Made by a program: the position numbers and the translations under genes. Shown piece by piece: positions 1 to 35,251 of a DNA stretch of 35,251 nucleotides (its first letter is position 1; every line of letters begins with the position of its first letter). Location: contig CALVMP010000011.1 of the NCBI GenBank assembly GCA_944346655.1, forward strand, positions 1 to 35,251, given 5' to 3'. The notes under the pieces were generated by a model that searched no databases, was not told the origin of the DNA, and saw only the letters and a list, made by a program, of their open reading frames with translations. The DNA comes from an uncultured Clostridia bacterium (lineage in GTDB: Bacteria > Bacillota > Clostridia > Christensenellales > Borkfalkiaceae).

Positions 1-76
1 TGGTGGAGCTAAGGGGAGTCGAACCCCTGACCTTTTGAATGCCATTCAAACGCGCTACCAACTGCGCTATAACCCC
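1..76 (-). tRNA. tRNA-Ala (anticodon GGC)
   Basis: Read on the minus strand, the cloverleaf is complete. A 7-bp acceptor stem begins GGGGTTA, and the anticodon loop ATGGCAT gives anticodon GGC (alanine, GCC/GCU codons). The T-loop GGTTCGACTCC is intact and CCA is encoded at window positions 3-1. The acceptor stem carries the G3:U70 wobble pair, the identity element for alanyl-tRNA synthetase. The gene starts at the first base of the window, so whatever follows it on the minus strand is not visible. Confidence 0.97.
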
Positions 77-88
77 GTCGGTGTTTCA

Positions 89-117
89 ATTATACACTAT
101 CATCCCTCCCGTGGCAA
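89..117 (-). promoter_or_regulatory. sigma-A promoter of tRNA-Ala
   Basis: On the minus strand TTGCCA (117-112) is followed after exactly 17 nt by TATAAT (94-89), about 12 nt before the mature tRNA 5' end at 76. Confidence 0.8.
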
Positions 118-185
118 GCGTTTTTGCAACGGCTTATAAAATTTAAATTGCGGCAGATAAAAAAATTTTAAAATGCCGGTCAGTA

Positions 186-240
186 TTTACAGCGCTAAGG
201 TGTGTTATAATTAAAAGGAAGATGAAGGGAGAACAATCTT
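186..240 (+). promoter_or_regulatory. Promoter and RBS of the serpin gene
   Basis: TATAAT at 206-211 is preceded by TGT at 203-205, giving an extended -10 (TGnTATAAT). No good -35 lies 17 nt upstream; TTTACA at 186-191 is only 14 nt away. AAGGGAGAA at about 225-233 is the ribosome binding site for the ATG at 241. Confidence 0.55.
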
Positions 241-1560
241 ATGAAACTTATGAACAGGCTTTGCGCCACAGTTCTTTCAGCCGCCTGCGCGTGCATGTGT
301 TTTGCGGGCTGCACAAACAGGGGCAAGAGCACTCTTCTCGCCGCCCCCGCCGCGGCTGCCGAATTTACCTACCTTGACGCCTCGGCGCAAAACTTTTCAG
401 CTGTTCAAAAGAGCGCCAACGCTTTCGCGGCAAAGTTTTCTCAAGCCGTGTATTCGGACTATGACGGCGAAAACAACCTCGCCGTCTCTCCCGTTTCGGT
501 GTATATGGCTCTCGCGCTCGCCTCTGTCTGCACCGACGGCGACACTCAGGCGCAGCTCCTTTCCGCCCTCAATACCACCGGAGAGGAGCTTTTAGCAAAC
601 TTCGCCTATCTTTACAGGTCCTTGAACGATGACTTTTCAAGCGGCAAAATTTCTGCAACCAACTCCGTCTGGCTCCAGCAGGGCCCCGAGTTTATAGAGG
701 AGTGCATAAATTCCCTCGCGGGGGATTACTACTGCTACCCGTATGCAGCTGACTTCCGCGGCGACAATCTGAATGCCAACGCCGCTTTAAGCTATTTTAT
801 TAAAGAAGCGACAGAGGGGCTCATCGACCAGGACTTCGACCTCGACGAGGACACCTGTTTCGCCCTTGTAAACACGCTCTGTTTAAAGGACGCATGGAAC
901 ACCGACTGCGACGACCTGCCCTTCACGGAGGACATGACATTTGTAAGGGAGGACGGCAGCCTTATAACCAAGCCTTTTCTTTGTTCCTATTATGAACATG
1001 GCAGGGCGCAGAGTGGCGAAAACTTTTCCACCTTTTTCACCCAAACCCACAACGGTTTTAAAATAAAGTTCATTCTTCCCGACGACGGCGTCAGGCTTTC
1101 GGACGTGTTTACAGAGCAAACCATAACTTATGTAAACTCGCTGTCCGATTATAAATTCGTGGACGAGGAGAAGAAGGAAATGTACTACACCCGCTGTCTC
1201 TTCCCCGAGTTTGAAGGGGATTACGACGGCGACGTGAAAAACATCCTTAAAAGCTCCTTCGGCATAGAGGACTTTTTTGTTAAAGGCGAGTGCAATCTCT
1301 CGTCAATTCTCGTCGGCTCTGTCGACGACCGCGGTCTGCCAGTCTATTGTACGCGGGTGCACCATACGGCTAAGCTCAAGGTGAACAAAACGGGCGTCGA
1401 GGGAGCAGCTGTTACCATTATAGTGAATGCAAGCGAAGGCGCCGACGTAAACGAGTATAAAAACGTGTACTATGATTTTGAAGTAAACCGCGACTTCGGC
1501 TACGTAATCTCCGACAGCTACGGCACCATTCTCTTTACGGGAACAGTAAACAACATTTAG
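241..1560 (+). CDS. Lipoprotein serpin (serine protease inhibitor family)
   Basis: A 439-residue protein. Residues 1-24 form a lipoprotein signal peptide with lipobox F-A-G-C and lipidated Cys24, so it should sit on the outer face of the membrane. The rest is a serpin fold: NSVWLQ in the N-terminal part, FILPDDG, FPEFEGDYDGD, and the breach/hinge region (about residues 381-395, KVNKTGVEGAAVT). The C-terminal serpin signature FEVNRDFGYVISD...GTILFTGTVNN ends the protein. The small-residue hinge (G-V-E-G-A-A-V-T) resembles inhibitory serpins, which trap serine or cysteine proteases by loop insertion. The scissile bond lies somewhere in the loop rich in N, A, S, E and D after residue 395 and cannot be fixed from sequence, so the target is unknown. 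It is monocistronic, with its own promoter and terminator. Confidence 0.93.
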   Translation: MKLMNRLCATVLSAACACMCFAGCTNRGKSTLLAAPAAAAEFTYLDASAQNFSAVQKSANAFAAKFSQAVYSDYDGENNLAVSPVSVYMALALASVCTDGDTQAQLLSALNTTGEELLANFAYLYRSLNDDFSSGKISATNSVWLQQGPEFIEECINSLAGDYYCYPYAADFRGDNLNANAALSYFIKEATEGLIDQDFDLDEDTCFALVNTLCLKDAWNTDCDDLPFTEDMTFVREDGSLITKPFLCSYYEHGRAQSGENFSTFFTQTHNGFKIKFILPDDGVRLSDVFTEQTITYVNSLSDYKFVDEEKKEMYYTRCLFPEFEGDYDGDVKNILKSSFGIEDFFVKGECNLSSILVGSVDDRGLPVYCTRVHHTAKLKVNKTGVEGAAVTIIVNASEGADVNEYKNVYYDFEVNRDFGYVISDSYGTILFTGTVNNI

Positions 1561-1580
1561 CCCATCCTCAACCCCATAAA

Positions 1581-1620
1581 AATAGTTCCTCCGGCTTTTG
1601 CCGGGGGAGCTATTATTTTG
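1581..1620 (+). terminator. Terminator after the serpin gene
   Basis: A 15-nt arm AATAGTTCCTCCGGC pairs across a TTTT loop with GCCGGGGGAGCTATT, with one wobble pair and one mismatch at most. A short ATTTTG run follows. Confidence 0.8.
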
Positions 1621-1650
1621 CGGATTACCGATATTTTTCCATAAAAAGGC

Positions 1651-1679
1651 TTGTCAACGGCATGAATGTGTGATAGAAT
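1651..1679 (+). promoter_or_regulatory. sigma-A promoter of the pnuC leader
   Basis: TTGTCA (1651-1656), a 17-nt spacer and TAGAAT (1674-1679). The predicted start is about 1685-1686, which places the first transcribed bases exactly at the 5' arm of the leader's closing helix. Confidence 0.8.
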
Positions 1680-1683
1680 ACAG

Positions 1684-1802
1684 GCAATAAAATATTTATC
1701 TGCCACCGGGTAGAAGGAGAATGTCCGAGCCGTCATCGTTAGGTCTTAGAAGATGACGGGTGCGGATTTTTTTATTGCAGACGCAGGGCGTTCTTAAAAG
1801 GA
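1684..1802 (+). ncRNA. Structured 5' leader RNA of pnuC (candidate riboswitch/attenuator)
   Basis: About 120 nt of leader contains nested helices. A 9-bp closing helix pairs GCAATAAAA (1684-1692) with TTTTATTGC (1770-1778). A hairpin TCTGCC-ACCG-GGTAGA spans 1699-1714. A second hairpin, CCGTCATC (1730-1737) with GATGACGG (1752-1759), has a 14-nt loop and is extended by TCCG (1724-1727) with CGGA (1763-1766). TTTTTTT (1767-1773) follows at once, so the last hairpin looks like an intrinsic terminator. A purine-rich stretch AGAAGGAGAA joins the two hairpins. I cannot assign it to a known class. By gene context the ligand would be NAD-related (inference). Confidence 0.6.
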
Positions 1803-1808
1803 GTTCAT

Positions 1809-2513
1809 ATGAAAAAACTGCTTTCATACTTCACAAAGGGAGAATGGGCGCTCTATCTCTCCTCGCTCGTGCTCATTATTCTGTCGTTTGCAATCTTCGA
1901 CAGAAGCAACTATCTCACTCTCGCCGCCTCGCTGGTGGGGGCTACGTCACTGATATTCAACGCCAAGGGCAACCCGATAGGTCAGGCGCTTACAATTGTA
2001 TTCAGCGTTCTGTACGGCATAATCTCCTTTACCTGCGCCTATTACGGAGAGATGATAACTTACCTCGGCATGACGGCGCCCATGGCGGTCATGGCGCTCG
2101 TCACGTGGCTTAAAAATCCGTTCCGCGGAAACCGTTCGCAGGTCACGGTCAACAAAATAAAGGGGAGGGAGTGGATTATAATGTTTCTCCTTGCCGCAGC
2201 CGTCACCGCGGCGTTCTATTTTATCCTCCGCGCCCTCAACACCGCCAACCTCATTCCCAGCACAATCTCCGTTACGACCAGTTTTATCGCGGTCTATTTA
2301 ACCTTCCGCCGCAGTCCCTTCTATGCCTTGGGTTATGCCGCAAACGATATCGTTCTCATCGTCCTCTGGGTGCTTGCCGCTATCGAAAACATTTCCTACC
2401 TTTCGGTAATAATCTGCTTTGTCATGTTTCTTGCAAACGACGTTTACGGCTTTGTCAACTGGCGCAAAATGGAGAGAATGCAGACCTTCCTCGCACAGAC
2501 GGACGGCAATTGA
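1809..2513 (+). CDS. pnuC: PnuC-family nicotinamide riboside transporter
   Basis: A 234-residue polytopic membrane protein of the PnuC (NMN_transporter) family, which takes up nicotinamide riboside or a related vitamin by facilitated diffusion coupled to intracellular phosphorylation. About seven hydrophobic segments are visible. Family-type stretches include ASLVGATSLIFNAKGNPIGQ in the N-terminal half and the terminal FLANDVYGFVNW motif. The start ATG at 1809 follows AAAAGGAG (1796-1803) at good spacing. The structured leader and its terminator-like hairpin imply control by transcription attenuation, probably by an NAD-pathway metabolite. PnuC relatives also move thiamine or riboflavin, so the substrate is likely rather than proven. 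Confidence 0.88.
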   Translation: MKKLLSYFTKGEWALYLSSLVLIILSFAIFDRSNYLTLAASLVGATSLIFNAKGNPIGQALTIVFSVLYGIISFTCAYYGEMITYLGMTAPMAVMALVTWLKNPFRGNRSQVTVNKIKGREWIIMFLLAAAVTAAFYFILRALNTANLIPSTISVTTSFIAVYLTFRRSPFYALGYAANDIVLIVLWVLAAIENISYLSVIICFVMFLANDVYGFVNWRKMERMQTFLAQTDGN

Positions 2514-2541
2514 CGCATATTCATATATTGTAATAAAATTG

Positions 2542-2570
2542 TTGACAAAGTGTTGCAATTAGGATATAAT
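2542..2570 (+). promoter_or_regulatory. Consensus sigma-A promoter of the PerR-like gene (leaderless start)
   Basis: Perfect TTGACA (2542-2547), 17-nt spacer, perfect TATAAT (2565-2570). The ATG at 2577 begins 6 nt after the -10 box, at the expected transcription start, and no Shine-Dalgarno sequence is present. Confidence 0.85.
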
Positions 2571-2576
2571 ATCAAT

Positions 2577-2963
2577 ATGGAAAATAAGCGCAACACCGAA
2601 CAAAAGCGCGTGATATTGAGTGCGCTCATGAACGCCGACCATCCCACGGCTTCGGAGCTCTATGAAATAATACGCCGCAACAATCCCCATCTTTCAAGGG
2701 CGACCGTATTCCGTGTGCTCGGTCAGTTTGCCGACGACGGAACCGTCCGCCGCCTCAACCTGACGGGCAGCGATACCCGCTTCGACGCGCGCACCGCTCC
2801 ACATGCGCACTGTCATTGCGATGTCTGCGGGAAAATTTTCGACGTGTTCGAAGGTCCCTTCGCGCCCGTGCTTCAAATCTCCGATGTAGAGGGGTTCAGG
2901 GTAAGTTCGGCTCAGATAGAATTCACGGGCGTCTGCCCCGAATGTCAGACCAAATTGAATTAA
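2577..2963 (+). CDS. Fur-family regulator, PerR-like
   Basis: A 128-residue winged-helix metalloregulator. The regulatory metal ligands of B. subtilis PerR all align: His22 (in HPTA), Asp70, His76, His78 and Asp89. The structural zinc site is two CxxC pairs, Cys81/Cys84 and Cys120/Cys123. Asp89 sits where PerR has Asp104 and Fur has Glu, so a peroxide-sensing PerR role is favoured over iron-sensing Fur (inference from family knowledge). An in-frame ATG at 2550 lies inside the promoter spacer, so the start is 2577. That start coincides with the predicted +1, which makes the mRNA leaderless. No obvious Per box was found. The gene is monocistronic and ends in a strong hairpin shared with the convergent neighbour. 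Confidence 0.9.
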   Translation: MENKRNTEQKRVILSALMNADHPTASELYEIIRRNNPHLSRATVFRVLGQFADDGTVRRLNLTGSDTRFDARTAPHAHCHCDVCGKIFDVFEGPFAPVLQISDVEGFRVSSAQIEFTGVCPECQTKLN

Positions 2964-2971
2964 TCTATTAT

Positions 2972-2999
2972 AAAAACCTCCGCGCGCGGAGGTTTTTTT
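2972..2999. terminator. Bidirectional terminator between convergent genes
   Basis: AAAAA followed by the 16-nt palindrome CCTCCGCGCGCGGAGG and TTTTTTT. It works for the PerR-like gene on plus and overlaps the stop codon of the membrane protein gene on minus. Confidence 0.93.
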
Positions 3000-4422
3000 A
3001 GGTGTTTGAATGTTCATTTTTATCGCTGTCTTCAGCCGCGGCGGCTTCCTCCGCAATGCGCGGTTGCCCCGCATATATGCGCCGTTCAAGCCATTTTTTG
3101 CGCACGGCGAGGAAGGCGTAGTAAAAGCCGGTAAAGGCAAAGAAAATCGCCACGTACGCGGCGTACAGCCCGAGTATGTACAAAAGATTGAGTTCATAGT
3201 TCCAAATCCTCAGCGTCCACACCGGCGGCAAGGCAAAGGGCAGCGGGTTGTTTTGCGTAAAGGCGTAGTTGGGAATAATCAATTCGTCGGGGGATAGCAT
3301 GTAACCGTCGTCCGTCGTCCACGTCATGGAGGCGGAGGTAACCAAAGCGCTGCACACCGAAGCGGCGATAATCACAACAAAGTAGTATATAAGGGGCGCA
3401 ATGCAGTCACGCATGGCAAATTTATAGTGCCCCAGCGCCGAAGGCAGCACGCTCAGCGCAAATAAAAGCGCGTGGGTGACCATAAAGTACAGAATGGAGT
3501 AACTGCAAAAAATGCCGTAATTGCTCATGTCGTCCCGGCCGAAGTAAACAAACACCGTCACGGCTCCGGCGGCATGTACGAAAAATGAGGTTTCATATAA
3601 AAATTTCTTTTTCAAAAATACGGAAAAAGAGGCAATGTAAACGCCTATGTTGCAAATAAAGAGGGGCACGCACGCAAGCACGGTGTGGTATACGTTGTAG
3701 CCGTCGCCCATCACCATGCTGTCCTTGGAGTGGTACTGTATCAAAAGCACTATCGCCATCGCCCCTAAGTATGCGTCCTGTCTGTCCTTGGGCTTATTCT
3801 TTAAAAAGTAGTAGCAGGCAACCGTGAAAGCGGCAAGGATAATTATCGCAAGCGCGTGCCATACCGTAAAGTTTTTAAAGCGCAAAAAGCTGTCCGAAGG
3901 TATAAGGTTTATATCGAAAAAGTTTTCGAATATGTTTAAAGGCATGCACGCGAGCATGGCGGGCAGCAGCCACAAAAAGCTTTTCGCTTCGGCTTTAAAA
4001 CCGTCGCGCACAAAGAACAGAATGCATATATAGGCATATATGGCGCAATGAATGCAAAAAAGCGTAATGTTCAGCCACTTGGGCATAAACAGATTGACGC
4101 TGTTGTAAATTTCCTGCGCCGGGGTTTCGGCTACCTTGGTTATGTCGAAAAAATCGCCGGAGAGTGCAAGGCTTAAAATTATCGGCAGGGGCAGTATGTA
4201 CTTCGCAACGTCGGCGCAACACCGCTTCTTATAGAATGCCGCCATTAAAATAAGCAGCAGTCCCGCCTTTTTTATCCATTGGCTCAGAACAAACAGGGGG
4301 TTGAATTCCGAAAAGCGGTTGAATATGTAATAGTCGGATATGGTAAACGTCAGAAGCAGCGCGCACAGCGCGGCTGCAAGCGACAGCCATTTGAGCTGAA
4401 CTTCTATTATTCTCTCTTTCAT
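2998..4422 (-). CDS. Polytopic membrane protein, possible YwaF/TMEM164-like C-terminal half
   Basis: A 474-residue integral membrane protein with roughly a dozen hydrophobic segments and a charged, Ala/Glu-rich cytoplasmic tail. The second half (about residues 215-370: IQYHSKDSM, then VPLFICNIGVYIASFSVFLKKK, then FFVHAAGAVTVFVYF) recalls the YwaF/TIGR02206 family, related to TMEM164, with its conserved PLxxC-N and H-x-x-G-A elements. YwaF proteins are about 230 residues, so this is twice the usual length and the N-terminal half is unassigned. The start at 4422 lies 6 nt after a perfect TATAAT on the minus strand with no ribosome binding site, so a leaderless transcript is predicted. No function is claimed. 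Confidence 0.8.
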   Translation of the reverse strand: MKERIIEVQLKWLSLAAALCALLLTFTISDYYIFNRFSEFNPLFVLSQWIKKAGLLLILMAAFYKKRCCADVAKYILPLPIILSLALSGDFFDITKVAETPAQEIYNSVNLFMPKWLNITLFCIHCAIYAYICILFFVRDGFKAEAKSFLWLLPAMLACMPLNIFENFFDINLIPSDSFLRFKNFTVWHALAIIILAAFTVACYYFLKNKPKDRQDAYLGAMAIVLLIQYHSKDSMVMGDGYNVYHTVLACVPLFICNIGVYIASFSVFLKKKFLYETSFFVHAAGAVTVFVYFGRDDMSNYGIFCSYSILYFMVTHALLFALSVLPSALGHYKFAMRDCIAPLIYYFVVIIAASVCSALVTSASMTWTTDDGYMLSPDELIIPNYAFTQNNPLPFALPPVWTLRIWNYELNLLYILGLYAAYVAIFFAFTGFYYAFLAVRKKWLERRIYAGQPRIAEEAAAAEDSDKNEHSNT

Positions 4423-4428
4423 AGCTTA

Positions 4429-4457
4429 ATTATAATATATATGCAGGTATAAGTCAA
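4429..4457 (-). promoter_or_regulatory. sigma-A promoter of the 474-residue membrane protein gene (leaderless start)
   Basis: On the minus strand TTGACT (4457-4452), 17-nt spacer, TATAAT (4434-4429), then six bases and the ATG at 4422-4420. There is no room for a ribosome binding site. Confidence 0.85.
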
Positions 4458-4484
4458 CTGTAAGATTGTACCGTTGACGGAGGC

Positions 4485-4513
4485 TTGAAATTTGTCTGCA
4501 GCCGTGCTATAAT
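4485..4513 (+). promoter_or_regulatory. sigma-A promoter of the membrane/cardiolipin operon
   Basis: TTGAAA (4485-4490), 17-nt spacer, TATAAT (4508-4513). The start near 4520 would leave an AT-rich leader of about 75 nt before the first gene. Confidence 0.75.
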
Positions 4514-4596
4514 GCTTAAAACATATTTTAAAAAAATTTTACATATATTTTATAATTCTGTAATAATCTTTTTGTAAAATTAAAAAGTTGAAGGAT

Positions 4597-5532
4597 ATGG
4601 AAAAGTTAAAAAATTTTTTTAAAACCGTGTGGACGAGGATAATAAATCCGTCCATAGTGCAGATTATATCGGCAGTCGTCGCAGGCACCGCCTTCATCGC
4701 CGTCGCAATAGTGCTGTCCATAAACGGCGTGGGCGATATCGGCGCGTGCGTATGTTACGTTCTCGCCTTTATCTCGCTCGTCTACATAGTCTATATTATC
4801 TTTTACGGCTATCCCCGCGTAAAGCAGCGCACGCTCGAGTTTGCCTCGCGCTACCAGTTTACCGATAACCTCGTAAAAAACTATGGTTTCCGCACAATGG
4901 TTATCGCCTGCGCGTCGCTCGCCCTCAACGCCCTGTACGCCATATATAACGGCGCAATAGCCCTGCACTACGCCTCGGTTTCCAGCGCCGTCTTTGCGGC
5001 GTACTATCTGCTGATCGCCATCCTCCGCGGCTCCGTCCTCACCGGCGCCCGCACCGGGGGAAACGAGGACCTGACGCAGGAGGAGCGCAGGGTGAGGAGC
5101 ATTAATCTCTTTGTCCGCTGCGGCATATTCCTCATCGTGCTCACATGTCTCGTGCTCGTCGCCATGGTCAGGTCCGTGCTCTCGGAATCAGCCCAAAACC
5201 GTTCCGTCTATCTTGTAATCGCCTCGGCGGCGTACACCTTCATACGCTTCGCTCTTGCCATCCACAACATCCGCAAGGCGGGCAAAAGCGACGACTACGG
5301 CACAAAAACCCTGCGCTATATCGGCTTTGCCGACGCCGTCGTGGCTCTCTACGTGCTGCAGATAAGCCTCACTTCGTCAAACGGCTCCGACAGTTTCAAC
5401 CGTATCATGACCACCGCCTTCGGCAACGCGGTTTGTGCGGTAATTATAATTTTAGGAATATTTATGATTGTAAAGGGCAGGTGCGCTTTAAAATCACTCA
5501 ACCCGCCGCCTGCAGCGGAGAACGACCAATGA
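4597..5532 (+). CDS. Integral membrane protein of unknown function, first gene of operon
   Basis: A 311-residue protein with about eight hydrophobic segments and a loop around residues 155-170 (GNEDLTQEERRVRS) that looks cytoplasmic. I do not recognise the family. The ATG at 4597 has GAAGGA only 1-2 nt upstream, which is too close for normal use. An in-frame TTG at 4588 would place that purine run inside the gene and has no better site, so the start is uncertain by three codons. The stop overlaps the next start by 4 nt (ATGA), so it is translationally coupled to the following gene and shares an operon with cardiolipin synthase. Confidence 0.75.
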   Translation: MEKLKNFFKTVWTRIINPSIVQIISAVVAGTAFIAVAIVLSINGVGDIGACVCYVLAFISLVYIVYIIFYGYPRVKQRTLEFASRYQFTDNLVKNYGFRTMVIACASLALNALYAIYNGAIALHYASVSSAVFAAYYLLIAILRGSVLTGARTGGNEDLTQEERRVRSINLFVRCGIFLIVLTCLVLVAMVRSVLSESAQNRSVYLVIASAAYTFIRFALAIHNIRKAGKSDDYGTKTLRYIGFADAVVALYVLQISLTSSNGSDSFNRIMTTAFGNAVCAVIIILGIFMIVKGRCALKSLNPPPAAENDQ

Positions 5533-6098
5533 GGGACTATAACAATTACGACTATCTTTCGGTGTCTGTCAAAAGCGACCAGCTCGGGCGCATTTTGCAG
5601 GGTTACCGCGCCCTCGGCTGGACCGAGGAGAAAACCGAGGACGACAGGCAGTACTACGACATGAAGTATGTCCGCCTGCGCCGCCCCCATAAAATTGCCA
5701 ACAAGGACAGGCTCCAGTATCTTCAGGTCAGAATGGAGCGCTCGATAAATTCTCTCGTCGAAATAACCAAACGCGCTCATCTCAGAAGCACGTCGCTCGG
5801 GGCGCTGCTTTTTCTTGCAGCCGCGGCGTCTCTCGCCTGCGGATTGTGGCTCGCAATAGCATATGCTGGGGGCAACGCCGCCTGCGGCGGATATTTTCTG
5901 TGCGGGCTTGCGGGCGTGTTTGCTGTTCTCTGCGCCGTAATCTGCCCCGTTCTGCGCCGCCGCGAAAAAAAACAGGCTACCGAAAAAATTGTCGAAAAAC
6001 TCCGTCTCATCCAAAATCTCATGCAGGAGGCGGTTTCGCTCTGCCCTGCCGAACCTGCCCCGTCGGACGGATTCGAAGAGGAGGCGTCAAATGGATAA
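5529..6098 (+). CDS. Small membrane protein of unknown function
   Basis: A 189-residue protein starting at the ATGA overlap with the preceding stop. The first 80 residues are charged and soluble (many D, E, K, R and Y). Two closely spaced hydrophobic segments follow (about residues 81-105 and 112-135), then a basic segment, a short predicted helix and an acidic tail. The topology suggests a membrane hairpin with both ends in the cytoplasm. I do not recognise the family. Its stop codon lies inside the first codons of the next gene, so the two are translationally coupled. The open frame extends far upstream through the previous gene, but no start there is supported. Confidence 0.75.
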   Translation: MRDYNNYDYLSVSVKSDQLGRILQGYRALGWTEEKTEDDRQYYDMKYVRLRRPHKIANKDRLQYLQVRMERSINSLVEITKRAHLRSTSLGALLFLAAAASLACGLWLAIAYAGGNAACGGYFLCGLAGVFAVLCAVICPVLRRREKKQATEKIVEKLRLIQNLMQEAVSLCPAEPAPSDGFEEEASNG

Positions 6099-7680
6099 GC
6101 CCGTAAAAGCCACCCGCTCGCTCGAAGATAAATCCCGCCGCCGCAGGCAGCGCTTCACCGAGGACAAGCTCGTAAAAATCCGCACCGAGCACAACAATGT
6201 GGGCGTGTTCAAAACCATATTCGCCGCCCTTTTGATTCTGGTCCAGCTTGGCATAATCGTAGGATTAAGCACGATGCTCGCGCTCGGCGTGTGGTGGTAT
6301 CTGCTCGCGCTCATGCTCATCAGCCTGTTCACGGCGTTCTCCGTGCTCTCTTCGCACAGAAGCAACCAGGCAAAGGCGGTGTGGGTCATCTTCATACTCG
6401 TGTTCTTCTTCTGCGGGTTTATCATATATTTCATGTCCAACGATAAGTATATGTATGCCCGCCAGCGCAGACGGCACAAAAAAATATTCGAAGGCAGCAA
6501 AAAATATCTGCCCGCGGGCAGCGCTCAGTCTCCCGCTCCTGAAGTTAAGCAAACGTGCACTTACTTAAAGAATGCGGGCGGCTTCCCGGCATGTTCGGGC
6601 AGTCCCCTCGAATACTACCCCTCGGGCACGAGGCTGTTCGACGAGGCTATCGAAAAGCTCGGCTCCGCAAAGCAATTCGTATTCATCGAATATTACGCCA
6701 TCGCCGACGGCGTGCTTTTAAACCGCATATGGGACGTGCTCCGAAAAAAGGTTGCCGAGGGCGTCGACGTGCGCATAATCTACGACGACGTCGGAGGCAG
6801 GGCGTTCTCCCGCTCAATGATTAAAAAAATGACCGGGGCGGGAGCAAAGGTGCGCGTGTTCAACAGGCTTTTATCCCGCTTCACCTTCGCCATGAATTAC
6901 CGCGACCACCGCAAAATAATAATCGTCGACGGCGAGGTTGTCTTCACGGGCGGCAGCAACATTGCCGACGAATATATCAACGAAAAGCACATGCACGGCT
7001 ACTGGAAGGACACGGGTCTGAAGGTAGAGGGGGAGGCGGTCGACTGCTTCACCGTATTTTTCCTGCGCCAGTGGGAGTTTATCGAAAAGAAGGGGGTGGA
7101 ATACCTGCCCTATCTCGGGCATTACAAAAAGTTGTCCTCGCCCTACACCGTCGTGCCCTATGTCGACGGACCCGAGTACAGCCTTACCGTCTGCAAATCT
7201 GTATTTGAAAGCGTTATTTCCTCGGCAAAGGAGAGGCTGTACATCATGACGCCCTATTTCATTCCCGACGACAGCGTCTTTCAGGCGCTCGCCAATAAGG
7301 CGCTCTCGGGCGTCGACGTGCGCATAATTCTTCCGTCCGTGCCGGATAAATATTATGTATATCTCGTCACGCGCGACAACGCCGAAAAGCTGTTGAATTA
7401 CGGGGTTAAAATTTACTATCTCCGCGATTCGTTCGTGCATAGCAAGCTGGTAATCACTGAAAGTTCAGCCGTCGTCGGCACCGTGAATTTTGATATGCGC
7501 TCCTTTTACCAGCAGTTTGAAAACGCCGTTTTCACCGACGACCCTTACGTCGTTTCGGCAATCCGCGAAGATTTCGAGCGCACTTTTCCCGACTGCGACA
7601 GCCCCTCAAAACCCGCCCGCAGCGGCGTGTTCAAAAAGGTGGTAATTACTCTTTTGCGCTTTGTTTCGCCCCTCATGTAA
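6091..7680 (+). CDS. cls: Cardiolipin synthase (phospholipase D family)
   Basis: A 529-residue membrane enzyme that condenses two phosphatidylglycerol molecules to cardiolipin and glycerol. A basic N-terminal stretch of about 40 residues precedes two or three transmembrane segments (about residues 48-115). The first HKD motif is H273-x-K275-x4-D280 within NYRDHRKIIIVDGEVVFTGGSN. The second is H450-x-K452-x4-E457 within FVHSKLVITESSAVVGTVNFDMRS, where Glu replaces the usual Asp. The start at 6091 has GGAGG seven bases upstream and overlaps the previous gene by 8 nt. An upstream extension of the frame to 5989 lies inside the previous gene and is not used. It is the third gene of the operon that begins at 4597. 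Confidence 0.95.
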   Translation: MDKPVKATRSLEDKSRRRRQRFTEDKLVKIRTEHNNVGVFKTIFAALLILVQLGIIVGLSTMLALGVWWYLLALMLISLFTAFSVLSSHRSNQAKAVWVIFILVFFFCGFIIYFMSNDKYMYARQRRRHKKIFEGSKKYLPAGSAQSPAPEVKQTCTYLKNAGGFPACSGSPLEYYPSGTRLFDEAIEKLGSAKQFVFIEYYAIADGVLLNRIWDVLRKKVAEGVDVRIIYDDVGGRAFSRSMIKKMTGAGAKVRVFNRLLSRFTFAMNYRDHRKIIIVDGEVVFTGGSNIADEYINEKHMHGYWKDTGLKVEGEAVDCFTVFFLRQWEFIEKKGVEYLPYLGHYKKLSSPYTVVPYVDGPEYSLTVCKSVFESVISSAKERLYIMTPYFIPDDSVFQALANKALSGVDVRIILPSVPDKYYVYLVTRDNAEKLLNYGVKIYYLRDSFVHSKLVITESSAVVGTVNFDMRSFYQQFENAVFTDDPYVVSAIREDFERTFPDCDSPSKPARSGVFKKVVITLLRFVSPLM

Positions 7681-7701
7681 ACTTAAAGGAGAATATGAAA
7701 A

Positions 7702-8358
7702 ATGTCCAAAACAAAAACTCTGGTGCTCACGTGGGCGCCCTTTGCCGTCTGCCTCGTCTTTGCGGTGCTCGCCCTCAGCCTGCACCACATAGTCTGCGAA
7801 GAGATAAACAAAGTCGTCTACATTCAGGTGCCCGCCTGCATGCTGGTGCCGCTTATTTTTCCCGCGCTCAAAAAATGGGCTAAAATCAACGTGCCCTATC
7901 TCTTCGTCGTTTTAATCTGCGTCCAGGTTATAATTTCCGTCGACTTCGGCACGGCGCTCGACTTCTACGGTCTCATTCCCCACTACGATAAATTTCTGCA
8001 CACATACTTCGGGCTGTGGTGCGCGCCCCTCGTCTGGTACTTTATCGCACTCTTCGGCGGAGGCGGCATGAAGTGGTGGGGCAAGTGCATAATAGTAGCG
8101 CTCTCCGTGCTCGGCGTCGCCGCTCTGTGGGAAATTTTCGAATTCACCATGTCGCTCATAATCTCCGACTACGACCCCCAGCTCTGGATGGCTGCCGTCG
8201 CTTCGGGCGGCAATCCGCTGTGGGACACCATGATGGATATAATCGTCGCCTTCATAGGCACCTGCATATTCTTCGTCACTCTATTCATAGACTATAAAAC
8301 CAGCGGCAGACTCTACCGCGGCACGCTCAGTCCCGAAATTTCTCCGCCGTCGGAATAA
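7702..8358 (+). CDS. YjdF-like (DUF2238) membrane protein
   Basis: A 218-residue protein with about six hydrophobic segments. Motifs match the YjdF/DUF2238 family known from E. coli YjdF: HYDKFLHTYFG (about residue 97), ALWEIFEF (about 146-153) and LWDTMMDIIVAFIG (about 175-188). The conserved charged residues D, H, E, E, D, D within membrane segments suggest a transporter or metal-binding role, but the family function is not established. The start has AAGGAG ten bases upstream. A closer ATG at 7695 is out of frame and opens only a 62-codon shadow. It follows cls by 21 nt, so it belongs to the same operon. Confidence 0.8.
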   Translation: MSKTKTLVLTWAPFAVCLVFAVLALSLHHIVCEEINKVVYIQVPACMLVPLIFPALKKWAKINVPYLFVVLICVQVIISVDFGTALDFYGLIPHYDKFLHTYFGLWCAPLVWYFIALFGGGGMKWWGKCIIVALSVLGVAALWEIFEFTMSLIISDYDPQLWMAAVASGGNPLWDTMMDIIVAFIGTCIFFVTLFIDYKTSGRLYRGTLSPEISPPSE

Positions 8359-8371
8359 TAAAGCTATCCGC

Positions 8372-8400
8372 TTGCCTTTTGACTTTCCGACAGGTATAAT
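8372..8400 (+). promoter_or_regulatory. sigma-A promoter of popT
   Basis: TTGCCT (8372-8377), 17-nt spacer, TATAAT (8395-8400). A nearer TTGACT is only 10 nt from the -10 box and is not usable. Confidence 0.65.
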
Positions 8401-8425
8401 ATAAAAAAACAAACAGAGGTACATC

Positions 8426-9355
8426 ATGCAGGAAAACACCCCGCAGGAGCCCGATCTTTCCTATTCCGATAAAAAGGAAGTGGCAAAGGGGGGCGTGCTC
8501 GGCATATTCATAGGGCTTGCCGTAATCGTGCCCGGCGTCAGCGGCTCGGCGGTAGCCATCATCTTCAGGCTCTACGAAAAACTTCTCTACGCCATCGGCA
8601 ATATTTTAAAGAGCTTTAAAAAGTGCGTTAAATTCTTAATCCCCATTGCAATCGGCGGCGTCGTCGGGCTTCTCGGCGGATTTCTTGCCGTCCAGCAGCT
8701 CATAAACCTCGTCCAGTTTGCAATAGTCGCCCTGTTCGCGGGTCTCATGCTCGGCGCCTTCCCCGCCGTCACAGACCAGATAAAGGGCGAAAAAGTCACG
8801 GCTCCCAGGGCTCTGCTCTTTGTCCTCGGACTTGCCGTTCCCGTTGCGTTTGCCGCGCTCTCCGTAGCCGTCGAAGGCGGCGCTCAGGTCCTCGAAGGCA
8901 CACCGTGGTATTACTATATCCTGTTTCTGGTTCTCGGGTTCATAATCGCAATAACCCAGCTCGTGCCGGGACTCTCGGCTTCGGCGATACTCATGATGTT
9001 CGGCTTCTACAAACCTCTGCTCGACTCCATTCATTTCTCCTACTGGGGAGAAAATCCCGCAATATTCGGCATATATGCCTGCCTCATAGTCGGGTTTGTC
9101 GTAGGGCTCGTCGTCGTCTCCAAGGGTATGAACAAGCTCCTTGAAAGGCACCGCGCACCCACGTTCTTCACCGTCGCCGGCATGTCTCTCGGTTCGGTCA
9201 TAACAATGTTCTACAACCCCGAAATCACCGAATACTATTCCGCGTGGGGCACGCAGTTCATGTGGTGGGAACTCATTCTCGGCATAGCGCTCTTTGTTGT
9301 CGGCGTCGCTGCCGCCTACATGTTCGTCCGCTTCGAAAGAAAGCATAACCTCTGA
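8426..9355 (+). CDS. popT: DUF368 family polyprenyl-phosphate transporter
   Basis: A 309-residue protein with eight to ten hydrophobic segments. The DUF368 hallmark is present twice, as expected for an internal inverted repeat: GIFIGLAVIVPGVSGSAVAIIFRLYEKL near residue 30 and FIIAITQLVPGLSASAILMMFGFYKPLL near residue 175. Members of this family (PopT), like DedA/UptA proteins, return undecaprenyl phosphate to the inner leaflet for cell wall and polymer synthesis. AGAGG upstream of the ATG serves as ribosome binding site. It has its own promoter, but it follows the cardiolipin operon on the same strand, so the whole block concerns the envelope lipid supply. Confidence 0.9.
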   Translation: MQENTPQEPDLSYSDKKEVAKGGVLGIFIGLAVIVPGVSGSAVAIIFRLYEKLLYAIGNILKSFKKCVKFLIPIAIGGVVGLLGGFLAVQQLINLVQFAIVALFAGLMLGAFPAVTDQIKGEKVTAPRALLFVLGLAVPVAFAALSVAVEGGAQVLEGTPWYYYILFLVLGFIIAITQLVPGLSASAILMMFGFYKPLLDSIHFSYWGENPAIFGIYACLIVGFVVGLVVVSKGMNKLLERHRAPTFFTVAGMSLGSVITMFYNPEITEYYSAWGTQFMWWELILGIALFVVGVAAAYMFVRFERKHNL

Positions 9356-9381
9356 TTTTAAATTAAATAATCACACTTAAA

Positions 9382-9419
9382 ATCCCCTTAACCGTACAGG
9401 TTAAAGGGATAGTTTTTTT
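9382..9419 (+). terminator. Terminator after popT
   Basis: ATCCCCTTAACC pairs with GGTTAAAGGGAT (one C-A mismatch), followed by AGTTTTTTT. On the opposite strand a weaker U-run follows, so it may also serve the convergent CPBP gene. Confidence 0.85.
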
Positions 9420-9481
9420 AAATTTCACGGTTTCGCCTGCGAAGTGAAGTGCGCCGTGCTTAATGTAGGTTTTGCTGTAAA

Positions 9482-10252
9482 TTATTTAATGTCTGTCGGC
9501 TGATTATTTATAGTTTTCGTTCTCTTTATATCAAGCAGCCAAAGAACGATTGCCACGGCTGTCGTCAGAATTATACCGACAATCAATATCCAGTTAAATT
9601 TCAACACGAATGACGAAAGCATCACATTGACAAAACCGTGGAAGAGCATGCACAGCGGAATACAATCAGAGCGCTCGTAAATTATGCCGAGCCAGAAACA
9701 GAGGAATATGCCCAGTGTCGCCTGTACCCAGAATGGCATCGACTGGTTTGGGTGCCCTTCTATGAACCAAAGCGGTAAATGCCATAACGCCCATATTGCG
9801 CCGCATGCGAGCGAGGCGAGGGGGAAGGTTATTTTCTTTGATAATATTGGTTGCAGTATGCCGCGCCAGCCCAATTCTTCCTCGCCGCCGTAAATAAATG
9901 TGGAACCGAGCAGTGTTATAAAAAAGTTCGGCGCGGTCATTTGCGGGTTCCATTCCATTGAAGATAGTCCTACCGTCAGCGTAACGAGGGCGGTAAATAG
10001 AATAAAAATCCACACTCCGTGTTTTTTATAGGAAAATAAGAATTTTTTCAGTGAGCGCAGATACGGTCTGCTGTCAATGCAAAATAATGCCGCAATTGCC
10101 GGACCGAAGTTGCCTATAATGTATATAATTGTCGGCAATATGTCGCCATATACAAAATCAGTATATGCAACAAGTGCAGCTACGCCCCACCAACAGGCGT
10201 ACGTTATTGCAAACGTGATTATAAGATATTTTACAGCCGCTTTTATATTCAT
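9482..10252 (-). CDS. CPBP family intramembrane glutamic endopeptidase
   Basis: A 256-residue membrane protein with about eight hydrophobic segments. The CPBP/Abi (Rce1-like) active-site motifs are all present: EEELGWR at residues 124-130, W-H158-LPLWF, and LFHGFVN with His205. Such proteins cleave membrane substrates, and in bacteria they act in bacteriocin self-immunity or protein export, but the substrate here is unknown. The start is ATG at 10252, six bases after TATAAT on the minus strand and without a ribosome binding site. Reading back to an upstream TTG would run into the promoter. The codon choice looks richer in A/T than its neighbours, which may mean recent transfer (impression only). 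It stands alone. Confidence 0.9.
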   Translation of the reverse strand: MNIKAAVKYLIITFAITYACWWGVAALVAYTDFVYGDILPTIIYIIGNFGPAIAALFCIDSRPYLRSLKKFLFSYKKHGVWIFILFTALVTLTVGLSSMEWNPQMTAPNFFITLLGSTFIYGGEEELGWRGILQPILSKKITFPLASLACGAIWALWHLPLWFIEGHPNQSMPFWVQATLGIFLCFWLGIIYERSDCIPLCMLFHGFVNVMLSSFVLKFNWILIVGIILTTAVAIVLWLLDIKRTKTINNQPTDIK

Positions 10253-10258
10253 GTAACC

Positions 10259-10287
10259 ATTATAGCATAGCAAAGCAATTAAGTCAC
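10259..10287 (-). promoter_or_regulatory. Promoter of the CPBP protease gene (leaderless start)
   Basis: On the minus strand GTGACT, a 17-nt spacer ending in TGC, then TATAAT (10264-10259), an extended -10. Six bases GGTTAC separate it from the ATG at 10252. Confidence 0.75.
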
Positions 10288-10369
10288 CTATATAGGTTTT
10301 AAAAAAAGAAATACTCCGAACGCTCCGATATGAGGTTCGGATTAAATTTGTTTGGCTTCGAGCGATATG

Positions 10370-10403
10370 CCGCCGCGTGCGCGGCGGGTCGGCGCTTCGC
10401 GCC
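10370..10403. other. Two adjacent GC-rich hairpins in an intergenic gap
   Basis: CCGCCGC (10370-10376) pairs with GCGGCGG (10381-10387), and directly after it GGCGC-TTC-GCGCC spans 10391-10403. They lie between the CPBP promoter and the tRNA-Ser terminator. No gene reads into them from the plus side, and their role is unknown. Confidence 0.5.
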
Positions 10404-10444
10404 TGTGCGAACCGCTGGGGTTTCTTTTTACCCTCTCAACTTCA

Positions 10445-10480
10445 CACAAAAAGGCACCCCTCACGGGGTGCCTTTTTGTG
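10445..10480. terminator. Terminator after tRNA-Ser
   Basis: A perfect 16-bp stem, CACAAAAAGGCACCCC with GGGGTGCCTTTTTGTG, and a 4-nt loop. The U-run is on both strands. It lies directly after the tRNA 3' end on the minus strand. Confidence 0.92.
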
Positions 10481-10568
10481 TGGCGCAGAGAGAGGGATTC
10501 GAACCCCCGGATAGTTTCCCATCAACGGTTTTCAAGACCGCCGCGTTCGACCACTCCGCCATCTCTGC
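10481..10568 (-). tRNA. tRNA-Ser (anticodon TGA)
   Basis: The minus strand folds as an 88-nt class II tRNA. The acceptor stem is GCAGAGA/TCTCTGC with discriminator G and an encoded CCA at 10483-10481. The anticodon loop CTTGAAA gives TGA (serine, UCN codons). A long variable arm (GATGGGAAACTATC region) and the T-loop GGTTCGAATCC are present. The long variable arm confirms serine. Confidence 0.97.
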
Positions 10569-10579
10569 ATAACACTGAT

Positions 10580-10608
10580 ATTTTATCAAAGGCAGGCGCC
10601 GTTGTCAA
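10580..10608 (-). promoter_or_regulatory. sigma-A promoter of tRNA-Ser
   Basis: On the minus strand TTGACA (10608-10603), 17-nt spacer, TAAAAT (10585-10580), 11 nt before the tRNA 5' end. Confidence 0.85.
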
Positions 10609-10662
10609 CCCATTTTATTGCTTTGCATCGTAAATACGGGCGTACATTTTATGCAAAATCTC

Positions 10663-10691
10663 TTGAAATCGCCTCACATTTAAGGTACAAT
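10663..10691 (+). promoter_or_regulatory. sigma-A promoter of the secreted InlB-repeat-like gene
   Basis: TTGAAA (10663-10668), 17-nt spacer, TACAAT (10686-10691). GAGGAGG at about 10703-10710 is the ribosome binding site for the ATG at 10719. Confidence 0.8.
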
Positions 10692-10718
10692 AAAGAAAAT
10701 ACCGAGGAGGACGCAGAG

Positions 10719-11402
10719 ATGAAAAAGTTAATCGCCGTGCTTTCTGTCATTGTCTGCGCCGCTCTGTGCGCGGGAACAATTGCAACGGCTTACGCAAGCT
10801 GGCATATCGAAGATACCCGGGAGGTAGGCTTTAACTATATCCCTGCCGGAGAGGAAGGGTTTATAACCGTCACGTTTATAAATGATACCGACTTCGAAGA
10901 CTATTCCCTGCTTTCCCAGCCGCAGGCAAGCATTTCCCAAGATAGACTGTCCTCTTACGTTCTCCCCGAAGAGAATATGTCCGTCTACGACGGCGACGCC
11001 GCCAAGCCCTACTACTTCGGCGGCTGGTATACCTCACAGTCGGGAGGGGAGAGGGTAGAAAATTTAGCTTCCTTTGAAAGCGCAACCCAAATTGTTCTCT
11101 ATGCCCGCTGGGAGGAGAAGGCGGTTTTGGATGTCACGCTAAATGATTTAAGCACAATAAATGATATTTTATTTGTCCTTGATACCCCCTTGCAGTATTT
11201 TCTTCAGAGCTCGTATGGGATTGTTACACAAAGCTACTATATCTCCCCCGAAAGCCAATGGTCGATAACAGTCTCCGCGGGCTCGCAAAGCGTCTCTATA
11301 ACGAGTGCAACAACCACCCTTGCGCAGGGGCAGAGATATTCATATGCGGCTTTAACGCGAATGAGTATAATTAACCTTCCGGGCGAGCTTACCGCCGTAT
11401 AA
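10719..11402 (+). CDS. Secreted protein with one InlB B-repeat-like module
   Basis: A 227-residue protein with an N-terminal signal sequence (KK, then a hydrophobic core at residues 4-24 ending near ATAYAS). Residues about 98-131 (PYYFGGWYTSQSGGERV...IVLYARWE) match the ending of the InlB B-repeat/Flg_new module (FxGWYt...G..v...t.LYArW), a beta-grasp-like repeat common on Firmicutes cell surfaces. The preceding 70 residues and the Ser/Thr-rich C-terminal half are unrecognised. There is no cell-wall anchor, so it is probably released or loosely held. The start at 10719 follows a strong ribosome binding site; the frame is open further upstream without a supported start. It is monocistronic. 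Confidence 0.78.
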   Translation: MKKLIAVLSVIVCAALCAGTIATAYASWHIEDTREVGFNYIPAGEEGFITVTFINDTDFEDYSLLSQPQASISQDRLSSYVLPEENMSVYDGDAAKPYYFGGWYTSQSGGERVENLASFESATQIVLYARWEEKAVLDVTLNDLSTINDILFVLDTPLQYFLQSSYGIVTQSYYISPESQWSITVSAGSQSVSITSATTTLAQGQRYSYAALTRMSIINLPGELTAV

Positions 11403-11451
11403 TTTATACCACAGTTAAAACAGATAATACAATTAATACAATACAAGATTG

Positions 11452-11504
11452 CTTGAAATTCCCATATTTTAGTTTAACATAGCTGAAATATGGGATTTTT
11501 CAAG
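11452..11504. terminator. Long AT-rich hairpin, probable terminator of the secreted-protein gene
   Basis: CCCATATTT pairs with AAATATGGG and is followed by ATTTTT. The pairing extends outward through CTTGAAA (11452-11458) and TTTTTCAAG, with a small internal mismatch. Confidence 0.65.
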
Positions 11505-11659
11505 TAATTAAGGGGCTTGCCTTAAATTGTATTTTACTCTGTCTCACGGCGTTTAAAGCGCAATCCTTAAATTCCTTACGCGTGTTCACATGTTCAGATT
11601 TACATGGTACAGTAAGTACACGCGGTACAATTAATACAGTAATTTTTTGCTCCTCCGCC

Positions 11660-11687
11660 GCATATTCCCCGTCCTTTTTCCCATACT
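11660..11687 (+). promoter_or_regulatory. Candidate sigma-G promoter of spoVT
   Basis: GCATAT (11660-11665), 16-nt spacer, CATACT (11682-11687). This resembles the forespore sigma-G pattern (GYATR...CATnnTA). B. subtilis spoVT is a sigma-G gene. No sigma-A promoter is visible nearby. Confidence 0.4.
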
Positions 11688-11714
11688 TATTCTAAGGCAA
11701 AAAAGGAGAAATTT

Positions 11715-12260
11715 ATGAAGGCGACAGGCATTGTAAGAAGAATAGACGAACTCGGAAGGGTGGTAATTCCAAAGGAAATACGGTCAACCTTAAGGCTGAA
11801 GTCGGGCGATCCGCTCGAGATATTCACCGACCGCGACGAGCTGATGCTCAAAAAATATTCGCCCATCGCGGCGCTCAACCAATTTTCCTGCGGCACGGCG
11901 AAGAGTCTGAACGATATCTGCGGACATCTCGCCCTCATATGCGATACCGACCGCATAATCTGCGCCTCGGGCAGCGGCAGAAAGGGGTATATCGGAAAGG
12001 CAATTTCCGAAAAAGTTGAAAATCTTTTGTCCGAGCGCAAAAGTTATGTGGCAAATTCTGCGGAGGGCGGCGATATAATCCCCATAACCGAAGGCGAGCC
12101 GTCGGCAGTAACCTCCGAGGTGATAATACCAATCGTCAGCGGCGGCGACTGTCTGGGTTCGGTAATTTTATTGTCCTTCGAACAGGGAGTAAAGATGGAC
12201 GGCTCCGTGTTAAAGCTTGCGCGGCTTTCGGCGAACATTTTAGCCGGGCAGTTTGAATGA
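11715..12260 (+). CDS. spoVT: Stage V sporulation protein T, forespore transcription regulator
   Basis: A 181-residue DNA-binding protein. Residues 1-50 are an AbrB-type swapped-hairpin domain (MKATGIVRRIDELGRVVIPKEIR, then LRLKSGDPLEIFTD). Residues about 55-180 form the GAF-like C-terminal domain typical of SpoVT. In B. subtilis it modulates sigma-G dependent genes in the forespore and is needed for normal coat and germination properties. AAAAAAGGAGAAATTT precedes the ATG. Its stop overlaps the next start by 4 nt (ATGA). The order spoVT-yabM-yabN is the same as in B. subtilis, which supports orthology. Confidence 0.97.
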   Translation: MKATGIVRRIDELGRVVIPKEIRSTLRLKSGDPLEIFTDRDELMLKKYSPIAALNQFSCGTAKSLNDICGHLALICDTDRIICASGSGRKGYIGKAISEKVENLLSERKSYVANSAEGGDIIPITEGEPSAVTSEVIIPIVSGGDCLGSVILLSFEQGVKMDGSVLKLARLSANILAGQFE

Positions 12261-13606
12261 GGGATAATTTTTTAAAGGGCGCATTCATAATTTCGCTCGG
12301 CGGATTTATTTCCAAGCTCATCGGCGCGCTCTACCGCATACCTCTTTTAAAATATCTGGGCAGCGGGGGCATGGGGCTATATCAGCTCGTTTTTCCGCTC
12401 TACTGCATGCTTCTCACAATTTCGGCAAGCGGAATACCTTCGGGGATAGCCCGTATAATCTCCTCGGGGCAGTGTCCGCATGCCGAAAAGTCGGCTTTCA
12501 GGCTATACTTTGCAATAGGTTTGCTGGGCTCGGCGGTCATGTGTTTTTTGTCGGGTCCGCTCGCGCTCGCGCAGGGGGAGGAGCAAATATCCGATCTATG
12601 CCTGCTTTTGGCTCCCTCGGTATTCTTTGTCTCAATCCTCTCCGTCGTAAGGGGCTTTTTTCAGGGGCGCGGAAACATGTCTCCCACAGCCGTGACCGAG
12701 GTTTTGGAACAGTCCGTAAAGGTCGCGCTCAGCCTGGTTCTGTTGTCCTTCGCGGGCGGCGGAACGCGCGGGGTCCGGGCGGCGATATTTGCCGTAACAA
12801 TTTCCGAATGCGTGGCTGCCCTGTATTCCCTGTACCTCTATAAAACCACTCCCAAGCGTCCGTTGCCCCTGTACTATGCCCCGTTTAACGACTATAAGGC
12901 AATTTTGAAATACACAATACCTCTCACGCTCACCGCCGCGGCGCTTCCCTTAAGCCAGCTTGCCGAAAGCACCGTCGTGGTGTGGCTTTTGCGCATGAAT
13001 TCAGCCGATGCAACCGCGCTCTGGGGCGTGTTTTCGGGTTGCGCGGTAACGCTTATCAATCTCCCCGTCTCCCTCACATACGGGCTTGCCGCGGCGGGGG
13101 TACCCAAAATTTCTCCTCTCGCCCGCTCCGCCTGCATGCACGAGGCAAAAAGGCAGTGTGCGCGGGCGCTCATATTAACCGCGGCGGTAGCCGTTCCCTG
13201 CGCCGCGGCGCTGTTTATCTTTTCTCCGCTTGCGGCGCAGTTAATATTTTCCTCCCTTCCCCAAGCCGAAAAAGACCTGCTCGTGCTGCTTGTAAAGGTT
13301 ATGGCGGTGAACGCCGTCACTTCCTCTCTCGTGCAGACCTCGTCCTCCTGCCTTACGGCGCTCGGCAAGCCCGTCTGTTCCACAAAAACGCAGTGGTTGG
13401 CTTCCATTCTGCGCGTAGCCCTTTCCGCACTTCTCGTCCGCTTTACCGCTCTCGGCACGGTGGCTGTCGCAATCTCTTACAACGTCTGCTATTTGGTTGC
13501 GGTTTTGCTCAATCTGTGGTATATTTATAGGGTAAAAGGAGAAGAAAATGAAAATTACCCTCATAGGTTTAGGAACAAAGCAAGGACAGTTGACGCACTC
13601 GGCTGA
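12257..13606 (+). CDS. yabM: SpoVB/YabM-like polysaccharide flippase (MOP superfamily)
   Basis: A 449-residue membrane protein with about 12-14 hydrophobic segments. The N-terminus FLKGAFIISLGGFISKLIGALYRIPLLKYLG...GMGLYQLVFPLY is characteristic of the SpoVB branch of the MOP flippases, related to MurJ. Such proteins move lipid-linked wall or cortex precursors across membranes, and SpoVB itself is needed for spore cortex. Its place between spoVT and mazG equals that of yabM in B. subtilis. It starts in a 4-nt overlap with spoVT and its last 59 nt overlap mazG. The overlap contains the mazG ribosome binding site. Confidence 0.9.
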   Translation: MRDNFLKGAFIISLGGFISKLIGALYRIPLLKYLGSGGMGLYQLVFPLYCMLLTISASGIPSGIARIISSGQCPHAEKSAFRLYFAIGLLGSAVMCFLSGPLALAQGEEQISDLCLLLAPSVFFVSILSVVRGFFQGRGNMSPTAVTEVLEQSVKVALSLVLLSFAGGGTRGVRAAIFAVTISECVAALYSLYLYKTTPKRPLPLYYAPFNDYKAILKYTIPLTLTAAALPLSQLAESTVVVWLLRMNSADATALWGVFSGCAVTLINLPVSLTYGLAAAGVPKISPLARSACMHEAKRQCARALILTAAVAVPCAAALFIFSPLAAQLIFSSLPQAEKDLLVLLVKVMAVNAVTSSLVQTSSSCLTALGKPVCSTKTQWLASILRVALSALLVRFTALGTVAVAISYNVCYLVAVLLNLWYIYRVKGEENENYPHRFRNKARTVDALG

Positions 13607-14963
13607 GCAGGCGCTGTCCTCCGCGCAGAAAATAATGGCGCGTACCTCCCGCGGCGAGGCATACATGCAGCTTTCGGGCTACGACGTCGAATACCTCGAC
13701 GAGGTATATTCCCGCTCGCGCAACTTCGACACGCTCAATAAAAATTTAGCCTCGCGCGTCATCGCCCAAAGCAAAATTACCCCCGTAGTATATTGCGTTG
13801 ACGGCGCCGTCAGCGAGGACGAGGGCTGCAAAATCATTCTTTCCAAGTGCAGGGACGTTGAAGTTTTCGAGGGCGTTTCAAAAATTTCGCAGATAAAAAC
13901 TTGCGCTCGCCTTAAAAGCTCGTGCATAACCACCCTTTCCGCCTACGATATCTCCTCTTTGAAGAGCACGCCCGCCGCGATTATTTACGATATGGACGAT
14001 TACTATCTTTCAACTCTCGTCAAGCAAAAGCTTTCGGACCTCTTCGGTGAAGAGACCTTATGCACGTTTGTAAATTCTTCGGGCGCAAAAAAGATTAAAA
14101 TTTACGAAATCGACCGCTTTAAGGAATACGACGCCTCCTGCGCGGTAGCCGTTGAGGAGGGGGAATTTTTAAAGAAGGAGCGCTACGACTACGCCGACCT
14201 CGAACATATAATAAAACTTCTCCGCGCCCCCGGCGGCTGCCCGTGGGACAGGGCGCAGACAAACGCCTCCATAAAGCAGAACATGATTGAGGAAGCCTAC
14301 GAGCTTGTCGACGCGATCAACCGCGGCGACGACGACGGAATAGAGGAGGAGTGCGGCGACGTTCTTCTTCAGGCGGCGTTCCACTCCGTGTTAAAGGAGG
14401 AACAGGGTGCCTTTACCGGCTCCGACGCGCTCACGAGGGTGGTCAAAAAGCTTATATTCCGCCACTCGCACATATTCGGTTCGGATAAAGCTTCGGACGA
14501 AAATAGCGCCCTCTCCGTTTGGGAAAAGAACAAAATGGAGGAAAAGCATCAGACGACCTTCACCGAAAGTTTAAAGGCGGTGCCTGTAAACTTCCCCGCA
14601 TGCATGCGGGCGCAAAAGGTGGGCAAACGCGCCGCAAAGAGCGGAATGGACTTTCTCTCCCCCATATCTGCCTCCGAAAAGCTGGGCGAGGAGGCAATAG
14701 AACTTTTAAAAGCCCTTCAGGCAGAGGATAGAGAGGGCGTGTTCGAAGAGTCGGGCGACCTGCTTTTGGCTGCGGTAAACACCTGCCGCCTCGCGGGGGT
14801 GGACTGCGAAGAGGCTCTCGCCGCAGCTACCGACAAGTTCATAAAGCGGTTCGAAGCCTTCGAAAAAATTGCAACGGCAGACGGAAAAAAGCTCAACGAC
14901 CTCTGCTCGGAGGAATACGACTGGTACTGGTTGCAGGCAAAAAATGCAGTTAAAGAAAATTAA
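13548..14963 (+). CDS. mazG: YabN-type protein: degenerate tetrapyrrole-methylase domain plus two MazG domains
   Basis: A 471-residue two-part protein. Residues 1-200 align with the SAM-dependent (CobA/RsmI-like) methylase domain of YabN, but signature positions have changed: the expected GLGPGD is GLGTKQ near residue 7, and the PGHP-type loop is VDGAVSED near residue 85. This half is probably not an active methylase (inference). Residues about 220-325 and 345-460 are two MazG nucleoside triphosphate pyrophosphohydrolase modules. The first carries E248-E249-x2-E252 and E268-x2-D271 for magnesium binding, the second EEAIE...EESGD. MazG removes non-canonical or surplus NTPs. AAAAGGAGAAGAAA precedes the ATG inside the yabM gene. 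The gene overlaps the next one by 20 nt. Confidence 0.93.
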   Translation: MKITLIGLGTKQGQLTHSAEQALSSAQKIMARTSRGEAYMQLSGYDVEYLDEVYSRSRNFDTLNKNLASRVIAQSKITPVVYCVDGAVSEDEGCKIILSKCRDVEVFEGVSKISQIKTCARLKSSCITTLSAYDISSLKSTPAAIIYDMDDYYLSTLVKQKLSDLFGEETLCTFVNSSGAKKIKIYEIDRFKEYDASCAVAVEEGEFLKKERYDYADLEHIIKLLRAPGGCPWDRAQTNASIKQNMIEEAYELVDAINRGDDDGIEEECGDVLLQAAFHSVLKEEQGAFTGSDALTRVVKKLIFRHSHIFGSDKASDENSALSVWEKNKMEEKHQTTFTESLKAVPVNFPACMRAQKVGKRAAKSGMDFLSPISASEKLGEEAIELLKALQAEDREGVFEESGDLLLAAVNTCRLAGVDCEEALAAATDKFIKRFEAFEKIATADGKKLNDLCSEEYDWYWLQAKNAVKEN

Positions 14964-15885
14964 CATAGGTAAACTACATACCGAAAACAATATCTTTCTC
15001 GCGCCGCTCGCGGGGTACACCAACTGCGTGTTCAGGAGCATGTGTTTTTCCCTCGGCGCAGGTCTCACTTTTACCGAAATGGTAAGCGCCAAGGGGCTGT
15101 GCTATGACAGTAAGAACACAAAGGAACTTTTGCAATTGCCCCCCGAATATGCGGGACTCAACGCCGTTCAGCTCTTCGGCAGCGACCCGTATTTCATGCG
15201 CAAAGCGGCGGAGAGCGACGAGCTTTCGGGCTACGATATAATAGATATAAACATGGGCTGTCCCGTCCCCAAAATTTTCAAAAACGGCGAAGGCTCGGCG
15301 CTTCTTCAGGATATCCCGCTGGCTTCGCGGATTGTTGGGGAGGTTGCAAAGTGCGGTAAGCCGGTCACCGTAAAATTCCGCACGGGCGTTGACAAAAATC
15401 ACCTCGTCACCCGTGACTTCGCCCTCGCCATGCAGGATGCGGGTGCATCACTTATCACCATCCACGGCAGAACGCGCGATAAAATCTACTCCGGTCCCGT
15501 CGACTTCGACCAGATTGCCTCGGCAAAGGCGGCGGTCTCCATACCCGTAATTGCCAATGGCGGCGTGTTTTCTGTTGCCGACGCCGACGGTCTCATGGAC
15601 AAAACGGGCGCCGACGGCATAGCCGTGGCGAGAGCAGCCATGTACGACCCGTTCATATTCTGCGCCCTTTCAGGTACGCCCGTTCCCGATAAAAAGGCGG
15701 TCATAAAAAAACAGATAGGCGATACTTTTTCCCTCTTCGGCGAACGCTTCGCCACCGTATACATGCGCAAGATGCTGGCTTTCTACATAAAGGGCATGCC
15801 CGGAGCCTCGGCGATTAAAATGAAGCTGTTCAGATGCGCGGACAGGGGGGAGATAGAGGAAATTTTAAACGGGTTAAATTTTTAA
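14944..15885 (+). CDS. dusB: tRNA-dihydrouridine synthase
   Basis: A 313-residue FMN enzyme that reduces uridines in tRNA D-loops with NADPH. The TIM-barrel motifs are in order: APLAGYTNCVFR near residue 20, NMGCPVPK with catalytic Cys106, GSALLQD, VKFRTGVD near 145, TIHGRTRDKIYSG near 178 and IPVIANGGVFS near 210. The C-terminal helical domain has YMRKMLAFYIKGMPGA. Length and motifs fit the DusB group common in Firmicutes. The ATG at 14944 overlaps the end of mazG by 20 nt; the frame is open further upstream, but those codons lie in mazG. It is the last gene of the spoVT run and is followed by a terminator. Confidence 0.92.
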   Translation: MQLKKINIGKLHTENNIFLAPLAGYTNCVFRSMCFSLGAGLTFTEMVSAKGLCYDSKNTKELLQLPPEYAGLNAVQLFGSDPYFMRKAAESDELSGYDIIDINMGCPVPKIFKNGEGSALLQDIPLASRIVGEVAKCGKPVTVKFRTGVDKNHLVTRDFALAMQDAGASLITIHGRTRDKIYSGPVDFDQIASAKAAVSIPVIANGGVFSVADADGLMDKTGADGIAVARAAMYDPFIFCALSGTPVPDKKAVIKKQIGDTFSLFGERFATVYMRKMLAFYIKGMPGASAIKMKLFRCADRGEIEEILNGLNF

Positions 15886-15912
15886 AGTTCCATAGATGCG
15901 GTAAACGGTATG

Positions 15913-15944
15913 CGACGCTTTTTTGCAAAAAGCGTCGTATTTTT
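15913..15944 (+). terminator. Terminator after dus
   Basis: CGACGCTTTTT (15913-15923) pairs perfectly with AAAAAGCGTCG (15927-15937) across TGC, followed by TATTTTT. Its U-run overlaps the -35 of the next promoter. Confidence 0.85.
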
Positions 15945-15975
15945 ACATTTCGGGACATATATTAGGTTATATAAT
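15942..15975 (+). promoter_or_regulatory. spoIIG-type promoter with 22-nt spacer
   Basis: TTTACA (15942-15947) and TATAAT (15970-15975) are separated by 22 nt, far from the usual 17. The B. subtilis spoIIG promoter is known for the same 22-bp spacing, used by sigma-A with Spo0A~P. TTCGGGACA at 15949-15957 and GTCGTAT near 15934 weakly resemble Spo0A boxes (TTCGACA / TGTCGAA). Confidence 0.6.
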
Positions 15976-15984
15976 TTACTCGCA

Positions 15985-16770
15985 ATGGAAGTTTACGTTG
16001 AGTATGCCCTTGCCGAAAATTTCTGCATGGACTTCTGTCTGCTGTACGCCGCGAAGAAAATAACCAAAAACGCCGCCGGATACGGCAGGCTATGTATTGC
16101 CTCGGCGCTCGGCGCGGCGTTTGCGGTGCTCTTTCCCCTCTTTAATTTAAACGGCGCGGCGGCAATAGCCGTAAAGCTCCTTTCGGGCGGCGTTCTCTGC
16201 CTTGCGGCGGGCAGGTTTCCGCGCCTTTCCCGATATATAAAATTCACCGCGGCATTTTTTGTCTTTACATTTGTGCTCGGTGGCGGACTTATAGCAGTGT
16301 TTTCCCTCGCGGGGATTGCGTACTCGGAGGGCGGAGGCGTAATTCTCTCCTCCGTGCCCGTCGGCATTCCCCTGTTTTGCGCCATCATGCTTGTTGCCGC
16401 GGCAAAAAAGTTTTTTTCGAAGTTCCTTTCAAAAAATATCAGAACGCAAGTTGACTGCCGCATATATGCGGGGCAATCGCAAATAACCGTCAAAGCTTTC
16501 TTCGACAGCGGCAACAAAGTTTTCTTTCGCGGCTCGCCCGTAAGCGTTCTTCCCGAAGAGTTTGCCTCGCGGCTCACGGATGTCTCGCGCATAAAAACTT
16601 TCGTATCCGTACATACTGTCTCAGGGAAGGGTAAACTTCCGCTGTTCACGGCTGAAAAAGTTGAAATCCACCAAGGCGAAAAAGTCACCACTCACAGGGG
16701 CGTGCTCTTCTGCGTAACGCAGAGCGGCAGCGGCGTAGCCGTGCTCCATCCATACCTTGCGGAGGCGTAA
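15985..16770 (+). CDS. spoIIGA: SpoIIGA, pro-sigma-E processing peptidase
   Basis: A 261-residue membrane protease. Five hydrophobic segments fill residues 1-155 (beginning [24 protein letters not shown]), followed by a cytoplasmic aspartic-protease-like domain with KAFFDSGN and the presumed catalytic Asp174. In sporulating cells it cuts the pro-sequence from sigma-E in the mother cell after a forespore signal (SpoIIR). The immediate downstream neighbour is sigE, as in other spore formers. The ATG at 15985 was chosen because the spoIIG-type -10 lies 9 nt before it and the family N-terminus starts here; the frame extends upstream only through the terminator. No clear ribosome binding site is seen. 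Confidence 0.93.
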
Positions 16771-16771
16771 A

Positions 16772-17467
16772 ATGCTCAACTTTTTAAAAAAAATCTTAAA
16801 CTCAATCTTTCCCAAAAACACGCTCGACTATATCTGCGGCACCGAAGCGCTTCCGCTGCCCCTCTCGGGGGAGGAGGAGAAGGAGGCAATCGAACTTCTT
16901 GAAGGCGGCTCTCCGTCCGCGCGGAACGAACTCGTCGAGCACAACCTGCGGCTTGTCGTATACATAGCCAAAAAGTTCGAAGGCTCGGGCGTCGACGGCG
17001 ACGACCTCGTATCGGTGGGTACAATCGGACTGATAAAGGCGATAAATTCCTTCAGGTCGGAAAAGAATATCAAGCTCGCAACCTACGCCTCGCGCTGCAT
17101 AGAAAACGAAATACTCATGTACCTTCGCCGCATGTCGAGGCTCCGGCAGGAGATATCCTTCGACGAACCTTTGAACACCGACTGGGAGGGCAACGAACTT
17201 CTCCTCTCCGATGTCATGGGCACCGACGCGGACGCCGTGTATTCGGATATCGAAGGGGGGGTGGAGAGGGAGCTGTTAAAGGCTTCGCTCTCCCGTCTTT
17301 CGCCGCGCGAACAGCAGATAATGCGCATGCGCTTCGGGCTGGACGGCGGCGAGGAAATGACCCAGAAGGACGTGGCAGACGTGCTCGGCATCTCCCAAAG
17401 CTACATATCCCGTCTCGAAAAAAAGATTATAATTAAGCTTAAAAAGGACATATCCAAAAAGATTTAA
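16772..17467 (+). CDS. sigE: RNA polymerase sigma-E factor precursor (mother cell)
   Basis: A 231-residue sigma-70 family protein. The first about 28 residues are a hydrophobic/basic pro-sequence ([20 protein letters not shown]), followed by the conserved GTEALPLPL. Region 2 includes [30 protein letters not shown] and [18 protein letters not shown]. The next block [20 protein letters not shown] is nearly identical in B. subtilis sigma-E, and region 4 ends [23 protein letters not shown]. It directs early mother-cell genes. TGCGGAGG just before the ATG at 16772 overlaps the end of spoIIGA, so the two are coupled. An upstream TTG at 16757 is ignored for that reason. Confidence 0.97.
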
Positions 17468-17485
17468 AAATTTTCAGCCGCCGAA

Positions 17486-17525
17486 TGCGTAACCCGTAAA
17501 GTTTTTACATAAAGGAGGTTACGCA
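17486..17525 (+). promoter_or_regulatory. Hairpin including part of the sigG ribosome binding site
   Basis: TGCGTAACC (17486-17494) pairs perfectly with GGTTACGCA (17517-17525), one base before the sigG ATG. Inside, GTAAA-GTT-TTTAC (17496-17508) forms a second stem. AAAGGAGG (17511-17518) lies in the upper loop and enters the 3' arm, so the hairpin should hinder ribosome binding. Confidence 0.7.
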
Positions 17526-17526
17526 C

Positions 17527-18297
17527 ATGCTTTCAAAAGTTGTAATTTGCGGCGTCGATACGTCGGGGCTGCCTAAGCTTTCGCAGGCGGAACAGGAGGA
17601 GTTGCTCAAAAAAATAAAGGAGGGCGACGAGGAAGCGCGCGAAAAGTTCATCGTCGGCAATATGCGCCTCGTGCTCTCCATAGTGCGCCGCTTCTGGGCA
17701 AAGAACGCCAATGCCGACGACGTCTTTCAGGCTGGCTGCGTGGGGCTCATAAAGGCGGTAAGCAATTTCGATTTAAGTTACGGCGTGCGCTTTTCCACCT
17801 ATGCCGTCCCCCTCATAACGGGGGAAATAAAGCGCTTTTTAAGGGACGGGAACTCCTTAAGGGTTTCGCGTTCGATAAGGGATACTGCCTATCGTATCTT
17901 AAAAGTGCGCGAAGAGTTAGAGGCAGATGACGACGACGTTACGTACGACAAAATCGCCAAAGCGATGGATATAGCCGTCTCCGAAGTTGCCTACGCTCTC
18001 GACGCAATTTCCGACCCCGTATCCCTGTACGACCCCGTATACAACAAGTCGGGCGACGAACTTCTCCTCGTCGACCAGATCTACGATAAAAAGAACAACG
18101 ATGAGGTCTGGACGGAGAACGCAGCCCTGTACGAAGCCATTTCCAAGCTCGACGAGCGGGAAAAATCCATCATTCTTTTAAGATATTTCGAGGGCAAAAC
18201 GCAGACGGAAATTTCCTCTGAGGTGGGCATTTCGCAGGCTCAGGTCTCCCGCCTCGAAAAATCCGCCCTCGGCAGAATCAGAGCGCAAATCTCCTAA
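17527..18297 (+). CDS. sigG: RNA polymerase sigma-G factor (late forespore)
   Basis: A 256-residue sigma factor without pro-sequence. The N-terminus KVVICGVDTSGLPKLS is diagnostic of sigma-G (B. subtilis: KVEICGVDTSKLPVL), including the region bound by anti-sigma factors. The regions read GNMRLVLSIVRRFW, DVFQAGCVGLIKAVSNFDLSYGVRFSTYAVPLITGEIKRFLRD, SDPVSLYDPVYNKSG and the region 4 helix-turn-helix TEISSEVGISQAQVSRLEK. It lies 59 nt after sigE, and read-through from the spoIIG promoter is possible. The hairpin at the ribosome binding site may keep such transcripts silent until a forespore promoter is used. No convincing sigma-F or sigma-G promoter was recognised in the 59-nt gap. Confidence 0.97.
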   Translation: MLSKVVICGVDTSGLPKLSQAEQEELLKKIKEGDEEAREKFIVGNMRLVLSIVRRFWAKNANADDVFQAGCVGLIKAVSNFDLSYGVRFSTYAVPLITGEIKRFLRDGNSLRVSRSIRDTAYRILKVREELEADDDDVTYDKIAKAMDIAVSEVAYALDAISDPVSLYDPVYNKSGDELLLVDQIYDKKNNDEVWTENAALYEAISKLDEREKSIILLRYFEGKTQTEISSEVGISQAQVSRLEKSALGRIRAQIS

Positions 18298-18334
18298 AAA
18301 AATCTCTCCCCTTTTTGAACGGGGAGAGATTTTT
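18297..18334. terminator. Bidirectional terminator between sigG and tmcAL
   Basis: AAAATCTCTCCCC and GGGGAGAGATTTTT form a perfect stem around TTTTTGAAC. U-runs are present on both strands, and it serves the two convergent genes. Confidence 0.92.
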
Positions 18335-19481
18335 ATATTTTAAGAATAGTGTAGTCGTATATGTCGCGGTCGGCAGCTGCGCACCATATATCGTCCGCCC
18401 TGCGCGAAAGATTGTAAAGTTCAAGGTTGTCGCCCGAAAGTTTGTTTATATCGCTCCCCGTAATTATCAGGGGAAAGGGGGAGAGGGAAAGCTCCTTCAA
18501 AAGTTCGTCCGCTACGCTCGCACGGACGGCTAAGGGTTTTATATATCCCGCGCCTTCAAGCAATCCGTTTGTTTGCGCGGCTGTGAATCCCAACGCGTTG
18601 TCTGTCAGCGCCCGCTTTATCCTTCCCGCGGGGTAGCGCTTCGAAACAGATTTTTGTATAATCTCATCAAGCGGCAGCCTCTCCAAAGTTTTAAGCTTGT
18701 TGGCAACGCCCTCGCCGCCCCCGTAAACGGCTGCAAGTTCCTCCGAAGCCGCCGTAGCGAGCGCGTATTTTAAAATGCCCTGCCATTTTTTTCCGGAACC
18801 GTCGTCCGCGCTCAGGTCGGTGTAAACGAAAGGAGGCACATAGTCTCTTATTCTCTCGTCGTCCATATGCTCCCTTATCGCGCTTGCCGAGGCATATGTG
18901 CCGCCCAATTCAACCTCGTTGTACCCCGAACCCTGCCTTTTGACGGGCAGTATTTCAAGCCCTGGGCGGTATTTTAAAATCGCCTTTGCGTACTCGAGGG
19001 CGAGTATGTTGTTGGGCTCGCATATCTGCGCTCCGCAAGCTTTTTTCAGTGCGGCGGAGTAACTCTTTGCGTAGCTCTCCCCCGCGGCAAGATTGTCCTT
19101 TAAAATCTCCCTGAACTGCCCGTCCTCGCCGAGGGCGGCTTTTGCGATTGTTTTAAAGTCCAGTTCCTGCTCGCATCCGAAGGCGAGGGCGCACACGCCG
19201 GGTACGGAAGCAACTATTTTAACCGCACCCTCCGCAAATACAGGCGCAGGCGCAACGGCAAAGGGCGCTGGCAACTCTATAACGCCGTCGGCGCCTACAA
19301 GAACGGCGTGTTTTGCGCGCGTAAATTTGTCGCACACCGCCCTGTCGCCCCTCTGGGTAAAGTGCCCGCTCATTATGCACAGCACTCCGTCGAATTTTCC
19401 GCTTGCCCTAACGGCGTCGAAAAGATGCCTGTGTCCGTTGTGCAGTGGGTTTAGTTCACAAATAATTGCACAAATTTTCAT
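18333..19481 (-). CDS. tmcAL: tRNA(Met) cytidine acetate ligase
   Basis: A 382-residue nucleotidyltransferase-like enzyme (YlbM/TmcAL). It activates acetate with ATP to acetyl-AMP and acetylates C34 of elongator tRNA-Met (ac4C), which secures AUG decoding. The N-terminus CAIICELNPLHNGHRHLF holds the H-x-G-H nucleotide-binding motif (His14, His17). IMSGHFTQRGDRAVCDKFTRAK and the later ELPAPFAV follow the family pattern, and TYASASAIRE contains the second conserved block. The start at 19481 has AAAGGC upstream and a TATAAT further up on the minus strand. It is divergent from pta-ackA, the pathway that makes acetate, its substrate. Confidence 0.93.
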   Translation of the reverse strand: MKICAIICELNPLHNGHRHLFDAVRASGKFDGVLCIMSGHFTQRGDRAVCDKFTRAKHAVLVGADGVIELPAPFAVAPAPVFAEGAVKIVASVPGVCALAFGCEQELDFKTIAKAALGEDGQFREILKDNLAAGESYAKSYSAALKKACGAQICEPNNILALEYAKAILKYRPGLEILPVKRQGSGYNEVELGGTYASASAIREHMDDERIRDYVPPFVYTDLSADDGSGKKWQGILKYALATAASEELAAVYGGGEGVANKLKTLERLPLDEIIQKSVSKRYPAGRIKRALTDNALGFTAAQTNGLLEGAGYIKPLAVRASVADELLKELSLSPFPLIITGSDINKLSGDNLELYNLSRRADDIWCAAADRDIYDYTILKI

Positions 19482-19488
19482 TTTTGCC

Positions 19489-19517
19489 TTTACAACTCAA
19501 AAAATTTATTATATAAT
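19489..19517 (+). promoter_or_regulatory. sigma-A promoter of pta
   Basis: TTTACA (19489-19494), 17-nt spacer, TATAAT (19512-19517). A GTCGCCGC/GCGGCTGAC hairpin lies in the resulting 5' leader before TAAGGAG. Confidence 0.75.
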
Positions 19518-19595
19518 ATTAACGTTGAATTGAGTCGCCGCAAATATTATACACCAAAGCGGCTGACAAATAAAGTGTTTTAAGGAGAATTTGAT

Positions 19596-20603
19596 ATGTC
19601 GTTACTTGATGAAATCAAGGCAAAAGCTGCAAAACTGGGCAAAACGATAGTCCTCTGCGAGGGTGAGGACAAGCGCGTCATTCAGGCGGCTGCCGAAATT
19701 ACAAAGCAGGGTATTGCAAAAATCGTGCTTATCGGCAATGAAGAGGAGTGCAAAAAGGTCGCCCCCGAAGTTGACCTTACGGGCATAACCTTAATCGATC
19801 CCCTGACCTCCGACAAGACGGCTGAGTACGCTAAAATTTTGTACGAGGCAAGAAAGGCAAAGGGCATGACGGAGGAAGAGGCTGCAAAGCAGGCAAAGGA
19901 CAGAACTATGTTCGGTGCGCTCATGCTCAAAGCGGGCGACGTCGACGGTTACGTCTCGGGTGCCTGCCATTCGACTGCAAACACTCTCCGCCCCGGTCTC
20001 CAGGTAGTAAAAACGGCTCCCGGCATCAAAACGGTCTCCAGCTGCTTTATAATGATTGCTCCCGAAGGTTCCAAAAACCCCTACAATCCCGACGGAGTAG
20101 CCGTATTTGCAGACTGCGCAATCAATATCGAACCGACGGCAGAACAGCTCGCCGATATCGCAATCTCTTCCGCAAAGACGGCAAAAACCATCGCAGGCAT
20201 AGAACCCAGGGTTGCAATGCTTTCCTTCTCCACAAAGGGCAGCGGCAACGACGATAAATTCTTCAAGTCCGTACCCAAGGTACAGGAAGCCACCGCGCTT
20301 GCAAAGCAAATGGCTCCCGATCTCGCGCTCGACGGCGAATTCCAGTTCGACGCAGCCGTCGCTCCCGAAGTCGGTCAGCTCAAGGCTCCCGGTTCAACCG
20401 TTGCGGGTCGTGCAAACGTATTCATTTTCCCCAACATCAACGCGGGCAACATCGGCTATAAAATCGCCCAGCGCTTCGGCGGCTACATGGCAATCGGTCC
20501 CGTATGCCAGGGCTTTGCAAAGCCCCTGAACGACCTCTCCCGCGGCTGCAACGTCGAAGATATCGTGGCAACCGTAGCCGTCACCGCTCTCCAGGCAGAA
20601 TAA
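19596..20603 (+). CDS. pta: Phosphate acetyltransferase
   Basis: A 335-residue enzyme that converts acetyl-CoA and phosphate to acetyl phosphate and CoA. It is the short single-domain form usual in Clostridia. Family stretches: TIVLCEGEDKRVIQAA, GDVDGYVSGACHSTANTLRPGLQVV, SSCFIMI, VAMLSFSTKGSG, DGEFQFDAAVAPEVGQLKAPGS and NVFIFPNINAGNIGYKIAQRFGGYMAIGPVCQGFAKPLNDLSRGC. TAAGGAG is placed well before the ATG. It is followed after 86 nt by ackA, so the two make the acetate fermentation branch that yields ATP. Codon use is more biased than in neighbours, as expected for a strongly expressed gene. Confidence 0.98.
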   Translation: MSLLDEIKAKAAKLGKTIVLCEGEDKRVIQAAAEITKQGIAKIVLIGNEEECKKVAPEVDLTGITLIDPLTSDKTAEYAKILYEARKAKGMTEEEAAKQAKDRTMFGALMLKAGDVDGYVSGACHSTANTLRPGLQVVKTAPGIKTVSSCFIMIAPEGSKNPYNPDGVAVFADCAINIEPTAEQLADIAISSAKTAKTIAGIEPRVAMLSFSTKGSGNDDKFFKSVPKVQEATALAKQMAPDLALDGEFQFDAAVAPEVGQLKAPGSTVAGRANVFIFPNINAGNIGYKIAQRFGGYMAIGPVCQGFAKPLNDLSRGCNVEDIVATVAVTALQAE

Positions 20604-20689
20604 AACGGATATACGCTCCGCATTTATTCGCTTTACAAACAACTTACTGCATTTCATTATTAATAAATTAGGAATTAAGGTATCATAAC

Positions 20690-21883
20690 ATGAAAATTCT
20701 TGTAGTCAACGCGGGCAGCTCCTCGCTCAAATATCAGCTCATCGATATGGAGACCGAAGGCGTAATCGCCAAGGGCAACGTGGAGAGAATAGGCATCCCC
20801 GGCTCTGTGTTAAAGGCAAAGGGCAACGGGCACGAAAAGGTTTACGAACAGGACATGCCCGACCATAAAGAGGCAATCGAGCTTGTGCTTCACGCATTAA
20901 CCGACGGAGAAATCGGCGTAATCAAGTCTATGGAAGAAATCGGCGCCGTAGGTCACCGCGTAGTCGCCTCGGGCGAATACTTCAAAAAGCCCACCCTTGT
21001 AGACGGCGAAGTGCTTAAAACGCTCGAAAAGACTTTTGAACTCGGTCCCCTTCACAACCCTGCGGCTGCAACGGGCGTAAAGGCTTGCATAGAGGTCATG
21101 CCCCATACCCCCATGGTGCTCGTATTCGATACGTCCTTCCACCAGACAATGCCCCCCAAGGCATTCATGTACGGCATCAAGTACGAAGATTACAAAGCAT
21201 ACAGCGTCCGCAAATACGGCGCTCACGGCACTTCGCATAAGTTCGTCTCGCAGGAGGCGGCAAAATATCTCGGCAGGGATATCAAGGAACTTAAAACCGT
21301 AACCTGCCACCTCGGCAACGGCTCGTCCATCTCGGCGGTGGACGGCGGCGTCTGCGTAGATACGTCGATGGGCTTCACTCCGCTGGACGGCGTTTTAATG
21401 GGCACGCGCTCGGGCTGCATCGACGCTTCCGCCGTCGAGTTCCTCGCCCGTAAGAAGGGCTACGACGCCGCCCGTATGGTCACATACCTCAACAAGGAAT
21501 GCGGCGTGCTGGGTGTTTCGGGCGTCTCTTCCGACTTCCGCGATTTAATCGCCGGCGCAGAGAGCGGCAATGAGCGCTGCAAGCTCGCCCTCGATATGTT
21601 CGCATACCAGACCAAAAAATTTGTCGGCTCCTATGCCGCAGCCATGGGCGGGCTCGACTGCATAGTATTCACGGCAGGCATCGGCGAAAATACCCCCGTC
21701 GTCCGCGAAGGCGTGTGCGAAGGGCTCGAGTTCCTCGGCGTAAAGCTCGATAAAGAACTCAACAACGGCAAGAACACCGGCGCCGTCCGCGAAATTTCCG
21801 CCAAGGATTCCAAGGTCAAGGTGCTTGTAATCCCCACCAACGAAGAGCTCGTAATCGCCCGCGAAACCTTAGCTCTCGTTTAA
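20690..21883 (+). CDS. ackA: Acetate kinase
   Basis: A 397-residue ASKHA-fold kinase that transfers phosphate between acetyl phosphate and ADP. Motifs: VVNAGSSSLKYQLI at the N-terminus (phosphate loop), VLVFDTSFHQTMPP, YGAHGTSHKFV with the catalytic His, TCHLGNGSSISAVDGG, DTSMGFTPLDGVLMGTRSG, GLDCIVFTAGIGENTPVVRE and the terminal PTNEELVIARETL. Length is typical. TAAGGT precedes the ATG. The 86-nt gap after pta holds TTTACA and a poor -10 (CATTAT), so a weak own promoter is possible, but read-through from pta is likely because no terminator lies between. Confidence 0.98.
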   Translation: MKILVVNAGSSSLKYQLIDMETEGVIAKGNVERIGIPGSVLKAKGNGHEKVYEQDMPDHKEAIELVLHALTDGEIGVIKSMEEIGAVGHRVVASGEYFKKPTLVDGEVLKTLEKTFELGPLHNPAAATGVKACIEVMPHTPMVLVFDTSFHQTMPPKAFMYGIKYEDYKAYSVRKYGAHGTSHKFVSQEAAKYLGRDIKELKTVTCHLGNGSSISAVDGGVCVDTSMGFTPLDGVLMGTRSGCIDASAVEFLARKKGYDAARMVTYLNKECGVLGVSGVSSDFRDLIAGAESGNERCKLALDMFAYQTKKFVGSYAAAMGGLDCIVFTAGIGENTPVVREGVCEGLEFLGVKLDKELNNGKNTGAVREISAKDSKVKVLVIPTNEELVIARETLALV

Positions 21884-21900
21884 TCTTTCAAAAAAATTTG

Positions 21901-21931
21901 TGCGGCGGATTATCGTCCGCCGCATTCTTTT
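21901..21931 (+). terminator. Terminator after ackA
   Basis: TGCGGCGGA pairs with TCCGCCGCA across a 6-nt loop and is followed by TTCTTTT. Confidence 0.92.
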
Positions 21932-21981
21932 GGTACGCTTCAAAAAATTATTTACTTTTAACCCTGAACGCACAAAATAAG

Positions 21982-22010
21982 TTGACAAAGAAAGTTTGTT
22001 ATAATATAAT
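21982..22010 (+). promoter_or_regulatory. sigma-A promoter of the DUF177-rpmF operon
   Basis: Perfect TTGACA (21982-21987), 17-nt spacer, TATAAT (22005-22010). An overlapping TATAAT at 22000-22005 is badly spaced. The predicted leader is only about 12 nt and shows no Shine-Dalgarno sequence. Confidence 0.8.
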
Positions 22011-22028
22011 TGGTAAGTCAATTCGGGT

Positions 22029-22439
22029 ATGATTATTGAAGTAAAAAGGCTAATCGCCCGCGGCGAATATGACGGCGGATTCAGCTTCGATATGCCTGTC
22101 CCCGCGGATAAACTCGTCCTTCCCCTTGCGGAGGCGGAGGGGGATATCCACGTTACGGGCAGATACGTAATTTACGACGACGACAGCGTAGACGTAAACC
22201 TCACTATTTTCTACAGGTTAAAGGGGCAGTGTTCGTACTGTCTCGAACCGGCGGAGACGGAGGTCAACTTTTCCTACGACGCGGTCTTTGTTCCCGAAAA
22301 GGACGATTCGGACAATTATTATTACGACGGCACGCGCATAGACCTCAAAGCCTGCGTAAACGACGCGTTCGTTTTCAGCCAGCCCGAGGTTTTGCTCTGC
22401 AAAGCATGCGCGTCCTCAACCGAAAATACACAAAATTGA
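22029..22439 (+). CDS. DUF177 (YceD/YlbN family) protein, rRNA/ribosome associated
   Basis: A 136-residue protein of the DUF177 family, recognised by its fold pattern (VTGRYVIYDD...VDVNLTIFYRLKGQCSYCLEPAE), an acidic middle and a terminal CKAC. CSYC (near residue 72) and CKAC (near 127) could bind a metal. Family members sit directly before rpmF in most bacteria, as here (20-nt gap), and are linked to 23S rRNA or ribosome assembly, without a defined reaction. The start at 22029 lacks a ribosome binding site and has a very short leader. Confidence 0.88.
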   Translation: MIIEVKRLIARGEYDGGFSFDMPVPADKLVLPLAEAEGDIHVTGRYVIYDDDSVDVNLTIFYRLKGQCSYCLEPAETEVNFSYDAVFVPEKDDSDNYYYDGTRIDLKACVNDAFVFSQPEVLLCKACASSTENTQN

Positions 22440-22459
22440 GTCAAGAGAGGTAGATAAAA

Positions 22460-22645
22460 ATGGCAGTACCCAAGGGAAAACAGTCCAAGAGCAGAACAAA
22501 TTCAAGGTTTGCAAACTACAAGGCAACGGCGCCTACGCTTGTCGAGTGCCCCCATTGCCACGAAAAGATGCAGGCTCACAGGGTTTGCGCAAACTGCGGC
22601 TACTACGACAAGGAAGAAGTGGTAAAGCAGGACAGCAAAAACTAA
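22460..22645 (+). CDS. rpmF: Ribosomal protein L32
   Basis: A 61-residue zinc-ribbon protein of the large ribosomal subunit. The N-terminus AVPKGKQSKSRTNSRFANYK is typical of L32, and C-P-H-C and C-A-N-C (CxxC pairs 14 residues apart) bind zinc, so this is the zinc-containing form. AGAGAGGT precedes the ATG. It is co-transcribed with DUF177 and ends in a strong terminator. Confidence 0.98.
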   Translation: MAVPKGKQSKSRTNSRFANYKATAPTLVECPHCHEKMQAHRVCANCGYYDKEEVVKQDSKN

Positions 22646-22667
22646 TTTAAACCCCGCAAACTAAAAA

Positions 22668-22704
22668 AGGCGGCGCATTTTTCGCGCCGCCTGTTTTGCG
22701 TTTT
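22668..22704 (+). terminator. Terminator after rpmF
   Basis: AGGCGGCGC (22668-22676) pairs with GCGCCGCCT (22684-22692) across ATTTTTC. GTTTTGCGTTTTT follows. Confidence 0.9.
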
Positions 22705-22717
22705 TGCAATCCCGGCG

Positions 22718-22744
22718 TAATTCCTATTAATTGTATAGGAATTA
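22718..22744. promoter_or_regulatory. Candidate operator upstream of the copper ATPase gene
   Basis: A perfect 10-bp inverted repeat, TAATTCCTAT (22718-22727) and ATAGGAATTA (22735-22744), with a 7-nt centre, ends three bases before the -35 box. It is likely a dimeric regulator site. The ArsR-family protein encoded downstream is a candidate (inference). Confidence 0.5.
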
Positions 22745-22746
22745 AC

Positions 22747-22775
22747 TTGACAACGCGCCCTGTATGGGCTATAAT
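22747..22775 (+). promoter_or_regulatory. sigma-A promoter of copA
   Basis: Perfect TTGACA (22747-22752), 17-nt spacer, perfect TATAAT (22770-22775). TTAAGGATATTTT provides the ribosome binding site for the ATG at 22806. Confidence 0.88.
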
Positions 22776-22805
22776 TATACCGCAGTAAATATTTAAGGAT
22801 ATTTT

Positions 22806-25313
22806 ATGGTAGAAAATTACGTTGTAACCGGCATGACGTGCTCGGCATGTTCCTCGGGCATCGAACGTGCCGTCGGCAAAATGGAGGGAGTCAACTCGGT
22901 CGAAGTTTCCCTCATGGGCAAGTCCATGAAGGTAGACTATGACGAGAGCGTGGTTTCGGAGGAGCAGATTTTTTGCGTCGTCCGCGACCTCGGCTACGGA
23001 GTTTACACCGAACAGAACGCACCCAAACCCAAAGAAGTGCGCACCGACAGGGTGCTGTTTATAAAGTTCATAATCTCCGTCGTTGTGCTCGTGCCCCTCA
23101 TGTATGTTTCGATGGGTCACATGTGGGGCGCCCCCGTGCCCGCCTTTTTGAATCCCGAACTTGGCAACGAAAGGTGGTTTGCGCTCTACCAGCTCATACT
23201 GGCGGCAGTCGTAATCGGCGTCAACTATCAGTACTTTTCGCGCGGGTTCGTGGCGCTTGTCAAAAGAGTGCCCAACATGGATACGCTCGTCGCGCTCGGC
23301 TCGGGAGTGTCCTTTGCCTATTCAATCGCGCTCACCGTTCTGATATTCCTCGGAATCGACGCGCACCACAACGCGATGAACCTGCACTTCGAGAGCGCAG
23401 CCATGATTTTAGCTCTCGTCGACGTCGGCAAGTGGCTCGAAGAAAAGGCAAAGCGCAAGACGGGCGACGAGATAGAAAAACTTTTAAAGCTCGCCCCCGA
23501 CTCTGTAACCGTCGAAAAAGATGGCGAACTTGTCACCCTGCCCGTTTCGCAGGTCAGGGTGGGCGACGTGGTAATCGTCCGCCAGGGCGACTATGTCCCC
23601 GTCGACGGAACGGTTATTGAGGGCTCGTCCTTTATAGATAAATCGGCAATCACGGGCGAAAGTCTGCCCGTCGAGGTTTCCGTCGGCGACTTTGTCACGA
23701 CCGCCGCGCTCAACAAAAACGGCGTAATCAAGGTAAAGGCGGCAAAGGTGGGGGGAGACACCACCCTTTCAAAGATTGTCAAAATGGTCAGGGAGGCTGG
23801 CGCTTCAAAGGCGCCAATTCAGAAGCTTGCCGATAAAATCGCGGGCATATTCGTCCCAGCCGTCGTGGCAATCGCCCTCATAACCTTTATCGTGTGGCTG
23901 CTGATAGACGTAAATATGTACGGCGGGTTCGTGCCCGAACACAGCGTAACCTACGCCATATCCGTGCTCGTAATCTCCTGCCCGTGCGCGCTCGGGCTTG
24001 CAACCCCCGTCGCAATCATGACGGCTACCGGCAAGGGCGCCTCCCTCGGGGTGCTCTATAAGGATGCGGAAAATCTCCAAAGGCTGTCCACGGTTAACTG
24101 CGTGCTGCTCGATAAAACGGCAACGCTCACCGTCGGCAAACCCTCCGTGTGCGACGTCGAAACCTTCGGCAGAGACGAAGAGGAGATTTTGTCAATCGCC
24201 TCTGGCATAGAAAAGCACTCCAATCACCCCCTCGCAAAGTGCGTTGTCGACTACCACCCCAAAAGCTTTGAAGTAACAAATTTCGAATATATCGTCGGGC
24301 GCGGCGCCAAGGCGGAAAGCGGCGGAAAGGCTTACCTTTTGGGCAATGCAAAATTGCTTTCGTCGGCACATATTCCTGCACCAATCTCCAAAAAAGCCGA
24401 CGAGCTCGCCTCGCAGGGCAAGACCGTTTTATACCTTGCGGAAAACGGAAAGGCGGTCGCACTCATAGCCGTTTCGGATAGTTTAAAGGAGGGCGCAAAG
24501 CAGACGGTTTCCCTCCTCAAAAAGCGCGGCATGCGCGTGGCAATGCTCACGGGCGACAACTCCACCTGCGCAAAGGCGGTTGCGGACAGCGTGGGGATTG
24601 AAGAGTTCGTCGCCGAGGTCATGCCGGAAGATAAGCTAAAGGCTGTATCCAACGTTCAGCAGGTGGGCGGGGTCGTTGCCATGGTGGGCGACGGCATAAA
24701 CGATTCCCCCGCCTTAAAGCAGGCAGACGTCGGCATAGCCATAGGTTCGGGCACGGACGTCGCCATCGACTCCGCGGGCGTCGTGCTCGTCTCGGACGAT
24801 ATAAAAACGCTCGATACCGCATTCGATTTAAGCAAAGCCACCGTGCGCAATATAAAGGAAAATCTCTTCTGGGCGTTTATCTATAATATCGTAATGATTC
24901 CCGTCGCCGCGGGCTGTTTTTCGGCTCTCGGCTTTACGTTCAATCCCATGATAGCCGCCGCCTGCATGTCGCTGTCCTCGCTCTTCGTCGTGGGCAATGC
25001 ATTGAGGCTGCTTCTTTACAAAAATAAAAATCTGAAAAAACCCGCCGGACAGGTCGGGTCGTTTCAGGAAAATAAAATAAATCAAAAGGAAGATAGTATG
25101 AAAAAGATTATTTCAATAGAAGGCATGTGCTGCGAGCACTGCGCAAACCGCGTCGAAAAGGCTCTCTCCGCCGTACACAATGTTGTGTCGTGCGACGTAA
25201 AACTTAAAAAGAACTGCGCCGTAGTCCGCAGCCGCGAGGAAGTTTCGGATGAGGAGATCAAAAAAGTCGTCGAGGACGCGGGCTACAAGGTGACGGGCAT
25301 AGAGAACAAATAA
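22806..25313 (+). CDS. copA: Copper-transporting P1B-type ATPase with C-terminal CopZ-like domain
   Basis: An 835-residue copper exporter. Residues 1-70 form an HMA domain with Cys12-x2-Cys15 (GMTCSAC). Eight transmembrane segments, the actuator loop TGES (283-286) and the ion-site C392-P-C394 follow. The phosphorylation motif reads D436-K-T-A-T-L-T, with Ala439 where Gly is nearly invariant. The nucleotide-binding loop has SNHPLA, then MLTGDN and the hinge VGDGINDSPAL. After a Lys/Gln-rich linker, residues 765-835 form a second HMA domain with GMCCEHC (Cys776, Cys779), resembling free CopZ. CPC indicates Cu(I) export. It has a promoter with an operator-like repeat and is followed by an ArsR-type regulator. 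Confidence 0.95.
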   Translation: MVENYVVTGMTCSACSSGIERAVGKMEGVNSVEVSLMGKSMKVDYDESVVSEEQIFCVVRDLGYGVYTEQNAPKPKEVRTDRVLFIKFIISVVVLVPLMYVSMGHMWGAPVPAFLNPELGNERWFALYQLILAAVVIGVNYQYFSRGFVALVKRVPNMDTLVALGSGVSFAYSIALTVLIFLGIDAHHNAMNLHFESAAMILALVDVGKWLEEKAKRKTGDEIEKLLKLAPDSVTVEKDGELVTLPVSQVRVGDVVIVRQGDYVPVDGTVIEGSSFIDKSAITGESLPVEVSVGDFVTTAALNKNGVIKVKAAKVGGDTTLSKIVKMVREAGASKAPIQKLADKIAGIFVPAVVAIALITFIVWLLIDVNMYGGFVPEHSVTYAISVLVISCPCALGLATPVAIMTATGKGASLGVLYKDAENLQRLSTVNCVLLDKTATLTVGKPSVCDVETFGRDEEEILSIASGIEKHSNHPLAKCVVDYHPKSFEVTNFEYIVGRGAKAESGGKAYLLGNAKLLSSAHIPAPISKKADELASQGKTVLYLAENGKAVALIAVSDSLKEGAKQTVSLLKKRGMRVAMLTGDNSTCAKAVADSVGIEEFVAEVMPEDKLKAVSNVQQVGGVVAMVGDGINDSPALKQADVGIAIGSGTDVAIDSAGVVLVSDDIKTLDTAFDLSKATVRNIKENLFWAFIYNIVMIPVAAGCFSALGFTFNPMIAAACMSLSSLFVVGNALRLLLYKNKNLKKPAGQVGSFQENKINQKEDSMKKIISIEGMCCEHCANRVEKALSAVHNVVSCDVKLKKNCAVVRSREEVSDEEIKKVVEDAGYKVTGIENK
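25098..25313 (+). CDS. Possible internally initiated CopZ-like copper chaperone (in frame within copA)
   Basis: Inside the copA frame, ATG at 25098 is preceded at ideal distance by AAAAGGA (25084-25090). Starting there would give a 71-residue protein, MKKIISIEGMCCEHC onward, which is exactly one HMA domain and ends at the copA stop. Free CopZ chaperones have this size and start. The sequence thus allows both a fused domain and a separate chaperone from one frame. Whether the internal site is used is unknown; the alternative is a relic of a former two-gene operon that lost the copA stop codon. Confidence 0.45.
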   Translation: MKKIISIEGMCCEHCANRVEKALSAVHNVVSCDVKLKKNCAVVRSREEVSDEEIKKVVEDAGYKVTGIENK

Positions 25314-25348
25314 GACATTAAAAAATTTATTCCGTCAAAATAAATGCA

Positions 25349-25376
25349 TTCACACCTTTTCATATGTACTTATAAT
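25349..25376 (+). promoter_or_regulatory. Promoter of the ArsR-family gene
   Basis: TTCACA (25349-25354), 16-nt spacer, TATAAT (25371-25376), followed directly by the operator-like repeat. Confidence 0.6.
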
Positions 25377-25404
25377 TAACCTAAGCATTAAGTTTAGGTT
25401 AATT
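25374..25404. promoter_or_regulatory. Inverted repeat at the ArsR-gene start: operator, possibly also terminator
   Basis: AATTAACCTAA (25374-25384) and TTAGGTTAATT (25394-25404) are perfect 11-bp arms that begin inside the -10 box, the classic place for an ArsR/SmtB operator. TTTTTTT runs from the end of the repeat, so as RNA it could also end the copA transcript. Confidence 0.6.
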
Positions 25405-25422
25405 TTTTTGTGAGGTGATATT

Positions 25423-25761
25423 ATGCAGGAAATGATGCTTTTAGACAGGCGCACGGCAGACCTCGTGCGGGAATACGTGCCCGAAGGCGACGTGCTCGAC
25501 TCCGTCGTCATGTTCTTTTCAATCTTCGCCGACCCCACGCGGGTAAGAATGCTCTCCGCCCTCGCCATATCCGAAATGTGCGTAACCGACCTTTCGCGCG
25601 TGCTCTCCATAAACCAGACGACAGTTTCGCACCAGCTCAGGCTCTTAAAAAACCTCGGCATAGTCAAGTGCACCCGCCGCGGCAAAATCGTCTTTTACTC
25701 CCTGACCAACGACCTTGTAAACGACGTCATGCTCAAGGGTGTCGAATTCTTAGGCATGTAA
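25423..25761 (+). CDS. ArsR/SmtB-family metal-responsive repressor
   Basis: A 112-residue winged-helix repressor. FFSIFADPTRVRMLSAL starts the domain, ISEMCVTDLSRVLSINQTTVSHQLRLLKNLGIVKCTRRGKIVFYSLT covers the recognition helix and wing. The alpha-3 element EMCVTDL carries a single Cys where CadC/SmtB types have the ELCVCDL metal site with two, so the metal site is atypical. The N-terminus has no extra Cys. GAGGTG precedes the ATG at 25423; a second in-frame ATG at 25432 is possible. Its position after the copper ATPase suggests a copper or other metal response, but this is inference. The gene carries its own operator-like repeat, consistent with autoregulation. Confidence 0.9.
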   Translation: MQEMMLLDRRTADLVREYVPEGDVLDSVVMFFSIFADPTRVRMLSALAISEMCVTDLSRVLSINQTTVSHQLRLLKNLGIVKCTRRGKIVFYSLTNDLVNDVMLKGVEFLGM

Positions 25762-26016
25762 TCCCCGCTTGAGCCCCATTGTGTAAAGGGAGTCCTCAGT
25801 CGACCGCCATTGTCATCCTGAGCCTGCCGAAGGATCTCTTTGCTTTGCCTCGGTAATGATAAATCCAAAAGGCTCCCTTGTGTAAAGGGAGCTGTCGACC
25901 GTAGGGAGACTGAGGGATTGTTTCCGCGGCGCAGTCGCACAGTATCTCACCACAATGCAGGCGGAGCCTGCAATTCATTAACAATCCCCGTTGCGGCAGC
26001 GGGGATTGTTAATGAA
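25762..26016. repeat. Palindromic intergenic repeat mosaic (MITE-like)
   Basis: No gene is visible in the 315 nt between the ArsR gene and sigK. TTGTGTAAAGGGAG occurs at 25779-25792 and again at 25878-25891, each followed by GTCGACCG. A GCTCCCTT/AAGGGAGC hairpin lies at 25872-25892, the palindrome TGCAGGC-GGA-GCCTGCA at 25956-25972, and a perfect 17-bp inverted repeat at 25974-25990/26000-26016. The phrase TGTCATCCTGAGC near 25812 is of a kind I recall in dispersed repeats of gut bacterial genomes. No transposase is encoded. Confidence 0.65.
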
Positions 26017-26046
26017 GAATAGTACAACCCTACAATTTCATATGCT
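26017..26046 (+). promoter_or_regulatory. Candidate sigma-E promoter of sigK
   Basis: GAATAGT (26017-26023), 15-nt spacer, CATATGCT (26039-26046), close to the sigma-E pattern (KMATATT...CATAnnnT). sigK is a sigma-E gene in B. subtilis. It abuts the repeat mosaic. Confidence 0.35.
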
Positions 26047-26076
26047 ATTAAACTGATTGAAAATGAGGTTTAATAG

Positions 26077-26772
26077 ATGATTTTTGACGTATTAGGTCTG
26101 CTGTTCTCCAAAATTTTCGTTCTCACGGGCGCCGTGCAGGGCAAGGGTTCATTCCCCAAACCCCTGCCGCCCGAGGAGGAGAAAAAATACCTCGCTTTAG
26201 CCCGCGCGGGCAACGCCGAGGCGAAAAACATTCTCGTCCGCCACAACATGCGGCTGGTTGCCCATATCGTAAAAAAGTACTCGGGTGCCGCCGAAAACGA
26301 CGATCTTATGTCTGTCGGCTCCATAGGGCTCATAAAGGCAATCAATACCTATCAGGAGGGCAAGGGCACGGCGCTCGCCACCTACACCGCCCGCTGTATA
26401 GAAAACGAAATATTAATGCTCCTCCGCGCGGGCAAAAAGCACAAGAACACCCTTTCGCTCTCCGACCCCGTCGGGTTCGACAAGGACGGCAACGAACTGA
26501 CCATAATGGACGTGGTGGCTGAGGAGGAGTCAGTCTTTTCCCAGGTCGAGCACTCCATACGCCGCGAAAAGTTCATAAAGCTCTTAAAGGGCGTTTTAAA
26601 CATGCGCGAGTACACCATAATTACCCTGCGCTACGGGCTGGAGGACGGAGTTCCCCTGCCGCAGAGGGAGGTAGCAAAGCGGCTGGGCATATCCCGTTCG
26701 TACATATCCCGCATAGAAAAAAAGGCTATACAAAAGGCTCGCGAACAGCTCTCCGCCGAAGATTTCCTTTAA
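26077..26772 (+). CDS. sigK: RNA polymerase sigma-K factor precursor (late mother cell), uninterrupted
   Basis: A 231-residue sigma factor. The first about 20 residues (MIFDVLGLLFSKIFVLTGAV) are a hydrophobic pro-sequence, followed by FPKPLPPEEEKKYL, which matches sigma-K (FPQPLSSSEEKKYL in B. subtilis). [59 protein letters not shown] is region 2, and VAKRLGISRSYISRIEKKAI is region 4. The frame is continuous, so there is no skin-type element of the kind that splits sigK in B. subtilis. GAGG lies eight bases before the ATG. No SpoIVF or BofA gene is in the window, so processing cannot be judged. Confidence 0.96.
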   Translation: MIFDVLGLLFSKIFVLTGAVQGKGSFPKPLPPEEEKKYLALARAGNAEAKNILVRHNMRLVAHIVKKYSGAAENDDLMSVGSIGLIKAINTYQEGKGTALATYTARCIENEILMLLRAGKKHKNTLSLSDPVGFDKDGNELTIMDVVAEEESVFSQVEHSIRREKFIKLLKGVLNMREYTIITLRYGLEDGVPLPQREVAKRLGISRSYISRIEKKAIQKAREQLSAEDFL

Positions 26773-26802
26773 AGGCGCCCCTTTATTTCTTACTTTAATA
26801 AC

Positions 26803-26831
26803 TTGACAGTGCCTCTGTCGCGTGTTATAAT
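26803..26831 (+). promoter_or_regulatory. Consensus sigma-A promoter of the tyrS leader
   Basis: Perfect TTGACA (26803-26808), 17-nt spacer, perfect TATAAT (26826-26831). The leader ORF ATG starts at 26838, six bases later. Confidence 0.9.
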
Positions 26832-26837
26832 TTTTAT

Positions 26838-26897
26838 ATGACAGGCTTGAAATTTGCACATCTCTATTACCGCGAAAACGTATTGCTCAAATGGTAA
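26838..26897 (+). CDS. tyrS leader peptide (19 residues, tandem Tyr codons)
   Basis: A 19-codon ORF, MTGLKFAHLYYRENVLLKW and stop TAA at 26895-26897. Codons 10 and 11 are TAT TAC (26865-26870), two adjacent tyrosines just where the first RNA stem begins. The ATG is six bases after TATAAT, at the predicted +1, so the peptide would be translated from a leaderless mRNA end. A ribosome waiting for Tyr-tRNA at these codons would cover the 5' arm of the 26867-26918 hairpin. That is how trp- and phe-type leader peptides work, and the product here would sense tyrosyl-tRNA supply for the synthetase gene downstream. The ORF is too short for statistical gene finding; the evidence is the arrangement. Confidence 0.7.
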   Translation: MTGLKFAHLYYRENVLLKW

Positions 26898-26976
26898 TGC
26901 GCGTTTTGTCGCGGGTAAATTAACTTGGCTGTATGGGGCGGTTTACCTGCGGGTATGCCGCTTTTAATTTTATTTA
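26867..26976 (+). promoter_or_regulatory. Transcription attenuator of tyrS (three alternative hairpins)
   Basis: Segment 1 (26867-26880, starts TTACCGCG) pairs with segment 2 (26902-26918, ends GCGGGTAA), 14 bp with two small bulges. Segment 2 (26909-26920) can instead pair with segment 3 (26941-26952), 12 contiguous bp with three wobbles. Segment 3 pairs with segment 4 as the terminator: GCGG (26938-26941) with CCGC (26958-26961), and TACC (26944-26947) with GGTA (26952-26955) across TGCG, followed by TTTTAATTTTATTT. Stalling at the Tyr codons frees segment 2 and favours the 2:3 antiterminator, so tyrS is read. Ample Tyr-tRNA gives 1:2 and 3:4, and termination. Confidence 0.75.
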
Positions 26977-26989
26977 CGAGGAAAATATT

Positions 26990-28177
26990 ATGGGAATTTA
27001 TGAAGAACTCCGCGCCCGCGGGCTCATTGCACAGGTCACCGACGAAGAGGAGATACGCGAGCTTATCAACAACGGCGGCGCACGCTTTTATATTGGCTTC
27101 GACCCCACCGCCGACAGCCTGCACGTCGGGCACTTCATGGCTTTATGCCTTATGAAGAGGTTGCAGATGGCGGGCAACAAGCCCGTGGTTTTAGTGGGCG
27201 GCGGCACGGGTCACATAGGCGACCCCTCGGGCAGAACGGACATGCGCACCATGATGACCGACGAAACCATCAACCACAACTGCGAATGTTTCAAAAAGCA
27301 GATGGAGCGCTTTATCGAGTTCGGCGAGGACAAAGCCGTCATGGTCAACAACGCCGACTGGCTTTTAAAACTCAACTATGTCGAACTCTTAAGGGAGGTC
27401 GGCGCATGCTTTACGGTAAACAACATGCTCCGCGCCGAGTGCTACAAACAGCGCATGGAAAAGGGGCTCTCCTTCCTCGAGTTCAACTATATGATAATGC
27501 AGGCGTACGACTTCTGGTACTTGAGCGAGCACTACGGCTGCAACATGCAGTTCGGCGGCGACGACCAGTGGTCAAACATGCTCGCGGGCACCGAGCTCAT
27601 AAGAAAAAAGACGGGCAAGGACGCCTATGCCATGACCATAACCCTGCTACTCAACAGCGAGGGCAAAAAGATGGGCAAGACGGCAAAGGGCGCCGTGTGG
27701 CTGGACGAAAACAAGACCTCGCCCTACGACTTCTACCAGTACTGGCGCAACATAGACGACGCCGACGTCATGAAGTGTATAAAGATGCTCACCTTCATTT
27801 CCCTTGAGGAAATTGGAGAAATGGAGAAGTGGGATCCCTCCCGCATAAACGAAAAGAAGGAAATCCTCGCATTTGAACTGACAAAGCTCGTGCACGGCGA
27901 GGAGAAAGCCAAAGCCGCGCAGGCCCAGGCAAAGGCGGCGTTCGGCGGCGATAGCGAAAACCTTCCCGAAAAAACGCTGTCCGTGGAGACAAAAAACATA
28001 ATCCCCGTGCTCGTCGCGGCGGGTATCTGCACCTCCAACGGCGAGGCGAGAAGGCTCATTGCCCAGGGCGGAGTGTCGTTAAACGATACCAAAGTCACCG
28101 ATATCAACGCCCCCGTTTCGGACGGCGACGTCATCCACAAGGGCAAAAAGGTTCATGTGAGAATAAAATTCAACTGA
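26990..28177 (+). CDS. tyrS: Tyrosyl-tRNA synthetase
   Basis: A 395-residue class I synthetase that charges tRNA-Tyr. The nucleotide motif HVGH (residues 45-48) is the HIGH signature, and K227-M-G-K-T231 takes the place of KMSKS, as in Bacillus TyrRS (KFGKT). YIGFDPTADSLHVGH, GGDDQWSNMLAG and the C-terminal S4 domain (ARRLIAQGGVSLND...VRIKFN) are typical. GAGGA (26978-26982) sets the start at 26990; earlier in-frame codons lie in the attenuator. Expression is governed by the upstream attenuator. The next gene follows after 11 nt, so yigZ is likely on the same transcript. Confidence 0.98.
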   Translation: MGIYEELRARGLIAQVTDEEEIRELINNGGARFYIGFDPTADSLHVGHFMALCLMKRLQMAGNKPVVLVGGGTGHIGDPSGRTDMRTMMTDETINHNCECFKKQMERFIEFGEDKAVMVNNADWLLKLNYVELLREVGACFTVNNMLRAECYKQRMEKGLSFLEFNYMIMQAYDFWYLSEHYGCNMQFGGDDQWSNMLAGTELIRKKTGKDAYAMTITLLLNSEGKKMGKTAKGAVWLDENKTSPYDFYQYWRNIDDADVMKCIKMLTFISLEEIGEMEKWDPSRINEKKEILAFELTKLVHGEEKAKAAQAQAKAAFGGDSENLPEKTLSVETKNIIPVLVAAGICTSNGEARRLIAQGGVSLNDTKVTDINAPVSDGDVIHKGKKVHVRIKFN

Positions 28178-28188
28178 ATTCCACCCCC

Positions 28189-28821
28189 ATGTCCAACTAT
28201 CTTTCCGTCCAAGGCGAATGCCGCACGTTAAAAGTTATCGAAAAATCCAAGTTCATAACCAACTCCGCGCACGTCGAGGGGGAGGAGCAGGCAAGGGATT
28301 TTATTGCAAAAATTTCAAAGGAGTTCTCGGATGCCACCCACAATTGCTACGCATATATATGCGATGCAAAGGGTAATTTCCTCCGATTTTCGGATGACGG
28401 CGAACCCTCGGGCACGGCTGGAATGCCCATGCTCGACGTGCTCAAAAATAAAAAACTCGTGCAGACGGCTGTGGTCGTTACGCGCTACTTCGGCGGCGTA
28501 AAACTTGGTGCAGGCGGCTTGGTCCGCGCATACTCCGGAAGCGTTGCCGAAAATCTTGCGGCGGCAAAAATCGTGTCGTATGAGCAGTGCGCCGAGGGAG
28601 AGTACTCCGTCGACTATTCCACCGCCGAGCTCGCAAGGCGGTACTTCGACGGCAGGGACTGCAACGTCATATCCGTAAACTACGACAGCGGCGTCACCTT
28701 CACCGTTGCCGTGAGGGAGAGGGACGAACAGACCTTCGACGGCGAACTTATTAACCTTTTAAACGGCAGGGTGCAAATCTCACAAAAGCGCCGCTATTAT
28801 TTCCCCTTCGCTCTCAATTGA
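28189..28821 (+). CDS. yigZ: YigZ/IMPACT (UPF0029) family protein
   Basis: A 210-residue two-domain protein. The N-terminal UPF0029 domain has KFITNSAHV, F.DATHNCYAY, FSDDGEPSGTAGMPMLDVL and VVVTRYFGGVKLGAGGLVRAYS, all family hallmarks. The C-terminal about 75 residues are the DUF1949-type ferredoxin-like domain. Related eukaryotic IMPACT proteins act in translational stress control, but the bacterial function is not known. It starts 11 nt after tyrS with no strong ribosome binding site, which suggests translational coupling. A strong hairpin follows. Confidence 0.94.
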   Translation: MSNYLSVQGECRTLKVIEKSKFITNSAHVEGEEQARDFIAKISKEFSDATHNCYAYICDAKGNFLRFSDDGEPSGTAGMPMLDVLKNKKLVQTAVVVTRYFGGVKLGAGGLVRAYSGSVAENLAAAKIVSYEQCAEGEYSVDYSTAELARRYFDGRDCNVISVNYDSGVTFTVAVRERDEQTFDGELINLLNGRVQISQKRRYYFPFALN

Positions 28822-28861
28822 GCCGCGGAACCACATGCGGCGGCATATAACCCACAATAAA

Positions 28862-28894
28862 ACCAAAGCCTGCGGAGGAACGCCGCAGGCTTTA
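28862..28894 (+). terminator. Hairpin terminator after yigZ
   Basis: AAAGCCTGCGG pairs perfectly with CCGCAGGCTTT across AGGAACG. The U-run after it is short (ATGTGTTATTTG). Confidence 0.7.
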
Positions 28895-29003
28895 TGTGTT
28901 ATTTGTAGTTTTTATTGCTTGAGCCTATGTTATAGCCTTTGCTTACAGAAAAAACGAACAGCGGCAATCAGGGACAGTTTTATAATTTCAATTGAAACTT
29001 GCG

Positions 29004-30407
29004 TTAAAATTCGATCGCCTTTTCGATATAGCTTTCAAGCTCGGATATGGGCAGGCGAATCTGCTCCATGCTGTCGCGGTCGCGCACGGTTACGGTGTCG
29101 TTCTCGAGCGTGTCAAAGTCAACGGTAATGCAGAAGGGCGTGCCTATCTCGTCCTGCCTGCGGTAGCGCTTGCCGATGGAACCCGTAACGTCGTACGTCA
29201 CGCAGAATTTTTTGGCGAGCTTTTTATATACCTCGTCCGCCTTTTCGGAAAGGTTCTTTTGCAGGGGCAGGATTGCCGCCTTGTAGGGAGCGAGGAAGGG
29301 ATGGAGGTGCAGAACGGTTCTCACGTCCTTTTTGGTCTCGTCCAGAACTTCCTCGTCGTATGCGTCGGTGAGGTATGCGAGCACCATTCTCTCGACGCCT
29401 AAAGAGGGCTCTATAACGTAGGGAATATACTTCTCGTTGGTTACGGGGTCGGTGTACTCCATGCTCTCGCCGCTCTCGTTCTGGTGCTGGGTCAAATCAT
29501 AGTCCGTCCTGTCGGCAACGCCCCACAACTCGCCCCAGCCGAAGGCAAAGTTATACTCAAAGTCGGTAGTCGCCTTGGAGTAGAACACAAGCTCTTCGGG
29601 GGAGTGGTCGCGAAGCCTTAAATTTTCCTCCTTCATGCCGAGCGAGAGGAGGAAGGAGCGGCAGTATTCCTTCCAGTAGGAAAACCATTCAAGGTCGGTG
29701 CCGGGCTTGCAGAAGAACTCGAGCTCCATCTGCTCGAACTCCCTCACGCGGAATATAAAGTTTCCCGGCGTGATTTCGTTTCTGAACGACTTGCCTATCT
29801 GCCCTATGCCGAAGGGCACCCTCATTCTCGTTGAACGCTGCACGTTTTTGAAGTTTACAAAAATGCCCTGCGCCGTCTCGGGGCGGAGGTAAACGGTGTT
29901 CACGCTGTCCTCGGTAACGCCCTGAAAGGTCTTGAACATGAGGTTGAACTTTCTTATGGGCGTAAAGTCGCTCTTGCCGCATACGGGGCAGACTACGTTA
30001 TGTTCCTTTATGAACGCCTCCAAGGCGTCGTTGTCCATGGCTTCGACCTTTACGTCCATGTTGTGCTTGGCAACGTAAGCTTCAACAAGGTTGTCGGCGC
30101 GGTGCCTCGTCTTGCAGTTCTTGCAGTCCATAAGGGGGTCGGAAAATCCTCCGAGGTGCCCCGAAGCCTTCCACGTCCTCGTGTTCATGAGTATGGCGCA
30201 GTCGACGCCGCAGTTGTAGGTGTTTTCGGTCACGAACTTTTTCCACCACGCCTTTTTTATGTTGTTTTTAAGCTCTACGCCCAAAGGACCATAGTCCCAC
30301 GTGTTGGCGAGTCCGCCGTAAATTTCACTTCCGGGAAAGATAAATCCCCTGTTCTTGCAAAGGGCGACCAGCTTCTCCTGCGTCACCGCTCTCTTCTTTT
30401 CAGCCAT
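29004..30407 (-). CDS. glyQS: Glycyl-tRNA synthetase, homodimeric class II type
   Basis: A 467-residue class II synthetase that charges tRNA-Gly as an alpha2 dimer, unlike the alpha2-beta2 form of many bacteria. Motifs: [24 protein letters not shown] near the N-terminus, a zinc-type pair CKNC...CPVC (about residues 90-150), motif 2 [14 protein letters not shown]-like [51 protein letters not shown], and motif 3 [18 protein letters not shown]. The C-terminal anticodon-binding domain follows. The start MAEKKRAV at 30407 has GAAGGAG at proper distance. A longer frame to 30446 lacks its own site. Confidence 0.97.
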
Positions 30408-30457
30408 AAAAAACTCCTTCGGCGCACTTGGCAAAAGTGCACACAAAAATATTATAG

Positions 30458-30463
30458 CAACAT
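30458..30463 (-). promoter_or_regulatory. Extended -10 promoter of glyQS
   Basis: On the minus strand TGCTATAAT (extended -10) lies about 50 nt before the start. A second set, TTGACT-17-TAAAAT, lies just upstream. A GCACTT/AAGTGC hairpin stands between the -10 and the ribosome binding site. Coordinates mark the -10 hexamer and are approximate. Confidence 0.55.
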
Positions 30464-30585
30464 TTTATATTACAACCCCGTTCAAGTCAAGCGAATGGTG
30501 CCTCTCTTGCGCTTCGCGGCAAAAAACATTTTTATATAATTTTCCAAAAAGTTAAGCAAAAGTATGTACAATTGTGTCAAATATG

Positions 30586-30594
30586 TGATATAAT
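30586..30594 (+). promoter_or_regulatory. Extended -10 promoter of fhs
   Basis: TGATATAAT at 30586-30594 (TGn plus TATAAT). No good -35 is seen. AAGAGG ahead of the ATG at 30625 is the ribosome binding site. Confidence 0.55.
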
Positions 30595-30624
30595 CTTAGC
30601 GGAGTATAATTTTAAGAGGTTGCT

Positions 30625-32286
30625 ATGCTTAGCGATATTGAAATAGCAGAGAGCTGTAAGTTAAAAGATATTCGGGAGATTGCGCAAAAGCTCGGGCTTT
30701 CGGAGGACGATCTCGAACTTTACGGAAAGTACAAGGCAAAGATAAACGTTAAAAAATTCAATCCGAAAGCAAAGCTCATTCTCGTTACCGCCATCAACCC
30801 CACGGCGAGCGGCGAGGGCAAAACCACCGTGTCGATAGGTCTTGCCGACGGCATGGCGCGGCTCGGCAAAAAGGTCTGCCTCGCCCTCAGGGAACCCTCT
30901 TTGGGTCCCGTGTTCGGCGTAAAGGGGGGCGCAGCCGGCGGGGGATACGCGCAGGTAGTGCCCATGGCGGATATCAACCTCCATTTCACGGGCGATCTGC
31001 ACGCCATAACTTCGGCAAACAACCTGCTGTGCGCCATGATAGACAACCACATTTTCCGCGGCAACGCGCTCGACATTCAGAAGGTGAACTTCCACCGCTG
31101 CATGGACATGAACGACAGGGCGCTGAGGGATATAACCCTAACCTGCAAAGCCGGCTCCATGAAGGGTTGTCGCGACTACGACCGCAAAGAAAGTTTTGAA
31201 ATAACCGCCGCCAGCGAGGTAATGGCAATTCTCTGTCTTTCGCGCGACCTTGCCGACTTAAAGGAGCGCCTCGGCAATATAGTGGTGGGCGTAAATTCCA
31301 AGGGCGAATATGTATACGCCCGCCAGCTCAACGCCCACGGCTCCATGGCAACCCTTTTAAAGGACGCCATAAATCCCAACCTCGTCCAGACCTTAGAGGG
31401 TACCCCCGCAATAATCCACGGCGGTCCCTTTGCAAACATAGCCCACGGCTGCAATTCGGTCCGCGCAACCTATGCCGCAATGACTTTTGCCGACTACGCC
31501 GTCACCGAGGCGGGCTTCGGCGCCGACCTGGGGGCTGAAAAATTCCTCGACACCAAGTGCCGCGTCGCGGGCGTTTCCCCCGACTGCGTGGTGGTGGTTG
31601 CCACCGTAAAGGCGCTCAAGCTGCACGGCGGGGCAGATAAAAACAATCTTGCCGCAAGCGACGTCGCCTCGTTAAAGGCGGGGCTTCCCAATCTTTTAAA
31701 GCACGTCGAAAACATGAAAAAGGTATATTCCCGTCCCGTCGTCGTAGCCATGAACAGGTTTGCAACCGATTCCGAAGAGGAGATTAAAACGGTCATGCAG
31801 GCATGCGGGGAGACGGGAACTGAGGCAATCTTCACCGACGTATTCTTAAAGGGCGGCGAAGGGGGAGAGGAACTCGCCGAAGCCGTAATAAAAGCTTGCG
31901 AAAACAAGAAGCCCCTTACATACGCCTACAACCTTCAGGACGATATAAAGACCAAGATAAACGACATAGTTACAAAGGTTTACGGCGGCGACGGAGCCGT
32001 CTACTCCGAACAGGCGGAAACCTCCTTAAGGGAGATCGAATCAAACGGCATAAAGGGTCTGCCGGTAATAATCGCCAAAACGCAGTATTCCCTCTCTGAC
32101 GACGCAAAAAAGCTTGCCCGTCCCACGGGATTTACCGTTCACATAAGGGATATAATCTATAAGGGCGGCGCAAACTTCATTGTTGCCATAGCGGGCGACA
32201 TAATGCTCATGCCCGGGCTCGGCAAAATCCCTTCCGCCGAAAAAATCGATATCGACGAGAACGGAAACATAACAGGGCTTTCCTGA
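30625..32286 (+). CDS. fhs: Formate-tetrahydrofolate ligase
   Basis: A 553-residue enzyme that joins formate to tetrahydrofolate with ATP, giving 10-formyl-THF for purines, initiator tRNA and, in acetogens, the methyl branch of the Wood-Ljungdahl pathway. The P-loop TASGEGKTT is at residues 60-68. REPSLGPVFGVKGGAAGGGYAQVVPM, NLHFTGDLHAI, DMNDRALR and EAGFGADLGAEKF are family-specific blocks. Length is usual (about 555). It is followed after 33 nt by glnS without a terminator. No methylene-THF dehydrogenase or acetyl-CoA synthase gene lies nearby, so nothing here argues for acetogenesis. Confidence 0.98.
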   Translation: MLSDIEIAESCKLKDIREIAQKLGLSEDDLELYGKYKAKINVKKFNPKAKLILVTAINPTASGEGKTTVSIGLADGMARLGKKVCLALREPSLGPVFGVKGGAAGGGYAQVVPMADINLHFTGDLHAITSANNLLCAMIDNHIFRGNALDIQKVNFHRCMDMNDRALRDITLTCKAGSMKGCRDYDRKESFEITAASEVMAILCLSRDLADLKERLGNIVVGVNSKGEYVYARQLNAHGSMATLLKDAINPNLVQTLEGTPAIIHGGPFANIAHGCNSVRATYAAMTFADYAVTEAGFGADLGAEKFLDTKCRVAGVSPDCVVVVATVKALKLHGGADKNNLAASDVASLKAGLPNLLKHVENMKKVYSRPVVVAMNRFATDSEEEIKTVMQACGETGTEAIFTDVFLKGGEGGEELAEAVIKACENKKPLTYAYNLQDDIKTKINDIVTKVYGGDGAVYSEQAETSLREIESNGIKGLPVIIAKTQYSLSDDAKKLARPTGFTVHIRDIIYKGGANFIVAIAGDIMLMPGLGKIPSAEKIDIDENGNITGLS

Positions 32287-32319
32287 CCGTGCAATTAATT
32301 TTTACAGGTTTATATAAAA

Positions 32320-33969
32320 ATGCAACTTCCCGAAGCTACAAATTTTATCGAACAAATCATCAATGAAGAGCTGGAGGCGGGCAAATTCGAAAGCCGCGGC
32401 AACCTCATCCAGGTGCGTTTCCCCCCGGAGCCCAACGGCTATCTTCATATCGGTCACGTAAAGGCGCTGTGCATAAACTTCGGCGTCAAGGAAAAGTACC
32501 ACGGCAAGCTCAACCTGCGCATGGACGACACCAACCCCGCCAAGGAGGACTACGAGTACGTAAACTCCATAATCGAAGCGATAAAGTGGCTGGGCTTCGA
32601 ATACGACAAATTAGTATTCGCTTCCGACTATTACGACGAGTTATATGCCATTGCCGAAAAATATATTATGGAAGGCAACGCCTATGTGTGCGACCTTTCG
32701 GCTGAAGAAATTACGGCTACCCGCGGCACGCTGACGGAGCCCGGCACAAATTCCCCCTACCGCAACAGGTCTGTGGAGGAAAATTTAAAGCTCTTCCGCG
32801 AAATGAAGGCGGGCAAATATCCCGACGGGGCTAAGGTCTTAAGGGCAAAGATAGATATGTCGTCGCCAAACATCAACATGCGCGACCCCGTAATCTACCG
32901 CATAGCCCACGTTCCCCACTACCGCCAGGGCGATAAGTGGTGCATATATCCCATGTACGACTATGCCCACCCCCTTTCCGACGCGATAGAGGGCATAACC
33001 CATTCGCTGTGCTCGCTCGAGTTTGAAAACCACCGTCCCTTATACGACTGGGTTATCGAAAAAGCGGGCTTCCCCGCGCCCGTGCCCAGACAGATAGAGT
33101 TTGCGCGCCTCAACATAACCAACATGCTCATGTCCAAGCGGTATTTGAAAAAGCTTGTCGACGAAGGTTTTGTGCGCGGCTGGGACGACCCCCGCATGCC
33201 CACGCTTATGGGGCTCAAAAACCGCGGAGTTCCCCCCGAGGCGCTCAAAAAATTCTGCGCCGACGTCGGCGTTGCCAAAAACTATTCGGTGGTCAGCCTC
33301 GCCCAGCTTGACGAGTGCATCCGCGACGAACTCAACAAAACGGCTGAACGCGCCATGGCAGTGTTCGACCCTGTAAAGCTCACAATAACCAATTATTCGG
33401 GCGAGGAGGAACTCGACTTCGAAATCAACCCCCTCGACGGCTCGGGCGCAACGCGCAAGGTAAAGTTTACCGGCACGGTCTATATCGACCGCGACGACTT
33501 CGCCTTGAACCCTCCCCCCAAGTACAAGCGCCTCACGGTGGGTTCCAATGTCCGCCTCAAGGCTGCGTACATCGTCCGCTGCGACGACGTTGTTTTGGAT
33601 GAAAACGGTGAGGTAAAGGAAATTTTATGTACCTACTTCCCCGAAACGCGTTCGGGCAGCGAGGTAAAGAGCGAGGTAAAGGCAAAGGGCGTCATTCACT
33701 GGGTGGACGCAAAGTACGGCAAAGATGTTCAGGTGAGGCGGTATAAGCCCCTTTTAAAGGACGAGGAGTACCCCGACCAGGACTATGCCGAACGCCTCGA
33801 TAAAGAGAGCGAAACTATTTTCTACGCCAAGTGCGAACCGTACGTTGCCGAGGGGGAGGACGAAAAGCCCTACCAGTTCATGCGCACGGGTTACTATAAA
33901 AAGTGCACCGACGGTGGCGAGGCAGTTCTTTCCGAAATCGTCACCTTAAAGGATAACTTCAACAAATAA
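32320..33969 (+). CDS. glnS: Glutaminyl-tRNA synthetase
   Basis: A 549-residue class I synthetase that charges tRNA-Gln directly. RFPPEPNGYLHIGHVKAL carries HIGH at residues 43-46 and M271-S-K-R274 is the KMSKS counterpart. NLRMDDTNP, SPYRNRSVEENLKLF, HSLCSLEFENHRPLYDWV and the beta-barrel anticodon domain (YTKVKFTGTVYIDRDDF-like KVKFTGTVYIDRDDF) match GlnRS rather than GluRS. Most Firmicutes lack GlnRS and use GatCAB transamidation, so its presence marks a lineage that acquired it. The ribosome binding site is weak (ACAGG, far from the ATG), which suggests coupling to fhs. Confidence 0.97.
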   Translation: MQLPEATNFIEQIINEELEAGKFESRGNLIQVRFPPEPNGYLHIGHVKALCINFGVKEKYHGKLNLRMDDTNPAKEDYEYVNSIIEAIKWLGFEYDKLVFASDYYDELYAIAEKYIMEGNAYVCDLSAEEITATRGTLTEPGTNSPYRNRSVEENLKLFREMKAGKYPDGAKVLRAKIDMSSPNINMRDPVIYRIAHVPHYRQGDKWCIYPMYDYAHPLSDAIEGITHSLCSLEFENHRPLYDWVIEKAGFPAPVPRQIEFARLNITNMLMSKRYLKKLVDEGFVRGWDDPRMPTLMGLKNRGVPPEALKKFCADVGVAKNYSVVSLAQLDECIRDELNKTAERAMAVFDPVKLTITNYSGEEELDFEINPLDGSGATRKVKFTGTVYIDRDDFALNPPPKYKRLTVGSNVRLKAAYIVRCDDVVLDENGEVKEILCTYFPETRSGSEVKSEVKAKGVIHWVDAKYGKDVQVRRYKPLLKDEEYPDQDYAERLDKESETIFYAKCEPYVAEGEDEKPYQFMRTGYYKKCTDGGEAVLSEIVTLKDNFNK

Positions 33970-33990
33970 CCTCAGAGAGGTCAAACGGAT

Positions 33991-35238
33991 ATGATAACTT
34001 ATATTTTAATCGCCATATGCGTCATTGCAGCCATAGGGCTGATAGTCGGTTTCTTTCTCGGCTACACCCGCCAGTCAAGCTGGGGCGGCTGCGTTCTGGG
34101 TGCGGCTCTCGTCTGCTTCGTCGTTGACAGGGCTGGTTTTGCCGAACAGTGGGTCGGCGAAAACACCGGCTATACGGGGCTTGTAAGGTTGGGCACGGCA
34201 CTCCTGTCGCTCATAATTTTAACCCTTCTGTTCGCCCTCGTAAAGAGATTTTTAAACGACCGCATAGCCGCAAGAAGAAAGCTCGCCTTCTACCGCAGCT
34301 ACGACGAGAGGGAGGACAACGTAACAAGAACGCTCATAGCGCTCGACAAAAAGGATAAAAAGGCATACCGCCGCTATTCCAAAAAGAAGTTCAGTGCAGG
34401 TGGCGGCGCGTGGGGCGCGGTAAACCGCATATTCGGCGCAATTACCCTTGCTCTCAACATCTTCGTCGCCCTCTCCATAATCGGCGGGCTCGCCATCATA
34501 ATTCTCGACAGCTGCCACGTCGATTCGGTCATGGGCTACATACCTGCGGACAGCGATCTGTGGCTGGCGTGGAAGGGTGAGCTTTCGGCAATCCTTTTAG
34601 ACGTAATAGTCATCACGCTCATGTGCATGTGTCTGCATTCCGGCTACAGGGGCGGCGTGCTCTCGGTGCTGTCAACAATCCTCTGCCTCGGAGTGCTCGT
34701 CGGTGCGGGCTGGCTTGCATACTATGTCGGCTTCGGCACAGACGCCTTTCTCGGCGCAGGCAACTCCGTGTACGCCACTTTCGAAGGCGCCCTCTCGGGC
34801 TTCGTCGGCATGGCGGAATGGCTCACCGAGGAATTCTTTGCCCGCCTGTTCGTAACCGTAATAGCCTTCTTAATCCTGCTCATACCTGCAATAATTATCT
34901 GCATATTCTTACCCAAGGCAATCGATAAGCTTCGCTCGTTCGAAACTCTCTCCGTCATCGACGGCGTCCTCGGCGCGGTTTTATCCGTTGCGGTCGTGTC
35001 GGCTGTTTTGCTAATATTCGGTACATACTTCTATCAGCTCTGCACGCTCGAAGGCTTCGAGGAGGGCTGCGCTGTAATCAACGATTATATGATGCGCTCC
35101 CACGTTGCAAAGGGACTTTACAGCGAAAATATTCTCAATTTCCTCTACGCCTCCGGCGCCGACGGCACCGAATACAGAATATTCGGCATAGAGGTCATAT
35201 CCGACTGGCTCAACGGTCTGCTCGGCTCCGCGCAGTAA
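33991..35238 (+). CDS. Polytopic membrane protein of unknown function (CvpA-like N-terminus)
   Basis: A 415-residue protein with about eight hydrophobic segments. The first (ILIAICVIAAIGLIVGFFLGYTRQ) with the G-x-x-x-G-[YF]-x-R-Q end recalls CvpA-type proteins. A basic cytoplasmic loop lies at about residues 88-135 (KRFLNDRIAARRKLAF...KKDKKAYRRYSKKK). Later segments are Gly/Ala/Val rich, and the C-terminal 60 residues are soluble. I do not assign a function. It lies 21 nt after glnS with GAGAGG upstream, so it probably shares the fhs-glnS transcript. Thirteen bases remain after its stop. Confidence 0.75.
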   Translation: MITYILIAICVIAAIGLIVGFFLGYTRQSSWGGCVLGAALVCFVVDRAGFAEQWVGENTGYTGLVRLGTALLSLIILTLLFALVKRFLNDRIAARRKLAFYRSYDEREDNVTRTLIALDKKDKKAYRRYSKKKFSAGGGAWGAVNRIFGAITLALNIFVALSIIGGLAIIILDSCHVDSVMGYIPADSDLWLAWKGELSAILLDVIVITLMCMCLHSGYRGGVLSVLSTILCLGVLVGAGWLAYYVGFGTDAFLGAGNSVYATFEGALSGFVGMAEWLTEEFFARLFVTVIAFLILLIPAIIICIFLPKAIDKLRSFETLSVIDGVLGAVLSVAVVSAVLLIFGTYFYQLCTLEGFEEGCAVINDYMMRSHVAKGLYSENILNFLYASGADGTEYRIFGIEVISDWLNGLLGSAQ

Positions 35239-35251
35239 AATCTGAGCAACC

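Follow-up and report, generated by a model that had tools for sequence, protein, structure and literature searches.

Here we report a leader RNA in front of the tyrosyl-tRNA synthetase gene (tyrS) of an uncultured Clostridia bacterium of the family Borkfalkiaceae, which, judged from its sequence and its relatives, very probably attenuates transcription through the translating ribosome in response to the charging of tRNA-Tyr, and which appears to have a leaderless start. It lies in a stretch of 35,251 nt (contig CALVMP010000011.1 of assembly GCA_944346655.1), referred to below as the window. The leader combines an ORF with cognate codons, an antiterminator and a terminator that share a strand, a strand 1 placed over the codons, and the cognate gene.

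In the proposed mechanism, transcription would start at or beside the A of the leader ATG, so that the ribosome would begin on a leaderless 5' end. With ample Tyr-tRNA, or without translation, strands 1 and 2 would pair (1:2), pairing of strand 2 with strand 3 (2:3) would be blocked, and the 3:4 hairpin would terminate transcription, keeping tyrS low. With scarce Tyr-tRNA, the ribosome would wait at the Tyr codons and cover strand 1; strand 2 would then pair with strand 3, the terminator would be prevented and tyrS would be transcribed. A ribosome that has reached the stop codon would leave strand 2 uncovered, so its release must be quick or well timed.

Organization of the locus

The 5' neighbour of tyrS is a sporulation sigma factor SigK-like gene, which ends 30 nt before the -35 box of the leader promoter. 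The parts of the leader and their order, established from the sequence and its comparison with relatives, are as follows.

26077-26772, forward strand: sporulation sigma factor SigK-like gene (NCBIfam PRK05803.1, 291.5 bits against a cut-off of 252)
26803-26831, forward strand: promoter, TTGACA (26803-26808), 17 nt, TATAAT (26826-26831), with extended TG
26838-26897, forward strand: leader ORF of 19 codons, MTGLKFAHLYYRENVLLKW followed by a stop codon, ATG on the predicted +1 (ORF reading; synonymous excess in relatives)
26865-26870, forward strand: tandem Tyr codons TAT TAC, kept in 9 of 9 rows of the sub-group, window included
26870-26914, forward strand: 1:2 outer helix, 26870-26874 with 26910-26914 (RNAalifold consensus, 17 rows)
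26879-26901, forward strand: 1:2 inner hairpin, 26879-26887 with 26893-26901 (RNAalifold consensus; conserved over 44 rows)
26909-26952, forward strand: 2:3 antiterminator, 26909-26920 with 26941-26952, 12 consecutive standard pairs
26937-26962, forward strand: 3:4 terminator hairpin, 26937-26947 with 26952-26962, one U-U mismatch, then the U-rich tail
26962-26976, forward strand: U-rich tail of the terminator (read from the sequence)
26978-26982, forward strand: Shine-Dalgarno-like GAGGA of tyrS (read from the sequence)
26990-28177, forward strand: tyrS, tyrosine--tRNA ligase, 395 aa (TIGR00234, 405.7 bits)

The promoter, called perfect in the original prediction, does match the consensus at 12 of 12 positions and carries the extended TG; among positions 25000-30000, where 3.7 promoter-like sites are expected, a scan found 5, and this was the sole 12/12 site. 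The 19-codon ORF with its TAT TAC is present as had been described, and its ATG, 6 nt past the end of the -10 box, agrees with the claim that it begins at the predicted +1. The 34 nt that follow the terminator leave too little room for a second promoter.

Two further observations concern the surroundings of the locus. At 25349-25404 a promoter-like TTCACA-16-TATAAT is overlapped by a 13-pair inverted repeat (AATTAACCTAA...TTAGGTTAATT) directly 5' of the gene at 25423, which by reading of its translation encodes a small ArsR-like regulator; the repeat is possibly its operator. Three synthetase-like genes, tyrS included, fall within 7 kb (26990-33969), the others being a glycyl-tRNA synthetase-like ORF (29004-30446, reverse strand) and a glutaminyl-tRNA synthetase-like ORF (32320-33969, forward strand), both named by reading only.

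Leader peptide

Among 73 leaders, 72 of tyrS and one of aroF, Tyr is the commonest residue (297 of 1501). Each leader holds 2 to 8 Tyr, 55 have 3-5 Tyr codons and 70 contain YY or YxY, as in MKRSLAVAIYGYAYYAVA, MNIYAIKNGYVYYCAYYRYGMYVL and MKGFMRQKEYYQTYAYAYYYGDTTI; the window peptide, with 2 Tyr codons, is among the poorest versions. Frames 2 and 3 of the same DNA contain 1.7% and 2.5% Tyr, and 1000 nucleotide shuffles gave a mean of 65.6 Tyr and a maximum of 89 against the 297 observed.

Where codons differ by a single base, the synonymous share was 0.84 against 0.25 expected in 17 ORFs of genus g4, 0.57 against 0.18 in 14 ORFs (11 of g12) and 0.71 against 0.22 in the window and its 8 nearest relatives, figures that are descriptive because the pairs compared are not independent. 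The Tyr codons show TAT/TAC swaps at several positions. The leader ORF appears to be kept as coding sequence, and its translation is predicted.

Probable leaderless start

All 72 leaders for which upstream sequence is available have, in this position, a sigma-70-like promoter matching at least 9 of 12 consensus bases. From the end of its -10 box to the leader ATG there are 6 nt in 49 leaders, 7 in 6, 9 in 16 and 10 in 1, which leaves little room for a Shine-Dalgarno sequence. This near-constant spacing supports a putative leaderless start at the predicted +1.

The pattern TTGAC-N16-19-TANAAT-N5-7-ATG has 28 matches in this genome, 19 of which lead into ORFs of more than 60 aa, and the reversed pattern has 0. 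Setting the last spacer to N8-38 yields 141 matches, spread over 31 spacings and with some promoters counted twice, so that spacings of 5-7 are about twofold richer per position. Genes starting at +1 look common in this genome from these counts; no other clear leaderless attenuator was found among the 28 sites. Near-perfect promoters also lie 5-7 nt before the ATG of a Fur-like regulator (MENKRNTEQ..., named by reading) at 2542-2579 on the forward strand and of a membrane protein (MKERIIEVQLKW...) at 4420-4457 on the reverse strand. In the available part of a survey of leaderless genes, the Firmicutes cases concentrate in Lactobacillales and Mycoplasma (PMC3160421).

RNA helices and their conservation

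A single-sequence fold of 26832-26989 had a z-score of -2.21, with 4 of 200 shuffles as low. Taken alone the window fold would be weak evidence; conservation lifts the helices above chance. The RNAalifold consensus fold of a 17-row alignment of leaders consists of 1:2 plus 3:4. The original prediction had drawn 1:2 as one continuous helix (26867-26880 with 26902-26918); a 1:2 pairing does exist, but its conserved form is an outer helix around an inner hairpin. Strand 1 takes in the last base of the Tyr codon TAC (26870), and the leader stop codon (26895-26897) sits in the 3' arm of the inner hairpin. The predicted 2:3 helix was found with all 12 standard pairs in series, as was the 3:4 hairpin with its tail, and the three pairings exclude each other as had been proposed, the antiterminator and the terminator sharing a strand.

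In the 17 rows, 5 pairs of 1:2 had changed on both sides, a number reached in 2 of 500 shuffles, and 8 cells of 3:4 had done so, reached in 7 of 500; 2:3 showed no covariation beyond shuffles in this alignment, its covariation score being matched in 272 of 500. Over 44 rows spanning the family, 87.9% of the 2:3 cells are paired (at most 49.2% in the slid control) and 94.4% of those of 3:4 (at most 46.5%); with the inner hairpin included the range is 88-94% against at most 52%. Cells changed on both sides number 24 in 2:3, 54 in 3:4 and 36 in the inner hairpin, each equalled in 0 of 500 shuffles, although these shuffles, like the others, ignore kinship and therefore overstate significance. Covariation of 2:3 is visible here both by cells and by score. 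Counted by pairs, 4 of 2:3 were doubly changed, not above shuffles (115 of 500), 5 of 3:4, weakly above them (44 of 500), and 8 of 9 of the inner hairpin (1 of 500 shuffles with as many). Co-varying helices in relatives had been named beforehand as a check on the attenuator; on the 44-row alignment the helices are kept and co-vary by cells.

Column 157, in strand 3, appears to be the most telling. It is C in one row set and G in another, and both of its alternative partners co-change, strand-2 column 101 (GC 22, CG 18) and strand-4 column 167 (CG 22, GC 14); the flip may trace to few events. The outer 1:2 helix is conserved column by column within the genus, and such conservation is absent across genera. 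A U-rich tail 3' of the hairpin is present in most rows of alignments A1 and A2.

Folding with and without a ribosome

In the full RNA without a ribosome, the mean pair probability of the terminator exceeded 0.5 in 40 of 44 leaders. A stalled ribosome was modelled with strand 4 unmade and the RNA masked from its 5' end to a point 13 nt beyond where a Tyr codon begins, a mask length that is an assumption. Under this mask, 34 of 44 leaders had a 2:3 probability above 0.5 at their best Tyr codon, and the other 10 never reached 0.5. The window scored 0.88 for the terminator in the full RNA and 0.99 for 2:3 under the mask. In three leaders (L212, L221, L223) 2:3 outcompetes the terminator in the ribosome-free full RNA. 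When the unmasked RNA was cut after strand 3, 2:3 still exceeded 0.5 in 16 of 44, window included (0.61), so that in these RNAs the block of 2:3 by 1:2 is incomplete at equilibrium.

The 34 RNAs, whose Tyr codons are placed where stalling would free strand 2, also bear on a different explanation of the leader, namely that the nascent peptide itself arrests the ribosome, in the manner of TnaC, with free tyrosine or the peptide sequence as what is sensed. Such arrest draws support from non-Tyr residues, which are also kept synonymously within groups (SLAVAIYGYxYY, ENGRYYIYAYAY, FAHLYYR); these group motifs are, however, explained by shared recent ancestry, and between genera the peptides diverge greatly while the Tyr codons stay. 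We regard peptide arrest as unlikely and favour sensing of tRNA-Tyr charging by the translating ribosome.

Distribution among relatives

A tyrS match at E<=1e-40 was found in 88 of 93 genomes of the genus. The upstream regions read comprised 71 of type 1, the window's kind, and 15 of type 2, whose TyrS is 63-68% identical to that of the window. The leader is present in 17 of the type-1 and 7 of the type-2 regions and absent from 54 and 8, respectively; its distribution within the genus is patchy.

Two models were built, R1 from 17 leaders and R2 from 44. The first 17 leaders were collected with a pattern that required a -10 box before the ATG and at least one Tyr, the next batch with a pattern that required a promoter, supplemented manually by L161 and L225, and 29 later ones by R2 alone, a model without the promoter but with the leader sequence, Tyr codons included. 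R1 recovered 6 of 7 type-2 leaders unseen in its building, then leaders in other genera. Over 80 named tyrS loci its single match at E<0.001 was L039, the same genus member as L027, and none of eight weaker matches there (E 0.009-0.53) lay just 5' of tyrS on the same strand.

R2 gave 74 matches at E<=1e-4 in 398 genomes of the family. The DNA of all 74 genomes was read, and 72 have the leader ORF before tyrS, the two of g15 not; L253 was left out of the count, being the same genome and place as L165, and for leaders other than that of the window, the N-terminal sequence of the protein encoded 3' of them served to identify tyrS. The 72 genomes belong to one family and to genera g1, g3, g4, g8, g9 and g12, and their number is a lower bound because the large searches used stricter filters. 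Twenty-eight of these leaders lie outside the R2 training set; each of them combines the promoter with an ORF holding no fewer than 2 Tyr codons. An order-wide sample yielded 8 matches in 396 genomes, seven in the family and one a known false match, and a class-wide sample yielded 2 in 391 at E<=1e-5, both family members. The R2 matches in G345 and G352 (E 2.8e-6 and 5.1e-6) were rejected as false positives; they cover the end of a secG-like gene, have no such promoter and lie before an rnr-like gene (both genes named by reading).

A short ORF with Tyr codons before tyrS in relatives, which the original prediction had proposed looking for, is thus kept in 72 genomes of six genera. The opposite pattern, hairpins kept and the ORF lost, had been named as evidence against it and is not the rule: L019 alone keeps the hairpins with a frameshifted leader ORF, and four further loci (L018, L020, L023, L026) without the ORF keep, by eye, the terminator only, together with a promoter-like site 3' of it. 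In six type-1 relatives of one sub-group such a site, matching 8-9 of 12 positions, lies 3' of the terminator in a shared position, so that the attenuator may govern only part of tyrS there.

In the four loci without the ORF the terminator may originally have been that of the 5' sigK-like gene. A more general form of this idea, in which the terminator everywhere merely ends the sigK-like transcript and promoter and ORF are incidental, finds a precedent in some genus members whose locus lacks the leader (for example L130, L143 and L148, by eye): 3' of the sigK-like gene and ahead of the tyrS promoter they have a similar hairpin with a T run, which may be the origin of strands 3 and 4. Three points speak against the idea: the promoter of the leader comes after sigK and ahead of the terminator, coding selection acts on the ORF, and strand 2 keeps its complementarity to strand 3 across genera. 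We consider it very unlikely as an account of the leader.

T-box comparison and history of tyrS

An Rfam search of 26770-27010 returned no family at E<=5, and the Rfam amino-acid leader families had no match to the leader. The T-box covariance model (RF00230) was among those without a match, in line with the earlier statement that no T-box precedes this tyrS. Elsewhere in the same genome the T-box model matched six places at E<=0.001, of which one exceeds its cut-off; they precede what we take, from the translations, to be asnB, trpE, pheS, cysS, leuS and ileS. Of 20 tyrS loci sampled outside the family, nine have a T-box directly 5' of the gene: five scored over the gathering score, and four of the 13 re-tested loci matched at E<=0.001. 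The re-test left out L111 and L043, the latter with a T-box some 1.1 kb 5' of tyrS. Control by a T-box, or by a different leader that binds tRNA or a ligand, which those nine loci would make a natural guess, is extremely improbable here given the empty Rfam search and a leader of only about 150 nt that is mostly ORF plus terminator. Translational control, with the tyrS ribosome-binding site masked and no termination, is as hard to credit: the window hairpin does end 15 nt before GAGGA, but GAGGA is outside every conserved helix, the U-rich tail follows the hairpin in most rows, and in L008, L013 and L016 the hairpin is about 100 nt or more from tyrS.

A TyrS tree places 18 of 18 sampled type-2 proteins, from this genus and five others of the family, beyond a 100/100 branch, on the other side of which 30 type-1 proteins stand together with 47 from other families; the tree took 47 of 75 other-family tyrS loci and 15 of 17 leader-bearing type-1 proteins, with an outgroup chosen by similarity to type 1. 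The SigK-like C-terminal motif is found in 68 of 71 type-1 loci (17 of 17 with the leader) and in 11 of 15 type-2 upstream stretches, so both tyrS types are mostly at the same place. A likely history is that a foreign tyrS took over the site of the resident gene and the leader was retained. On the tree, type-1 proteins whose genes have the leader are interspersed with those whose genes lack it, which takes at least 4 changes; this fits repeated loss and may include gains. One genome with a leader-bearing type-2 tyrS carries at L327 (G018:C27) an additional tyrS, of type 1, that contains an in-frame TAA.

A sibling of the leader was found before aroF-tyrA in family f3, which belongs to the same order. 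In G716 (L309:1830-4295) a promoter, the leader MKKNIIANAFYYFYFYGFNKS and a hairpin precede genes for DAHP synthase and prephenate dehydrogenase, and also an aroB-like fragment (by reading); in G399 (L329) MKNLNRNAFEYFYFYGFMKS stands before the same gene pair, named by likeness to G716. This Phe/Tyr-rich, apparently leaderless leader occurs in 2 of 43 genomes of f3.

Relation to known systems and significance

The tyrS leader fits a classical attenuator in its predicted working and as an RNA family matches none in Rfam. It shares the cognate-codon ORF, the alternative hairpins and the synthetase gene with attenuators of the trp, his and phe type and with those of pheST in gamma-proteobacteria and of trpS and leuS in Streptomyces, as far as the available part of an actinobacterial survey of 2005 describes them (PMC1262725); it differs from the trp, his and phe type in its amino acid and gene (tyrosine and tyrS), in its occurrence in Clostridia and in a leader that apparently starts at +1. 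The same part of that survey has Firmicutes synthetase genes mostly under T-box control and none under classical attenuation (PMC1262725).

The attenuated RNA of trpE(G) in Sinorhizobium meliloti likewise begins with the ATG of its leader, trpL, in the part of the source available (PMC7298713). It differs in amino acid (tryptophan), in regulating a biosynthetic gene and in lineage (Alphaproteobacteria); the likeness noted here is one of architecture. Leader-peptide attenuators have also been predicted for his operons of some Bacillales, Eubacteriales and Erysipelotrichales, Firmicutes in which the usual control is missing; these His-leader attenuators differ in responding to histidine and in serving a biosynthetic operon, and a leaderless start goes unmentioned in the available part of the source (PMC9413887). 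The tyrS T-box acts on the same gene and the same signal, tRNA-Tyr charging, and differs in sensing it by direct tRNA binding, whereas the tyrS leader would sense it by the ribosome.

Each element thus has precedent, and the combination, the gene, the amino acid and the lineage appear new in the open-access literature searched. Searches of that literature returned no description of a tyrS leader-peptide attenuator, as the original prediction had supposed. If the reading is correct, this would be, within the open-access literature searched, the first Tyr-codon attenuator known for tyrS and, in Clostridia, the first leader-peptide attenuator with a leaderless start. In a wider view, much of the family would have swapped the tyrS T-box for a leaderless Tyr-codon attenuator in which the peptide sequence matters too, through nascent-chain-assisted stalling; the device would have outlived the replacement of tyrS and have the aroF-tyrA sibling, and leaderless attenuators would be general in the order. 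As a whole we hold this to be possible but doubtful.

With its T-box matches and the tyrS leader, a single cell would use two unrelated RNA devices to monitor how far different tRNAs are charged, and many related bacteria use another RNA device for tyrS control. The leader also suggests that translation starting at +1 serves real-time sensing by the ribosome in these Clostridia.
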